51,071 bases of DNA from Candidatus Hebobacterum abditum (GTDB lineage Bacteria > Armatimonadota > Hebobacteria > Hebobacterales > Hebobacteraceae): assembly GCA_029821875.1 (NCBI GenBank), contig JALGXW010000041.1, positions 1 through 51,071 of the forward strand. Reading direction: 5' to 3'. Below the pieces are notes generated by a model that saw only the letters and a program-made list of their open reading frames with translations, was not told where the DNA came from and did no database searches. Position numbers and translations under genes: made by a program. Positions within the stretch are counted from its first letter, which is position 1. The number at the start of each line of letters is the position of its first letter. Positions 1-51,071 of this stretch are shown here, one piece after another.

Positions 1-405
1 TTCTGGGTCCCCAATCCCAAGTGCCTCTGCATCCTGTGGCAGGCCGGCCACATTGCACACCGAGAGCGAACGCATATCGGCCGCTTCCTGCAGGGCGTTG
101 AGCAGGATCTGATTCCATCGCGCTATGAGGCCTTTGGGCCGGATTGGTGCTCAGTGGAAGAGATGCGGTCCTCCATAGACTCGGTGGGTGAGGTGTTCGC
201 CTGGGTGCGCGACGTCCGCAAGGAGAGCCGCGCCTACATCGCCTCCTTGAGCGATGCCGACTGGCATCAGGTTCCGGCAGGGTCGGAGTTCGGGATGACG
301 GTTGCGCAGTGGGTCTTCCTAACCACTGTCCACGCCGCCATGCATCTGGGCCGGATCCAACTGCTGCGTGCGCTGCTCGAGGACGAGCACGACAGGCCCT
401 GCTAA
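1..405 (+). CDS. DinB-like protein, 3' part only
   Basis: The frame is open from the first base of the window and ends at TAA 403-405, so the 5' end lies outside. The visible part contains WQAGHIAHRERTHIGRFL near its start and HAAMHLGRIQLLRALL near its end. These resemble the first and last metal-binding histidine helices of DinB/DUF664 four-helix-bundle proteins (family knowledge), which bind a divalent metal; some are thiol transferases or stress-induced proteins. No substrate can be named from the sequence. An internal ATG at 154 is in frame, but it would remove the first histidine helix, so it is unlikely to be the start. The family call is fairly sure; the exact function is unknown. Confidence 0.72.
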   Translation, partial: FWVPNPKCLCILWQAGHIAHRERTHIGRFLQGVEQDLIPSRYEAFGPDWCSVEEMRSSIDSVGEVFAWVRDVRKESRAYIASLSDADWHQVPAGSEFGMTVAQWVFLTTVHAAMHLGRIQLLRALLEDEHDRPC

Positions 406-945
406 GCTGAGCGTCTGACCGCCCCTGGAGCCTGCCGACGACACGGGGCATTCCATCTTCGGTCTAGGACGAGAGGCGGTTTGGGGATCAAAACGCTCCG
501 GGGGGTTCCTCAACACCCCCACAGTCACCTATTCATCTGACGCTAGGAACAGGTAACTCTTCCGTGTTCTTCCCGGCCTCCCGCCGACTTCCAAAGACGA
601 CTGCCTTAGCTGCGATCCTCACAGGGGGGAAGGGTTATGATATCTGCCACACACGGCCCACGGGTTCCTTTCGGTGTAAAGGGAAACCGTGAAGTGAGGA
701 GAGGGGGAAGCACTCGGAGGGAATCGACACAGTCACCCGCTTATAGGATGCCCCACCGTCCCCGGCTTCGCTGCGCGTGAGGTTATGTCGGATTCATCGC
801 TGTCCGCGCCTCCGCGGTGCGACGGCCGGGCAGGTGGCGGGCCCGCCCTATCGCTGGCGATTCCCGTCGGCCAGGTAGCTGGCCGTTGCCGGTTCTGAAC
901 AGGGAACTGGAGGATTCAGTATGGTGTCCCCGGAATTGCCCCCGA
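406..945. other. Intergenic region without a supported gene
   Basis: I see no coding frame with a ribosome-binding site and no RNA gene. An imperfect inverted repeat (GGTTCCTTT / AAAGGGAAACC) lies near 664-690. Seventeen bases, GCCACACACGGCCCACG at 648-664, recur exactly at 18428-18444, at the broken edge of an SLH remnant. The sequence around 834-862 shares the core CCGCCCTATCGCTGG with 2132-2146. Confidence 0.5.
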
Positions 946-1377
946 TCATTCTTCCCGCTGTGCACGACCGAGGGTCCTCCGCTCCCAGGCGCTATAGATG
1001 CCACCGAGAATGACGATGATCACTGAGAGGCCTACGGTGGCAGACACGACCGACAGAACAACAGCGGTGAGCGTCGGCACCATGCCAAACCGCGCCAACA
1101 TCACCGTGGTCCCGACCACGACGAGTGGTATGATCGGCCACATCTTCCACCATTTCCCACCGAACGGTGCCACGCCGCTCGCCGTCATCCCGATGGCGGC
1201 GTATAGCATCGTCGCCATCCAGATCAACCCGATGTCAAGGTATTGCCGGGGATCCTGTTTCAGGACCAGGCTGCGCGCTAGCAGGTCTATGCTCAGCGCG
1301 ATGCTCAGTATCGCCATGCCGCGCGCTTGCCACTGCTGCTGTGTGGCAATGGTGCGTTCATCAACAGCTTTGCTCAT
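946..1377 (-). CDS. Small integral membrane protein paired with an XRE regulator
   Basis: The frame encodes 143 residues beginning MSKAVDERTIATQQQW, with about four hydrophobic helices, the last being a long valine/isoleucine-rich one followed by a basic tail (WERRTLGRAQREE). I chose the ATG at 1377 because it overlaps the TGA of the upstream regulator gene (ATGA), a typical sign of translational coupling. An earlier in-frame start at 1443 would lie inside the regulator gene. Small XRE regulators are often paired with membrane proteins of this size in bacteria (family knowledge). The function is unknown; it could be sensed by, or regulated with, its partner. I do not recognise a named family. 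Confidence 0.75.
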   Translation of the reverse strand: MSKAVDERTIATQQQWQARGMAILSIALSIDLLARSLVLKQDPRQYLDIGLIWMATMLYAAIGMTASGVAPFGGKWWKMWPIIPLVVVGTTVMLARFGMVPTLTAVVLSVVSATVGLSVIIVILGGIYSAWERRTLGRAQREE

Positions 1378-1595
1378 GTGACTTCCTCCGCCCAGAAGAG
1401 ATCGGTCAGTGATTTGTGTAACGCCCGCGCTAGGCGCAGGCATAGGATGATCGTCGGGTTATAGCGTTCCGCCTCGATCAACCCGATGGTCTGCCGGGTC
1501 GCCCCGATCAGATTCGCCAGTTCCTGCTGCGTATACCCGCGTTCCACCCGCGCCAGCTTGACTCGATTGCGAACGCGCAGCTCTGCCTTCTTCAT
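1374..1595 (-). CDS. XRE-family HTH transcriptional regulator (YgzD-like)
   Basis: This 73-residue protein is almost entirely one helix-turn-helix domain. Residues 10-64 carry YTQQELANLIGATRQTIGLI, the recognition-helix signature of the Cro/CI-XRE class, followed by AERYNPTIILCLRLARAL and a short tail ending LFWAEEVT. The length and sequence match compact YgzD/YozG-like regulators. It is the first gene of a two-gene leftward operon: its stop overlaps the start of the membrane-protein gene by four bases. A near-consensus sigma-70-type promoter lies 35-63 bases upstream. It probably controls its own operon (inference); the ligand is unknown. Confidence 0.88.
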   Translation of the reverse strand: MKKAELRVRNRVKLARVERGYTQQELANLIGATRQTIGLIEAERYNPTIILCLRLARALHKSLTDLFWAEEVT

Positions 1596-1629
1596 GCCGA
1601 AGCTCCAGTCCCCAAGGTGCTACGCCATG

Positions 1630-1658
1630 AGTGTAATATATAGTTTGCATTATGTCAA
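1630..1658 (-). promoter_or_regulatory. Sigma-70-type promoter for the XRE operon
   Basis: Read on the minus strand, a perfect TTGACA (1658-1653) is followed after exactly 17 bases by TACACT (1635-1630), which matches the -10 consensus at 4 of 6 positions. It sits in an AT-rich island in otherwise GC-rich DNA, upstream of the regulator gene starting at 1595. The spacer contains AT-rich TATATA tracts that could form an operator for the regulator. Confidence 0.65.
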
Positions 1659-2137
1659 GTATATATGGCTAGAAGTAAGATATATTTTGCGGTGCCCATG
1701 CCTCACTGGATGCCGGACAGAGGTCCGCGCTGCTGCTAGATGGCAATGGGACAGCGCTGACAGCCCTGTGGGTCTGCCTGCGAATCTCTGACATTCTGGC
1801 ATGGGAAACCTCCGGGAAACGCTTCCAGGCGGCCTTCCTCCAGATCTCTCACAGGCCGGCTTCACGGGCGGTTGACAGCGACACATGCGTGCGGGGAGTA
1901 CGGGGGCTGCCCCTGGACTGGCGTACAGGCTGTCAGGAGTCAGAAGCTACAGCTGCCAGAGGTCAGACCTATGGTGGATCGGCTTGCCGTCAGTGTGAAT
2001 CGTGCGCGTTCGTGAGACAAATCGAGGGGTGAGTTAAGCAACACTTCAGGTGTTCCCATCCCGGTTGTCTCTGCCTTCCTCATGGTCCTGCAGTGGTACT
2101 CTCGCCGTGCCACCGCCAAGCACGTGGCAGGGCCGCC
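1659..2137. other. Intergenic region without a supported gene
   Basis: Beyond the AT-rich operator-like tract up to about 1695 (repeated TATATA), I see no convincing gene. Open frames here lack ribosome-binding sites and codon bias. The right end abuts the stop of the agarase-like gene. Confidence 0.5.
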
Positions 2138-4126
2138 CTATCGCTGGTGATCCCGAGCTCGATAGATGTCGTACCCCACCTCCCTGCAGGCCGCGATCGT
2201 CTCGGGATACGGGGTACCGCAGATATCTACGAGCCCGATCTGGGCGTTCTCTCCGTCGCCCCTGCCTGTGGCGGCCTCATCGCCGAATGCGAACCAGTGT
2301 GCCCCGACGATGGCGGGGTTCTGAAGCGCGCTGCGGACGTAACCCTTGTAGGCCTGGCCGCGCTCGGCCTGATCCGCCACGGGGACCACGCCGTACCAGA
2401 ACATCCCGCGGTCGAGCGCGCCGAAGTGGAACTCGCCGATGATGACGGGCACATCGATTCCCTCGGGAAGGCGGAAGCCGGCGACGCGGTGCTTGTACTG
2501 ATTGTAGGAGACGATGTCACAGTACTCGGCGGCGACCCGCTCCGCGATCTCCTCCCGCCCGGCCGTGTTGAACCGGCAGCCTAGATAGAGGTTGTCGGGG
2601 GCGATGTCATGGACTGCCTGCTTGCAGATGCGGAAGTACTCCTCGTGGTGCTTGCGGGCGAATCCCTCGAGGTCGTCGCGTGACTTCACCCAAGTCGGTG
2701 ATCCCCAGCGGAACCCCTCGCGGGTTGCGAGAAGCGCCTCCCATGATGCATACGATGTCTCCCACGACGCGTTGAGGCGTTCGATCGTCCCGTATCTGAC
2801 TCTCAGCGCTTCGACCAGCTTCGTCTTCGCCGGCTGCTCGGCCGGCGATTCGAGAGCGACATTGGCCGCCCACCACCAGGGCACCTCGTTGTCGACGAAG
2901 TACCCAATGCACCACGGGTCACCGGCCGACTTCCCCCTTTCCGCCTCCAACCGTTCCCGCAGGTTGCGCTCGAACTCCGGGTGGTACGGGTCAGGTACTC
3001 CGTACCCCCATGGACCCACCTCGGCCTCATCCCTCTTGCCCTGGATGACCGGGCGTGGGTAGTGAACCGCCACCGTGTATGGCGTCCGCCGGAGTAGGCA
3101 GAGCTCCGGATCCGACCAGTTCCCGATGGTGTTTGCTCCCCAGCTCCGCAGCCGTGTGTGCGCCTGCTCGCGGAAGCGTGCCATCCAATCCTCGCCGAGC
3201 TTCCGAACCAGGTTCCGCTCGGCGAGGGCCCCGCCGGCCGAAGGCTCCTCGAAGAAGCGCTCTCGTCCCTCGGTCCGGGTCCGTCCGACGACGCCGACGC
3301 AATCGACTCCATGGGACCAGAAGAGCCGGCCCTTCGGGTCCACCAGCCACCACTTGCCATCGCGTTTCTCAGGCCGGAAGAACCCCGATGCCTCCAGCCG
3401 CGGCCCCTCGGCCCATCCGCCATACTGGTTCCAGCCCCCAGGTCCGGGATGGCGGGCCAGGTCCTCGGCCTCCTCCGCGTGTCGTGCCTGGAGGTCCTCC
3501 TCCGAATGCGTCTTGCTCGGCCACTCCTTGTGGCGGTACTGACCGAACCTGTCGATGAAGGGATAGAAGCGTTTCTCGTCTCTGACGAAATCCTCGCTCG
3601 CGCCGAACAGCTCGCCGCGTGCGCGGACATTGCTGATCTCAAAGGTGTAGTCGCGCCGCGGCTGCCAAAGCGCTAGGTGTATCGACACGATCGCGGTTGG
3701 GTCGACGTTCGGGTGTGCCCAGCCTCCCTGCCCTGTTGGGAAGCCGAGCGGATTGCAGAACATCCCGGGCAGCGCCTCGGCCGTCCAGGCCGGCGCGATC
3801 GGCCCGATGGTGAGGTGGACGGGATAGGTCTCGCCGGGCGCGATGTCGATACCGTAGTTGCGCGGCCTCTTGCCTGTCGAATCCGCCACCTGGCAGACCA
3901 GGCTGAGCGCCTCGTCGGACAGGTTCTTCACGTCCAGCGAGATGAACGTGTACTTCGACAGATCCCACTCCCCCGAGGGGGCCCTGAGTGTGACGCCGCA
4001 GTAGTCCGCCTCGCGGCCGGTCCGAACGCGCAGCGCCGGGCGGCCATCGGTCGTCGCCGCCGCCACCTCCGCGTCGTCGGCGTCAACGGAATCCGCACTC
4101 AGACACTCATCCAGGTTCACTGCCAT
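2138..4126 (-). CDS. Agarase-like glycoside hydrolase (GH42/GH50-like TIM barrel)
   Basis: The 662-residue protein has an N-terminal beta-sandwich-like region (about 1-170, including EWDLSKYTFISLDVKN) and a catalytic barrel from about 240. The start of the barrel, DGKWWLVDPKGRLFWSHGVD, is typical of beta-agarase-type enzymes. IGYFVDNEVPWWW places the candidate acid/base at Glu414 after Asn; VPVIIGEFHFGA gives a candidate nucleophile near Glu565. The family hydrolyses beta-linked galactans such as agarose, but the true substrate here is not determined. There is no signal peptide, which is odd for an agarase and points to a cytoplasmic enzyme acting on imported oligosaccharides. The start is supported by GGGAGA seven bases upstream. 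It is divergent from the GH5-like gene at 4405. Confidence 0.8.
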   Translation of the reverse strand: MAVNLDECLSADSVDADDAEVAAATTDGRPALRVRTGREADYCGVTLRAPSGEWDLSKYTFISLDVKNLSDEALSLVCQVADSTGKRPRNYGIDIAPGETYPVHLTIGPIAPAWTAEALPGMFCNPLGFPTGQGGWAHPNVDPTAIVSIHLALWQPRRDYTFEISNVRARGELFGASEDFVRDEKRFYPFIDRFGQYRHKEWPSKTHSEEDLQARHAEEAEDLARHPGPGGWNQYGGWAEGPRLEASGFFRPEKRDGKWWLVDPKGRLFWSHGVDCVGVVGRTRTEGRERFFEEPSAGGALAERNLVRKLGEDWMARFREQAHTRLRSWGANTIGNWSDPELCLLRRTPYTVAVHYPRPVIQGKRDEAEVGPWGYGVPDPYHPEFERNLRERLEAERGKSAGDPWCIGYFVDNEVPWWWAANVALESPAEQPAKTKLVEALRVRYGTIERLNASWETSYASWEALLATREGFRWGSPTWVKSRDDLEGFARKHHEEYFRICKQAVHDIAPDNLYLGCRFNTAGREEIAERVAAEYCDIVSYNQYKHRVAGFRLPEGIDVPVIIGEFHFGALDRGMFWYGVVPVADQAERGQAYKGYVRSALQNPAIVGAHWFAFGDEAATGRGDGENAQIGLVDICGTPYPETIAACREVGYDIYRARDHQR

Positions 4127-4404
4127 CTTCTCATCTCCCAGCCTTGCGGAGTTCGCTGCATCGGGGCGGGCCTCCTGGGTGGCGTCGGCCGAGGATTGGC
4201 TGCGGCCGAGGAGACCAGTGCAGCGCCCCGCGCGGCTCCGGGCGACCGTGTTGGGGCGGGAGGCGGAACCGCAATGAGCAAGCAGGTGTTCCTCGGCCCC
4301 ACCGCCGTCTGGCCCAGCCCACTGCCAGCGGAGGAGTTTCCGGACAGCACAGGCGAGTGACAGGCACAGCAGGCTCGGCGCGTGCGCATCTGGAAGACCG
4401 TGGT

Positions 4405-6195
4405 GTGTCCGGGCTGAGGAACCACGGCAACCTCACACGGCGAGAGTTTCTGCGGAGTGCCGTGGCCGGCGTGGCCGCAGGCGCCACGTGGTCGGCGTCC
4501 GGTGTCGGGCACGCGTCGACGAACAGAGCGAGGAGTCAGACGATGGAGAAGCAGCAGGCCGATTCTGGGGCGAGCATTCCGCGGTACGGAAGGTGGCATG
4601 GCGAGTTCGACCTGCAGACCCAGGTCGACCGCGTGTTCCTCACCGGCCCCGATGGAGCGGAGCAGAGCCGGCCGACGTTCCTGCACCAGCCGGCCGCGCT
4701 GACCTACGACGACCACGGGTACGAGTCCGTGGCGCCACACGGTGCGCCCGTGCTGGCCGCACGCTTCACGCCCGCCGAAGCCGGCCACTATCGGTATCGT
4801 GCGATGGCGGCGACTGAGGTGGTCGCCGAGGGCGGCTTCCAATGCGAGTCCTCCGAACACCCCGGCTATGTGCAGCTCAGCTCGCGCGACCCGCGCTACT
4901 TCGCGTTCACCAACGGCGACTCCTACTGCGCCATCGGTCTCAACCTGTGCTGCCCCAGCGGCTGGGGGAAAAGGGCGCTGGGGGCCGCCGAGTACCGGCG
5001 CTGGTTCCGTCAGCTGTCGGAGGCCGGGGGCAACTTCGCTCGCCTCTGGGTGTCTCTGCCCTACTTCAACGCCCAGGGCCAGGTGGCGGGCGAGGTGGAC
5101 CCGGCCGTCTTCGCCCGGCTCGACGCGGTGGCCGAGCTGGCCCGCCGCTACCGCATTCGCCTCAAGCTCTGCCTCGAGAACTTCCGCGCCTTCGACCCCG
5201 CGCTGGCCTCGCAGACGACGGTGCTCGAGCACCCCGACGACGGGCGCAGTCCAGCGAACATGGACGAGTGGTTCCAGAGCGACGTTTGGCAGACGCTCTG
5301 GTGGAAGCGCGTCGACGCCTACCTCGCTCGCTATGGTGACGACCCGACGGTGATGGCCTGGGAGCTGTGGAACGAGATCAACTGCTGCGTGACGAGCGAC
5401 TGGTCGGTGCAGCGCGAATGGACGCGGCGGGTGCTGCCGATGGTGAAGGAGAAGAGCCCGCGCAACCTGGTCACCAACTCCATCGGCAGCTTCGACATGG
5501 AGCGCTACCAGTCGTGGTACGACGACTTCAAGATGGACGAGATGGAGTTCCAGCAGGTGCACCGCTACCTCGACCAGGGCGCGCCGTGGGCCATCTGCCA
5601 CTACGACGGGGCGGCTTTCTCCAAAGACGCGGTGGAGCGGGCGCGCCGGCCGGATCGCCCCGTGCTATTGGCCGAGACAGGTGCGGTCGATGACGGGCAC
5701 TCGGGTCCCTTCCGCTACTACCAGTCGGATCACCGCGGGATCATCTTCCACGATACCACCTACCCCGCGTTCTTCGCCGGCGCCGCGGGCACGGGCCACA
5801 TCTGGCACTGGGACGAGTACGTGGACTCCAAGAACCTGTGGGGAGCCTACCGGCCCTTCGCCGATCTGGTGGCCGGGGTGAAGCTCGATCAGGAGCAGTT
5901 CCAGCCGCTCGACCTCTCCACCGACACGCTCTGGATCTTCGCTCTGCTCGGGAAGAAGCACCTGCTCCTCTGGGCGCGCAACCGCGCCGACTCCTGGTAC
6001 CGGGTGCTGCGCGATGACGCCGAGCCTGAGACGCTGCCCGCTCAGCGCGTTGACCTGACGGCGCTGGCCGTGCGGGCCGGCGAGGTCACGACCATCTGGC
6101 CGTGGGGCGAGGACAGCGGTCGGGCGTCGCTCAAGGCCGGGGTGCTTGCGCTGCCGCCGTTCCGGCATGGGTTGCTCGTGAAAGTGAGCCGTTAG
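4405..6195 (+). CDS. Tat-exported GH5-like hydrolase with DUF5060-type N-terminal domain
   Basis: From the GTG at 4405 the protein has 596 residues and begins with a Tat-type signal: NLTRREFLRSAVAGVAAGA places the twin arginine at residues 12-13. A beta-sandwich domain (about 58-150, DUF5060-like, beginning RYGRWHGEFDL) precedes a TIM barrel. MAWELWNEIN contains the candidate acid/base Glu324 and VLLAETGAV the candidate nucleophile Glu424. The family includes enzymes acting on plant and algal polysaccharides. An ATG at 4543 has a much better ribosome-binding site (GAGGAG, eight bases upstream) and would give a cytoplasmic form. I prefer 4405 because the twin-arginine signal would not be conserved by chance. 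The divergent neighbour is another glycoside hydrolase. Confidence 0.78.
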   Translation: MSGLRNHGNLTRREFLRSAVAGVAAGATWSASGVGHASTNRARSQTMEKQQADSGASIPRYGRWHGEFDLQTQVDRVFLTGPDGAEQSRPTFLHQPAALTYDDHGYESVAPHGAPVLAARFTPAEAGHYRYRAMAATEVVAEGGFQCESSEHPGYVQLSSRDPRYFAFTNGDSYCAIGLNLCCPSGWGKRALGAAEYRRWFRQLSEAGGNFARLWVSLPYFNAQGQVAGEVDPAVFARLDAVAELARRYRIRLKLCLENFRAFDPALASQTTVLEHPDDGRSPANMDEWFQSDVWQTLWWKRVDAYLARYGDDPTVMAWELWNEINCCVTSDWSVQREWTRRVLPMVKEKSPRNLVTNSIGSFDMERYQSWYDDFKMDEMEFQQVHRYLDQGAPWAICHYDGAAFSKDAVERARRPDRPVLLAETGAVDDGHSGPFRYYQSDHRGIIFHDTTYPAFFAGAAGTGHIWHWDEYVDSKNLWGAYRPFADLVAGVKLDQEQFQPLDLSTDTLWIFALLGKKHLLLWARNRADSWYRVLRDDAEPETLPAQRVDLTALAVRAGEVTTIWPWGEDSGRASLKAGVLALPPFRHGLLVKVSR

Positions 6196-6341
6196 CGACT
6201 GGCACCGCGCCTGCTATTCGAGAAGCTGTGTGCGCGGCACTGAGGGGAAGATGCCCGTCCGTTCTGCAGGCTGACCGCCGAGAGCAGCTTTGGGGCGGTC
6301 CCACGCCTGTCTGACCGCCAGATGTGGTTCTACATTCGCCA

Positions 6342-7469
6342 TCACGAAGCTGCGGCCAGCGCCTTCTCAATCTCCTGTATGGCCTGTGACTCGAGCACGG
6401 CCACCTGCTCGGCGAGCCCCGCGAGCGTCTCCCGTGCTGCCGCCGAAGTCATGGCCTCTCCGCTTGTGTCGGCCTTGCCGAGGGCTGCCAGGACCTCCTC
6501 GTACTGGGCCGCCGCGCTCTTCAGGTGTGCCGCCACCTCCTCTGGATGCCTGTCGGCCATCGCCTTCAGGTACTTGACCGCGCTGCCACGGTTGAGCAAC
6601 AAGTGCCGAACCATGTTCGAGTGCCATCGCGCCTGCCCCAGATGTTCAGTATCGCGCAGGCACTTGGTCCACGCGGAGAAGGTCTTGAGGCCCGTGCGCC
6701 ACTGCTTCCCGACTGCCTCCTGGTCGCGCAGGGGAGAGGCCCATCGTGCGGCTGCGTCGGCCTCCGATGCCCCGAGGACCTGATCGCGGTGAAGGGCGAC
6801 GGCGTATCTGAGCGCGGCGAGATCGGCTTGTTTCCGGTCCATCGTATCGGCGGATTCCCCCAAGACAAGTAGCGCCCAGGGCTGTTGGGGGATGCGTATC
6901 AGTTTCTTCGCCTCCACCAGCGTGCAGTTGCCGAGAAGGGCCGGTTCCCCTTGGTCGTAGCCGCTGACAACAAACCAACATTCGGCCCTGACAAGGCACG
7001 GTCGTCCTTGGGCAATCGAGTGCTCGACCAACGGCGCGAAGCGCTGCGCGTAGTGTGCCGCTGAGTCTGCCTTGTACGAGTCGCCATCGGGCGGAACGTA
7101 GTCCAGACGTCGCCCGACCGTCTGCTCCAGGAAGTTGAGCCGGACATTCATGCCAAAGGGATCCAGAGGCCACCACCCGACATCGACCGCGCCATCGTGG
7201 AGGTTGATGCTGTCCTCCTCCCCTTGGGCGATGAACGCGATCCCCGAATCGCCCATGATCGTGTCGTAGTCCACGGAGTGCCCGAGGTAATCCAGGGCGA
7301 TCTGCAGTCCAGAAGCATAGCCGCTCACCCACCCCGAGCCGACGGGGATCCAATCCAGTTTCGCCTCGGTGGGATAGGTTTTGTCAGGTACGTCTTCCGC
7401 GTGGATGAGAGCAGCCGATAGCATGACGGCCAGCACGCAGAGACACATTGAGAGAACCAGCCTTCTCAT
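6342..7469 (-). CDS. Secreted protein with peptidase-C39/BtrH-like fold
   Basis: The 375-residue protein begins with a Sec signal peptide (MRRLVLSMCLCVLAVML, cleavage after IHA). Its central part has DYDTIMGDSGIAFIAQGEE and SIAQGRPCLVRAECWFVVSG, which resemble the papain-like C39/BtrH_N fold (G.SG.AF, then GRPC... and a GYD strand). The C-terminal third is a helical region rich in Ala and Glu (EYEEVL/ALGKAD type). The usual catalytic Cys near the N terminus is not visible, so proteolysis is doubtful. A clear paralogue lies at 31982-33031. AGGAG lies seven bases before the start. Function is unknown; an exported ligand-binding or degenerate peptidase role is possible. Confidence 0.7.
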   Translation of the reverse strand: MRRLVLSMCLCVLAVMLSAALIHAEDVPDKTYPTEAKLDWIPVGSGWVSGYASGLQIALDYLGHSVDYDTIMGDSGIAFIAQGEEDSINLHDGAVDVGWWPLDPFGMNVRLNFLEQTVGRRLDYVPPDGDSYKADSAAHYAQRFAPLVEHSIAQGRPCLVRAECWFVVSGYDQGEPALLGNCTLVEAKKLIRIPQQPWALLVLGESADTMDRKQADLAALRYAVALHRDQVLGASEADAAARWASPLRDQEAVGKQWRTGLKTFSAWTKCLRDTEHLGQARWHSNMVRHLLLNRGSAVKYLKAMADRHPEEVAAHLKSAAAQYEEVLAALGKADTSGEAMTSAAARETLAGLAEQVAVLESQAIQEIEKALAAAS

Positions 7470-7534
7470 TCCCTTCTCCTATAGAACTGAAAGCTCAGCG
7501 GCGCGGCACAAGCGCTCCGGGCGCACATGCCGCC

Positions 7535-8233
7535 TCAACGAAGGACAGGCCATCTGCCTACGGTCAACTCGTATTGATGGTAGTCCTGGAGGTTGGCACC
7601 GGACTTAACCTCTTCCTCGACAATGAGCCCGGTTGTGGCGTCCCTCGTCACGAGAGACTCGAACACCTTCTCACCGCTCTCGCCATAGCCAATCTCAGTA
7701 TGGGTGAAGGTGCCATCTCCCTGCTTCCCGATGTTATTGGTCTCTGCGACCAGGACATTGGTGGTTAAGTCTATCGTCGTGGACCTGGGAATCCCGCCAA
7801 ACCCGTGCTCATAGTCCGTCTGCCAGGTTCCATCAACGATTTCTCTGACGGTCTCTCCCAGTCCCATCTCTATGACGATCTGCTTCGTGAACTCCCGCTC
7901 GCCGTAGTAGGTGGCCTCCAGCACAGTCTCCCCCTGCCCCATTGGACTGGTGCGTGCTGCCTCCATGATGACCTCACCATAGCTCTCCACGGTGCAGCCG
8001 TCGAGGACCTTGGCATACCCCAAGTCAGCATGCGAGTAGTTCACTGTGACCTCACCGCTGGGGTAGAACTCCCTGTACGCCTGCACTTGAGCGGTCTGCT
8101 GTGTTGCACACCCAGCAAGGACCACAGCCACAAGTAACCCGATGAGCCATCCTCCCGTGAGTTTCCCCAGGTGCTGTGGTCCACATGAGAGGCGAGAGGG
8201 ATGGTCTCTCCGGCTAGGGTCGGCTTGATTCAT
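7535..8233 (-). CDS. Lipoprotein of unknown function
   Basis: I start this at the ATG at 8233 (MNQADPSRRDHPS), giving 232 residues. A hydrophobic stretch WLIGLLVAVVLAGC with lipobox LAGC at about residue 42 marks it as a lipoprotein, with an unusually long n-region before the hydrophobic core. The mature part is rich in beta-strand-like sequence: FYPSGEVTVNYSHADLGY, then a second half with VREIVDGTWQTDYEHGF. The lines TVLEATYYGEREFTKQIVIE and ESGEKVFESLVTRDATTGL look like repeated antiparallel strands, as in LolA-like or MORN-like folds. No family is recognised. It is encoded 65 bases downstream of the C39-like gene on the same strand, so the two may be co-transcribed. Confidence 0.68.
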   Translation of the reverse strand: MNQADPSRRDHPSRLSCGPQHLGKLTGGWLIGLLVAVVLAGCATQQTAQVQAYREFYPSGEVTVNYSHADLGYAKVLDGCTVESYGEVIMEAARTSPMGQGETVLEATYYGEREFTKQIVIEMGLGETVREIVDGTWQTDYEHGFGGIPRSTTIDLTTNVLVAETNNIGKQGDGTFTHTEIGYGESGEKVFESLVTRDATTGLIVEEEVKSGANLQDYHQYELTVGRWPVLR

Positions 8234-8686
8234 CTCTGTCGGTCCTCTTCTGCCTAAGCCTGGAATACCCGCGTCTCCCCTTCCTGGTGGAGAGGAACCT
8301 CGATGCCTTCCTCGGAGCTCTGCCAAACCCGGCAGGCCTGACATATCGTCTCCCTTTTCTGGTCTTCCGGCGCATGTTGCCTCTTCACTACAGCTTGCTT
8401 CCAAGAGACTCCTTCAGCCGCGGATCGTCAGCGTGGGGCCGCGATTCGGCAGGCGCCCCAGGCATAGTGTGGGGAACCCGAGTGGCGGCGTTGGGGTCGG
8501 AGTCAACGTCAGCAGAGTGGTTCGCGCGCTGCTTCTGCGAGTGCGCTGGAGGGAGGCCGGCGAGAGCCAAAGACAGCTTCGCCGTGCTGGCCGGCCTCTC
8601 TTGGGGCCGGTCCGTCGCCGCCCATATGGAAAGCCGCGGGCACGCCAACGTGTGCCCGCGGCGTCGGTGCTGAGGATGAGAGCGCG
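8234..8686. other. Intergenic region with a hairpin near its right end
   Basis: Frames in this stretch have no ribosome-binding site and no recognisable protein signature. The notable structure is the terminator-like hairpin at 8633-8662 described separately. Confidence 0.5.
8633..8662 (-). terminator. Terminator-like hairpin after the 8687-9016 gene
   Basis: An 11-base perfect stem, GCCGCGGGCAC at 8633-8643 and GTGCCCGCGGC at 8652-8662, encloses an 8-base loop. On the minus strand it follows the stop codon of the small membrane-protein gene by 24 bases and is followed by CTTTCC. The T tract is short, so termination strength is uncertain. Confidence 0.55.
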
Positions 8687-9016
8687 CTACTCGGGCTGCC
8701 CTGCCTCGCCTGCCTCCCCGCGCTTCTCCCTTCTCTCTTGCGCCTCTGTCCTGCGCTCCATCATACGCTTCTGCTGCTCGGGCGTCAGCTGTCTCGCCTC
8801 CGCAGGCTCCGGCTGCCGAGAGCCGGCCACCGTCGAGGCGTCGATGACCTCGCCCGGAGCCTCCTCGCCAGTGAGTATCTCGCCGCCTACCGTCCCCATG
8901 ATCTGCTTGCCCTCGCCCAACCCCTTTGTGTACTGGTAGTTGACTATCAGCACCACTAGCACGACTACCAGCAGGATGATGATGATCCCCAGAAGCGTCG
9001 GCACGGACTTGCTCAT
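8687..9016 (-). CDS. Small single-pass membrane protein
   Basis: The 109-residue protein starts MSKSVPTLLGI and has one strongly hydrophobic helix (about residues 8-26, IIIILLVVVLVVLIV). The remainder is a charged tail: an acidic Pro/Gly-rich middle part (about 45-75) and a basic/acidic C-terminal helix, QKRMMERRTEAQERREKRGE. The helix probably anchors the protein in the inner membrane with a cytoplasmic or periplasmic tail. The start has GGGGGA six bases upstream. No family is recognised. A hairpin follows the stop, so it is likely a single-gene transcript. Confidence 0.75.
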   Translation of the reverse strand: MSKSVPTLLGIIIILLVVVLVVLIVNYQYTKGLGEGKQIMGTVGGEILTGEEAPGEVIDASTVAGSRQPEPAEARQLTPEQQKRMMERRTEAQERREKRGEAGEAGQPE

Positions 9017-9769
9017 CTGAACTCCCCCTTTCTCCTTACGTTCCTCAGCCCACCGCCAGGTAGCAGGCCTTGCTGACCATCTTCCCGACGGTTCGAGTAT
9101 TCACCTGCCTCGTCATGTCTTGAAATGACCACAGGAGAGGCAGCCCCCGACTTGTAGACTCACCATTGTAGTGTGGGTGCAGACTGGGGCCGCGGGAGAC
9201 GTGTGAGGCAGTGAGGCGAATCCCGCGGCCCCGCCACTGGCCGACGTCTCCGGCCAGTTGTCTAGGTGCCATGGCGCACGCGACACGACGTGCGTACGGA
9301 CGGCGCTCGACTTGCGAGCGCCGCCACCTCCTCAGGACCCCTCGCCGGCCATTTCGCCCCAGTCTACGCTGGCCCTGCTCGTCCAGGGGTGTGTTCGTTC
9401 CCCAACATTTGTGGGTACAGGGAATGGGACCGGCTGGTGCTCTTGTGGAAAACTAGTATTGCTCAATCAGTGTGAAGCCTCAGTTCCGCGCGGAGCAGTT
9501 CACCTCCAGGCCGCGGGGAGACCATCATCCTCTCCGCGGTCGCCTTCTGGCCCGAGGCCTTCAGTTCGGGCATTGCCCAACCATCCCACGGCCTGCTGTT
9601 CTATGGCAGCTCACGATTCTCCCAAATGAAGAACGCGGGTGTGGGACCCGGGCCTCCGGTCGCAGGAAGTGGGCGGCCGGTCCCGGAGAGATTCGCTGCC
9701 GGGGCTACCGGTGCTCTGCCCGCGGATACATGCCGCACCGCGTGAAGCTACGCGGGATGGGTCAGGCCG
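9017..9769. other. Intergenic region with a repeat at its right end
   Basis: No supported gene. From about 9655 the sequence matches, imperfectly, the region 14786-14880, and 9723-9752 is one of five copies of a 30-base element. The remainder has no recognisable protein, RNA or promoter motif. Confidence 0.5.
9655..9752 (+). repeat. Intergenic repeat ending in the 30-base element, copy A
   Basis: The left part (9655-9737) aligns at roughly 75% with 14786-14869, sharing GGAAGTGGGCGGCC and TCGCTGC. The last 30 bases, 9723-9752, begin CGGATACATGCCGC and end GAAGCTACG. That end is 17 bases beyond the stop of the SLH protein at 9770. Confidence 0.6.
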
Positions 9770-12700
9770 TCAGAGCACCAACCCAAACGCCCTCGCCACG
9801 TACACCGCCATCTGGTCGCGGGTGACGACGATTTCGGGGTGATAGAGGCCGTCCTCGTATCCTTGCACCACGCCGTGCTCGACGCAGTACTCGATATGGG
9901 TGTAGGCCCAGAAGTCGGAGGCCGCGTCGGGGAAGTTGCGCGGGTCGGCCGGGACGTAATCGGCCAGGCCGGCCTCTCCCTCAGGCGCGACCAGAGCGCG
10001 GGCCACATAGACGGCCATCTGGTCGCGGGTCACCTCGTACTCGGGGTGGTAGCTGCCGTCCTCATATCCCTCGACCACTCCGTTCTCCACACAGTACTCG
10101 ATGTGCGTGTAGGCCCAGTGATCGCTCGGCACGTCGGGGAAGTCCCGCGGGTCGGCTGGCACCCAGTCGGCGAGGACGGCCTCGCCGCTGGGCGCCTCCA
10201 GGCCGCGGGCGATGTAGACGGCCATCTGGTCGCGGGTAACCGTCCACTCCGGACGGTAGGTGCCATCCGGATAGCCCTGAACAATGTTCGCCTCGTGGCA
10301 GGCAGCGATCTCCTGGAATGCCCAGTGGTCAGGATAGGCGTCGGAGAACAGGATCACCGCCACGCTCCCCCCCACCCCAACCGAGGGGAGGCCGGTGCCC
10401 AGGCCGCTCGAGAGCACTACGCTGTCGAGGGAAACGGAACTGCCCCCAAGCGCACGGGCGTTGAAGTCCAGCTCCACCAACGACCCAGACCCCTCAGGAA
10501 GCTCATGCGCAGCGACGCTGTAAGCAAGCACTCGTATCCTGTTCTCGCTCACCTGATTGCTCTGCAGTGCCCACCCTCCGCCGGCCAGCAGACTTCCCGC
10601 TCGCACTGGATCGGCTAACTCCACCACCTCCGGTTCCCACGTGAGGTCGAACTGGAACCCTGCTACCCCAACCGCCTCGTCCAAGCTAACTTCGAGGGTG
10701 AAGGTGTCCTCTGGGTGCACTGTCGTCGAAGACGGTTGGACGGAAACGGTACGTGCCTCTTCACTGGTCAGGAGCAGCCCGGAGCCGGCCCACCCCACCT
10801 GCTGGAACGGCACGGCGCCAGGGCCGGAGAGGCCCAGGCTCTTCTGCACCACCAGCACAATGTCTTGGACATTCACCTCCTCGCTGCAGTTCATGTCCGC
10901 CGCCCATCCCTGGAACTCCAGCCCTGGAGGCTCCGGGATCTCCCGCTCCAAGGTGATGCTTACTGTCCTCAGCACGTCCAGCACATTCACCTCGCCATCG
11001 TCGGTGGGATCCCCCTTCACCCGCAGTGCGAAGGGATTGCTCTCCCCCGTGATCCCTGGCTCAGCTTGGTCGCTGACCACCAAGGTGCACGCTGCCAGAC
11101 CCTCGTCAGTGATGATACTCACAGAGCCTTCCCACACCCCACGGGAGAAGGTGACTGAGGCAGGCTCCAGCACGGCCCCACCAGAGCTGGTAGAAAGGTC
11201 AGCACTGTCCTGGTAGCTGGCAGCCAAAGCCCCGCCGGCATAGCGCGCCTCTATACGCGCTGAGACCGGCCGAGGACAGCTGGTGTCCGCACCCTGAGGA
11301 GAGGCTATGGGTTCAAAGGAGAAGTAGTCAGGCGGCACGATTATCCCCTCTATGTTCAACCTTCCGTCCGCGCTGCCCACGCTTCTGAGTGACTCCCCTG
11401 CACCGTCAGAAAGCACGACCTCTATTGGATGGAGAACATAGCTATCTCCGATGGTTGCACTAGCATCAACCAGGAAGTCCACCTCCAGGACAACTCCGCT
11501 GCCACTGGGTAACTCCTCACTGGCCAGACTGTAGGCGATGACCCGCCCCCTCTCACCTGGCACCAACTCCATCGAATCCACCGCCCATCCCATAGTAGGA
11601 CCTACTGCTCTTGCTGCGGTCAGATGCACCTCCAGAGCTCCCACTGGGGGGAGGTACTCCAGGTCGAATTGAATGCCGGCAATCCCGGCAGTCTGAGTGA
11701 GAGAGACAGGCACAGTGGCAGTGTCTGACGGGGAGGCCCCGACCTCTCCGACTTCCAGCGTTGCATCGGCCGGACCCCTGACAAAGATGTCGGTGCATGC
11801 GTTGGTGTCCCCGGGCACGAGGTTGGAGGCCCAGGAGGTGAACGCGACATACCGGCCGTCGGCGGTGAAGGTAGGATAATAGCTGCAATAATCGCCCTGC
11901 TCTCCGGCACTGCTGACGCTCACTTGCTCGGTCACCCCGGTCACGCGGTCGTGCACGAAGACGTCGGGGTGGTCGGCGCTGGTGCCCATGGGCACGAGGT
12001 TGGAGGCACAGGAGCAGAATCCCACGTAACGGCCGTCGGCACTGATGGCAGCGCCGAAGCTGTAGTTGTTGCCTTGCTCTCCGCCGCTGCTCACGCTCAC
12101 CAGCTCGGTCGTGCCCTCGACCCGGTCTCGTATGAAGACATCCCAGTAGCCGTTAGTGTCGTCCGGCACGAGATTGGTGGCCTCGGACCAGAAGACAACG
12201 TAGCGGCCGTCGGCGCTAACGGCAGACGTGGAGTCGCCGGTCCAGCTGTTCGCCTGCTCCCCGGCGCTGCTCACGCTCACCCGCTCGGTCGCCGCCGTCA
12301 CGCGGTCGTGCACAAAGACGTCCGGGCCCTCGTCGGTGGTGTCCCCGGGCACGAGGTTGGTGGCCCAGGAGCTGAACACGACGTACCGCCCGTCGGCGCT
12401 GATGGAGGGCCAGTAGCTGAAGCCGTTGCTCTGCTCCCCGGTGCTGCTCACGCTCACCCGCTCGGTTACCGCCGTCACCCGGTCGTGCACAAAGACATCC
12501 CGGAAGCCGTTGGTGTCCCCGGCCACGAGGTTGGTGGCGAAGGAGTGGAAGGTCACGTAGCGGCCGTCGCTGCTCGTGGCTGGCTCCTCGCTGACGCCGT
12601 TACTCTCCTCCCCGAGGCTGCTCACGCTGACCCGTTCCGTCACCGCGCTGATCCGGTCGTGGACGAAGACGTCCTGCAAGCCGTTCGTGTCCCCGGTTAC

Positions 12701-13075
12701 GAGGTTGTTGGCCCCGGACACGAACGCGACGTACCGGCCGTCGGCAGTGATGGCAGGGCTCCTGTACGGGGTCGAGTTCGCCTGCTCCCCGGCACTGCTG
12801 ACGCTCACTCGCTCAGTGGCCCCGGTAGACCGGTCGTGGACGAAGACGTCGAAGGAGGCATTAGTGTCTCCGGGCACGAGGTTGGAGGCCTCGGACGCGA
12901 ACGCGACGTACCGGCCGTCGGCGGAGATGGCGGGCCTGTCCGATGCGTCGCTGCCCTGCTCGCCCGCGCTGCTCACGCTGACGCGCACTGTGACATCGCT
13001 GGCGAGGGCGGGAGCGGCCGAGAGGCAGAGGATGAGCCAGAGAGCGAGACCGAGAACTACGCGACGCCGTGCCAT
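9770..13075 (-). CDS. Surface protein: propeller, two cohesin-like domains, dockerin, three SLH domains
   Basis: From the ATG at 13075 (AAGGGG seven bases upstream) the protein has 1101 residues. The order is: Sec signal (LALWLILCLSAAPALA); seven PD40-type repeats (about 30-430), each with ADGRYVAF and DVFVHDR; a cohesin-like domain (about 435-570, VPVSLTQTAGIAGIQFDLEY); a linker with an Ig-like region; a dockerin-like segment (about 690-755, two loops, DDGEVNVLDVLR and CSEEVNVQDIVL); a second cohesin-like domain (FTLEVSLDEAVGVAGFQFDL); and three SLH domains (last ~190 residues) that should bind cell-wall polymer. The seven DNA repeats (174-180 bases each, about 11.77-12.99 kb) are an internal tandem array. 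It would fit a scaffold-like surface protein. Confidence 0.85.
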   Translation of the reverse strand: MARRRVVLGLALWLILCLSAAPALASDVTVRVSVSSAGEQGSDASDRPAISADGRYVAFASEASNLVPGDTNASFDVFVHDRSTGATERVSVSSAGEQANSTPYRSPAITADGRYVAFVSGANNLVTGDTNGLQDVFVHDRISAVTERVSVSSLGEESNGVSEEPATSSDGRYVTFHSFATNLVAGDTNGFRDVFVHDRVTAVTERVSVSSTGEQSNGFSYWPSISADGRYVVFSSWATNLVPGDTTDEGPDVFVHDRVTAATERVSVSSAGEQANSWTGDSTSAVSADGRYVVFWSEATNLVPDDTNGYWDVFIRDRVEGTTELVSVSSGGEQGNNYSFGAAISADGRYVGFCSCASNLVPMGTSADHPDVFVHDRVTGVTEQVSVSSAGEQGDYCSYYPTFTADGRYVAFTSWASNLVPGDTNACTDIFVRGPADATLEVGEVGASPSDTATVPVSLTQTAGIAGIQFDLEYLPPVGALEVHLTAARAVGPTMGWAVDSMELVPGERGRVIAYSLASEELPSGSGVVLEVDFLVDASATIGDSYVLHPIEVVLSDGAGESLRSVGSADGRLNIEGIIVPPDYFSFEPIASPQGADTSCPRPVSARIEARYAGGALAASYQDSADLSTSSGGAVLEPASVTFSRGVWEGSVSIITDEGLAACTLVVSDQAEPGITGESNPFALRVKGDPTDDGEVNVLDVLRTVSITLEREIPEPPGLEFQGWAADMNCSEEVNVQDIVLVVQKSLGLSGPGAVPFQQVGWAGSGLLLTSEEARTVSVQPSSTTVHPEDTFTLEVSLDEAVGVAGFQFDLTWEPEVVELADPVRAGSLLAGGGWALQSNQVSENRIRVLAYSVAAHELPEGSGSLVELDFNARALGGSSVSLDSVVLSSGLGTGLPSVGVGGSVAVILFSDAYPDHWAFQEIAACHEANIVQGYPDGTYRPEWTVTRDQMAVYIARGLEAPSGEAVLADWVPADPRDFPDVPSDHWAYTHIEYCVENGVVEGYEDGSYHPEYEVTRDQMAVYVARALVAPEGEAGLADYVPADPRNFPDAASDFWAYTHIEYCVEHGVVQGYEDGLYHPEIVVTRDQMAVYVARAFGLVL
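11770..12990 (-). repeat. Tandem DNA repeats encoding seven propeller blades
   Basis: The propeller coding part consists of seven tandem units of 174-180 bases, each with a near-identical core that codes for FVHDR (starts near 11945, 12121, 12301, 12480, 12654 and 12832, plus a degenerate one). Units share long identical stretches, suggesting recent duplication or gene conversion. The protein domain is described in the CDS at 9770. Confidence 0.7.
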
Positions 13076-13272
13076 GTGATACCCCTTTTGAGGCCGGACT
13101 CTGCGCATAAGGCGGCACTGCTGCACCGGACTCAGGAGGTAACCCAGCGCGCCCCCGGTACCGCCTACTCCCTTTCGCCAGGCCGTCTGCTCCCCCTGCC
13201 GCCAAGGCCTCACAGTGCACCCAGGCGGCTCACGGAGACATCCACTGCCACCCGCGCTGGTGCCCCCGGGCC

Positions 13273-13302
13273 CGGATACGGGTCGCTTAGGAAGAAGCTA
13301 CG
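13273..13302 (+). repeat. 30-base element, copy D
   Basis: The copy begins CGGATACGGGTCGC and ends TTAGGAAGAAGCTACG. It matches copy E (16393-16422) at 26 of 30 positions. It ends 18 bases before the stop codon of the SLH remnant at 13321. Confidence 0.6.
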
Positions 13303-13320
13303 GGGAGCGTTGGGGGGCCG

Positions 13321-13512
13321 TCAGAGGGTCAGCCCAAACGCCCTCGCAACATACACCGCCATTTGATCGCGGGTAACGACCATCTCGGGGTGGCAGAGGC
13401 CGTCGAGGTAGCCTGCCACCACGCCGTTCTCCACACAGTACTCGCCGTGCTTGTAGGACCAGAAGTCGGAGGTTACGTTCCAGGAGGCCCGCGGGAGCGT
13501 GATCCTATGCAC
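13321..13512 (-). pseudogene. SLH-domain remnant
   Basis: A single 63-codon frame contains one SLH domain lacking its usual start: DFWSYKHGEYCVENGVVAGY followed by MVVTRDQMAVYVARAFGLTL. The N-terminal 12 residues (MHRITLPRASWN) do not look like SLH and there is no signal peptide, so this is a broken C-terminal end of a former surface protein rather than a gene. It abuts the stop of the metallophosphatase gene (13513). Similar remnants are at 18115 and 26108. The coding homology is clear; a function is unlikely. Confidence 0.75.
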
Positions 13513-14508
13513 CTAGGCCACCCCGAGCCGCCTCAGCTCCTCCGGTTCGTTGATCCAGTCCTGCAGCCATACCGTGCCGTCAGGCGTGACGTCCACGTAC
13601 CATCCTTCATCCACGGCTTCGGTCCAGGTGCCGCAGTTGATGTAGGTGCAGCTGACGCCCCGCTGGACTGTTGCCTCACGGGGGTCGGCCCGGTGCGTAT
13701 GGCCGTAGATCTGATACAGGTTCGTCTTGGGCTGTTCGCCGTCGCCGCGCACTCGTTCGATGTACTCGTCCATACGCTCCAGCCCGTGCTTCCACCACCA
13801 CTCCGCCGCAGCAGGTGCGATCGCCCGGCCCAGCTTGGACTTGATGGCGGACCACAGCCGAGACCAGAAGGTCTCCCTGGGCGGGGGCGCCTGCTGCGCC
13901 TTCGCGGCATAGTACGCGTTCTCCCCCGGCTTCACCTCGATGGTCGCCAGCGCGCCAGGTTCAACGCGTTCGTCAGGCCTCCTCAGATCCCGCCGCTGCA
14001 TGGTCCACATTACGTCCTCGAAGTGGCTGGGGCTGAAGGTCCGCTTCGCGAGGTCCCTCAGGTACAGCAGCAGCGCCGGGTCACAGAAGTGGCCGTGCTC
14101 GACGAGGATGGTCGTGTTGGGGTGGTAGTCGATCACATAGGCCGGATAGCAGAGACTCAGTGTGGTGAGCGGCTCGACGTTATTGGCGGCCATACAGCGG
14201 TAGCCACTGATCCCGATGTCATGGTTGCCGAAGACGTACGTCACCGGCACCCTCTGCCCGAACTGGATGAGGCGCTCGACGACCGGCTTCGCTTCAGAGT
14301 CTGCCTCGGAGAAGACCCGGTGTCCCTCATATGGAGGGAAGTCCATCAGGTCTCCGTTGACCACCAGCTCTTGCACGCCGACCTTCTCAGCCCAGTCCAG
14401 CAGCTCGAAGAAGTGCTCGCGTTTGCTCTTGCCGGTCTCCCCGATCTTCCGCTCAGTCCAGGTGTCTACATGCAGGTCCGAGACGATAATCGTGGCGCCC
14501 TTGATCAT
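13513..14508 (-). CDS. Calcineurin-like metallophosphoesterase
   Basis: The 331-residue protein carries all hallmark motifs of the family: SDLHVD (Asp11, His13), VVNGDLMDF (Asp53), GNHD (94-97), ILVEHGHFCD and IYGHTHRADP. These bind a two-metal centre that hydrolyses phosphoester bonds. The arrangement and lack of a signal peptide resemble LpxH-type or related cytosolic phosphoesterases; there is no evidence for the exact substrate. A Pro/Ala-rich insert, APPPRETFWSRLWS, lies before the last motif. The start has GGGAGGAG nine bases upstream. The downstream neighbour is an SLH remnant, so it is probably transcribed alone. Confidence 0.85.
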   Translation of the reverse strand: MIKGATIIVSDLHVDTWTERKIGETGKSKREHFFELLDWAEKVGVQELVVNGDLMDFPPYEGHRVFSEADSEAKPVVERLIQFGQRVPVTYVFGNHDIGISGYRCMAANNVEPLTTLSLCYPAYVIDYHPNTTILVEHGHFCDPALLLYLRDLAKRTFSPSHFEDVMWTMQRRDLRRPDERVEPGALATIEVKPGENAYYAAKAQQAPPPRETFWSRLWSAIKSKLGRAIAPAAAEWWWKHGLERMDEYIERVRGDGEQPKTNLYQIYGHTHRADPREATVQRGVSCTYINCGTWTEAVDEGWYVDVTPDGTVWLQDWINEPEELRRLGVA

Positions 14509-14983
14509 CGCGTCTTACTCCTCCCTGAGGCCGGCTTCCGATCACGCCCAGGGCTACGTGTCAGGAGCATGCCCGAAGCCTGGCAAACGTCCGAACGCCA
14601 CTGCCGGCGCTACGCCCACTTGACTGCGACAACGGGGCCACAGGAGAGAACCGAGAGAGAGTGCCCCCTCGGGCGGTCGCTTCGTCACTCGGCGTCGCGG
14701 TCCTGCTAACGAGAGACTAGTAGCGCGGAGCCTCGGGGGCAGTCTCGGGCGCAACGAGCACCGCCTTCTTACGGGACCCAGGCATCTTTGTCGCGGGAAG
14801 TGGGCGGCCTCCCACTGGACAGACTCGCTGCGAGGGGAACGGCTGCTCTCTGCGCGGATGCGTGCCGCCTGGGAGGAACCCACTAGGGGCTATGGGGCGG
14901 CCGGAGGAAGGTAACAGCCGACGACCAACGAACGCCGTTGGTACCAGTTGCCCAGACGCAGAGGAGCCTAGAGGAGGCAGAGA
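14509..14983. other. Intergenic region with a repeat
   Basis: No supported gene in the region between the divergent metallophosphatase and PDZ genes. The stretch 14786-14880 is the second copy of the repeat also found at 9655, including a partial 30-base element (copy B, CGGATGCGTGCCGC at 14855). Confidence 0.5.
14786..14880 (+). repeat. Intergenic repeat, copy B, with partial 30-base element
   Basis: It aligns with 9655-9737 (shared GGAAGTGGGCGGCC, TCGCTGC and GCTCT). Only the first 14 bases of the 30-base element are well conserved here; the GAAGCTACG half is degraded to GAGGAACC. Unlike copies A, C and D it is not next to an SLH gene. Confidence 0.55.
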
Positions 14984-15481
14984 GTGAGGAAGCAGACCTA
15001 CCGCCGGGTTGTTGTGCCGGCGCTCATTGCCGTGTTGGCGGCGGCCGTGCTGGGCTGCAGCAGACGTCCTGCTGCGACGCCGCCCGGGACCGCGCCGGGA
15101 GTCCGCGGTGCGCGGGGTCCCAGAGGTGGGGGCACAGGTCCAGCAGCCGCTATGTCCCCACAGCAGCCGCTCGCCCAACTCGCTCAACTGGGTGTCATTG
15201 GCAGGCCCAGCCAGACCGAGCCCAAGGGTCTCCTGGTGACAGGCTTCGCCCCGTCGTCAGAGCCCTGGCCGCTGGAGATCGTCGGCGTGGAGAAGGGCGA
15301 CGCGATCGTCAGCGTCAATGGCCAGCAACTGCAGATCGGCGCCCGCCTCATCGACGCCCTCGAGGGGCTGCAAAGCCGGGGCGAGACGATTACACTCGAG
15401 GTCATTCGGGACGGTCAGCGAGTGAAGCTGGAGAGGGCCGAGAAGCTCCCCGGCGCCGACACCAACCAAGACTCTGAGTGA
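14984..15481 (+). CDS. Lipoprotein with a PDZ domain
   Basis: The 165-residue protein has a lipoprotein signal (VVPALIAVLAAAVLGC, Cys near residue 25), a Pro/Gly-rich linker (about 30-75, GVRGARGPRGGG), and a C-terminal PDZ-like module (about 80-155). The PDZ part has the carboxylate-binding-strand pattern GLLVTGFAPSSEPWPLEIVG, then VEKGDAIVSVNGQQL and LEGLQSRGETITLEVIRDGQ. PDZ domains of this kind bind C-terminal peptides; without a protease domain it is probably an adaptor or anchor. Start: GTG at 14984 with GAGGAGG six bases upstream. No neighbour shares its strand closely, so it may be monocistronic. Confidence 0.82.
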   Translation: MRKQTYRRVVVPALIAVLAAAVLGCSRRPAATPPGTAPGVRGARGPRGGGTGPAAAMSPQQPLAQLAQLGVIGRPSQTEPKGLLVTGFAPSSEPWPLEIVGVEKGDAIVSVNGQQLQIGARLIDALEGLQSRGETITLEVIRDGQRVKLERAEKLPGADTNQDSE

Positions 15482-15917
15482 GCGCTGGCTGCGCTCCTTC
15501 GTAGCTGATGCGGCCGCGCACCTGTGCTGGCCGCAGCAGCCTGGTCGCGCCCGCGCACGCCCGCGGGTGTTCACTTCCGGCCCTTCTTTGTCGGCATGCC
15601 CTCGGTATTCAGCGTCTCGGCGGTCCGGCAGGCCATCGCGCCATCGCGCTTCACCAGCTTGGCCTCCTCGGGCCCCACCACGAGGCGGACACAGGCAAGA
15701 TGTCACGCCCCGGAGCGCGAACGCGACCTGACGGCGAGCCGATGTCTCAGCTCGGACACATGGCAATGCGGGAGATGTGGAACAACCCCCTATACGGGTC
15801 CCGCCGTGCCTCACCTACTGGCAGGTGCTCGGCCAGGGGCCCTTGAGACAATACTCACCGGCCGACGTACCGACGAAGCCGGATGGACAACCAGTGATTC
15901 GGCAACTGAGCCGCAGT
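15482..15917. other. Intergenic region without a supported gene
   Basis: No coding signature was found. The region ends at the MshEN-like gene. An alternative GTG start for that gene at 15777 would extend the protein by 47 residues into this stretch. Confidence 0.45.
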
Positions 15918-16337
15918 ATGCAACTGAGTTATCTGCCGTTGGCAGCGGTGCTGTTTGCCTTTGGGGGTCTGCTCACCGCATCCGCCAGCTACGAAGGGGA
16001 CGTACTGACCTGTGTAACCGGCGTTCTCGCGTTTCTGCTGGGCGCCCTGACCGTAGTTGCCGCGCGTCCTCGGCCACGCCGCTGGCAGGCAGGGGCGGAC
16101 GCAGCTGCGGTGTGGGACCCAACAGCAGCTCCTCTCCTTGGTGAGATGCTCGTCAGCCGCCGCTTGATTTCGAAGGAGGTCCTCGCGACTGCACTTGAGC
16201 AGAGGCGATTCACCACGAAGCGCCTTGGCGAGGTCCTGCTCGAGATGGGCGCGGTGACACACTCGCAGCTGGAGCGCACACTAGAAGAGCAGTCTGCCAG
16301 GAGAGGCTGGCAGGTCAGCGAGAGCCCTCGGGCATAG
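15918..16337 (+). CDS. Two-helix membrane protein with an MshEN-like (GspE N-terminal) domain
   Basis: From the ATG at 15918 the protein has 139 residues: two membrane helices (MQLSYLPLAAVLFAFGG and TCVTGVLAFLLGALTVV), a basic linker, then a cytoplasmic C-terminal domain. This contains two 24-residue motifs with the MshEN pattern, the second perfect: RLGEVLLEMGAVTHSQLERT, then LEEQ. The motifs are separated by five residues, as in c-di-GMP-binding MshEN domains (family knowledge). There is no clear Shine-Dalgarno at 15918. The alternative GTG at 15777 has GGGAGA but adds 47 residues not present in the paralogue at 17593, so I prefer 15918. Other paralogue: 43155-43679. Confidence 0.75.
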   Translation: MQLSYLPLAAVLFAFGGLLTASASYEGDVLTCVTGVLAFLLGALTVVAARPRPRRWQAGADAAAVWDPTAAPLLGEMLVSRRLISKEVLATALEQRRFTTKRLGEVLLEMGAVTHSQLERTLEEQSARRGWQVSESPRA

Positions 16338-16392
16338 ACCGGCTGAGCAGCCGAGGGAACACTCGGGCTATCGTCAACGAGTGCTCCATTCT

Positions 16393-16422
16393 CGGATGCA
16401 GGCTGCTTAGGAAGAAGCTACG
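16393..16422 (+). repeat. 30-base element, copy E
   Basis: It begins CGGATGCAGGCTGC and ends TTAGGAAGAAGCTACG. It matches copy D (13273) at 26 of 30 positions but lies between two unrelated genes rather than next to an SLH coding region. Confidence 0.55.
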
Positions 16423-16588
16423 AGCCGCGTGGGTTACGCCTCCCTGCACCGCCTCCGGCACAGCCGGGTGGAGCCCCTCACCTCATCCTGCGGCACTACC
16501 CCGGAGACCCAGCGCGCTGCGCCGCGGCCGCCGCACGGCAGGAGGTAGCCTGAGCTAGCGCAAATAGGGGGTGCCAGGAGGCGTCAGC

Positions 16589-16699
16589 ATGGGAGAGGCT
16601 ATCGTCGTATTCAGTTGGGGCTCGCCTATTGGCTTGGGAGTGTTCTTCGCCGGTCTCGGAGTGCTCATCTGGTCGGGGCAGTTCAAGCGGAAGCAGTAG
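16589..16699 (+). CDS. 36-residue single-pass membrane protein
   Basis: This short frame encodes 36 residues, beginning MGEAIVVFSWGSP and ending WSGQFKRKQ. It has one membrane helix (roughly residues 12-28, IGLGVFFAGLGVLIW) and a basic C-terminal tail, so it follows the positive-inside rule. CAGGAGG lies seven bases before the ATG, a strong site for translation. It sits between the two MshEN-like genes on the same strand. I do not recognise a family and cannot give it a function, but the start site, length and topology are those of typical bacterial small membrane proteins. Confidence 0.6.
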   Translation: MGEAIVVFSWGSPIGLGVFFAGLGVLIWSGQFKRKQ

Positions 16700-16756
16700 G
16701 CCCACTCCCCACACCGCCAAGGCGCCGCGAAAACCGCGGGAAGACAGAGGTCCTGG

Positions 16757-17020
16757 TCACCAATCCTTCTGCTCTGCCAGCGTGGGGGCGCGCCATGAAT
16801 GGCCGCACTCCTGGCAGGTCAGCCGCAGATACTCCTTCGGCTCTCCTGTCTGTTCGCTCCGCTCTGTGCGGCGCTCGACGTCGAAGTTCGTGCAGCCGCA
16901 GCTCGGGCACATGCCGGCCGTAGCTCCTCTGCCGGCGGATGTCCCCTCCTCAGGTGACGGCCCGCAGGCCGACACGGCACACAAACACAGACAGAGCGGG
17001 AGAAGCAGCCAATTGCTCAC
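16757..17020 (-). CDS. Zinc-ribbon lipoprotein
   Basis: From the GTG at 17020 the protein has 87 residues, beginning MSNWLLLPLCLCLCAVSAC, a lipoprotein signal with lipobox VSAC. A short linker is followed by a zinc ribbon: GMCPSCGCTNFDVE and LRLTCQECGHSWRAP. The GTG overlaps the TGA stop of the upstream gene by GTGA, a strong sign of translational coupling to the 17017 gene. The combination of lipidation and a zinc ribbon is unusual; the role is unknown. A longer in-frame form extending to 17218 would overlap the whole upstream gene. Confidence 0.68.
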   Translation of the reverse strand: MSNWLLLPLCLCLCAVSACGPSPEEGTSAGRGATAGMCPSCGCTNFDVERRTERSEQTGEPKEYLRLTCQECGHSWRAPTLAEQKDW

Positions 17021-17334
17021 GACTCGTCGTCCTCGCTCTTGGGGCCGGCCCGCCGGACAAGGGCGACAGCTGCATCCTCCACCAGCACCCGAAGGAATCC
17101 GGTCCCGCCCGCGTGCCAGTCCTCCAGTTCGTCCTTGAGGGGCCGCCCGCCGATGAGCTCGCTGTCGTCGCCCAGGCGCAGGCGGACGTAGTAGCCTCCT
17201 TCGAATGGGGACGCCCACTCCACGCTGACCGTTATCCCAAGGCCCCTATGCTCACTGGGCAGGAGTGCCTCCACCTCAGTCGCCACCTCCTGGGGGGTCG
17301 GCAGCCTGCCACTACCAGTGATGTCTCCCGGCAC
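17017..17334 (-). CDS. Hypothetical protein, upstream of the zinc-ribbon lipoprotein
   Basis: A 105-residue protein without signal peptide or membrane helix. Predicted strands alternate (ITVSVEWASPFEGGYYVRL, LIGGRPLKDELEDW, FLRVLVEDAAVALVRR). The start is ATG at 17334; no strong ribosome-binding site is visible. Its stop overlaps the start of the lipoprotein gene by four bases, so the two are likely made together. I do not recognise the family. The fold may be a small beta-rich domain; there is no catalytic motif. Confidence 0.6.
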   Translation of the reverse strand: MPGDITGSGRLPTPQEVATEVEALLPSEHRGLGITVSVEWASPFEGGYYVRLRLGDDSELIGGRPLKDELEDWHAGGTGFLRVLVEDAAVALVRRAGPKSEDDES

Positions 17335-17592
17335 CGGACGCCTCCCTCATCTCGGTGTAAGCTCTCAGCGCCCCTCACAGGCGAAATGCCATGCCTGGGA
17401 GCGCCCACGCGACCTCATACCTGACGGATTCGCCAAGTCACGTATTGGGGGTGTCGCAGATATGGTACAACACTCCGGGCGCACTCCGCCATCGCCTGGC
17501 GAGGGGCGGGCTTTTGTGAGCGGCGGCGAGCGTCTAGGACGCGGGCAGCAGGGGACGGTGAACCATTACATACTCGCGTACGGAGGAGTGGG

Positions 17593-18021
17593 ATGTATTG
17601 GGGTTACTTGTCTCTGGGATTGCTCCTGTTTGTCCTAGCCGGTCTGATTATGGCCTCCGCGGTGTACGATGGGGGAGCCATCGTCTGGCTAACCGGCGTC
17701 CTCGCCCTCCTGCTGGCCGCCCTGAGCACGGGCACTGCACTTCTCGCGTGGCGCCGCCTGAGCCGCTCCCTTGAATCCGGCGCGGTGTGGGACCCAGCAG
17801 CAGCCCCGCGCCTTGGGGAGATGCTGGTCAGCCGCGACTTGATTTCGAAGGAAGACCTGGAGAGCGCACTTGAGCAACAGGCGGGCACCAGGAAGCGCCT
17901 CGGACAGGTCCTGGTCGAAATGGAACTGGTGACATACGCGGAAGTCGCGGAGGCGCTGGAGGAGCAGCTCTCCAGGAGAGCCTGGCAGACCAGCGGGGGC
18001 TCTCAAACAGAGACGGGCTGA
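17593..18021 (+). CDS. Two-helix membrane protein with tandem MshEN-like motifs
   Basis: The 142-residue protein is a paralogue of the 15918 gene. It begins MYWGYLSLGLLLFVLAG, has a second helix (WLTGVLALLLAALSTGTALL), a short linker and the C-terminal domain. The first motif reads RLGEMLVSRDLISKEDLES, followed by ALEQQ; a five-residue spacer (AGTRK) precedes RLGQVLVEMELVTYAEVAEA with LEEQ. The conserved glycine at position 10 is Asp in the first motif and Glu in the second, so ligand binding could be weakened. GGAGGAG lies five bases before the ATG, which fixes the start. It probably senses a cytoplasmic ligand, possibly c-di-GMP, at the membrane (inference). Confidence 0.82.
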   Translation: MYWGYLSLGLLLFVLAGLIMASAVYDGGAIVWLTGVLALLLAALSTGTALLAWRRLSRSLESGAVWDPAAAPRLGEMLVSRDLISKEDLESALEQQAGTRKRLGQVLVEMELVTYAEVAEALEEQLSRRAWQTSGGSQTETG

Positions 18022-18067
18022 GCGGCCGGGGGTACACTCAGCCTCAGGTCAACGGGTCCCCTGCACG

Positions 18068-18097
18068 CGGCTGCGTGCCGCGCGGTGTGAAGCTATG
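18068..18097 (+). repeat. 30-base element, copy C
   Basis: It begins CGGCTGCGTGCCGC and ends GTGTGAAGCTATG. It ends 17 bases before the stop codon of the SLH remnant at 18115, the same distance as copy A from its SLH gene. Confidence 0.6.
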
Positions 18098-18114
18098 GGG
18101 GCCGGCGGGGGCCC

Positions 18115-18435
18115 TCAGAGCAACAACCCAAACGCCCTTGCCACGTACGCCGCCATCTGGTCGCGGGTGACGACGTAATCGGGGTGGTAGTGGCCGTCCT
18201 CGTATCCTTGCACCACACCGTTTTCCACACAGTACTCCACATGCTTGTAGGCCCAGAAGTCAGAGGCCACATCGGGGAAGTTGCGCGGGTCGGCCGGGAC
18301 GTAATCGGCGAGAGCCGCCTCGCCAGTCGGGGCGACCATGGAGCGGGCCACGTAGACGGCCATCTGATCGCGGGTGACGGACCAACCTGGACAGTAAGCT
18401 CCGTCGCCATGGCCCTCCACGATGTCCGCCACACA
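18115..18435 (-). pseudogene. SLH-domain remnant, about 1.7 domains
   Basis: The frame from 18435 to 18115 encodes an incomplete SLH domain (VEGHGDGAYCPGWSVTRDQM) followed by a complete one: FPDVASDFWAYKHVEYCVEN and VVTRDQMAAYVARAFGLLL. It lacks a signal peptide and the surrounding N-terminal residues (up to 18507) are not SLH-like. It is therefore the 3' piece of a lost surface-protein gene. The break lies at an intergenic sequence also found at 648-664. Confidence 0.75.
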
Positions 18436-18469
18436 CGGCCCACGCTCTCGCGCATCGCCTGGCCGGGCA

Positions 18470-18534
18470 CGAGGGAACGAACGCATGCGTGGAGAACCCA
18501 TGCGCAACTGCCAGCGAACTGGCGGTATGAGGGG
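18470..18534 (+). repeat. 64-base direct repeat, left copy, beside the glycosyltransferase
   Basis: It matches 20718-20781 with one gap, including exact GAGAACCCATG-type and AGCGAACTGGCG blocks (GAACCCATG at 18494-18502, AGCGAACTGGCG at 18513-18524). The two copies enclose the frameshifted glycosyltransferase gene. Confidence 0.65.
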
Positions 18535-18605
18535 TCACGGCACCGGTTGCGTGCCGACCTGCTGAGACGCGTCGTGCTTGATCCCGCGGCTGCACGGAGA
18601 TCGGA

Positions 18606-20680
18606 GTGCATATCGGGCAACACCTAGTCGGGGTGCTGCTCCTGCTGCTCATTCTGCTGGGGCCCGCACCGCTCTGCCTCGCCATCGTGGTCGGCTTGCA
18701 GCGCGAGCGGCGCCCTCTCGGCCTGGCGGGGAACTCGCTCGTGCTGTTGCTAGGGTGGTGTGTGATCCAGGCCGCCATTGCGCTCAGCCTGGGGATGGCC
18801 CATCACCTCACTCGCCTGAGCATCGGGCTCACGGAAACCGCTGTGCTGGGGCTCGGCGCTGTCGTTCTGCTGCGAGTTGATCCCGGCCTGGCCACATCTG
18901 TGAGCCGCGCCTTCAGACCGAATCCTCGTCTGAAGTGGTATGAGGCCATGATGACCGTGGCTCTCCTGTCCCTTCTGCTGTCATTGCTCGGACACTCGGC
19001 CATCACTCCGGTCACAGAGGTCGACTCGCTTGCCTATCATATGCCCGCAATGGCGAGCTGGTACCAGAGCCACTCCTTGGAGATGCCGGTCATCCCGTGG
19101 AGGCTGTTCAGTCACTACCCCTACGGTTGGGAGGCGATCTCCTTCTTGTTCCTGATCCCGTTTGCGGAGGACTTCCCTGTTGCACTGCCCAGCCTCGGGG
19201 CCTGGGCTCTGCTGGGTCTGGCGATCTACTGCGTGGCCCGCGACTGTGGCGCAAGCAGGACCGCCGGGCTGGCGGCGGCCTCGCTGGCACTGGCCGCTCC
19301 CAAGGTCCTGCCACAGGTCGGTTCAATGCAGGTCGATGTCCCTCTCACTGCCTTCGTAATGGCGGCGCTCTATCTCGGACTGCGCTATGTCCGACTCGGG
19401 TCGGGCGCCTACCTGGGCCTATTCCTGGTTGCGGTGGGACTGGCGGCGAGCGTCAAGACCTCCGGCCTCCTCTATGCAGCCCTGCTGATGCTCGTCGTCG
19501 TGGCGGGCCGCATTTCAGCTCGGGCTGCGCGCCGCGCTCCACAAGATGCTCGTGGCTCGGCGCCTCTGTTTGAGAGAGCCGCGGCGGTGCTCGGCGCCTG
19601 TTCTGCCCTTTACATTGGCGGGTTCTGGTATCTCCGCAACTGGCTGGAGATATCGACCTGCCGGGCACCCATGGTCTGGATCACTTCCGCAGGACTACGC
19701 TTCTGAGTTGTTTCCAGCCCCGGATCTATGTCGACTGGAAGATCCTGCTGGGACAGATCTGGGAGCAGTTCAGCTTCGCTCTGCCGGCATTCTGCGTGCT
19801 GGTGGTGGCAGGTCTGCTGTCCCTTCCTCTGCGGAGAAGGACTCCGGCACCCTGGCCCTTGCTAGGTTTGGTGGCATTCGCTGGCGCGGCGTGGTTCCTC
19901 TACATCGCCACCCCCTACAGTGGCGACAATACATTCTGCGGAGGGCGCATTGAAGCCGGACTAGTCGGCTATAACATGCGCTTCGCCTTCCCTTTCTGGG
20001 CGGCGACGGCGGCTGCCGCAGCAGTCGCCGCGACCAGGCTAGGGGTCTGGCCCGCAGTGCTTGCTGGACTGGCAGTCGCAGGCATAGCGACCAGACTCTT
20101 GGCGCTGGGGATGATCTACCTGCTGCCCGTACCCGTAGCTGTGGTGTTCTGGATTGTGACAACGCGCCTGCCAGGTTGGACCGGTGCGCGCATCCGAGGT
20201 GCGCGCAGTCGGCGTGCCCTGGCACTGGCAATCGCTGTCGCGGGCATCATCGCCTTCACAGCCGCGGCGTTCGCCGCGCGGGAGGAGCGGGATCGGCAAC
20301 GGAGAGTCGCCCATGGCGGAATACAGCACTACATCGACGAGCATGTGAGGCCGGATGAGGTTATCGGGTACTTCATGCACTACAAGAGCTATCTGCTGTA
20401 TGGCAGGGACTTCAGTCGAAGAGTCGTCTATATCCCACTGAAATCCACTGACCCGAACGAGTGGCTGGACTACCTTGAACGGCATCAGATCTCAGTTGTC
20501 GCCCTCGGATCCGACGCAAGAAGGCCACACACATGCGACACCTTCAAGTGGCTCGAGAGTGGGGGCGGCCGCGCCGTCCGCGTGTTTGGGCGAGACTCCC
20601 GCGACTACACGTTCTTGTACCGGGTCGCGACGGAGCGGAGCGACACGCCACACGGCGGACAGCCATCCCCGGCAGATTGA
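18606..20680 (+). pseudogene. GT39-type membrane glycosyltransferase, frameshifted
   Basis: The first part (18606-19706) encodes about 366 residues: many membrane helices, then VTEVDSLAYHMPAMASWYQS and FSHYPYGWEAISFL, typical of dolichyl-phosphate-mannose-type (PMT/GT39) enzymes with an acidic luminal loop. That frame ends in ...WITSAGLRF and a stop. The next frame, which continues through THGLDHFRRTT and YVDWKILLGQIWEQF into FAFPFWAATAAAAAVAATRL, carries the remaining helices and the soluble C-terminal domain to 20680. The switch occurs near 19640-19665. A single-base error or a real mutation would both explain it. GTG start at 18606 with GGAG six bases upstream. An intact protein would have about 690 residues and transfer sugars from lipid-linked donors. 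Confidence 0.75.
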
Positions 20681-21060
20681 AAGACGCCTCACGCGCTGGG
20701 TACCACTCAGCTGTTATCGAGGGATGAACGGGCGGGCGAAGAACCCATGGGCAAGTGTCAGCGAACTGGCGATAGGAGGGGGCAAGGCCAGTGCGGCCCC
20801 TCGGAGCATCAGACGTCTTACTGCACGGGAGAAGACGAATCGGATACAGGACAGCCGAGAGCCTGGATTGCCAGGAGTCTGGGCTTGCATGATACGTGTC
20901 CTCTCCACGGTTGATTGGCCGCACGCCATCGAGGTGTGAGGCCTGTGGTCCTTGTCCGGGCCCTGCGCCTCGCGACTGCCTCACACAGGCAGCAGGCGTC
21001 GGCGCTGACCGACCACCCCGGGTCCGATGCCCGATGTGAGCGAGCGAATCCGGAGCCCCC
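20681..21060. other. Intergenic region with a 64-base repeat
   Basis: Apart from the direct repeat at 20718-20781 there is no supported gene. A short motif GCCCGATGTGAGCGAGCGAA (21029-21048) recurs with minor changes at 22732-22751, on the other side of the GH172 gene. Confidence 0.5.
20718..20781 (+). repeat. 64-base direct repeat, right copy
   Basis: The second copy of the sequence at 18470-18534. It lies 38 bases after the end of the frameshifted glycosyltransferase gene. One single-base gap separates the two otherwise collinear copies. Confidence 0.65.
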
Positions 21061-22719
21061 TTACTCGACAGCGCCTGGCACTGCCACCGGAACGTAGTTG
21101 TAGCATCCTGCTCGTTGGGCGACCGGCACAGGGCCGTATGGGTCAATGCCACCAGGGCCCTGGTACCAGTACGCCATGCAGGCGTACAAGGTGGGTTGGC
21201 TGTTAGGGAAGTACTTCTCAATCACGCCCTCAAACGACGTCTGAAATGGCACGCTGTCGGCGATCTGCCAACGGTTGACCGACACATGTCCAGCGCTGCG
21301 GTTCTCGCACAGTGTCTGGTTGTGGTATGCGTGCTCAAACAGGCTTGAGTTGCTCCACGCATAGCCGAAGTAGTCCTCACTACCAGTGCCGAACGTGGAG
21401 GGGAGGCGCTCGCCGTCAACGAAGAACTTCTCGTCCCCTTCTCCCCACCACCCTCCTCTCGGATTCCACACGTGCAGCATTGCTCCGCAGAACCGGCCTC
21501 GTCCCTGAACCTTGAGGATGGTCCAGTCAATCATGCGGTCCGGGCTGGTCGGCAACATGGCGTCGCGGTGCCATTTTGCGTGAAAGCGGCCCAGCTCACG
21601 AACGGGGCGCGATAGCGGCGCGTGGGTCACGCTGAACTCGAGCGTGATCGGATGTCTACCTTCGTTGGCCACTTCGACCAACGCCTCGACCGCAAATGGC
21701 ATATACCACAGGGAGTAGAACCCATCGTCGGTCATGCCCAGAGGCAACGACCTATACTGGTTGATGCCAGGAGCGGTTCCGAAGAAGTCGCCGAGTGGGG
21801 CCCATACACTTGGGTCCGGCTCCCCATCCCACGTGATCTTCAGGACCACTTCGCGCAGGGCTGAGGCCAGATCTGCCACATCGCCGAGGGGCTCCACTCT
21901 GAGGCCCGTTATCGCCCTCTCCCCGGAGAACTTGAAGACGACGGCTTCTTGCTGCGGGGGGAGAGTGACAGTCACTTCGTCTGTCACCTCTCCGGGCCGA
22001 CGGCCAGCCGGATCGGAGCCGAGCCCGTTTGCCAGGAACCGGTCCACGGCCAGCAGCGCCGATGCCCCTTCAGGGGACAGATCGCGGCTGAAGGTCGGAA
22101 CCACCTGAGACTTGGGGAATGTCACGTAGGTGAAATGGTAATAGTCGCCCCAGCCTTCGGCCGCGATGATCTTACACGATTCCTGGAAGGGGATAGGAAC
22201 GTAGCAGTTGTATCCACGGGCTGCGGTGTGGACAAGAGAAGGATAGATGAACGGAGGAGAGTCTAGACCAAAGTAGGCGCGGAATGGCAGATCCACCGCT
22301 GGCTCGGCGGCACCGTCAAGGAAGATCCTCACATGGCCGTCACCGGGATTGGCCGACCAGATCCGGTAGATGCAGCCAGGTCCTTCCATCTCGGCAAGGA
22401 CGTACAACGCGCCCTTCTTCCGGATGACGCCGCGGCGATCGTCGTTCGCGTCCCAGTCCACATACCTGTCTGCACAAGCGTCGTAGCGGCTGGCGCGATC
22501 ATAGCTCGACCATTGCAGGCAGCCTTCTCCGGGGGCAGGCAGCACCGCAAGCGCCTCCAGGTCGATCAGCCTCATAACCAGATCGACGTAACTCAGGGCC
22601 GGCTCCGGAGTTGGGCTCGGCACTACCAGCAGACATGCTGCCGCGACCAGCGGTAGCCTTGCCATTCTACGCCTGAAGCGATGCGCGAACATTGGCTTGC
22701 CGACACGCTCAGTTGACAT
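21061..22719 (-). CDS. GH172-family (DUF2961) hydrolase
   Basis: The 552-residue protein begins with a signal-like stretch (RFRRRMARLPLVAAACLLVV) and then matches DUF2961/GH172: CLQWSSYDRAS, EMEGPGCIYRIWSANPGDGH, VPIPFQESCKIIAAEGWG, WWGEGDEKFFVDGERLPSTF and GTGSEDYFGYAWS. Family members are difructose-dianhydride or alpha-D-arabinofuranosidase-type enzymes; several act on fructan or arabinan side chains. The substrate here is not known. The end FFPNSQPTLYACMAYWYQ is typical of the family. The start has AGG five bases upstream and is less certain; a downstream ATG at 22692 would also keep the signal. Short direct repeats (GCCCGA-type) flank the gene. Confidence 0.83.
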   Translation of the reverse strand: MSTERVGKPMFAHRFRRRMARLPLVAAACLLVVPSPTPEPALSYVDLVMRLIDLEALAVLPAPGEGCLQWSSYDRASRYDACADRYVDWDANDDRRGVIRKKGALYVLAEMEGPGCIYRIWSANPGDGHVRIFLDGAAEPAVDLPFRAYFGLDSPPFIYPSLVHTAARGYNCYVPIPFQESCKIIAAEGWGDYYHFTYVTFPKSQVVPTFSRDLSPEGASALLAVDRFLANGLGSDPAGRRPGEVTDEVTVTLPPQQEAVVFKFSGERAITGLRVEPLGDVADLASALREVVLKITWDGEPDPSVWAPLGDFFGTAPGINQYRSLPLGMTDDGFYSLWYMPFAVEALVEVANEGRHPITLEFSVTHAPLSRPVRELGRFHAKWHRDAMLPTSPDRMIDWTILKVQGRGRFCGAMLHVWNPRGGWWGEGDEKFFVDGERLPSTFGTGSEDYFGYAWSNSSLFEHAYHNQTLCENRSAGHVSVNRWQIADSVPFQTSFEGVIEKYFPNSQPTLYACMAYWYQGPGGIDPYGPVPVAQRAGCYNYVPVAVPGAVE

Positions 22720-22802
22720 GCATACCTATGTGCCCGACGTGAGCGAACGAACGCAGTGCCGCCCTCCGCAAGTAGAGGTAGGGTCTGCCGAAAGCCCCGC
22801 CG

Positions 22803-24422
22803 CTAACTCACCAGCCCAAACGCCCTCGCAACATACACCGCCATCTGGTCGCGGGTGACAGCGTACTCCGGGTGATAGTAGCCGTCGAGGTAGCCGGCGA
22901 CGACGCCATTCTCGACACAGTACTCGACGTGCCTGTAGGACCAGAAGTCGGAGGCCACGTCGGGGAAGTTGCGCGGATCGGCCGGGATGTAATCGGCCAG
23001 GCCGGCCTCGCCCTCTGGCGCGACCAGAGAGCGGGCCACGTACACCGCCATCTGATCCCGGGTCACTTCGTACTCGGGATGGTAGGTGCCGTCACCATAG
23101 CCGGCGACGACGTTCTGAGAGACCGCGTACTCGATGTAGTCGAGGGCCCAGTGCGCCTCATCGACATCCGGGAAGCTCGGCGTGTCGGTGAACTCGGGGA
23201 CGTTCTCGTCGCCGTCGGCCACTGCCGGAGAGATGTAGACGGCCATCTGGTCCCTGTTGACTGCCCGGTCGGGCTGATAGGTAGCATCGCCGTAGCCGCT
23301 CACGATGCCAGCGCGCTGGCAGGCCTCGATCTCGAAGTAGGCCCAATGGCCGGAGGGAACATCCCAGAAGGTCGAGTAGCTTATGGCGCTCGGGTAAGCG
23401 TCGAAGCCGTCAGGCCGATTGGTGAGGTTGGCGGCGCTGCCATCGCCATTGCTGACAACGAAGATGTCGGCCTGTCCAGTGTCGTGGCTGTGCCGTGAGA
23501 AGTAGATGTTCGGGCCGGAGGGCGACCAGCAGGCGTCCTGGTCAGCGGTGCCAGTGCTTCCAATGACGGAATCCTGCGTCAGCGCGTAGCCCAGGTTCGG
23601 AAGGACCCCATCAGCGGGCGCCAGGTAGATATCCTCGTTGTGCGAACTCGGGGTGCCGCTCTGCATGTTGACGTATGCTATCTGGGCCGCGTCGGGAGAC
23701 CAGGCCGGATCTTGGCCCCCGGCCGCCCCGACGTGGCCAACGACCTCGTGAGTGTCACGGGTGTCTGGATCGGTGGCCCAGATGCTCCAGAGCCCCGGGT
23801 GGCCACGCTGCGCAGCATAGGTGATGTAGCCGTTCGCGCCCCAGCTAGGTGCAGCCTCACCCTCGAGGTCGTACTCGCGTGGATTGTAGTTAGTGAGCTT
23901 GGTGGGGATGCCGGGCGCGGCGAGATCGGAGACGTCGACGACACGAACCTCGAATGCGCCCGTAGGGCCATAGTCGGAGCAGTAAGCAATGCGGCTGCCG
24001 TCCGGTGACCAACACGGTGTTACTTCGTCGCACACGCACGTCGTCATCAGGTAGAGAGCGCGGGTGGGGAGGTCGATCACGAAGATGTCGAAGCTGCCAT
24101 CTACCCCCCAGCGGTCGGAGTGGAAGGCGATCTTCGTGCCGTCGGGCGACAATGCGGGAGCGCCATCGTAGCCGGCATGGGTCGTGATCTGCTCGAGGAT
24201 GGTGCCATCGGCGAGCATGGTCCAGATGTCCATGTTGCCGGAACGGTCGGACTGGAAAGCGATGAGGTCCGGCAGTGTCTGCGGAGGTCCGGGCGCCGTC
24301 CCGTCCGGTGTGTAGCCAACAAGGTTGGGCCGCGTCGTCTGCGCGCAGGCCACACTGGCAGCCAGCATCAGAACGATCAGCGCAGTGAGGTAAGGCGCGA
24401 TGTGGTCCGTGGTTGCCCGCAT
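22803..24422 (-). CDS. Secreted PD40-propeller protein with three SLH domains
   Basis: The 539-residue protein starts MRATTDHIAPYLTALIVLML, a Sec signal cleaved near ACA-Q. Six PD40-type repeats (about 45-355) follow, with DLIAFQSDRSGNMDIWTM, LSPDGTKIAFHSDRWG and WSPDGSRIAYCSDYG as examples. The last about 180 residues are three SLH domains, the first diverged (FWDVPSGHWAYFEIEACQ), ending in VTRDQMAVYVARAFGLVS. It should be tethered to the cell surface through SLH binding. The first 38 residues and at least 115 bases upstream are near-identical to those of the beta-barrel gene at 24905. AGGAG lies eight bases before the start. Confidence 0.85.
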   Translation of the reverse strand: MRATTDHIAPYLTALIVLMLAASVACAQTTRPNLVGYTPDGTAPGPPQTLPDLIAFQSDRSGNMDIWTMLADGTILEQITTHAGYDGAPALSPDGTKIAFHSDRWGVDGSFDIFVIDLPTRALYLMTTCVCDEVTPCWSPDGSRIAYCSDYGPTGAFEVRVVDVSDLAAPGIPTKLTNYNPREYDLEGEAAPSWGANGYITYAAQRGHPGLWSIWATDPDTRDTHEVVGHVGAAGGQDPAWSPDAAQIAYVNMQSGTPSSHNEDIYLAPADGVLPNLGYALTQDSVIGSTGTADQDACWSPSGPNIYFSRHSHDTGQADIFVVSNGDGSAANLTNRPDGFDAYPSAISYSTFWDVPSGHWAYFEIEACQRAGIVSGYGDATYQPDRAVNRDQMAVYISPAVADGDENVPEFTDTPSFPDVDEAHWALDYIEYAVSQNVVAGYGDGTYHPEYEVTRDQMAVYVARSLVAPEGEAGLADYIPADPRNFPDVASDFWSYRHVEYCVENGVVAGYLDGYYHPEYAVTRDQMAVYVARAFGLVS

Positions 24423-24541
24423 CTGTTGCTTCTCCTGTGGCGCGTCCTATGCGGTAGCACGTCGCTAGTGTTGTTCAGCAGTTCAGCCGCAGTCTGTACG
24501 GGAGCGGGCCGGGTGCCGCGGTCCGAAGGCCCAGGTCGCTC
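24308..24541 (-). repeat. Duplicated promoter-and-signal-peptide segment, copy 1
   Basis: This segment includes 38 codons of the propeller-SLH gene and about 120 bases upstream. It aligns without gaps with 25765-25998: in both, GAAGGCCCA begins exactly 103 bases beyond the start codon. The codon part gives the MRATTDHIAPYL leader; beyond it the two genes differ completely. Confidence 0.75.
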
Positions 24542-24904
24542 GCTGTGTGATACCCCACCTCTCCTGGCGAGAAACTCGGTCCGGCGTCCTGCGCCTCTCA
24601 GCCGTGCCCCACTGTTATGTAGTACGGACAACGCGCCCATGTGTCCTGTCTGACATTCCGACATCATCCCCGAACGCCCGGGAGTTGACGGATACCGGCC
24701 CACGCGACGGCCTGTGCGTGTCAGGGCCTTGTTGGCCCCCTATGGTGGTCAGGTAACGTCGAGACGCGCCGGCGGAGGCGCTCTACAGCTCCTCGACGCA
24801 AGGATGCGAGCGGTGTGGCAGAAGGGAGCCGGAGTGGGCTGAGCGTCCGCGGCCGCCGTTCGCGGTGAGTGAGGAAAGTCCGAGCTCCGGGAACCTGCGG
24901 CTGC
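24423..24904. other. Intergenic region with an RNase P RNA fragment
   Basis: The left part is the duplicated upstream segment (to 24541). The right part contains the 18-base RNase P RNA-like core at 24871-24888. No protein-coding frame is supported. Confidence 0.5.
24824..24888 (+). ncRNA. Fragment of the 5' part of RNase P RNA
   Basis: GAGGAAAGTCCGAGCTCC at 24871-24888 matches the universally conserved 5' region (CR-I, helix P4) of bacterial RNase P RNA at 17 of 18 positions. The preceding bases can form CCGCG/CGCGG as a P3-like stem (24847-24866) and GGAGCCGGAGTGGGCTGAGC resembles the P1/P2 region. After GCTCC the match ends: the usual AGGGCAGGGTGCC-type continuation is absent and the 3' end of the porin-like gene begins at 24905. 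I did not see the other conserved regions in the window. It is therefore more likely a truncated fragment than a working gene. Confidence 0.5.
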
Positions 24905-25879
24905 CTACAGAGGGCGGTTCCCGAACAAAGTCAGGACGGCCTCCTCACCGTCCGCATACACTCCGATTGAGCGGTGTGGGCTGAACTGATGGTACAGGCC
25001 ACCAACCCACCCGCTCTGGCCTTCGAAGAAGGAGGTGGCGCCGACGGCTGCCGGCACGAAGCCGTCGTCGATGTCCCGATAGTACCAGACGACGATGGTC
25101 CCTTTGCCATCGGTTCGCAAGTCCGCGTCGCTGAGGCGGATGCCATACACGTGTGCGTCACCCCCACAGTGGGCCGCTTCGCCGTAGAGAGTCAGCCATT
25201 TCGTGACGCCGATGGATGCATCTATGCTGCTGCCCGTTTCGTCCGCCACGTCGACCCAGTTTACACCGAGGGCCACCGGGATCACCGCGCCGGGCTTTGT
25301 GAGCTGGCCCGCTGCCCGCAGCGCCCGGATGTCTTCGTCCAACGGTGCGCTACTGGGCCGGCCGGCAACGGGAATGGTGGGTACGCAAGCTACACACACG
25401 CCGCTCGGAATCCCCGCGAAGGTGAACCCGGTGGTGCTTGTGCCAGGCATGAACGCGAGGCCGCCCGCGATCCCCTGCAAAGTGACTCGCCCTGTTCGGA
25501 CCCGCACTTCGGCTCCCAGGATACCGGAGGAGACGAGTACTCCGACTGGGATTTCGGGCTGCCGGAACGTCACGTACTTACGCCCGGCTGCGAGATAGAG
25601 GATGTCTTTGTCATAGTCCAGGTAGGCATCTCCGACAAAGGCTCGATAATCACTCCCGCCGCCAGTCCACCAGCCCTCAAGCTTCCCTCCGAGATTCTCA
25701 CCCACGGGACCCGACAGAGCAAGGCTGGCCTGGTACCTCGCGGCGGCATCCGAAGAGAGCGAGAATGTGTAGCTGAGGAGGTTGGGCCACACCGTCTGCG
25801 CGCAGGCCGCACTGGCAGCCAGCAGCAGAACGATCAACACAGCGAGGTAAGGCGCGATGTGGTCCGTGGTTGCCCGCAT
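24905..25879 (-). CDS. Outer-membrane beta-barrel-like protein
   Basis: The 324-residue protein has the same leader as the 22803 gene (MRATTDHIAPYLAVLIVLLL). The mature part is a string of amphipathic beta-strands: TFSLSSDAAARYQASLALSG, ILYLAAGRKYVTFRQPEIPV, VLVSSGILGAEVRVRTGRV, and a C-terminal part, SSIDASIGVTKWLTLYGEAA with SVYADGEEAVLTLFGNRPL. This is the pattern of a porin-type outer-membrane barrel of about 12-16 strands. No standard porin family is recognised. It implies a diderm envelope. AGGAG lies eight bases before the start. Its promoter region is a copy of that of the propeller-SLH gene. Confidence 0.68.
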   Translation of the reverse strand: MRATTDHIAPYLAVLIVLLLAASAACAQTVWPNLLSYTFSLSSDAAARYQASLALSGPVGENLGGKLEGWWTGGGSDYRAFVGDAYLDYDKDILYLAAGRKYVTFRQPEIPVGVLVSSGILGAEVRVRTGRVTLQGIAGGLAFMPGTSTTGFTFAGIPSGVCVACVPTIPVAGRPSSAPLDEDIRALRAAGQLTKPGAVIPVALGVNWVDVADETGSSIDASIGVTKWLTLYGEAAHCGGDAHVYGIRLSDADLRTDGKGTIVVWYYRDIDDGFVPAAVGATSFFEGQSGWVGGLYHQFSPHRSIGVYADGEEAVLTLFGNRPL

Positions 25880-25998
25880 CTATTGCTTCTCCTGTAGCGC
25901 GTCCCATACTGTAGCACGTCGCCAGTGTGATTCAGCAGCTCCGGCGCAGTCTGTGCGGGAGCGGGGCGGCTGCCGCGGCCCGAAGGCCCAAGTCAGTC
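25765..25998 (-). repeat. Duplicated promoter-and-signal-peptide segment, copy 2
   Basis: The collinear partner of 24308-24541, covering the start of the beta-barrel gene and its upstream region. The two copies differ at scattered bases but have no insertion or deletion over 234 bases. Confidence 0.75.
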
Positions 25999-26107
25999 AT
26001 TGCAGCATACCCTCCTTGTGCTCGCTGCGAATCCTGTGCGTCGTTCTGGAGGCTCCCGGGCGTGTCCTCTCGCGATCTGATAGGGACAAGTGCTTGCCAG
26101 ACTGCGT

Positions 26108-26146
26108 GGTCAGGCCGAATGCCCTCGCCACATACACGGCCATCTG
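26108..26146 (-). pseudogene. Short SLH remnant (QMAVYVARAFGLT)
   Basis: Thirteen codons on the minus strand translate exactly to the last part of an SLH domain. The homology stops at the boundary with the inverted-repeat element at 26150, suggesting that element interrupts it. Confidence 0.6.
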
Positions 26147-26149
26147 GAG

Positions 26150-26268
26150 CCAAGACCCTTCGCTCCGCTCAGGGTGAGAGGAATGACACCGCGACAGCAA
26201 CGGCCATCGGTCATTCTGAGCGACTTGTTCTCCGAAGCTCCAGCGAAGGGGGAAGCGAAGAATCTTGG
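26150..26268 (+). repeat. MITE-like inverted-repeat element
   Basis: Terminal inverted repeats CCAAGA..CTTCGCT at 26150-26164 and AGCGAAG-AATCTTGG at 26254-26268 enclose about 90 bases. The element shares its CTTCGCT..GCTCAGGGTGA core with repeats at 36511 and 48303. It carries no transposase. Its left edge lies directly at the end of the SLH remnant. Confidence 0.6.
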
Positions 26269-26294
26269 GTGGTGTTGGGGCTTCGGGAGTTTAC

Positions 26295-26318
26295 GGGGCA
26301 GGAGACGCGCTCCTGCCC
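26295..26318. terminator. GGGCAGGAG hairpin, copy 1
   Basis: A 9-base perfect stem, GGGCAGGAG at 26296-26304 and CTCCTGCCC at 26310-26318, with a 5-base loop. It lies 7 bases beyond the stop codon of the carboxypeptidase gene (26326, minus strand). It is one of six copies of a stop-codon-proximal hairpin family. Confidence 0.65.
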
Positions 26319-26325
26319 TACGGAA

Positions 26326-27510
26326 CTACGGCCGCGCTTTCGGTTTCCGGCGGCGCGTCAGCCACACGGCGGCGGCGTTGGCGAGGCGGCGGCCGATCTC
26401 GCGGTAGTCGTCCCGGTCGCTCCAGAGGCCATCGCCGATGGGCTGATAGGCGGTCTCGATGGTGACGCCGAGCGTCTTGTTGAGGCCGTCCCAGGCCCAG
26501 GAGCTGAGGTTGTGGCGCCAGTTCCACCGGATGCCGTACTCCGGCACGACGCCGAGCCGCTCGGGCGGCTGCTCCGGGATCTGCGCGCAGATGCATTCCT
26601 GCAGGCTCTTCGCCGCCTCGCGCTGGGCCTTGGGCGCGTTCTTCCGTGGATGCATCATGTACACCCGCGTCTCGCCCCCGCCGGGGCCGTGCAGGTCGAG
26701 CACCAGTCGTCGTCTTCGGCCCTCGGCGAAGTAGCGCAGGTCCTCTTGAATGGCCCCCACCTCCGGCCGCATCGGCATGTCGGCCCAGGCGCGGTTGAAG
26801 TCAATGGGGAAGCAGTCCTTCCCGTAGTTCCCCTCCACCGCGCCGTCGAGGTCGACGAAGGGAACGGCCCACCACTCGATGCGCCGCAGCCGCCTCGCCG
26901 GTTCCTCCGCGGCCACCGCTCGCAGGATTCCGTCGAGCACCCATGTGCCAGGCACCTCGCCCGAATGCTGACGGGCCACGATGTACACCCCGGGCCGGCC
27001 CGGCCTCTTCTTGTCTGCCGCCGCGTGAACGCGCAGCAGCTCCCGGCCCTTTCCCGTCAGGCCAATCGCCTCCACATCCCAGATGCCCCTGGTCTTCTTA
27101 AGGGTGGCCTTGAGATCATCCGGGCCGTACGGGTAACAGAAGGCCGCCTGGACGCGGCGGCACGGAGCGGGCGTCGTGAAGGTGAGGAAGTGCCCGCCGA
27201 GCGGCCGCTCGTGGACCTGCACCTTCTTCACTCGCCGCCAGTCGCCGGCGTCGAGCCGCACCACCGGCCGCGCGTTCGCCATCGCCTCCGCGCTGCCGGT
27301 GCCGAGGCAGAGATGCGCGTTCATCCAAGCGAAGCGGACCCTGCGGCCGCCGGCGCCGGTGCACTCCAGGTTGAACCACAGGCGCTCGGTCCCGTTGCGC
27401 GGCTCGGACATGAACTCGACGACCCACTCACCGCGCTCTCGGCGAATGTCAAGCACGGCGGCGTTCCCCGACACCGCGGCCGGTCTGGCCTTCAGTTGAG
27501 CCTTGGGCAT
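26326..27510 (-). CDS. M14-type zinc carboxypeptidase
   Basis: The 394-residue protein resembles cytosolic carboxypeptidases: an N-terminal beta-sandwich (about 1-150, with PRNGTERLWFNLECTGAGG) followed by the peptidase domain. Metal and substrate motifs are IVARQHSGEVPGTW (His and Glu of the HxxE pair), GKDCFPIDFNRAW, LVLDLHGPGG (third ligand His) and GVTIETAYQP (catalytic Glu). The family removes C-terminal residues or side-chain-linked amino acids from peptides. There is no signal peptide, so it is cytosolic. No strong ribosome-binding site is visible; the start is the ATG giving MPKAQLKARP. It is the last gene of a leftward block and is followed by a terminator-like hairpin. Confidence 0.82.
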   Translation of the reverse strand: MPKAQLKARPAAVSGNAAVLDIRRERGEWVVEFMSEPRNGTERLWFNLECTGAGGRRVRFAWMNAHLCLGTGSAEAMANARPVVRLDAGDWRRVKKVQVHERPLGGHFLTFTTPAPCRRVQAAFCYPYGPDDLKATLKKTRGIWDVEAIGLTGKGRELLRVHAAADKKRPGRPGVYIVARQHSGEVPGTWVLDGILRAVAAEEPARRLRRIEWWAVPFVDLDGAVEGNYGKDCFPIDFNRAWADMPMRPEVGAIQEDLRYFAEGRRRRLVLDLHGPGGGETRVYMMHPRKNAPKAQREAAKSLQECICAQIPEQPPERLGVVPEYGIRWNWRHNLSSWAWDGLNKTLGVTIETAYQPIGDGLWSDRDDYREIGRRLANAAAVWLTRRRKPKARP

Positions 27511-27667
27511 GGCTCGCCCCTCTCCTCAACTCATCCTACACGGTGCGCCTATCCTAGGCCGATCCAAGCTGAGCGTCAACTCATGCGGGCCGGCCATCTA
27601 TCGGCGAGGGGAACGAAGCCGCTCGGCCTCGAAGAGAAGGCAGCGAACGCATTCGATCGGGTGAGGT

Positions 27668-28891
27668 ATGATGGCACAGGTACTGGTGGCAGGCGGAGGC
27701 CCGGCGGGACTGGCGGCGGCGGTGGCGGCCGCTCGGCGCGGGCTGGCGACGGTGCTCATCGAGCGCTATGGCTTCCTGGGAGGCATGGCGACCGCGGGGC
27801 TCGTGAACCCATTCATGTTGTGGGACCCGAGCCAGGGGCAGCTCGTCGGCGGCATCTTCCAGGAGACGCTCGACCGGCTGAAATCCAAGGGCGGGTTCTC
27901 CGCTGAGCGACAGCGCAATGCCTTCGACCCAGAGGCCTTCAAGTCCGTCGCCGACGAGATGTGCCTGGAGGCCGGCGCGCAGGTGCGGCTCCACACGCTC
28001 TTCACCGAGGCCGAGGTGGAGGACGGCCGCATCGCGAGCACCACCACGGAGAGCAAGTCCGGCCGCGAGACGTGCTCGGCCGCCGTGTACATAGATTGCA
28101 CGGGCGACGCCGACCTCGCCCACCGGGCCGGCGTTCCGTGCGATATCGGGCGAGAGGAGGATGGGCTGACCCAGCCCATGACCCTCAACTTCCGCATGGC
28201 CAACGTCGATGTCGAGGGGATGCCGCCGCGGAAGGAGATCAACCGCCTCTACGATGCGGCGAAGGCCGACAGGCGGGTGACCTGCCCGCGGGAGAACGTG
28301 CTTCTCTTCTACGCCATCCAGCCCGATGTGGTCCACTTCAACACCACCCGTGTCACCGGCAGGAGCGGCGTCGACGCGGAGGACCTCACGGCCGCCGAAC
28401 TGGAGGCCCGCCGCCAGACGCAGGAACTCGTCCGCTTCCTCCTCGACGACGTGCCCGGGTTCGAGCAGAGCTACCTCCAGCAGACGGCCGCGCAGATCGG
28501 GGTGCGAGAGAGCCGGCGCATCCGCGGCGAGTACGCGCTCACCGCCGAGGATGTGCTGAGCGCGAGGAAGTTCCCCGACGGCATCGCCCGGAGCTCCTAT
28601 CCCATAGACATCCACAGCCCCAGCGGCTCGGGCACCGACATCCGCGCGGTGCCCGAGGGCGACCACTACGAGATCCCCTATCGCTGCCTCGTCCCCGTCG
28701 GGGTGGACAACCTGCTGGTCGCCGGCCGCAGTGTGTCCTCCACCCATGAAGCACAGGCCTCCCTGCGGGTGATGCCGCAGTGCTTCGCCATGGGGGAGGC
28801 GGCCGGCGTCGCGGCCGCGCTGTCTATCCAGCGGTCCGTCCCACCCCGGGAGGTAGACGGCGAGGAGCTGCGGAAGGCGGTTGGCCTCTAG
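27668..28891 (+). CDS. FAD-dependent oxidoreductase
   Basis: The 407-residue protein begins with the FAD-binding Rossmann motif VLVAGGGPAGLAAAVAAARR and the following IERYGFLGGMATAGLVNPF. Later motifs are AAVYIDCTGDADLAHRAGVP and the C-terminal FAD signature VPVGVDNLLVAGRSVSSTHE with FAMGEAAGVAAAL. It belongs to the FAD_oxidored (pfam12831) type, whose members oxidise or isomerise sugars and related compounds; the substrate is unknown. There is no signal peptide. ATG at 27668 is followed by a second ATG; GAGG lies immediately upstream. It is divergent from the carboxypeptidase gene. Confidence 0.85.
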   Translation: MMAQVLVAGGGPAGLAAAVAAARRGLATVLIERYGFLGGMATAGLVNPFMLWDPSQGQLVGGIFQETLDRLKSKGGFSAERQRNAFDPEAFKSVADEMCLEAGAQVRLHTLFTEAEVEDGRIASTTTESKSGRETCSAAVYIDCTGDADLAHRAGVPCDIGREEDGLTQPMTLNFRMANVDVEGMPPRKEINRLYDAAKADRRVTCPRENVLLFYAIQPDVVHFNTTRVTGRSGVDAEDLTAAELEARRQTQELVRFLLDDVPGFEQSYLQQTAAQIGVRESRRIRGEYALTAEDVLSARKFPDGIARSSYPIDIHSPSGSGTDIRAVPEGDHYEIPYRCLVPVGVDNLLVAGRSVSSTHEAQASLRVMPQCFAMGEAAGVAAALSIQRSVPPREVDGEELRKAVGL

Positions 28892-28913
28892 CACGACCCC
28901 CGGCCGCAGATGA

Positions 28914-29519
28914 TCACATGTAGTGCTCGTGGCGGCTGAGCAAGACGCCGAACATGAAGGCGTCCACAGCGAACAGGGGCAGCGCTCCGAGCGGCAGGCT
29001 CCCCGTGAGCAGCATGAAACCGCCATATATCGTCGAGGAGCCTACCCCGAGAAGCATGAGGATATAGATCCAGAAGTTGTACGTGAGCAGTCCCCACAGC
29101 ACGATGCCGGAGATGATGACGCCCAACAGGTTGCCCTGCAGCAGCGCAAAGAGCGCTTTCAACACGATCAGACCCAGCAGCACCGCGAACCAGCGGTCGG
29201 TCTTCCACTGGTCCTGCACGAACTCCCATAGAGTCACATCTCCGCGCCGCGGCTGCGCGCTGGAAGGCTGTGTGTTCTCGCCGGTCGGTTGGGAGCGTGT
29301 AGGCGGCGATGAGGGCGCCCTCGATGGCGGCGGAGGTGTGCGTCGTCCGGACGGCCCCGCCGGCCCTCCTCCCAATGACCGCAGGCCGCCCTCCGCTCCG
29401 GCCTCCCGCGTCGCCTGCGCCTGCCCGCAGTGAGCGCAGGTCTCGGCCTGCTGCGGAATCTCCCGGCCGCAGGCGCGGCAGGGCTTGAGCGGTTGAGTCG
29501 GTGGCTGCTGGCCAGTCAT
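28914..29519 (-). CDS. Zinc-ribbon membrane protein with four helices
   Basis: I use the ATG at 29519 because GGAGG lies six bases upstream; an earlier frame start has none. The 201-residue protein begins with a zinc ribbon: PCRACGREIPQQAETCAHCG. A Pro/Ser-rich linker (about 35-95) follows, then four membrane helices: FAVLLGLIVLKALFALLQ, LGVIISGIVLWGLLTYNF, IYILMLLGVGSSTIYGGFML and LGALPLFAVDAFMFGVLL. Zinc-ribbon membrane proteins of this architecture are common in bacteria but mostly uncharacterised. A short overlapping frame on the other codon phase (28888-29559) is a shadow. Confidence 0.75.
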   Translation of the reverse strand: MTGQQPPTQPLKPCRACGREIPQQAETCAHCGQAQATREAGAEGGLRSLGGGPAGPSGRRTPPPPSRAPSSPPTRSQPTGENTQPSSAQPRRGDVTLWEFVQDQWKTDRWFAVLLGLIVLKALFALLQGNLLGVIISGIVLWGLLTYNFWIYILMLLGVGSSTIYGGFMLLTGSLPLGALPLFAVDAFMFGVLLSRHEHYM

Positions 29520-29606
29520 TGCGTTCCTCCCCCCGGCCCGCACCGATGCCAGGCCGCACGCCATTCTAGCACGAGGCCGAGTGCGAGCGCCAAGCCGGCA
29601 GCGCGT

Positions 29607-30638
29607 TCAGCCTCCCCGCGAACCTCCCCTGCCTCGCGGGGGGCGGCCGAGCGGCCGCTCCGGCAGAAGCTCGGCCTCGGGAGGGATCTCGATGTGGAAG
29701 ACGTCTTCGGCGATGGGGGTATTGAACTCGCTGCTGACGATCTCGGCGCGGCGCTCTATCAAGTTCGACTGGCCGGAGGTGGCGGGCTGCTCGCATCGGC
29801 GATTCGTCACAACCGATGGAAGCCACAGGCCCTCGGTCGGATGCAGCCATTCCTCCACCTGCCACACCTCGCTATAGGCTCCCCAACCTGCCTCAGCGCG
29901 GTAAATGTTATGGCGCTCGTACTTCGCCGCCGCATGCCCTCTGCTGGGGGCCACCCACAGCGACACATAGGTCGTCATCTCGGGATCCTGGTGCTTTGGC
30001 AGGAGGACGAGCCGTGTGCAGGCCAGCCCCCCGATTTGCTCCTCGCCGATCAGCCTCGGCAGCCACACCCGCCGCCCCGCCAGCCGCGAGCCGTGCGGCT
30101 CGATGCCCCAGGCGGCCGCGTTCAGCGGCCAGCGCATCAGCATATCGCCGATCCCACAGCCGGTCTCGTAGGCGGCGCGCTCCAGGTCTGCCGACTCGGA
30201 AATGCGGGCCGACACGTCTCCGGAGGCGTCCTTCGCGACCGTGGTGAGCCGGTCGCCGTCGAAGACAATAGTGTCGCGCCACATGCGCCCGCGGGGGGTG
30301 GTCTCGCGTTTCTCGATTCGCACCCGCCTCCCGTCGAACCACATCTCCTCCCGTTGCTCACCCTTCCAGGGCGGATGGGCCAGACTGCGATGTGTCGTGC
30401 GGGTGATCACGACCAGGTGGCCGGAGCGCACGTCCGCGCCGTTCCCATCCATGTGCTCGAAGAGCGCGTCGAGTTCGGCGCGATCCAGTTCCCCAGGGGT
30501 GGGTAGGGCGGGGTCGGTCGCTGAGAGGTCCGCAGCAATGGCGGCCCCCCCGCTGTCGCACCCGATCAGTGCGAGGGAAGTTGCGCCCAGTGTGATGAGC
30601 AGCAGTGAGGCGAGGACCTTCCTGTTGAGAACAGGCAT
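29607..30638 (-). CDS. Lipoprotein with LolA-like fold
   Basis: From the ATG at 30638 (GGAAGGAG seven bases upstream) the protein has 343 residues. A lipoprotein signal, SLLLITLGATSLALIGC, is followed by a mature domain with alternating beta-strands: LVVITRTTHRSLAHPPWKGE, EMWFDGRRVRIEKRETTPRG and TIVFDGDRLTTVAKDASGD. This resembles the half-barrel of LolA/LppX-type proteins, which bind lipid acyl chains or lipoproteins in the periplasm. The central part has GGLACTRLVLLPKHQDPEMT and ISLWVAPSRG, the second half of such a fold. It ends in a Pro/Arg-rich tail. The family call is tentative. Confidence 0.7.
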   Translation of the reverse strand: MPVLNRKVLASLLLITLGATSLALIGCDSGGAAIAADLSATDPALPTPGELDRAELDALFEHMDGNGADVRSGHLVVITRTTHRSLAHPPWKGEQREEMWFDGRRVRIEKRETTPRGRMWRDTIVFDGDRLTTVAKDASGDVSARISESADLERAAYETGCGIGDMLMRWPLNAAAWGIEPHGSRLAGRRVWLPRLIGEEQIGGLACTRLVLLPKHQDPEMTTYVSLWVAPSRGHAAAKYERHNIYRAEAGWGAYSEVWQVEEWLHPTEGLWLPSVVTNRRCEQPATSGQSNLIERRAEIVSSEFNTPIAEDVFHIEIPPEAELLPERPLGRPPRGRGGSRGG

Positions 30639-30792
30639 CAGATGGCTCCTTCCAGCCGGCACCGCAGGCCAGGCGGAGAGTATCGCTCACCTATTACACG
30701 CCTGCAAGGGCCGAAACGTCGCTGCCGAACTCGTACCGGGGAGCGTCGGCCGAGCCGAGATGGCCGAGCCCAGAGCGGATAGTCCGGCCGCC

Positions 30793-31938
30793 TCACCGCA
30801 GCCAGCGGTCGAACCAGTCGAAGGCCTCCGCCTGCATCGCTAGGTCGAACTTGTGCGGGCCGGGATGGAAGTTACAGACATAGCGGTCACCCGCGCTCGC
30901 CTTCTCGTAGGCTTCCCGCAGGATGTCGTCGGCCCGCCTCATCTCCGGCAGCGTGAACAGGCTGTCCTTCTCATCGTTCAGCACCATCGTCGCGGCCGGC
31001 ACCCGCAGCCCCAGGATCTCCGGCCAGTCGAGGTACTTAGGAAGCAGGGGCACGTACATCATCCAGGTGTGGGTCCAGCTCTTCTGCAGCACGCAGTCCC
31101 GCCACGTCGTCATCAGCCCGACGCAGACCGCGCACTTCACCCGCTCGTCCAGGCCGCCCAGGAACACCGTGCGCATGCCGCCGCCCGATAGCCCGGCGCA
31201 GCCCACCCGCTCGGCGTCCACCTCCTCCCTCGCGCAGAGCACGTCGAGCGCCCTCTGGTCCTCCGCCAGGTAGATGCCCGGCCAGGTGGTGCCGGCGCAG
31301 AAGAGGCTTTTGGCCATCACATGTTCGTGCTGGCCAGCCCACGCGTTGTAGGCGTTGACCTCGTCCTCGGGCTCCTCCTCGCTCACGTCGGCCGCGTCGT
31401 TCCATCGAATCTCCGTCGGGACGTCCGCGATCATCACCCGCCGCGAGCCGAAGGTGAAGGTGTCGTGGCAGAGCACCGCGTAGCCGCGCTTGGCGATCTC
31501 GTTCGCCCAGGCCTTGCCGCTGTAGTAGTCCTCACGATGCCGCACCATCATCGGATGGACCGGACCGCCGGCCTCCGCGATCTTCCGCCAGCCGAAGTAC
31601 TTCACCCCGCCGTGATCGTGGAGGGCGACGATCCCCGGCAGCGGCCCCCGCGCCCCCTCAGGCTTCAGGAACACCGCCTCCGTCGGCGGGCCGTAGGGCA
31701 GCCGCCACCCCAGGCGCTCCACTTCCACCCCATCTACGATGGCGCGGCCGAGCGTCTTCGCTTCAGGCGTCCCGCCGGTGTCCGGCTGCGCAAGCAGCTC
31801 CAGCGTCTTCGCCTTCGCCTCCGCCCGCCAGGCCTCCACATCGCGGAAGCGCTCGTTCCGAAACGACAGCTCGGCCGGACGCTCGCCCACGATCTCCGCG
31901 GCGAATGCCCCGTAGGCGCCGATCAAGTTCTGGTCCAT
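30793..31938 (-). CDS. Alpha/beta-hydrolase, acetyl-xylan-esterase-like
   Basis: The 381-residue protein starts at ATG 31938 (GGAGGGGGAGG just upstream). The hydrolase core has LPGIVALHDHGGVKYFGWR near the N terminus, the nucleophile elbow GCAGLSGGGMRTVFLGG (Ser of GLSGG), and FHPGPHKFDLAMQAEAF with the likely catalytic His. Acidic residue candidates lie in the FVLNDEKDSLFTLPEM segment (as in DEKD). The family removes acyl or other ester groups from polysaccharides and related compounds. There is no signal peptide, so it is probably cytosolic, acting on imported sugars. It may be transcribed with the preceding C39-like gene (43 bases upstream). Confidence 0.78.
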   Translation of the reverse strand: MDQNLIGAYGAFAAEIVGERPAELSFRNERFRDVEAWRAEAKAKTLELLAQPDTGGTPEAKTLGRAIVDGVEVERLGWRLPYGPPTEAVFLKPEGARGPLPGIVALHDHGGVKYFGWRKIAEAGGPVHPMMVRHREDYYSGKAWANEIAKRGYAVLCHDTFTFGSRRVMIADVPTEIRWNDAADVSEEEPEDEVNAYNAWAGQHEHVMAKSLFCAGTTWPGIYLAEDQRALDVLCAREEVDAERVGCAGLSGGGMRTVFLGGLDERVKCAVCVGLMTTWRDCVLQKSWTHTWMMYVPLLPKYLDWPEILGLRVPAATMVLNDEKDSLFTLPEMRRADDILREAYEKASAGDRYVCNFHPGPHKFDLAMQAEAFDWFDRWLR

Positions 31939-31981
31939 CTGCCTCCCCCTCCGAAGCAACGTAGCCGCGCGGCTCGCCGCC

Positions 31982-33031
31982 TCACTCCCGCGGCCACTGG
32001 GCCGCCGCCTCGAGAACGGCCGCCATCGCCCGGGCCTCCGCGGCGCGGGCGGCGCGAAGCGCCTCTATCACCTTGCTGCGTGCCTCGGGGTCGTTCACCT
32101 TCCCCTCGGTGTCCGGGAACGGGAACAGCTCGGCCACCACGCCCATATGCTTGGCCGCCTCAGCGTAGGCCTCGGCCGCCCGGCCAAGGGGCGCGGCGAC
32201 GGACTCGTTGCGCCCGGCCAGGCGGAGCAGGAACTCGTGCGCGAACCGCTTCGCCTCCGCCCAGCACTGCGCGTTGTAGCTGTTGCCGAAGGCGTCGGCC
32301 TTTCCCGCTGTCAGGGCCGCGATCCACACGTCGTAGGCCTCCAGGCCGCGGCGGTACTCTGGATTGCCGCTCTGGCAGCTGAGGATCTCAGCCGCGTAGT
32401 AGATGGCGGTCCGGTCGGCCTCCTCCCGCGGCATGTCCGCGGGGGCCGGGAAGGCCAGCACGTACATGCCGCCGGGGACCTCCAGCTTGTCGAAGGCGAT
32501 GGGCGGCTCGGGCTCGCCCGTAAAGGGCTTGAAGGTGGACACGAGATACTTGCCGTCCTCCACGCCGACCGCGATGCCGAACTCGGGCACGTAGGTGCCC
32601 CAGAGCACGCACGGCCGCCCGGCCTCTATCTCGCTTCTTACTAGGTTATAGGCCGCGCGGAAGTCATCCGGCGTTCCGCCGCACGTGCCCCCGAGGAAGG
32701 TGACGCTAGACCTCCCCAGCAGCGCCACGCCGTGGGAGAGCATCCCCCAGTCGAAGGCCGTCGGGCCGGACACGCAGAGGTCTTCGGCCACGTTCATGAT
32801 GAACGCGTACCCGCTGTAGCCGGCCACGTCTACGGCGTCGCACTCAATGTCCAGAGCGTTGAGGCAGCCCGTCGTGGCGGCGACCCAGGTCAGCCACGCC
32901 GGGGCGTACCCCACGTGCATGGGCAGCTTCGCCGAGCCCTCCATGCCTTCGGGCACTTCGGTCGCCTGCGCGCCGGCCGCCGGGAATGCGAGCAGGCAGA
33001 TTGCCAAACCAAGAAGAACTGCACGTTTCAT
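31982..33031 (-). CDS. Secreted C39/BtrH-like protein, paralogue of the 6342 gene
   Basis: The 349-residue protein has a Sec signal (VLLGLAICLLAFPAAGAQA) and the same core as the 6342 gene: GYSGYAFIMNVAEDLCVSG, AFDWGMLSHGVALL and SEIEAGRPCVLWGTYVPEFG, with GVEDGKYLVSTFKPFTGE. The C-terminal half is a helical region (about 240-349) rich in Ala and Glu. The papain-like catalytic triad is not obvious here either. The start has GAGGAGG eight bases upstream. The repeated occurrence in one window suggests a real, functional family of exported proteins. The function is unknown. Confidence 0.7.
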   Translation of the reverse strand: MKRAVLLGLAICLLAFPAAGAQATEVPEGMEGSAKLPMHVGYAPAWLTWVAATTGCLNALDIECDAVDVAGYSGYAFIMNVAEDLCVSGPTAFDWGMLSHGVALLGRSSVTFLGGTCGGTPDDFRAAYNLVRSEIEAGRPCVLWGTYVPEFGIAVGVEDGKYLVSTFKPFTGEPEPPIAFDKLEVPGGMYVLAFPAPADMPREEADRTAIYYAAEILSCQSGNPEYRRGLEAYDVWIAALTAGKADAFGNSYNAQCWAEAKRFAHEFLLRLAGRNESVAAPLGRAAEAYAEAAKHMGVVAELFPFPDTEGKVNDPEARSKVIEALRAARAAEARAMAAVLEAAAQWPRE

Positions 33032-33146
33032 CGAGCCTACCTCCTCTCGCCAAGCGCCGGATTAGGCGCGGCGCACGATGGGACCTGCCCCGGACGCACA
33101 TGTGGGCCTGGGGCATTGCCTGAGGCGGACAGCCGAGGTGGGAGAG

Positions 33147-34088
33147 TCACTCCTCGTCGGGGGCGCTCAATCCCGTCAGCACTTCCTTCGCCCACTCGAT
33201 GTACTCCGGCCGCTGTTCGAGCTGGTAGGCGCAGAAGATCCGAACTCCCGCCGTCTTCCCGGCGTTGGCGTGATCGACGAACAGCCGCAGCATCCCCTTG
33301 AACTCCTCCTCGGTGAGCCAGTGCCCGCCGCCGCGGCCGCTGCCGCTGTTCAGGTAGAGGCCGGTGAAGAGCGGCTTGTCCGCGTGCTGCCTCTCCGCCT
33401 GTGTCAGGTGCTCTTCCACCCGTGATATGTCGCGGTGGTGCCAGAGGTTGAAGATGACGGCATCGTGATCGAAGTCGTAGGGGCGCTCCACATTGCGGCG
33501 GTGGGGGTAGTGGGGGACGATGAGCTTGAGATCTGGGTTGACCGCCTTCACGGCGGCAATGATCTCGCTCCACTGCTCCATCGTGCGGTGGCCGTCCTCG
33601 ATCTCGTCGTAGAAATCGTTGAGATAGAGGGCGATGATCTCCTTGTGTTCGAGCGAGAGCCGGGCGACCCACTTGGCGTGGCGAAGGGCGATTTCCTGGG
33701 TCCAGCCCCAAGCGGCGCGGTCCACCTTGGGGATCACGTACTTGATGCCCGGGGCCTGCAGGGCCCGATACATGTGGGTCTCTTCCCAGGCCTGGCCGTC
33801 ATAGGGGTCGTCATCGGTCCACACGGTGTTGAAGCCCAGCTCTTTCACGATGGGGGCGATGTCCACCTCCTGCCGGTGCTGCCACAGACAGATCAGGAGC
33901 TCACCCGCGAGCCTGGGTGCTTGCACGTCCATCTCCTTCCCCTCCTCCGACGGCGCCGACGCCGCCGGCTCGCCCGCGCCGCACGACACACTCGACAGCA
34001 CTATCATCGCACCGACGACCACAGCCAGGGTCGCCGCGATGAGCGATGTGTCCGGCGTCCGCGCTCGCCCGTCGCTTCTGCAGCGCAT
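33147..34088 (-). CDS. Lipoprotein with a TIM-barrel hydrolase-like domain
   Basis: From ATG 34088 (GGGGAGG five bases upstream) the protein has 313 residues. A lipoprotein signal, LAVVVGAMIVLSSVSC, precedes an acidic linker and a domain typical of barrel-type hydrolases: ICLWQHRQEVDIAPIVKELG, NTVWTDDDPYDGQAWEETHM, HKEIIALYLNDFYDEIEDG, DAVIFNLWHHRDISRVEEH and KPLFTGLYLNSGSGRGGGH. Acidic residues in DDDPYDG and DFYDEIED are candidates for catalysis, but the family is not identified. It could be a membrane-attached glycosidase-like protein. It is in a run of leftward genes for exported proteins. Confidence 0.65.
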   Translation of the reverse strand: MRCRSDGRARTPDTSLIAATLAVVVGAMIVLSSVSCGAGEPAASAPSEEGKEMDVQAPRLAGELLICLWQHRQEVDIAPIVKELGFNTVWTDDDPYDGQAWEETHMYRALQAPGIKYVIPKVDRAAWGWTQEIALRHAKWVARLSLEHKEIIALYLNDFYDEIEDGHRTMEQWSEIIAAVKAVNPDLKLIVPHYPHRRNVERPYDFDHDAVIFNLWHHRDISRVEEHLTQAERQHADKPLFTGLYLNSGSGRGGGHWLTEEEFKGMLRLFVDHANAGKTAGVRIFCAYQLEQRPEYIEWAKEVLTGLSAPDEE

Positions 34089-34210
34089 GTTGCCCTCCCC
34101 GCTCACTGAGCTGGCCTCACCTTCGGCAGCAGGGGGCGCTCCCCTCTCCGCTGGGGGGCAGCGGCCGACCCCGGGATCGGCCTCGGCCGGACAGGAGGCC
34201 AGCTCCGGCC

Positions 34211-35320
34211 CTACGAACTCGGAGTCTCCGCGCCTGAGATCTCTCGCTCCCCCTCGGCCTTCACAATGATGGCGAGCATCAACTCCTCTATGCTCGCACC
34301 GTCCTCCTGAACATACTTGGCGATCGCCGGCCAGGCCACATCGTACAGATCGCCGACCATGTTGCCATCGAAGTAGAGTTTCGCGACCTCCGCGGCGGGC
34401 CTCTGATGCCTGTCCGCGAGCTTCCTCAGGTGGATCTCAAGTCCGACCACTAGTGCCTGCTCATACTTCCTCTGCCAGTGCTCGCCCCAGAACTCGTCCG
34501 CGAAGCTCCTGCCGGCCATGAACTCTTGAATGCGGGGAGATTCCGCCCATCTCTCCTGCAATAGGAGATGGAGCCCTTCGTGGACGAATCCGGCGTCTCC
34601 TCGACTGCTGAGCGTTCCGATGCAGGCACCGTCGCCCCACTTAAGGGCACTCTCGGCCGTGGCCTCCACCGCAAACACGACCATCGTGCCAGTCCAACTG
34701 CAGCCAGTAAGCTCCTCCATTGTGGCGAGGGTCTCATCCCATCGCATGTTGGCGTTCATCTGCTGGAACTCGACCAGAAGATCGTCGAACTTCTCGTCCC
34801 AGTAGGCTCGATAGAACTCTCGCCACATCCGCGTCAAGGCTGCGTCGAATGGCTCCGGGGATAGCTGCGACAGCAGGCCTTCGTCGGGATAGTGCTCGCA
34901 GAACTTCCCGGAGATGATGGCGTCCATGGTGGGAGAGTATATCCGCAGTTGCCCGCCGCCGAAGTGGCGTTCCTTGCCGGAGATGGCTGCGAAGATACCG
35001 GAGTCGATTGCCTCTCGTGCCTTCTCGTCGGTCTTGAGGTGGTACCGTTGGCCGTGAAGCCCAAGGAGGTCGTACATATTCAACGTGTGGATGACCAGGT
35101 TCACGAGTGGGTCGAGGCTGATCACGAGCATCCCACCCGGGAGGTCGACGACGGCCTGAGCGCGCTTTGCCGTCCGGTCCACGGTGAGGGTAACCTGGGA
35201 GGTCGTCTGCCCTCCCGCGCAGCCCGTGTCGCCGGGCTGCGCGAAGTCCCCTCGACTAACGCTGGTCAGGAGTAGAGAGCAGACCAAGACGCAAACTACA
35301 CCCCTGAGATAGTAGTCCAT
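34211..35320 (-). CDS. Secreted protein with an HExxH motif (putative metallopeptidase)
   Basis: From the ATG at 35320 the protein has 369 residues with AAGGGGG eight bases upstream; a longer form would start in a different reading of the preceding repeat. It has a Sec signal (GVVCVLVCSLLLTSVSRG), a middle region of helices and strands (VTLTVDRTAKRAQAVVDLPG; SPEPFDAALTRMWREFYRAY), and FVHEGLHLLLQERW, a canonical HExxH zinc motif at residues 247-251. A later Glu, in EQALVVGLEIHLRK (about residue 296), could be the third ligand, as in gluzincins. Without structural support this remains a guess. No protein family is recognised beyond the motif. Confidence 0.62.
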   Translation of the reverse strand: MDYYLRGVVCVLVCSLLLTSVSRGDFAQPGDTGCAGGQTTSQVTLTVDRTAKRAQAVVDLPGGMLVISLDPLVNLVIHTLNMYDLLGLHGQRYHLKTDEKAREAIDSGIFAAISGKERHFGGGQLRIYSPTMDAIISGKFCEHYPDEGLLSQLSPEPFDAALTRMWREFYRAYWDEKFDDLLVEFQQMNANMRWDETLATMEELTGCSWTGTMVVFAVEATAESALKWGDGACIGTLSSRGDAGFVHEGLHLLLQERWAESPRIQEFMAGRSFADEFWGEHWQRKYEQALVVGLEIHLRKLADRHQRPAAEVAKLYFDGNMVGDLYDVAWPAIAKYVQEDGASIEELMLAIIVKAEGEREISGAETPSS

Positions 35321-35370
35321 GTCAAGTTCCCCCTTCTTGCCCTGCTGGGTCCACGCTGCCGAAGGAAGTC

Positions 35371-35449
35371 GGGCAGGAGACACGTGGCCAGGTCGCCTCT
35401 GGCGACCGCCATCCCGGCCGGCCTGTGGCCGGCCTAGGGACTCCTGCCC
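35371..35449. repeat. Three-stem inverted-repeat element with GGGCAGGAG ends
   Basis: The outer stem GGGCAGGAG (35371-35379) pairs with CTCCTGCCC (35441-35449). Inside lie GGTCGCC/GGCGACC (35391-35397 with 35401-35407) and GGCCGGCC/GGCCGGCC (35416-35423 with 35427-35434). The three stems could form a cloverleaf. It lies 14 bases beyond the stop of the membrane-protein gene at 35464. Confidence 0.7.
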
Positions 35450-35463
35450 TACGGGACTCCTCC

Positions 35464-36408
35464 TCACGCCCACAGCAGGGAGTGCACCCCCCAGTAGATT
35501 ACCGCGGGGGCGAGCGCCAGGGCCGCGGGCAGCAGTCCCTTCGCCCAGAAGCGGTAGTACCGCTTCAGCTCCCGGTAGGTGTCGGGATTGCGGCCAGCCG
35601 AGTCCCAGGCGGCGACCCAGAAGAACGGCACTATCGCTTTGAGGAGAACTCCGACGGCCGCGATGGCGAACAGCCCGTTGATGAGCCAGTCCGGCGGCCA
35701 CCACCTCAGCATCGCCTCGACTTCATATGGCGTGGGGGGAGAGCGCAACAGAAGCCACAGGGGGCTCAGCAGATACAGCGTGGTGGCGAGGAAGGACAGC
35801 CACCAGATCAAGTGGGCTCCCGATAGCTCCACCCGCAGCCAGTGGCGGTGCTCCCACTCATCCCGCTCCACCACCGGAGGCGTGGGCCGGGCCGCGACTC
35901 GCGGCGGCGCCGCTTCCTCCCCCACCTCGCCGGACGCCTCCGCCACTTGCCCGGCCATCTTCTCCCATGCCTCCGACCCGAGTGTGAGATACATGAAGGC
36001 AGCGTCCGCGTCCTCGTCGCTTCCCGCGGCTCGCCGCAGACGTCGCTCCACCGACCGCACGACCAGCGCTCCCACCACCAGGAGCGCAATCCCTACGCCC
36101 ACGCCGACGCCGAGCAGTGTGAGCCCACCCCCGAGAGGCGGCTCCCAATCGATCACCGCCCACGGCGCCACGCGGGACAGCCACGACTTGCCAACGGAGT
36201 AAAGGAGGTTGAGCAGCGTCAACCCCACCGCGAGCAGGCCCAGCCCAATCATCCAAAACCCGGCCTGGCGGAACCGATTGATCCGCTGCAACTCCTGCTC
36301 TCCCACCCGCCGGCTGACCGCCTCGGCGGCCTCAATGACCGAACGCGCTGCCTTCCGGTCTTCCTGCTCCTCTCGCGCCTTCTCCCACTCGTCCTTCCCA
36401 ACGCCCAT
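35464..36408 (-). CDS. Polytopic membrane protein
   Basis: The 314-residue protein has a charged N-terminal helix (EREEQEDRKAARSVIEAAE type), then about six membrane helices: FWMIGLGLLAVGLTLLNLLY, GLTLLGVGVGVGIALLVVG, the region after VELSGAHLIWWLSFLATTLY, and ALAPAVIYWGVHSLLW at the end. A soluble middle segment (about 125-185) contains PPRVAARPTPPVVERDEW. No known transporter or channel motif is visible. It is a membrane protein of unknown function; the arrangement of two helix pairs around a soluble insert may suggest a channel or a sensor. Confidence 0.7.
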   Translation of the reverse strand: MGVGKDEWEKAREEQEDRKAARSVIEAAEAVSRRVGEQELQRINRFRQAGFWMIGLGLLAVGLTLLNLLYSVGKSWLSRVAPWAVIDWEPPLGGGLTLLGVGVGVGIALLVVGALVVRSVERRLRRAAGSDEDADAAFMYLTLGSEAWEKMAGQVAEASGEVGEEAAPPRVAARPTPPVVERDEWEHRHWLRVELSGAHLIWWLSFLATTLYLLSPLWLLLRSPPTPYEVEAMLRWWPPDWLINGLFAIAAVGVLLKAIVPFFWVAAWDSAGRNPDTYRELKRYYRFWAKGLLPAALALAPAVIYWGVHSLLWA

Positions 36409-36510
36409 CCGGCTCCCCCTTACTGCCTAGCCTGGCAGCGTCTCCATCCTCCCATGCCTGCCAGCCGCCCGTCAAGCGCAGGGATTGTGTAAGAGAGACG
36501 ACCAACGGCG

Positions 36511-36537
36511 GGATGCTTCGCTTCGCTCAGCATGACA
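36511..36537. repeat. GGATGCTTCGCTTCGCTCAGCATGACA-type repeat
   Basis: A copy of the short imperfect repeat whose core CTTCGCTTCGCTCAG also occurs at 48307-48321 and, in modified form, in the MITE-like element at 26150. It lies between two genes on the minus strand. Confidence 0.55.
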
Positions 36538-36650
36538 GCTGGGCAGGAGGCAAGGCGCCGGAGGCGGCAGGGGCTGCCCAAGCAACGAAAGGCCGGCGGG
36601 CATTCGCCTGTGGCGCATACCCGCCCCACAGAACGGCCGTCTTTCGTGGA

Positions 36651-36670
36651 GCAGGAGCTTCGTCTCCTGC
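36651..36670. terminator. GGGCAGGAG-family hairpin, copy 3
   Basis: GCAGGAG (36651-36657) pairs with CTCCTGC (36664-36670); the loop is CTTCGT. It lies 14 bases beyond the stop of the dehydrogenase gene (36685, minus strand). Confidence 0.6.
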
Positions 36671-36684
36671 CCTACGAGACTTAG

Positions 36685-37689
36685 CTACCCTCGGAGCCGG
36701 ATGAACTCTGGTTGGGCGACCTGCATCTCCTGTGGTGAGAGGCCGTGGACGATTGCCTCCGTGTCTCGCACGGCCTGCCGGCCGATGGTGAGGAAAGCCT
36801 CTGGGTGCGCGCCCGCGCGGTGTGACGAAAGGATGGCCCGCGGTGCACGGTAGATGGGGTGGTCGAGCGGCAAAGGCTCTTCCGGAAAGACGTCGATGGC
36901 CGCGCGGAAGCGCTCCGCGAGCACCAGCTCCGTCAGCGCGTCGAAGTCCACCACGTGAGCCCGGCTCAGCAGTACGAACACCGCGTCCGGCCGGATGAGC
37001 TCCAACTTCTCCCGGGTGAGAAAGCCCTGGTTGCTCTCCGTTGGGACGGCCAGCGCGAAGATCACCCGCGAGGTGGAGAGCAGCGCGTCGAGGTCGGTGG
37101 GCGTCACGCCCTGTGTCTCCAGGTAGCTGTCGGTGAGCCACGGATCGTAGACGGAGATCGGGCAGCGGAAGGGGGCAAGCAGCGGCTTGAGGGCCCGCGC
37201 CAGGCCGCCGAAGCCGATGAAGCCGACCGGCTTGTCGAAGAGGAGAAAGGGATCGCCCAGCTCGGTGTGACTCCAGTTCCCCTCCCCAGCGCGCAGGTCG
37301 CGATCGGTCTCGACCAGTTGGCGTGCGGAGGCGAGCGCCATCGTCAGACCCATCTCCGCCACCGCCGGACCGAAGGCCCACGCGCAGCTCAGCACGCGGA
37401 TACCTCGGGCGAAGCAGGTCTCGTAGTCGATGGAGTCCGGTGAGGGGAAGCCGCCGCCCAGATCCAGGAACGCCCTCAGCTTTGGGAAGTCGGCCACCTC
37501 GCCATGCCGCCAATAGCCGGCGATGATCGCAACCACGTCCTCGCGGTGCTTCGCGATCTCCTCCGGGGGCATCGGCTCGTCACGCTCCCAAATGACCTCC
37601 GCGAAGGAGTGGAGATGCTCCAGGTCCTCCTTCGAGAAGAGCATGTCGAGAATACGAAAGTGCGGATCGAGAATCACCTTTGGCTTCAT
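36685..37689 (-). CDS. D-isomer-specific 2-hydroxyacid dehydrogenase
   Basis: The 334-residue protein has the family layout: a substrate domain, then a Rossmann fold with PVGFIGFGGLARALKPLLA, a variant of GxGxxG. The catalytic Arg is in FVLLSRAHVVDFDAL and the His in AILSSHRAGAHPEA; FPEEPLPLDHPIYR is the standard preceding motif. This class reduces 2-keto acids to 2-hydroxy acids with NAD(P)H. The start has GAGGAGG eight bases upstream. A 100-base interval with a repeat separates it from the caspase-like operon. It could serve sugar-acid metabolism together with the neighbouring hydrolases. Confidence 0.88.
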   Translation of the reverse strand: MKPKVILDPHFRILDMLFSKEDLEHLHSFAEVIWERDEPMPPEEIAKHREDVVAIIAGYWRHGEVADFPKLRAFLDLGGGFPSPDSIDYETCFARGIRVLSCAWAFGPAVAEMGLTMALASARQLVETDRDLRAGEGNWSHTELGDPFLLFDKPVGFIGFGGLARALKPLLAPFRCPISVYDPWLTDSYLETQGVTPTDLDALLSTSRVIFALAVPTESNQGFLTREKLELIRPDAVFVLLSRAHVVDFDALTELVLAERFRAAIDVFPEEPLPLDHPIYRAPRAILSSHRAGAHPEAFLTIGRQAVRDTEAIVHGLSPQEMQVAQPEFIRLRG

Positions 37690-37811
37690 ATGATACGCCT
37701 CCTCATAGTCTCAAAGAACAGCGTTTGGCACTGCTTTCAGCGGGCCGCCACCCGGCTGTGCCTAGGGTCTTCTGCCGTGCCGACCGCGGCGGAGCTGCCG
37801 GGCACAGCGGC

Positions 37812-38405
37812 TCACTCGATTCGGTGACACCCCTCCCTGTCATAGAGCACATACTGGCGACTGCTCTCATCATAGCAGGCCGCGTGCTCCCAGGCCTCGC
37901 GCTCTGAACAGCCCGTTCCGAAGAGCTTGTAGAAGAAATGGGCGAAGAACAGCGGCTCCGCCGTGCTCTCGGGGGTTGGTTCCACGGTGCCGATATAGGC
38001 CTTGAGCTGGCCGGACATGAACGCCTCCGCCATTCGGCGCTCGCCAGCGCCACAGCCCGTGTTGATGACAACGCAGTCCGGCAGGTCGATGTGCTTGGCG
38101 ATACACTCGGGGGGCATGCTGCCGGCGACGAGCATCGAGGTGTCTATCTCCGGCGCATACTCACCAAACACCAGTCCGTTGTCGTCGCCATGACAGCAAA
38201 CGATGAGGTAAGGGGCAGCCGCGTGCCCCTGGCCGAGCACCTGGAGAAGGTCGCCGGGGGTGCCAACGAGGTGAAGGGTGACGGCCGCCCCGAGCTGCTC
38301 CAACAGGCTGCGTATGAAGTGCGCGTCATGCCCCACTCCGCCGCAGTCGGCAATGGCGACCGCGGGCCGCGGACGATAAAACCGTGCGTCTACTGCCTGC
38401 GACAT
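37812..38405 (-). CDS. Caspase-fold-like protein with a His-Gly and a Cys motif
   Basis: The 197-residue protein matches the layout of clan-CD peptidases (caspase, CHAT): a strand followed by the His motif LIVCCHGDDNG (His72), and a strand followed by the Cys motif CVVINTGCGAG (Cys118), in the correct order and spacing (about 45 residues). The start has GGAGG five bases upstream. The remainder (AYIGTVEPTPESTAEPLF and CSEREAWEHAAC) fits helices around the core. It ends 27 bases before the GNAT gene in the opposite sense of translation: both are on the minus strand and the GNAT gene is upstream. I judge it a likely protease-like protein, without proof of activity or substrate. Confidence 0.65.
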   Translation of the reverse strand: MSQAVDARFYRPRPAVAIADCGGVGHDAHFIRSLLEQLGAAVTLHLVGTPGDLLQVLGQGHAAAPYLIVCCHGDDNGLVFGEYAPEIDTSMLVAGSMPPECIAKHIDLPDCVVINTGCGAGERRMAEAFMSGQLKAYIGTVEPTPESTAEPLFFAHFFYKLFGTGCSEREAWEHAACYDESSRQYVLYDREGCHRIE

Positions 38406-38432
38406 GGGTCCTCCCTCCTCGGCCCCCTCCTC

Positions 38433-39143
38433 TTACAGGTCGAGCACCAGTTCATGGAGCACGGCCGCCTCGTCGTCTGAGATGTCGGCAAAGGCGCGCC
38501 ACTGTTGCTTGACCTTCTCGCCGTGGTGACCAAGCCGCTGCGAGATAACGCCTTCTCGCAGGTCGGGGTTGATCTCTCCGCCTACGACGGCGAAGCCGCG
38601 CTGCTGCAGCGCGCTGAGGCTGGCCTGCCCCGTCCAGTTAAGCAGCGGCGGGATATGGCGAACGGCGGTCGAACTCAGCGCCTCCCATCCTGTTGCGCGC
38701 GCCCACTCGATCACCGTCTCGAGCATGTGCTTCGCGATCCCCTGGCCGCGGTATCCATCGGCCACCTGATAGCAGTCTAGCCGAAGCAGCTGCCTCTCGA
38801 GCGCATCGCGGGCGGGCAGTGTCGCCAGGTCGAGGGCGGCGATGATACGGACCTGCTCGCCCTGTTGCAGGCAGATCCCGGACAGCATCCGTTCCACCTG
38901 GGCCGGGGCGAAGCGGAGCTTCCCGACGACCACATCATCGTGGATCGCCAACACCGCGCAAGATCCGTAGCGCTCGCACAGCGCCTGCAGGAAGCGAGCG
39001 AGTGTGCCCGCCTCTATCCCCTCCTGCTTCTCAATGTCTGTCGCCGTCTTCGTCGCGTCTCGCAGCGACGTCAGCGGGGTCGGTCCGCCGTGCAGGCAGG
39101 CCGGCAGCAGACAGGTCTCGTCCATCATCCGGTAGGCAATCAT
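38433..39143 (-). CDS. GNAT-family acetyltransferase
   Basis: The ATG at 39143 is preceded by GGGAGG four bases upstream and gives 236 residues. The GNAT core is visible as VQVERMLSGICLQQGEQVRI-type strands and the acetyl-CoA loop YQVADGYRGQGIAKHMLETV (R/Q-x-x-G-x-G/A pattern in YRGQGIAK). It transfers an acetyl group to an unknown amine. It lies 27 bases upstream of the caspase-like gene, forming a likely two-gene transcript. A longer frame start at 39197 overlaps the hairpin at 39187, so I reject it. The C-terminal end, DDEAAVLHELVLDL, is unusual but short. Confidence 0.82.
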   Translation of the reverse strand: MIAYRMMDETCLLPACLHGGPTPLTSLRDATKTATDIEKQEGIEAGTLARFLQALCERYGSCAVLAIHDDVVVGKLRFAPAQVERMLSGICLQQGEQVRIIAALDLATLPARDALERQLLRLDCYQVADGYRGQGIAKHMLETVIEWARATGWEALSSTAVRHIPPLLNWTGQASLSALQQRGFAVVGGEINPDLREGVISQRLGHHGEKVKQQWRAFADISDDEAAVLHELVLDL

Positions 39144-39186
39144 CGCGCCTCCCATCGGCCGTCGCCGCTGTCGTATTGGCTCCGTA

Positions 39187-39210
39187 GGGCAGGACATTCG
39201 TGTCCTGCCC
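39187..39210. terminator. GGGCAGGAC hairpin with a TTCG loop, copy 4
   Basis: GGGCAGGACA (39187-39196) pairs perfectly with TGTCCTGCCC (39201-39210) around TTCG. It lies 8 bases beyond the stop codon of the gene at 39219 and before the start of the GNAT gene. Confidence 0.65.
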
Positions 39211-39218
39211 TGCGGGAA

Positions 39219-40145
39219 CTACACCAAGTGTGCGACTTCTACCTTGACCCCCTTGACGTTGTTCGCCTTCAGCAGTTGGTGGAACCGCTGTGAGATGAGG
39301 ATGACGGGTGTCGGCACCAATAGCCCTATGCGCCGCCCGACTAGATCCGCCGTTGCGGCTGCATCGCTCCCGTCCCATTCGCTGCGGTAGATGTAGACTT
39401 CGGACAGCAGGTTCAGTCCGCTCACATGTCCCATCGGGCAACGGTACTCCCCTTCCTCATCGGGATTGAAGGGACCGATGCCGAACACGGTAGGAGACAT
39501 CATCCTGCCCGCGCTCCCAACGACGGCGAACTGGTGCCAGAGAGGTGTGATATCGGCATCGCTGCCACACCCGCGCACCGGCAGGAGCTTCACCCCAGTA
39601 ATGCGCGCCTGTCGCATCAAGTCGGCCGTCGTTCGCGACACGATGATCTCATCGGCGATCGTCCGGGCGATGCCTGTGCGCTTAGCCTGAGGTATGCTGG
39701 GATACTCCTGGAAAACCCGGCGTAGACGAACGTGCAGGTCCGACTTCTGAAGGCGCCCAACTCCACACCGCGGGCAGGATGTGGACTCGTCATAGACAGT
39801 TCCGCACTCCTCACCAGCCGGTTGGAAGTCCCTGGGGATCAGTAGGCGCAACAGCTCTGCGCTGGCCAGCTCTCTCTGAGTGTAGCGTCGCACGTACCAG
39901 GCGTGGTAGACAGGCTCATGGCCCGTAGCTCGTAGAGCATATGTGGCCTCCCGTACCTGGTCCCAGACGGGACTGTCCTTGGCGTAGTAGAGACGACGTG
40001 GTTCGTCCTCCTCTCGGTACGCGTCGCCTTCCAGCGCCCGGTGCATCTCGCGGTCAGCTTCACTATAGAGAGAGACCCCCACGCCGGCAGGCAGCTGACG
40101 CATGAAGAGCGGATCCATCACTCGCATGTCTATCCACTCACGCAT
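39219..40145 (-). CDS. Double-CXXCG-like protein (possible immunity family)
   Basis: The 308-residue protein has no signal peptide. A zinc knuckle, CPRCGVGRLQKSDLHVRL, and a second partial one, YRCPMGHVSGLN (His replacing the last Cys), enclose TRTTADLMRQARITGVKLLP and the C-terminal VILISQRFHQLLKANNVKGV. The order resembles the double-CXXCG (Gmx_para_CXXCG) family, whose members include immunity-type proteins of predatory bacteria (family knowledge; the similarity is my inference). The start has AAAGGAA five bases upstream. It is upstream of the GNAT/caspase-like pair on the same strand, so co-transcription is possible. Confidence 0.6.
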   Translation of the reverse strand: MREWIDMRVMDPLFMRQLPAGVGVSLYSEADREMHRALEGDAYREEDEPRRLYYAKDSPVWDQVREATYALRATGHEPVYHAWYVRRYTQRELASAELLRLLIPRDFQPAGEECGTVYDESTSCPRCGVGRLQKSDLHVRLRRVFQEYPSIPQAKRTGIARTIADEIIVSRTTADLMRQARITGVKLLPVRGCGSDADITPLWHQFAVVGSAGRMMSPTVFGIGPFNPDEEGEYRCPMGHVSGLNLLSEVYIYRSEWDGSDAAATADLVGRRIGLLVPTPVILISQRFHQLLKANNVKGVKVEVAHLV

Positions 40146-40253
40146 GCTGCTTCCTTTGGCGGTCCTTACTTCAATCAGCAGTCTCCCGCTGCTTCAGCAG
40201 CAAGCCGCCTGAGGCGGCCAGGGCTGCCGAAGTGACGAACACATCGTGCGCGG

Positions 40254-41039
40254 CTATGCGTAACGTTGGCGCGCCCGCCACCAGGCCCAGATGCTGCGCG
40301 CTGGCTCCGCGCAGATCTCAGGGGTGAACACGTGCTTCTCGCCGAAGAAGTCCACCCCGCCGTACCACCTATCGTACATATCCGAGATGTAGGCCGCCAG
40401 CTCCACCTTGGACTGGACCTCTCGCGAACTGAGAGCGTAGAGAATGGCTTCGGCTGCCATCCATACATCAGCTTCCTGACGGGCCCCGTAATACTCATAG
40501 GGATTCCACGCAAAGAGGAACTCCATCACAGCGCGCCGCGCGGGCTCGCTTTCTTCACGGCGTCGCGCATCCCGCAGGCGGGGCCCGATCTGGGGGATTG
40601 CGTTCACGAGCCTGGCATGCTCCTCGGAAGAGAGGCAGAGATAGGAATCGTGCTCGTGGGCAATCGTCACCAGCCACTCGCTGCCATCATCCCGGAGAAG
40701 ACAGAGATCCTCCGGCAATTCCGGCTGCAGCCAGGCGTAGAGCCTGTCGGTGGCCTGCTTCAGCAACTCCGCGCACTCAGGCCCGTAGTCGTGTCGATAC
40801 ACGGAAACAGGGTCCGCTCCGGGGCCCAGCTCAGTGCCGGGCCATACCTTGGATTCCTCCTTGCTCGTCAGAAAGGGCTTGAGGCGATTGAGCAGCGCCA
40901 GGCCACGCTGACGCAACGGCGGCGACTTGCGAACGACAAGCAGCGCTGTCCGGCACTCGCCGACAGCGAAGCCCAATAGCTCCCGGTAGAGGTCGCCGAC
41001 AGGCTCCGCAAGTATATCGAGAGTCGCCCTCTTCTCCAT
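40254..41039 (-). CDS. Protein with a C-terminal domain shared with two small proteins
   Basis: The 261-residue protein starts at ATG 41039. Its C-terminal part (about 175-261) aligns with the 108-residue proteins at 44884 and 50424: EFLFAWNPYEYYGARQEADV, AYISDMYDRWYGGVDFF and FTPEICAEPARSIWAWW match HAWDPGGL..., RRIAALFGG and LTPENCADVAQSIWDWWQ. The N-terminal part (LDILAEPVGDLYRELLGFA; LQPELPEDLCLLRDDG) has no recognisable family. The shared domain is a helical module (HAWDP signature) common in small bacterial hypothetical and immunity-type proteins. It lies next to the double-CXXCG-like gene; both could belong to one locus. Confidence 0.6.
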   Translation of the reverse strand: MEKRATLDILAEPVGDLYRELLGFAVGECRTALLVVRKSPPLRQRGLALLNRLKPFLTSKEESKVWPGTELGPGADPVSVYRHDYGPECAELLKQATDRLYAWLQPELPEDLCLLRDDGSEWLVTIAHEHDSYLCLSSEEHARLVNAIPQIGPRLRDARRREESEPARRAVMEFLFAWNPYEYYGARQEADVWMAAEAILYALSSREVQSKVELAAYISDMYDRWYGGVDFFGEKHVFTPEICAEPARSIWAWWRARQRYA

Positions 41040-41433
41040 GGGTTGCCTTATGCAAATGCTCGTCGCTTCGGTAGGGTGTTGCCGGACCCCCTCCCCCGAT
41101 CCTCCCACACCAACCGAGCGGGGTCAAGCTTCCTATTCACGTGTTCGGAAAGGTGAATGCGCTTCGAGAGGGGGAGGGACACCCTCCCTCCTCGACTCTT
41201 CCCCCTCCCCACGTCCCAAGACGTCCGCGGCGCGTCATCGAAAGGGGCGTTGGCTTTCCAGGCGAGCCAGAAGCGCCAATGGTTCCCGCCCTGCGGGAAC
41301 GGCCAACGGCAGGGCGCGGCTTCTCCCACGGCGAAAAGGAGCTTGACTGGTTCTGTGTCTTCGCGCCGAGGGGTTCCGACATCGGCCGCGGCCGCGTCGC
41401 GGCCCCCGCTATTCGCCGGAAAGGAGGCACAGC
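41040..41433. other. Intergenic region with hairpins
   Basis: No supported gene. Inverted repeats include GGGAGGGacaCCCTCCC near 41174-41192 and GTTCCCGCcctGCGGGAAC (41282-41300). The last bases contain the ribosome-binding site of the 41434 gene (AAAGGAGG). Confidence 0.5.
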
Positions 41434-42174
41434 ATGCTCTGCAGGAACTGTGGCCGGGAGATCCCCGAGGGAGCGCGCCAGTGCGCGCACTGCCAGGCGT
41501 CTCCGGGCCCACCGGGCCCGCCGGGTCCGACCTCTCCCCGACCTCGGACCAGCACCATGGCGGTGGTGTCGCTGGTGCTCGGGATTCTGAACTTCATCGC
41601 CCTCGGGATACCGGCCCTGCTCGGGCTCGTGCTCGGCATTGTGTCGCTGGTGAAGATCAACCGCAGCCAAGGCCGCCTGCGGGGGCAGGGCCTCGCCATC
41701 GCGGGGATCTGCATCTCGGGTTTCTGGGTGCTCATGCTGCCGCTGGTGGCCGCGATGGTCTTTCCGGTGTTCGCCCGGGCGAGGGCGTCGGCGAGGAAGG
41801 CCATCTGCCTGTCCAATGTGAAGAACATATCCTTGGCCATCCAGATGTACGCGGCCGACCACGATGACCACTTCCCGATGGCCGACCGGTGGTGTGAGTC
41901 GCTGTCGGAATACGTGCTGGACAAGGACGTCTATCGCTGTCCTTCGGCGCGGGACCTCGTGTGCGGCTATGCCTATAACGCCGCCCTGAGTGGAGCCACG
42001 CTGGCAGAGATCGCCGACCCCATGAATCAGGTCAGCCTCTTCGAGAGCGACGCCGGCTGGAATGCGGCCGGCGAGTGGGAGCTGCTGACCCCGACCCCCA
42101 GGCACCTGGGCGGGGATACGTGGGGCTATGTGGACGGCGGCGCCTACTGGGAGCCGCGCGACCCCTCGTACTGA
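41434..42174 (+). CDS. Zinc-ribbon, DUF1559-type prepilin-like membrane protein
   Basis: The 246-residue protein begins with a zinc ribbon (MLCRNCGREIPEGARQCAHC) and a short collagen-like PGPPGPPGP segment. It then has two helices of the DUF4190 type (SLVLGILNFIALGIPALLG; VLMLPLVAAMVFPVFARAR) and the DUF1559/SBP_bac_10 signature FPVFARARASARKAICLSN followed by IQMYAADHDDHFPMADRW. Such proteins are typical of Planctomycetes and Armatimonadota (family knowledge). The end has HLGGDTWGYVDGGAYWEP, matching the common GDNNYGFVDGHA-type motif. AAAGGAGG lies six bases upstream. The function is unknown; the family is surface-directed and often very numerous. Confidence 0.85.
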   Translation: MLCRNCGREIPEGARQCAHCQASPGPPGPPGPTSPRPRTSTMAVVSLVLGILNFIALGIPALLGLVLGIVSLVKINRSQGRLRGQGLAIAGICISGFWVLMLPLVAAMVFPVFARARASARKAICLSNVKNISLAIQMYAADHDDHFPMADRWCESLSEYVLDKDVYRCPSARDLVCGYAYNAALSGATLAEIADPMNQVSLFESDAGWNAAGEWELLTPTPRHLGGDTWGYVDGGAYWEPRDPSY

Positions 42175-42433
42175 CGCGCCACCTCGACCACCTGCAGAAG
42201 CGGTTGGAGGAGGCGGCGTAGGGCATCGTCGCGGCAGGCAGCGAAGCCCGGAACGCCTGCGCCCATGTCTCCGCTATGTGACACCACTCAGCAGGTATAG
42301 GGGGCTCTCTTGTCGTATTCTCTTATGTGGAGACGGTGCACAACCTGTGGCGACGGGAAGGAGGTCTCACCAGACTCGATTGTATGAAGCCGTGATGATC
42401 TCGGCGACATGACTCTCTGCAGAGGAGGAACAT

Positions 42434-42937
42434 ATGTTGCGTTGGTCTACCGTCGCCGTTGGTGCCGTCGTCATTCTCGCCGCCGCAGCCGTGACGGTGC
42501 CGCTCTCCGCCGATCCGTCCTTCACACAGGGCGAGATCACCACCAGGCCGCTGATTGCCGGCCAGACGATGGTCGCCGGCGACGTCGTGGTGGGCATCTC
42601 CGGCTCGGACTTGTGTGTGTTCTATGACGCCGACCCCGGCTGGTATCTCCAGGAAACTCACCTCTATGTGGACACCGTCGCGCCGACCAAGTCCGCGCCC
42701 GGGAAGTTCCCCTACAAGCATGAGTACCTCGGTGGCGTCGGCACGGATGAGTTCTGCATCCCGCTGTCCGAGATCGGGGCGGGCTGCGGGGACACCGTTT
42801 ACATCGCCGCCCACGCGGTGGTAACACACGTCGTCGACTCCACGTGTGCGGAGGAGACGGCCTGGGCCTGTGGTGATGAGATCCGCCCCGGGAAGAACTG
42901 GGCGATGTACTTCTCCGTCACCATCCTGTGTGATTAG
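42434..42937 (+). CDS. Secreted protein of unknown function
   Basis: The 167-residue protein has a signal peptide (VAVGAVVILAAAAVTVPLSA) and a mature beta-rich domain: ITTRPLIAGQTMVAGDVVVG, CVFYDADPGWYLQETHLYVD, FPYKHEYLGGVGTDEFCIPL and EIGAGCGDTVYIAAHAVV. Six Cys residues suggest disulfides. The sequence ETHLYVD...APGKFPYKHEYL occurs in other secreted proteins of unknown function. GAGGAGGAA lies just before the ATG. The gene is followed by a strong terminator, so it is probably monocistronic. Confidence 0.72.
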   Translation: MLRWSTVAVGAVVILAAAAVTVPLSADPSFTQGEITTRPLIAGQTMVAGDVVVGISGSDLCVFYDADPGWYLQETHLYVDTVAPTKSAPGKFPYKHEYLGGVGTDEFCIPLSEIGAGCGDTVYIAAHAVVTHVVDSTCAEETAWACGDEIRPGKNWAMYFSVTILCD

Positions 42938-43007
42938 CTAGCGAATAGGCGCACGCCGCACGCCCGCGGCGGGCCATCACACCCGCCGCTACGGCGAACA
43001 CACATTG

Positions 43008-43038
43008 AAGGGGACAGCCACCACGGCTGTCCCCTTTT
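43008..43038 (+). terminator. Intrinsic terminator
   Basis: AAGGGGACAGCC (43008-43019) and GGCTGTCCCCTT (43025-43036) form a 12-base perfect stem with a 5-base loop, followed by TT. It follows the 42434 gene by 70 bases; another GC-rich hairpin (42966-42989) lies between. On the minus strand it also has AATTCAATG-type sequence, so it might work in both directions. Confidence 0.75.
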
Positions 43039-43154
43039 CTCTGTGGGTGGGACCCGTGCCGAGGCCGTTACCTTCGCGTTGAGATCGCGGGGCGGGAGCA
43101 ATGGGCGTGTCGGGCCGCTGGATCCGAAACCCAACTTCTGTGCTGGGGGTCAGA

Positions 43155-43679
43155 CTAAGAAGGCGTTTCCTGCTGTTCCTGCTTCTGGCGGGCGAGGGTG
43201 CGCTGATATGTGAGGGCCTCTTCCACGTCGGACCGGGTGACGGCCTCCATCGAGACCAGTATCTCTCCCAGTCGGCGTCTATTCGCCTCCGTGCGCTGCC
43301 GCTCCAGCGCCTTCTCCAGCGTGCCGTGGCTGATGCGCTGGTACTTGTAGACCAACAGCGCGCCCAGCAGCGGCACCAACGGCTCCTGCGCGGCCGGGGC
43401 CTGCTCCTGTGCCACGAACTCCGGTGTCACCCCCGGCGGGCGACTGCGCGCATACAGCCCGGAGAGAAGCAGCAGGATCCCCGTCAGCAAGGAAATCGCG
43501 CCCACCCACCACCAGGGCCCCGACTCACTGGTCCAGGCGTGCCCGAAGGCTATCCCGCCCGCCGTGCCCAGCATCAACCCGATGACCACCCGCGCCCAGA
43601 CGACAACCACCCACACCACGTTGCCGCCGCCTCGGGCCTCCGCGCCCGAGGTTCGCTCCTCGCGATCGCTCGACGCCAT
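43155..43679 (-). CDS. Two-helix membrane protein with MshEN-like domain, third copy
   Basis: From the ATG at 43679 (AGGGGG seven bases upstream) the protein has 174 residues. The N terminus is basic and Gly-rich, followed by two membrane helices (VVWVVVVWARVVIGLMLGT and WWWVGAISLLTGILLLLSGL). The C-terminal domain contains two motifs of the MshEN type: LLGALLVYKYQRISHGTLEKA, slightly longer than usual, and RLGEILVSMEAVTRSDVEEA with LTYQ. It is a paralogue of the genes at 15918 and 17593 with the helices in the same position. Ligand binding, if any, is unknown. Confidence 0.78.
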   Translation of the reverse strand: MASSDREERTSGAEARGGGNVVWVVVVWARVVIGLMLGTAGGIAFGHAWTSESGPWWWVGAISLLTGILLLLSGLYARSRPPGVTPEFVAQEQAPAAQEPLVPLLGALLVYKYQRISHGTLEKALERQRTEANRRRLGEILVSMEAVTRSDVEEALTYQRTLARQKQEQQETPS

Positions 43680-43878
43680 GTCAGCACCCCCTCGTTGGCT
43701 GATGTGAGGGCTGCTCCGCGCCTGCGACGGTGCAACCCAGACTATCCGTGTCGGCCGCTCAGCTCTCATCCCTAGATGCCACAGCGGGGAGCGGAGTTCG
43801 AAGAGCGCCTGGCCCCAGCCACAGCGATCCCTCTCTCGCCGAGGGGAGGGGGACGAATCGCGGATCGTGCGAGCGTAT

Positions 43879-44048
43879 CCCCCGGGGGCTCGGGGGCCGG
43901 AGGCCCCCAACGGCTTGCGCCCGAGAGTATACTCTCGGGAGTCTCCCCTCCGCTTACGCGCCTGGGCCAGGCCTGTCGCCAGCAAACGCCGAACGCGAGT
44001 GAGGGGGGTCCGGGGGGACGAATCGCCAGTCGTCCCCCCGGCCCTCAC
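43879..44048. repeat. Cluster of perfect palindromes and nested hairpins
   Basis: Stem-loops include CCCCCGGGGG (43879-43888), GGGGGCC/GGCCCCC (43892-43908), the 20-base palindrome at 43920-43939 (CCCGAGAGTA and its complement), and CCGGGGGGACGA/TCGTCCCCCCGG (44010-44041) nested in GTGAGGG/CCCTCAC. The motif GACGAATCGC appears three times. Confidence 0.65.
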
Positions 44049-44176
44049 GGGAGATGAATCGCCGGCCTGCCCTAAGCCAAGACGGATGGGCCGCCCCCCT
44101 CGAAGCGCACTCACCGTAACGCCGAGCACTCGGGGGAGGGCGGCCATGCGAAGCATCGCCGCCGGCCTCTGCGCCC

Positions 44177-44230
44177 TTGACACCCGCTCCTCCCGGCGCG
44201 AGAGTTGGGAGGATGGGGGGTGAGGGGGGC
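44177..44230. repeat. TTGACACCCGCTCC repeat, copy 1
   Basis: It begins TTGACACCCGCTCC, contains GGCGCGAGAGTTGG and ends GAGGGGGGC. It is one of four intergenic copies in the last 7 kb of the window, here upstream of the GrpB gene. Confidence 0.65.
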
Positions 44231-44281
44231 GCACAGGTCAGCGCGCAGGCCCCCTAGGAAGCCCCCGAACGGAGATGATCC

Positions 44282-44827
44282 GTGACCGAGCGAGTGGTGA
44301 TTGTTGCTTCCGATCCTGAATGGCCCGCCCTCTTCCTGGAATCGGGAACGTCTCTGCGGAAGGCGCTGGGTGATGCGGCCCTGCGCATCGATCACATCGG
44401 ATCCACTGCAGTGCCTGGGCTGGATGCCAAGCCGATCATCGATATCCAGGTATCTGTCGCAAGCTTCGATCCGCTCGACGCGCTGAGGATTCCGATCCAG
44501 AGCCTTGGATTCGTCTTCCGAGCCGACAACCCGGAGCTGACGAAGCGATACTTCCGCGAGGAGCCGGGCAAGCGCCGGACCCACATTCATGTGCGTCGTG
44601 CGGGCAGTTGGGCCGAGCAGTTCGCTTTGCTCTTCCGAGACTACATGCGGACACATGACGAAGACGCGAAGCGCTACGCTGAAGAGAAGTACCGGCTGGC
44701 GGCCCAGTATGGCGAAGATCGCCACGGCTACACGGAAGCGAAGTCGCCCTTCCTATGGGAGGTGATGGCGAAGGCCGACAGGTGGAGCCAGGAGACCGGT
44801 TGGGAGCCAGGCCTGTCGGACGCCTAG
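44282..44827 (+). CDS. GrpB-family (UPF0157) nucleotidyltransferase-like protein
   Basis: The 181-residue protein matches GrpB throughout: HIGSTAVPGLDAKPIIDIQV is the family's signature, followed by LGFVFRADNPELTKRYFRE and HVRRAGSWAEQFALLFRDYM. The fold belongs to the nucleotidyltransferase superfamily; its natural substrate is not established. GTG start with GGAG seven bases upstream. It is followed by a hairpin 7 bases beyond the stop. A 54-base repeat lies upstream. Confidence 0.88.
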   Translation: MTERVVIVASDPEWPALFLESGTSLRKALGDAALRIDHIGSTAVPGLDAKPIIDIQVSVASFDPLDALRIPIQSLGFVFRADNPELTKRYFREEPGKRRTHIHVRRAGSWAEQFALLFRDYMRTHDEDAKRYAEEKYRLAAQYGEDRHGYTEAKSPFLWEVMAKADRWSQETGWEPGLSDA

Positions 44828-44834
44828 TTCGTAA

Positions 44835-44855
44835 GGCAGGAGCGCGGCTTCTGCC
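44835..44855. terminator. GGCAGGAG hairpin, copy 5
   Basis: GGCAGGAG (44835-44842) pairs with CTTCTGCC (44848-44855). It lies 7 bases beyond the stop of the GrpB gene and before the small gene at 44884. A very similar hairpin precedes the paralogue at 50424. Confidence 0.6.
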
Positions 44856-44883
44856 CGTTGGATCACCGCGTTCGGAGGGTGTC

Positions 44884-45210
44884 GTGCGAGGCCGGAGGCG
44901 TCGGGAAGAACGGAAAGCGAAGCATCGGCGTATCGCGGAGGACCTAGCGCGGCTGCGGGAGTTCATCAACGCGTGGGACCCTGGCGGCCTGATCGCGATG
45001 GGAGTGCCCGAGGACGAATTCGACACCCAGCGGGCCCAGCTCTACGGGGCTCTCACGAGTGGGGGCGTTCGGTCAGAGGCCGACTTAGGAAGGCGAATAG
45101 CCGCGCTCTTCGGGGGGTTCTTCGACTCCTCGTTGACCCCCGAGAACTGCGCCGATGTGGCCCAGTCCATCTGGGACTGGTGGCAGGAACGTACTTCCGG
45201 CCAGTCTTGA
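44884..45210 (+). CDS. 108-residue HAWDP-type domain protein
   Basis: The GTG at 44884 has GGAGG five bases upstream and the same position in the paralogue (50424). The protein begins with a basic segment (RGRRRREERKAKHRRIAEDL) and continues into the HAWDP-like domain: FINAWDPGGLIAMGVPEDEF, ADLGRRIAALFGGFFDSS and LTPENCADVAQSIWDWW. The same domain forms the C-terminal part of the 40254 protein. It has no signal or membrane helix. Proteins of this type are often found with toxin or immunity loci, but no partner is visible here. A longer frame upstream (44755) crosses the GrpB gene and is not real. Confidence 0.7.
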   Translation: MRGRRRREERKAKHRRIAEDLARLREFINAWDPGGLIAMGVPEDEFDTQRAQLYGALTSGGVRSEADLGRRIAALFGGFFDSSLTPENCADVAQSIWDWWQERTSGQS

Positions 45211-45211
45211 G

Positions 45212-45230
45212 TCCTGCCCGTTGGGCGGGA
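45212..45230 (+). terminator. Terminator-like hairpin after the 44884 gene
   Basis: TCCTGCCC (45212-45219) pairs with GGGCGGGA (45223-45230) with one G-T pair and a 3-base loop. It begins one base beyond the stop codon. There is no T run, so termination is unproven. Confidence 0.45.
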
Positions 45231-45336
45231 GCCTTGGACGCCTCCGACGCTGTTCACACTCGCCGCCTTGGCCGGCGGAATGACGGGGACCTCACGTCGC
45301 AAGAACTCATCGGCGGCCTTAAGGGGCCCGAGAGGG

Positions 45337-46110
45337 CTAGTTCGGCTCCTCAACAGGTTTCTTGCATTGGACAGCAATGACGCCTGAATCTTTGCCTGGC
45401 GGATCGTCCGTTAGCCAGTTTGTCGCTCTTATGTCTTCGAATCCGGCCGCCTTGGCATATTGCAGCGCCTCATCAAGAGTGAAGGTGCGCCCCCATCTCT
45501 CATTCGCCTCCGTCTCCACCAAGCGATCACCGACGAACTTCTTCACAATGAACAACCACTGCCACACGTTAGTTGCGGGATCGTGCTTCATCCGCTTTCG
45601 CCAGGCGATGACCACATCATCGGGCCCACATATCCAATCGCCAGTCCATCTGTCATCGTCCTCATACGCATCCGGCACGGGCTCAAACTCATATACGAAG
45701 GAGCCTCCCGGCTTCAGATGCAGCATGACTCGCTCGAATGTTGAGTGAATGTCCCGATCCTCGGTGAATAGGCCGAGTCCCCCTGAGCCAAGAAAGATCA
45801 GGCCAAACTCACGAGGGAGATCGAATTCCAGCATCGATTGCTCGTGCAATTCCGCTTTCAGACCTCTTGCCTCACATGTGGCGAGACATCTGGCCATCAT
45901 GTCCTGGGATGTATCGATTCCGACGACGCTAAAGCCCTGCTCAAGAAGGGGAACTAAGACTCTGCCGGTGCCGCTCCCGAGTTCGAGCGCCGGCTCCCCC
46001 GCTTTCTCAATGCTCCTCGCCCAGAAATCTATCTCTTCGGAATGGTCTTTTGCACCAGAGACACGTTCGTACCATTCCGCATACAGTCCCCTGTACTCTT
46101 TCTGCTCCAT
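45337..46110 (-). CDS. Class I SAM-dependent methyltransferase
   Basis: From the ATG at 46110 (GAGGGAG five bases upstream) the protein has 257 residues. It carries the SAM-binding motif PALELGSGTGRVLVPLLEQG and the following VVGIDTSQDMMARCLATCEA, then FGLIFLGSGGLGLFTEDRD and LHLKPGGSFVYEFEP. The layout is that of small-molecule or DNA methyltransferases with a 7-stranded Rossmann fold. The C-terminal half (TNVWQWLFIVKKFVGDRLV, DEALQYAKAAGFEDIRATNW) is typical of this group. The substrate is unknown. A longer in-frame start at 46194 lacks a ribosome-binding site. Confidence 0.85.
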   Translation of the reverse strand: MEQKEYRGLYAEWYERVSGAKDHSEEIDFWARSIEKAGEPALELGSGTGRVLVPLLEQGFSVVGIDTSQDMMARCLATCEARGLKAELHEQSMLEFDLPREFGLIFLGSGGLGLFTEDRDIHSTFERVMLHLKPGGSFVYEFEPVPDAYEDDDRWTGDWICGPDDVVIAWRKRMKHDPATNVWQWLFIVKKFVGDRLVETEANERWGRTFTLDEALQYAKAAGFEDIRATNWLTDDPPGKDSGVIAVQCKKPVEEPN

Positions 46111-46362
46111 TCTTGCTCCCTCTACAACTTCTGTTCTTCCATGAGACCTTCTGTGCTGGTCACTTCGCCGTCGAGCCGCTCTCGCCTGGCTCATCGGCGC
46201 CCGCTCCCCTTCACTCCATGATCACCGCTTGCCGAATCCCCCCGCACTCCCGCACGAGGTCGCGGGGTCGGCGTGACCGGGCCTCTACGTGCTCCGCCGT
46301 AGGCGCCCCGCCCAAGGTATCGCCGCCTCCCGCGCTGAAGCAACCGCTACGAGGTGAGTGCG

Positions 46363-47388
46363 ATGGATCGATTCGAGTTGTGGCAGCGCGGCGGCCTTCG
46401 CGGGGCGAACGCCTTCCCCCGGCACACCGTGGAGGACCTCTTGACTCTGCGAAGCTGGGGAGCGAACCTCGCCGCCTTCGGGGTGAAGAGTGTGCTCGAC
46501 ACCGAGGAGCCCTTCGACTTCCAGCCCGACGCGATGCACGACATCGACATCGCGCTCGACCGGGCGGCGGAGGCCGACCTCTTCGCCACCATCAACTTCC
46601 GCTCCGCGCCCGGCCGCGCCGACTTCAACGAAGACCTGCGCCAGTTCGAGGACTTCAAGTATCACGACGCCTTTGCCCACATGTGGCGGGAGACCGCCCG
46701 CAGCCTGAAGGGGCGCGACAATCTCGTCGGCTATGACCTCATGTGCGAACCCCACCCCGAGGACCTCTTCTCCGGCCAGGGGTCGACCCGCGAGCAGATC
46801 GCCGAGAAGATGAAGGGCACGCCGGCCGACTGGAACCTCCTCGCCAAGCGCGCCACCGAGGCGATTCGCGAGGAAGACCCCGACACACCCATCGTCGTGA
46901 ACTCATCCGGCTGGGGCTATCCACACGCCTTCGACTACCTCGAACTCACCGGCGATGCGAGGACCGTCTACACCGTTCACTACTACAGCCCCCGCCACTA
47001 CACTCACCAGAAGCCCGACGAGCCGGTCGCCTATCCCGGGCGCGTCCCCGCTCACGTCGAGCCCGAGCAGCACTGGAGCGCGGAGATCGTCGTCGAGACG
47101 CTCGCGCCGGTCCGCGACTTCCAGCAGAAGCACGGCGTGCCCATCTTCTCGGGCGAGTTCGGCTGCGCCCGCTATGCGCCGGGAGTGCTCGACTTCTTCC
47201 GCGACCAGATCGACTGCTACGAGGACTGGGGATGGTCGTGGGCCTACTGGGACCTGCGCGGCTGGAGCGTGATGGACATCGAGAAGACCGCCGACCCCGA
47301 GGACGAGAGCCGCCACACCGACACGCCCCTGCTAGAGCTCTTCAAGTCGTACTTCGCGCGGAATAGGGCCTATCCGAAGGGGGGCTGA
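46363..47388 (+). CDS. GH5-type cellulase-like hydrolase
   Basis: The 341-residue protein starts at ATG 46363 (GAGGTGA just upstream). Its barrel has GFRRR-like loops, AFGVKSVLDTEEPFDFQPD, ALDRAAEADLFATINFRSAP and the likely acid/base in LVGYDLMCEPHPEDLFSG. Family members have Asn-Glu-Pro here; this has Cys-Glu-Pro. The nucleophile candidate is in VPIFSGEFGCARYAPGVL, and DWGWSWAYWDLRGWSVMD closes the barrel. There is no signal peptide, so it is probably cytosolic. The substrate is most likely a beta-linked glucan, mannan or related oligosaccharide, but this is not settled by the sequence. Confidence 0.82.
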   Translation: MDRFELWQRGGLRGANAFPRHTVEDLLTLRSWGANLAAFGVKSVLDTEEPFDFQPDAMHDIDIALDRAAEADLFATINFRSAPGRADFNEDLRQFEDFKYHDAFAHMWRETARSLKGRDNLVGYDLMCEPHPEDLFSGQGSTREQIAEKMKGTPADWNLLAKRATEAIREEDPDTPIVVNSSGWGYPHAFDYLELTGDARTVYTVHYYSPRHYTHQKPDEPVAYPGRVPAHVEPEQHWSAEIVVETLAPVRDFQQKHGVPIFSGEFGCARYAPGVLDFFRDQIDCYEDWGWSWAYWDLRGWSVMDIEKTADPEDESRHTDTPLLELFKSYFARNRAYPKGG

Positions 47389-47475
47389 GCGTGCGTCTGT
47401 TGCTTCGGCAGCAAGCTACCGAGGCAACAGAACAAACACCTCTGTTGCGGGTCCAAGGTTTCCGGTGATGAGAGC

Positions 47476-48282
47476 TTGAACCTCGTCGAATTACTGGTGT
47501 TGATGTTTCTGCTCTCGTTCCCCGCCGGGCTGTCCGTCTGGCTGGGCGATCTCCTGGGCGTGGGCACGTGGCCGGTCGCGCTTGCGATCTTGCTGGGGGC
47601 GTTGGCTCTGGTGAGGACGAGATGGTCGCACCTGGCCGTCCCGGTGGCGGTGGGCGCTTCCCTCATGCTGGTCGTCAAGCGTCCGTGGCCCTTGGTGCCG
47701 GTGCTTGGGCTTCTCATTTTGTACCTGGCCTCTCACGTCCTTCGCTGGGTAGAGACGATCAGATTCCCCGGTGTCCGGAACCAGCACCGGGGCAACGAGC
47801 TGCTCAGAGCCAACGACCACGAGCGCGCGATTGAGGAGTATTCGCAGGCGCTGGCGGCGGGAGTGCCAGACCCGGCCGCGGTTCATTGCACGCGCGGGCT
47901 CGCCCGCGCGAGGTTGGGACTGTTCGACGAGGCCATCGCCGACTTCGACCACACATTGGACCTCTCACCCGAGTTCGACCCGGCCTACTACCACCGCGGA
48001 TGGGCCTATCACGCGAGAGGCGAACACGCGCGGGCGCTGGCCGATCTGAACCAAGCGGTCGCGCGCACGCCCAACTGGGGGGAGATGCGCCTCCAGCGTG
48101 GGCTCGTGCGGGCGGCGCTCGGGCAGCACCGCGAGGCGCTGGAGGACATCGAGAAAGCAATCTCGCTTGATGCGGAGTGTCGGGCGAGGGCGCACACGGA
48201 GGAGGGCTTCGCCTCCCTCCGCGACGATCCGGAGTTCCAGAGGCTCGTGGGGTCGGAGGACGAAGGCGGCGAGGGGGCGTAG
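47476..48282 (+). CDS. Membrane-anchored TPR protein
   Basis: The 268-residue protein probably starts with TTG at 47476; the ribosome-binding site is weak (GAGAG). Three hydrophobic stretches lie in the first 95 residues (LLVLMFLLSFPAGLSVWLG; VALAILLGALALV; PLVPVLGLLILYLAS). The rest is four TPR-like repeats: RGNELLRANDHERAIEEYSQ, GLARARLGLFDEAIADFDHT, HRGWAYHARGEHARALADLN and RGLVRAALGQHREALEDIEK. TPR domains mediate protein interactions. A membrane-bound scaffold in the cytoplasm or periplasm is likely. The C terminus is acidic (EDEGGEGA). Confidence 0.8.
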   Translation: MNLVELLVLMFLLSFPAGLSVWLGDLLGVGTWPVALAILLGALALVRTRWSHLAVPVAVGASLMLVVKRPWPLVPVLGLLILYLASHVLRWVETIRFPGVRNQHRGNELLRANDHERAIEEYSQALAAGVPDPAAVHCTRGLARARLGLFDEAIADFDHTLDLSPEFDPAYYHRGWAYHARGEHARALADLNQAVARTPNWGEMRLQRGLVRAALGQHREALEDIEKAISLDAECRARAHTEEGFASLRDDPEFQRLVGSEDEGGEGA

Positions 48283-48302
48283 GAGGAGGACGGCCAGCGA
48301 CT

Positions 48303-48330
48303 GGATTCTCCGCTTCGCTCAGGATGACAT
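48303..48330. repeat. GGATTCTCCGCTTCGCTCAGGATGACA-type repeat
   Basis: A copy of the short repeat also found at 36511-36537 (CGCTTCGCTCAG shared) and, diverged, in the 26150 element. It lies 21 bases beyond the TPR gene's stop. Confidence 0.55.
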
Positions 48331-48360
48331 TGGGGAAGAGGAACGGCAGTACGTTTCGGT

Positions 48361-48445
48361 GTTTCGGGAGACTTGTGGCTAGGCCTGCCGCAGAGCGGGC
48401 CGCCACCCCGGCCCCGCCTAGCTGGGACCTGGGGGCTCCCGAAAC
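48361..48445. repeat. Nested inverted repeat of about 85 bases
   Basis: GTTTCGGGAG (48361-48370) pairs with CTCCCGAAAC (48436-48445), and CTAGGC (48379-48384) pairs with GCCTAG (48416-48421). The inner sequence AGCGGGCCGCCACC recurs at 37738-37753. Confidence 0.6.
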
Positions 48446-48478
48446 CGACTCCAGCCGAATGCCCGCCGGCCGTTCCCC

Positions 48479-48533
48479 TTGACGCCCGCTCCCTCCCGGC
48501 GCGAGAGTTGGGGGGATGGGATCTGAGGGGGGC
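48479..48533. repeat. TTGACACCCGCTCC repeat, copy 2
   Basis: Variant copy beginning TTGACGCCCGCTCCCTCCC with GGCGCGAGAGTTGG and ending GAGGGGGGC, upstream of the AraC-type gene. Confidence 0.65.
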
Positions 48534-48548
48534 TTCGGACGAGGTTAC

Positions 48549-48585
48549 GGATTTCGATGCCAGGATCTTCTGATGATCGAAATCC
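48549..48585 (+). promoter_or_regulatory. 10-base inverted repeat upstream of the AraC-type gene
   Basis: GGATTTCGAT (48549-48558) and ATCGAAATCC (48576-48585) are perfect complements separated by 17 bases. It lies 81 bases before the start at 48666. It could be an operator or a stem-loop; there is no T run after it. Confidence 0.45.
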
Positions 48586-48665
48586 ACTCGCCTCGAGCAA
48601 ACCCAGCAAGACAGGTCAAGCAGACCGCGCTCGTTTCATGATATGCTCCGTGCCAAAGGTGACGC

Positions 48666-49652
48666 ATGGGCGATCCGGGGAAGAGGGACGCCGTTCAGCG
48701 GATGAAGGACTACATCGAGGAGCATATCACGGAGCCCATCACGCTCCGTATGCTCGCCGATGCCGCGAACTACTCGCCCTGGCACGCGGATCGGGTCTTC
48801 AAGGAGCTGACTGGACAGACGCCGTTTGAGTATCTCCGCGCCGTTCGGCTGTCTCGGGCGGCTGCGCGATTGCGGGATACGGACGCGAAGATCATCGATG
48901 TGGCCCTTGACTTCGTGTTCGGCTCCCACGAAGGGTTCACACGAGCCTTCTCCAGGCAGTTCGGGATGACGCCACAGCACTACCGTAGAACCGCGCCGCT
49001 GATGAAGTTCCTCACCCCCGAGCAGGTCCGTGGTTATCACCTTACTTTACAGAAAGGAGCGAACACCATGCCTGAGGATTGGAGCACCTTCGCCCAAGTG
49101 ATCCACCGTCCTGTGTTCATCCAAGTGATCGACCGTCCCGCGAGAAAGCTGATTCTGAAGCGAGGTGTCAAAGCTACCCACTACTACGAGTACTGCGACG
49201 AAGTGGGTTGCGACGTGTGGGAGGTGCTTGGCAGTATCAAGGAAGCGCTATCTGAGACTATCGGTATGTGGATGCCGGACAACTTGAGGAAGCCCGGTAC
49301 GTCGTTCTACATGGGGGGAGTCGAGGTCCCTGCTGACTATGCCGGCGAGATCCCGGACGGCTTTGAGCTGATTGACCTCCCACCATGCAAGATGATGTTC
49401 TTCCAGGGGCCGCCGTACGAAGAGGGAGAGCCGCAGATGAGCCAAGCGGGAGACCTGGTACGGCACGCGCTGGACACCTACGACCCGAAGATACATGGGT
49501 TCGAATGGGCTGACGAAGATGGGCCGAGGTTTCAACTGCCGCCAGAGGGATATCGGGGATATATCGAGGCGAGACCGGTAAGAGAGCTCAACGTGAAGTC
49601 ACAGAAGGAGATGCCCGGAAGGCTGGCGGGATTGGGGAGCAGACAAGGGTAG
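48666..49652 (+). CDS. AraC-family regulator with a GyrI-like ligand domain
   Basis: The 328-residue protein has the AraC-type DNA-binding domain at residues 1-115: LRMLADAANYSPWHADRVFK, the second helix-turn-helix IIDVALDFVFGSHEGFTRAF and GMTPQHYRRTAP. A C-terminal domain (about 150-320) resembles GyrI-like small-molecule-binding modules: FIQVIDRPARKLILKRG and GFELIDLPPCKMMFFQGP with a terminal RGYIEARPVRELNVK. Such proteins switch expression on ligand binding. AAAGGTG lies just before the ATG. The ligand and targets are unknown; an inverted repeat is placed upstream. The neighbour at 49786 is on the same strand. Confidence 0.85.
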   Translation: MGDPGKRDAVQRMKDYIEEHITEPITLRMLADAANYSPWHADRVFKELTGQTPFEYLRAVRLSRAAARLRDTDAKIIDVALDFVFGSHEGFTRAFSRQFGMTPQHYRRTAPLMKFLTPEQVRGYHLTLQKGANTMPEDWSTFAQVIHRPVFIQVIDRPARKLILKRGVKATHYYEYCDEVGCDVWEVLGSIKEALSETIGMWMPDNLRKPGTSFYMGGVEVPADYAGEIPDGFELIDLPPCKMMFFQGPPYEEGEPQMSQAGDLVRHALDTYDPKIHGFEWADEDGPRFQLPPEGYRGYIEARPVRELNVKSQKEMPGRLAGLGSRQG

Positions 49653-49726
49653 CTCGTTCACATCTTAGTGGGAGTGCCGAAGCGTATAGGACGAGCATAC
49701 CTCCTACCGCCGAGCACTTTCGTAGC

Positions 49727-49780
49727 TTGACACCCGCTCCCTCCCGGCGCGAGAGTTGGGGCAGAATCCTCTGGGGGGAG
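49727..49780. repeat. TTGACACCCGCTCC repeat, copy 3
   Basis: It begins TTGACACCCGCTCCCTCCC and contains GGCGCGAGAGTTGGGG. Its GGGGGGAG end supplies the ribosome-binding site of the gene at 49786. Confidence 0.65.
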
Positions 49781-49785
49781 CCTGC

Positions 49786-50373
49786 GTGAGCCAACGCGAG
49801 AAGCGCGAACCGCTTCCGAAACCCATCCGGATGATGGCCACGTTCCTGCAGTGGTGCGATGGGCTGGTGAACGAGGTGTTTCACTGGCTCCCGCCCTGGC
49901 GTTCCCAGATGCCTGGGCTGTTCAAGTTCTTCATGCTGTTTGGCTTCGGATGGGGCGTGAGAGCACTTTGGGCTGCGGTGTCCGGATGGGATCTGCTAGC
50001 CCACCAAGGCGACCTCGACCGGTTCCTCACTACACACAAAGGCCGAGTTCTGCTGGCGTTCGGCGGCGCTGTCGCCGTCACCCAGGCGTGGTTCTTGCTC
50101 CGGCCTCGCCCCCTCGGGCTCTACATGTTCTGGGGTTTCCATGCCTGGTGGTTCTTCGAGATAGCGCTTTACGGTCTTGTGGAGATCTGGAGGGAACTAC
50201 CTTGGGAAGAGCGGCTGTCCACAGCAGCGCTCCTGTTGTTAGCAGCGGCGGTGTGGCCGGCTGTTTTCTCCTTGTACGGCTGGTATCACAGGAACTGGTT
50301 CCGCACTGAGGGTCGAGCAGAGCAAGGGTCGGCGGCCTCGGCCGCAAGTGCCGAGAAGAGGGAGAGTCCGTAG
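49786..50373 (+). CDS. Membrane protein of unknown function
   Basis: I use the GTG at 49786, preceded by GGGGGAG five bases upstream; a frame start at 49756 lies inside the repeat. The 195-residue protein has about four hydrophobic helices: KFFMLFGFGWGVRALWAAVS, RVLLAFGGAVAVTQAWFLLR, GLYMFWGFHAWWFFEIALYG and LSTAALLLLAAAVWPAVFSL. The N-terminal 40 residues (PLPKPIRMMATFLQWCDGLV) are amphipathic. The C-terminal tail is Ala/Ser/Glu-rich. The stop codon TAG forms part of a GTAGGGCAGGAG hairpin. No family is recognised. Confidence 0.75.
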   Translation: MSQREKREPLPKPIRMMATFLQWCDGLVNEVFHWLPPWRSQMPGLFKFFMLFGFGWGVRALWAAVSGWDLLAHQGDLDRFLTTHKGRVLLAFGGAVAVTQAWFLLRPRPLGLYMFWGFHAWWFFEIALYGLVEIWRELPWEERLSTAALLLLAAAVWPAVFSLYGWYHRNWFRTEGRAEQGSAASAASAEKRESP

Positions 50374-50374
50374 G

Positions 50375-50394
50375 GCAGGAGTCTCGTCTCCTGC
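50375..50394. terminator. GCAGGAG hairpin, copy 6
   Basis: GCAGGAG (50375-50381) pairs with CTCCTGC (50388-50394) around TCTCGT. It begins one base beyond the stop codon of the 49786 gene and precedes the 50424 gene. Confidence 0.6.
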
Positions 50395-50423
50395 GCCTCA
50401 GATCACCGCGTTCGGAGGGTGTA

Positions 50424-50750
50424 GTGCCAGGCCGGAGGCGTCGAGAAGAAAGGAAAGCGAAGCATCAGCGTATCGCGGAGGACCTGGCGCGGCTACGGGA
50501 GTTCATCCACGCGTGGGACCCCGGCGGCTTGATCGCTGGGGGAGCGCCCGAGAACGAACTCGACTCCGAGGGGGCCCAGGTCTACGGGGCTCTCACGAGT
50601 GAGGCCGTTCAGTCAGAGGCCGAGTTGGCGAGGCGCATAGCCGCGATCTTCCGGCGGACCTTCGACTCCTCGTTCACCCCCGAGAACTGCGCCGATGTTG
50701 CCCGGTCCATCTGGCGTTGGTGGCAGGAACGTACTCCCGACCAGTCTTGA
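50424..50750 (+). CDS. 108-residue HAWDP-type domain protein, second copy
   Basis: This protein is a paralogue of the 44884 product: GTG start with GGAGG five bases upstream, basic N-terminal segment (RRREERKAKHQRIAEDLARL), then FIHAWDPGGLIAGGAPENEL, LARRIAAIFRRTFDSSFTPE and CADVARSIWRWWQERTPDQS. At the DNA level the similarity extends from the hairpin before the gene to the stop codon, indicating a recent duplication of a unit of about 375 bases. The function is unknown. Confidence 0.72.
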   Translation: MPGRRRREERKAKHQRIAEDLARLREFIHAWDPGGLIAGGAPENELDSEGAQVYGALTSEAVQSEAELARRIAAIFRRTFDSSFTPENCADVARSIWRWWQERTPDQS

Positions 50751-51071
50751 GCCGTTACCCTTGACACCCGCTCCCTCCGGGCGCGAGTTGGAGCGATGGG
50801 GGTCGGGGGACCTGCTCCCGCAGCACGCTACGGAAGCAACGAAAGAAGGCAGAACTGGAGACGGCTGGCCCGGCCGCGCCCCGAGAAGCTCCGACGGGAT
50901 AGAATCGCCGGGACGTGCGGACCAATAGATAAGCCTAAACCCCGGTATCTCGTCGTGTTCACTCGGTGTGGTTGGTACCGGACCTTAGGCTTGGACGAAT
51001 CATAGCCGAAGGGAGCGGTGGCCGCAAGTACGTTTTGCTATGCGAGACACTTGCACTCATCCTGTCGCCCC
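50751..51071. other. Terminal region without a supported gene
   Basis: Contains the TTGACACCCGCTCC repeat and no clear gene. The last 150 bases (AATAGATAAGCCTAAACCC..., ...TTTTGCTATGCGAGACAC) are less GC-rich and may contain the beginning of a gene or promoter lying past the window edge; I cannot decide. Confidence 0.45.
50761..50810. repeat. TTGACACCCGCTCC repeat, copy 4
   Basis: It begins TTGACACCCGCTCCCTCC, slightly shortened in the GCGCGAG part. It lies 10 bases beyond the stop of the second HAWDP-type gene. Confidence 0.6.

Follow-up and report, generated by a model that had tools for sequence, protein, structure and literature searches.

A propeller protein with a cohesin-dockerin cassette and an SLH anchor from a probable Hebobacteria genome: a candidate self-contained fastener of the cell envelope

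Cohesin-dockerin pairs are among the strongest protein fasteners known and have been studied almost exclusively within cellulosomes. ScaK of Acetivibrio cellulolyticus carries SLH domains, two cohesins and two dockerins on one chain and was presented in 2012 as the first protein so arranged (PMC3413522). ScaO1 of Clostridium alkalicellulosi has the order peptidase-PPC-Coh1-Doc1-Coh2-RhsA (PMC6780208). Additionally, ANME archaea encode chains that combine a single dockerin with as many as five cohesins, together with many separate dockerin proteins (PMC9012536).

The protein analysed here joins two cohesins and one dockerin to a PD40 propeller and a C-terminal SLH triplet. Its gene lies in a window of 51,071 nucleotides, the whole stretch of DNA that was analysed, corresponding to contig C83 of a 4.3 Mb genome (95.1% complete, 3.7% contamination). 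The host is most likely a member of class Hebobacteria in the Armatimonadota. The paper that described this class, from marine sediments, reports few extracellular CAZymes, and cohesins, dockerins and SLH domains go unmentioned in its text (PMC10290634). The nearest genome, G001, matches the 'Candidatus Hebobacteria' isolate M3-38_Bin_440, and a further relative, G005, matches the Armatimonadetes isolate S016_27. With a probability of roughly 0.5, we read the product as an envelope protein outside any cellulosome, in which the dockerin binds a cohesin either on its own chain or on a neighbouring copy.

Domain architecture, anchor and cell location

Translation begins at an ATG at position 13075, with a ribosome-binding-like AAAAGGGG element just upstream. 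The sequence-only reading had the span of the gene right, and the strand is minus (Table 1). Its seven-bladed PD40 propeller and its three SLH domains also hold: seven repeats of 58-60 residues start at residues 31, 89, 148, 206, 265, 325 and 384, PD40 passes its Pfam cut-off, and the SLH domains score 124 bits in Pfam, above the cut-off, with a VTRDQMAVY motif conserved at residues 946, 1015 and 1084. It made no mention of a predicted beta-sandwich module of about 105 residues that separates cohesin 1 from the dockerin. The window also holds two orphan SLH remnants; the one listed in Table 1 keeps a 63-residue frame and is 82% identical in nucleotides to the region of the gene that encodes SLH 3.

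Table 1. Features of the locus, with positions in the window and the evidence for each
Feature	Positions	Strand	Residues	Basis
Whole gene, exported protein of 1,101 aa	9770..13075	minus		ORF reading and Pfam
Signal peptide (MARRRVVLGLALWLILCLSAAPALA)	13001..13075	minus	1-25	predicted by eye from sequence
PD40 propeller, seven-bladed	11765..12985	minus	31-437	seven repeats; PF07676, E 2.3e-16
Cohesin 1 (Coh1)	11345..11761	minus	439-577	PF00963; phmmer to 6kg8; model against 6kgf
X module, predicted beta-sandwich	11021..11329	minus	583-685	model; conservation in four cassettes
Dockerin, loops DPTDDGEVNVLD and DMNCSEEVNVQD	10823..11020	minus	686-751	family profile; invariant Asp; model
Flexible linker, 26 residues	10745..10822	minus	752-777	low pLDDT; sequence
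Cohesin 2 (Coh2)	10355..10744	minus	778-907	PF00963, 36.7 bits; model
Three SLH domains	9773..10345	minus	911-1101	PF00395, E 1.7e-36
Orphan SLH remnant, between the phosphoesterase gene and this gene	13321..13512	minus		nucleotide identity

As an anchor the SLH triplet is generic, being common to about 70 proteins of the host genome, mostly at 44-83% identity; the genome yields at least 150 SLH matches. These triplets sit behind PD40, NHL, FG-GAP, PKD and beta-helix modules, and their genes often form tandem clusters. At least six PD40-SLH paralogues are present (on contigs C85, C87, C92, C10, C19 and C22), with propellers of 52-62% identity.

An Omp85 protein (E 1.7e-42) in the host genome makes an outer membrane, and hence a diderm cell, probable. 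Work on diderms shows SLH domains attaching to peptidoglycan below the outer membrane, and Armatimonadetes are among the groups from which SlpA/OmpM-type SLH proteins have been reported (PMC9388160). Given this setting, the protein may face the periplasm rather than the cell surface, and the surface location given in the sequence-only reading is not to be taken for granted. It is not built like a SlpA/OmpM connector, in which SLH domains precede a coiled coil and an outer-membrane barrel: the SLH domains here are C-terminal, no barrel or porin family scores above cut-off on the 1,101-residue chain, and a por_somb match spans only the SLH region.

Cohesins, X module and dockerin

Both cohesins are genuine, as judged by sequence and by predicted structure. 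Pfam family PF00963 matches the chain in two stretches (E 3.2e-15, 57 bits, against a curated cut-off of 24.1 bits), and each cohesin singly exceeds that cut-off, with 36.7 bits for Coh2 and 26.7 bits for the other. A plain phmmer search with residues 439-577 against solved structures finds the cohesin CaCohA2 (6kg8/6kgc) at E 3e-5. The Pfam and phmmer evidence is independent of the structural models, of which the cassette model was built from an alignment of similarity-selected sequences and has a mean pLDDT of 81.7, with residues 470-510 of Coh1 at low pLDDT.

Fold comparison agrees. The Coh1 model superimposes on 6kgf with Z 17.5 and 2.0 A rmsd over 135 residues, and the Coh2 model does so with Z 18.1 and 1.9 A, also over 135. 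Coh2 further matches the Archaeoglobus structure 2xdh (Z 17.6, rmsd 1.7, 124 aligned) and, within the cassette model, 5nrk (Z 17.4, rmsd 2.1, 131 residues). The sequence-only reading had called two regions cohesin-like and named structural modelling as a check; both model as cohesins (Z about 17), and Pfam, phmmer and the model together rule out generic Ig-like domains in their place. The fold-comparison matches listed are all filled by cohesins, so that the X module is assigned from the model and the dockerin from profile and model.

The X module is all-beta in the model (pLDDT about 80-93) and, by prediction, folds as a beta-sandwich. It is conserved in four cassettes. Pfam returns no match for it, and a profile search brings up no significant relative of solved structure; its assignment to a known family was rejected on those grounds.

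The dockerin needs more argument. The two-loop segment scores only 16.0 bits with PF00404 (Dockerin_1) on the chain and 21.7 bits in the genome search, below the curated cut-off of 22.9 bits. Nevertheless, a profile built from 12 homologues of the segment picks out solved dockerins (2ccl_B at 8.9e-11, 1ohz_B at 2.8e-10), and the homologue in genome G012 passes PF00404 with 28.5 bits. On these two lines of sequence evidence we take the dockerin as real despite its sub-cut-off score. The best EF-hand match of the same profile reaches only 0.005, so dockerins rank far ahead, which rules out an EF-hand or chance dockerin-like loops. Thus the proposal of a two-loop dockerin stands on the homologue profile and its invariant aspartates, and falls short on the Pfam score of the segment itself.

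Both loops carry Asp at positions 1 and 12, as expected of a duplicated loop-helix motif, and the model shows three helices, like known dockerins. Three metal-loop Asp columns are the sole invariant columns among the 12 homologues, and a fourth loop Asp column is nearly invariant. Loop 1 (DPTDDGEVNVLD) departs from the canonical pattern at position 3, where it has Thr; loop 2 (DMNCSEEVNVQD) does so at positions 5 (Ser) and 6 (Glu). From their sequence, these substitutions could weaken the putative calcium binding.

Dockerin partners and the readings they allow

A cassette profile of 453 positions, scanned against 291 Armatimonadota genomes, finds full cassettes in four of them. The five proteins concerned all belong to class Hebobacteria and keep the Coh-(X)-Doc-Coh order with differing partners: a PD40 or NHL propeller or a CHAP domain, with or without SLH. 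Besides the protein described here, they are a Coh-X-Doc-Coh-SLH chain in G001 (C342, contig JALGXV010000136.1, 8,082 bases), 55% identical over the cassette and cut inside Coh1 by the contig end; a second G001 protein (C88) with NHL and PD40 propellers and the cassette, which ends without SLH at a clean stop followed by a hairpin-like inverted repeat; a G005 protein (C262) with CHAP, Coh-Doc-Coh lacking X, and SLH; and a G012 protein with PD40 and the cassette, lacking SLH. A looser Coh-Doc-(other)-Coh order occurs in G064 and in lipoprotein-like chains of other Armatimonadota families (G271, G274, G287).

Genome-wide searches for dockerins, a check named in the sequence-only reading, found no dockerin-bearing host protein other than this one. 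Pfam searches to E 10 detect no further dockerin once a match at C64 is discounted; that candidate was rejected because it lies in an unrelated 449-residue protein, which we take to be DUF1015-like. The 12-member dockerin profile, also run to E 10, returns nothing in the host besides the protein's own segment, the next match being half a domain at E 0.2; the profile includes the cassette sequences themselves, and only its lack of extra matches is informative. Profile searches likewise find no dockerin outside the cassette proteins in G001, G005 and G012. At 95% completeness, the host assembly may miss a dockerin gene. The only Pfam cohesins in the host genome are the two of this protein.

These results bear on the role that had been suggested for the protein, namely a scaffold-like part in self-assembly or multi-component complexes, as in cellulosomes. 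The domains are as described and self-assembly is possible. The scaffold-like role is not supported: a cellulosome-like scaffold needs clients that carry dockerins, and none was found in the host or in any of the three relatives with the cassette. A cellulosome is rejected on the same ground.

The favoured reading, docking on a cohesin of the same or a neighbouring copy, can be put as follows. The C-terminal SLH triplet would fix the protein to peptidoglycan, and the N-terminal propeller would offer a binding surface. Between them, the Coh1-X-Doc-Coh2 cassette would act as a calcium-dependent self-fastener. In cis, the 26-residue linker would let the dockerin reach the Coh2 of its own chain, locking the stalk; in trans, the dockerin would dock on a cohesin of a neighbouring copy and cross-link copies along the wall. 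Binding, its calcium dependence, the choice between cis and trans and the part played by the propeller are conjectural, and the same Doc-Coh interface would serve between neighbouring copies. Because the genome shows no other dockerin, self-closure is the probable use of the fastener, as opposed to the gathering of enzymes. The stronger form of the proposal, a self-contained, client-free cohesin-dockerin system that clamps itself or polymerises along the diderm cell wall, falls somewhat short of even odds.

Structure prediction supports docking of the dockerin on Coh2, without amounting to proof. An AlphaFold construct of dockerin, linker and Coh2 gave a pTM of 0.83 although 21 linker residues (67-87 of the construct) are disordered (pLDDT < 50), and this exceeds the value of about 0.57-0.66 that a simple estimate gives for an unplaced dockerin and falls within the 0.78-0.89 or so estimated for a docked one. 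This pTM comes from a nine-row alignment and is read without PAE or coordinates, from a program trained on many cohesin-dockerin complexes; three of the five models have clearly lower pLDDT (72.8-78.2 versus 85.5), and the two best agree in pLDDT. The prediction places dockerin and Coh2 together confidently. The Coh-(X)-Doc-Coh order, kept in five proteins with otherwise differing domains, also speaks for the self-fastener. G001, moreover, has one cassette protein with SLH and another lacking it, which is what pairing between two chains would lead one to expect. Several observations count against self-fastening: one dockerin faces two cohesins, leaving one cohesin unaccounted for; the metal loops contain the non-canonical residues noted above; and the host genome has a third, divergent cohesin-like domain on another contig, C102.

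An unlikely alternative is that the cohesin and dockerin folds bind nothing and serve only as stalk modules, beta-sandwiches and calcium-stiffened segments that hold the propeller off the wall. The imperfect metal loops would fit such a stalk, as would the exchange of stalk modules among paralogous SLH proteins: five of the PD40-SLH paralogues were scanned with Pfam and have no cohesin or dockerin, and one has a PKD domain where the cassette would be. X-like modules also occur in tandem in other Armatimonadota (G038, G138). Against a purely mechanical stalk stand the invariance of the three metal-loop Asp columns across 12 diverged sequences, the retention of cohesin and dockerin together in five of five Hebobacteria cassettes, and the confident joint placement of dockerin and Coh2 by AlphaFold.

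We give still less credence to an anchoring scaffoldin whose cohesins recruit dockerin proteins of the same cell, encoded by missed genes, or of neighbouring cells, while its own dockerin plugs into another anchor. Cohesins and SLH domains on one exported chain, which the protein has, are a hallmark of such scaffoldins (PMC12484212), and other Armatimonadota families contain dozens of dockerins. The Coh1-X-Doc order, too, is like the C-terminal trimodule of CipA, and residues 6-323 of the model can be aligned with 3kcp and 4fl4, but at 13-14 A rmsd. What speaks against it is the lack of dockerin-bearing enzymes in the host and the three related genomes searched, the few extracellular CAZymes reported for the class, and the chain itself, on which a Pfam scan finds no CBM.

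It is highly improbable that the dockerin instead docks on the divergent cohesin-like domain at C102 and so tethers that protein to the wall: the domain is C-terminal in a secreted 684-residue protein (G000:C102:86320-88374) that has a signal-like N-terminus and no SLH of its own, and it matches the cohesin profile at E 8.5e-6 (92% probability in hhalign), but a Pfam scan does not recognise it as a cohesin, and the relatives of this protein in several other Armatimonadota include some from genomes without a detected dockerin (G009, G011, G013, G014), so it does not depend on one.

Comparison with known systems

The architecture is less unprecedented than first implied: clostridia have both SLH-Coh-Doc chains and Coh-Doc-Coh sandwiches. 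Like ScaK, the protein unites SLH domains, cohesins and a dockerin on a single polypeptide; ScaK, however, is part of a complete cellulosome system that has 41 cohesins, whereas this protein has one dockerin, a propeller and no detected clients. It shares with ScaO1 a dockerin placed between two cohesins on one chain, but ScaO1 has a peptidase and no SLH, and its host produces cellulosomes. The Coh9-X-DocII trimodule of CipA from Clostridium thermocellum (3kcp, 4fl4) has the same sequence of cohesin, beta-sandwich X and dockerin. The cohesin and dockerin of CipA differ in type and are not known to bind each other, and the X module described here has no detectable sequence relation to any solved one. 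Closer to home, the PD40-SLH paralogues of the host share the propeller repeat type and the SLH triplet and differ, in the five scanned, by having no cohesin or dockerin.

What is new is above all that no client dockerin was found in four genomes, together with the combination with a propeller and the lineage. Genomes in which a single kind of protein holds the whole pair would show the fastener at work with no enzymes to recruit, and they would provide a clean test system for its role in non-cellulolytic bacteria. Archaeal proteins offer a parallel for cohesins and dockerins outside plant-cell-wall degradation. Unlike this host, ANME archaea have many separate dockerin proteins, and the Archaeoglobus fulgidus cohesin 2xdh is among the best fold matches to the modules described here.

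SLH-anchored proteins of the host

Similar C-terminal SLH triplets are common to approximately 70 proteins across the host genome (G000), preceded by very different N-terminal modules and often encoded in tandem clusters. These proteins form a large, wall-anchored, module-swapping family. Within the window, two orphan SLH fragments share ~82-86% nucleotide identity with the SLH region of the gene for the 1,101-aa propeller-cohesin-dockerin protein, and are probably decayed or recombined remnants of paralogues. A second PD40-propeller and SLH protein carries neither cohesin nor dockerin.

Features in the window and in Armatimonadota genomes (C, contig; L, DNA stretch with internal coordinates)
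Feature	Location	Strand
Orphan SLH fragment	window 13321-13512	-
Orphan SLH fragment	window 18115-18435	-
PD40-SLH protein, 539 aa	window 22803-24422	-
SLH-triplet protein regions (examples)	G000 C22:14000-33500 and C87:1-75000 (L078-L080, L083)	
Secreted protein, 684 aa, C-terminal divergent cohesin-like domain	G000:C102:86320-88374 (= L241:2321-4375)	
Single-cohesin protein, 195-aa frame	L231:2346-2930 (G012:C1, around 2348866-2349237)	
Open frame, 2,197 aa, ~8 tandem cohesins	G064:C218 (L067)	

Cohesins and dockerins across Armatimonadota

The cohesin-like domain of the 684-aa secreted protein has no Pfam match. Relatives of this protein occur in several Armatimonadota, and dockerin searches in some of those genomes found none. 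The 195-aa frame of G012, a genome with one dockerin, consists of one transmembrane-like stretch and one cohesin. Elsewhere, G107, G102, G029, G120, G015 and genus g14 show the reverse imbalance, with dozens of dockerin matches per genome and few or no detected cohesins. In the 2,197-aa frame of G064 no dockerin was noticed; its product is scaffoldin-like and belongs to another Armatimonadota family.

Follow-up and report, generated by a model that had tools for sequence, protein, structure and literature searches.

Membrane-anchored MshEN proteins as candidate c-di-GMP receptors in an uncultured bacterium of the class Hebobacteria

Three MshEN genes in the window

We analyzed a window of 51,071 nucleotides (the whole stretch of DNA under study) from an uncultured marine-sediment bacterium of the Armatimonadota, class Hebobacteria, with a genome of 4.3 Mb that is 95% complete. 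Candidatus Hebobacteria is a class of this phylum from anoxic marine sediment (PMC10290634). Three genes in the window encode stand-alone membrane proteins (hereafter TM-MshEN) in which a hairpin of two transmembrane (TM) helices is followed by an MshEN_N module: P0001 (15918..16337, plus strand, 139 aa; module at 16134..16292), P0002 (17593..18021, plus strand, 142 aa; module at 17809..17967) and P0003 (43155..43679, minus strand, 174 aa; module at 43203..43370). All of them start at TM1 or slightly upstream. Two hydrophobic helices were found in each by hydropathy analysis, and also in the predicted model of P0002. In P0001 they were placed at residues 3-21 and 29-47 (15924..16058, plus strand), with a short inter-helix loop devoid of Lys and Arg and an Arg-rich stretch after TM2. 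The initial annotation had described two membrane helices and a tandem MshEN motif in all three ORFs, in agreement with hydropathy, the motif read-out and a match to the NCBIfam model NF053729.

The motif pair of P0001 consists of LLGEMLVSRRLISKEVLATALEQR and RLGEVLLEMGAVTHSQLERTLEEQ, separated by RFTTK, and that of P0002 of RLGEMLVSRDLISKEDLESALEQQ and RLGQVLVEMELVTYAEVAEALEEQ, separated by AGTRK, so the spacing of exactly five residues noted earlier for these two genes holds. A motif length of 24 residues had been ascribed to all three proteins; this stands for P0001 and P0002 but not for P0003, in which LLGALLVYKYQRISHGTLEKALERQ (25 residues), RTEANRR (7 residues) and RLGEILVSMEAVTRSDVEEALTYQ form a 25 + 7 + 24 arrangement. 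Similarly, close paralogy fits P0001 and P0002 (51% identity), whereas P0003, at 31%, is less closely paralogous and belongs to a second subgroup, distinguished by one additional loop residue and the longer spacer. Motif I of P0001 is degenerate, with Leu for Arg1 and Arg for Gln24 (Gln24 is likewise missing in its orthologue), and all contacts of motif II are kept. P0002 keeps all contact positions, with Val at Leu17 of motif II, and Pro72 immediately precedes its motif I. P0003 has Leu for Arg1 in motif I and Val for Leu17 in motif II.

A Pfam search of the three proteins detected no T2SSE ATPase domain (PF00437), and a tail of just 14-17 residues follows motif II, confirming that no ATPase domain comes after the motifs. 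T2SSE matches of the host genome sit in other frames and on other contigs. Nor does a GT2 glycosyltransferase domain precede the TM helices in any of the three.

Domain identity, predicted fold and ligand site

NF053729 (c-di-GMP_motif, MshE-related) is a domain model with a curated cut-off of 38 bits and does not define the two-TM architecture. P0001 and P0002 scored above this cut-off (57.2 bits, E = 1e-15, and 65.4 bits, E = 2.9e-18, respectively), and P0003 was borderline (36.5 bits alone, E = 3.1e-9; 39.3 bits in the genome scan). The profile search proposed in the initial annotation thus returned an MshEN-type match through NF053729, although Pfam gave nothing above its cut-offs for the three proteins, with DUF4388 and DUF2949 matches remaining sub-threshold. 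A PHROGs search also gave nothing above cut-off. When P0002 was compared with the PDB using phmmer, PilF (1.5e-11), MshE (9.4e-5) and also PilB were matched; a family profile matched only PilF/PilB/MshE-type proteins there, with every alignment lying over the MshEN part.

A structure prediction had likewise been suggested, and the AlphaFold2 model of P0002, built with 46 aligned sequences and superseding a single-sequence model (pLDDT 62, pTM 0.27), has the MshEN fold. Long N-terminal helices (3-26 and 29-60) are followed by bundle helices at 74-80, 86-97, 103-109 and 115-133 with pLDDT near 90; the mean across residues 81-120 was about 90. MshEN_N is a four-helix bundle (PMC5013675), and its earlier description as a two-helix bundle was incorrect. 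The top Foldseek match was the MshE-c-di-GMP structure 5htl (rmsd 0.6 A, 56 columns, probability 1.00), and the best PDB matches were c-di-GMP-bound MshE (rmsd 0.6-0.8 A) and c-di-GMP-bound PilF-GSPIIB. The non-binding PilF GSPII-A fitted less well (rank 14, 1.7 A). Foldseek E-values were only about 0.01, with none at or below 0.001, because the module is small, and some of the closeness to MshE was to be expected, since ATPase sequences made up most of the alignment over MshEN.

In the MshE-c-di-GMP crystal, the contact residues stack on the guanines, keep the ribose-phosphate in place and act as backbone hydrogen-bond donors (PMC5013675). We counted their conservation over 29 TM-MshEN copies from the host's family of genomes; these counts lean slightly upward because the motif finder accepted only hydrophobic residues at Leu sites and favored the contact-residue letters. 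Leu2, Gly3, Leu17 and Leu21 of motif I were invariant (29/29) and Gln24 was present in 26/29. Motif II had Arg1 in 26/29, Leu2 in 24/29 (otherwise Ile or Val), Gly3 in 28/29, Leu17 in 20/29 (otherwise Val), and Leu21 and Gln24 each in 28/29. The turn Gly at position 10 and Arg1 of motif I vary freely, the latter being Arg or Lys in just 8 of the copies.

A Pro lies directly ahead of motif I in 28 of the 29 copies. This residue would break helix alpha1, and a broken alpha1 is needed for ligand binding in MshE (PMC5013675). In PilF, a stabilised helix 1 helps block binding by GSPII-A (PMC12002112), and GSPII-C binds although its motif II begins with Pro (PMC11731258). The isolated MshEN_N1-62 binds c-di-GMP with a Kd of 0.35 uM (PMC5013675). 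It had been proposed that replacement of a key Gly might abolish binding in some motifs. The Gly is indeed replaced; however, position 10 is a turn residue without ligand contact. Motif I of E. coli NfrB (read from NC_000913) has Pro1, Gln10 and Arg24, and NfrB binds c-di-GMP with a Kd of 1 uM, measured with a construct that also contained a second GSPII-like module (PMC8669469), which weakens this concern. Loss of binding is more to be suspected in P0001, whose motif I lacks Arg1 and Gln24, and most of all in a paralogue on another contig, C91:140574.

Family distribution, neighbors and signaling context

Of the 19-20 MshEN matches in the host genome, eleven are two-TM/MshEN proteins, with three of them encoded in the window, and six are assembly-ATPase-type proteins; the others comprise an MshEN-REC protein and a small protein that has no TM helices. 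Orthologues of eight of these eleven, together with further copies, occur in a sister species. Those of P0001 and P0003 are 72% and 75% identical, respectively, each with a dN/dS of 0.30. In seven of the eight pairs dN/dS was about 0.2-0.3 (0.21-0.32), with both the TM and the MshEN parts constrained (0.09-0.31 over MshEN). In the exception, C91:140574, the motif II signature is gone, and dN/dS reached 0.44 overall and 0.74 over MshEN. This gene adjoins another TM-MshEN paralogue; this tandem pair (C91:139847-140732, locus L054; also L062), with one motif intact and one degenerate, is kept in two species and is perhaps a receptor with a non-binding partner.

Five of the six genera in the host's family (g1, g2, g3, g4 and g6) yielded full-length TM-MshEN proteins. 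Beyond this family none was detected at E <= 1e-20 among 291 genomes of the phylum, with 13 candidates scored per genome. A separate contig scan, whose patterns favor close relatives, found two-TM/MshEN proteins in Hebobacteria only, the named matches (L114-L118) being Candidatus Hebobacteria; in other phyla the module occurred mostly in ATPases, or behind regions read as DUF4388-like or ribbon-helix-helix-like. A plasmid search gave no match. No description of two-TM, MshEN-only proteins was found in the literature searched, which included few subscription journals and excluded the supplementary architecture tables of PMC5013675. The domain and its ligand are already known; the architecture and its expansion appear new in these sources.

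We looked for a conserved operon partner of TM-MshEN genes and found none. Tandem double IclR proteins (HTH-IclR_C-HTH-IclR_C; G000:C92:3784-5541, locus L045; G000:C71:4047-5696, locus L205; L114:4860-6518; L117:2147-3853), representing two different IclR proteins, have as their neighbor a TM-MshEN gene (C92, L114, L117) or, on C71, a TM-only relative. Prepilin-like genes, DUF1559 or GspG-like (window 41557-42174, L046:5839-8553, L115:2562-2951 and L079:1875-3065), occur no more than about 1.5 kb from four MshEN genes: one on C99, P0003, the sister-species (G001) orthologue of P0002 on L115, and a mini MshEN gene on L079. This is oftener than expected, in a small sample. Both neighborhoods were noticed post hoc, and neither is kept as an operon throughout the family; as partner leads, the type IV pilin-like proteins and the tandem IclR regulator are weak. 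One further gene (window 44282-44827 and L115:213-755; 92% identical protein) lies beside P0003 in the window but, in the sister species, beside the P0002 orthologue, an arrangement suggestive of a swap between TM-MshEN loci.

Some relatives retain the two-TM hairpin without an MshEN module (G000:C21:18577-18822, locus L210, with an orthologue in L082; G000:C71:6213-6371, locus L196). The C21 copy is nearly identical in the two species and shares its stop codon, and 15 of the 21 differences fall at third codon positions. Since such TM-only proteins exist, the hairpin may serve a separate function.

The host genome has four GGDEF matches, two of them strong with intact GGDEF or AGDEF motifs, and one of these strong proteins also holds a domain read as HD-GYP-like. 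Six c-di-GMP-I riboswitches scored above the gathering score (G000 C63:27535, C22:28342, C56:2394, C71:8779, C82:85374 and C97:54006). Taken together, the GGDEF proteins and riboswitches make it very likely that the cell synthesizes c-di-GMP. SLH-repeat proteins, prepilin-like genes, a receiver protein and a GGDEF/HD-GYP protein are found in the neighborhoods of the riboswitches. The window contains no Rfam element and no riboswitch adjoins the TM-MshEN genes examined, which leaves these genes themselves outside the control of any known c-di-GMP riboswitch. PilZ had no match in the host genome; the search covered PilZ, with EAL, degenerate GGDEF/EAL receptors and c-di-GMP-II riboswitches outside its genome-wide scope, so that absence of PilZ does not equal absence of any other protein receptor. 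By domain matches, MshEN is the largest class of candidate c-di-GMP receptors detected in this genome.

Interpretation and related architectures

The initial annotation was correct on what is present and largely correct on its identity, and its view of a nucleotide module separated from the ATPase and anchored in the membrane appears to be the best reading, one that would apply to all eleven paralogues. We propose, with a probability of roughly 70%, that each of P0001, P0002 and P0003 is a c-di-GMP receptor tethered to the membrane, which lacks its own effector domain and works through a partner protein. With a short loop between them on the outside, the two TM helices would leave both protein ends in the cytoplasm, a topology suggested by hydropathy and the positive-inside rule, and a flexible linker would bear the bare MshEN_N four-helix bundle. 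The two half-sites of the bundle would together hold one c-di-GMP, binding would alter an exposed bundle face or the association between copies, and the altered bundle could then recruit or release a partner at the membrane. What the analysis shows is the architecture, the size of the family, the selection on it, the conservation of contact residues and the predicted fold; from these we infer ligand binding, cytoplasmic topology and switching via a partner. The cell probably reads c-di-GMP at its membrane with bare receptors.

The closest precedent appears to be NfrB of E. coli, a c-di-GMP-activated protein consisting of a glycosyltransferase, two TM helices and MshEN; as in TM-MshEN, two TM helices directly precede an MshEN module, which in NfrB lies, and in TM-MshEN is predicted to lie, in the cytoplasm (PMC8669469). 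NfrB also shares the kind of motif I deviations (Pro at 1, Gln at 10, Arg at 24), and its binding was measured (PMC8669469). However, it has a glycosyltransferase and a second GSPII-like module, neither of which is present in P0001, P0002 or P0003, and similarity is clear over MshEN only, not over the TM helices, reaching TM2 at the most. The ATPases MshE, PilB and PilF (MshEN_N, MshEN_C and T2SSE) have the 53-residue MshEN_N module and its fold in common with TM-MshEN, whereas TM-MshEN lacks MshEN_C and T2SSE and has a membrane anchor instead. MshEN fusions with REC, HD-GYP, CheA and kinases, and Bd2402, are likewise free of a secretion ATPase and point to a general regulatory module (PMC5013675), but they bear a recognised output or input domain where the three proteins have a TM hairpin only.

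Several other explanations were considered. The N-domain of XpsE or PilB is a protein-protein module, and TM-MshEN proteins could act mainly as docking adaptors in type IV pilus or type II secretion systems, where they would recruit the assembly ATPase or compete with it, c-di-GMP being optional. The six MshEN-bearing ATPase-type proteins of the host and the prepilin-like genes near C99, P0003, L115 and L079 fit this idea, as does retention of the fold without binding in XpsE and PilF GSPII-A (PMC5013675, PMC12002112). We consider it unlikely, because contact residues are more constant than the remainder of the module, a pattern that docking alone would not require, and most copies have no adjoining pilus gene.

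Eleven effector-less copies in a genome without a PilZ match might also form a local sink or buffer, in which many cheap sites set the free messenger level near membrane enzymes without a switching partner. This is improbable: the paralogues are divergent and each is retained as a distinct orthologue, a diversity that a buffer does not need, and retention of the TM-only relatives suggests a separate role for the TM part. Slightly less probable still, the modules may be non-binding relics drifting after duplication. The lost motif II signature and relaxed MshEN constraint of C91:140574 (dN/dS 0.74) and the two contact residues missing from motif I of P0001 are in line with such decay, but the other seven orthologue pairs keep both the contact residues and low MshEN dN/dS (0.09-0.31).

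MshEN is mainly known from secretion and pilus ATPases, in which it forms the regulatory front end. If P0001, P0002 and P0003 are receptors acting through partners, a multigene family that carries the MshEN pocket alone on a membrane anchor would show its use as a free-standing receptor, would supply c-di-GMP readers to a genome without detectable PilZ, and would offer a minimal system of about 140 residues for how MshEN passes c-di-GMP binding to a partner. More tentatively, and with less than even odds in our view, these effector-less receptors, expanded in one Hebobacteria family, might be the main protein-level readout replacing PilZ, with paralogues coupling to different membrane or surface machines such as pilin-like fibres and IclR-type regulators.

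MshEN also occurs in smaller proteins. Mini proteins of about one MshEN module, without TM helices, are encoded at L079:1489-1728, L081:953-1156 and L113:1492-1698, all ending in an (N/D/S)PW tail, and further mini-MshEN frames of 88-97 aa occur in genome G013. Small MshEN proteins were also found in Bipolaricaulota, Acetothermia and Thermotoga MAGs (L171, L178 and L181). Two of them (L171 and L178) have a ribbon-helix-helix-like N-terminus, and such proteins are possible c-di-GMP-responsive DNA-binding proteins.
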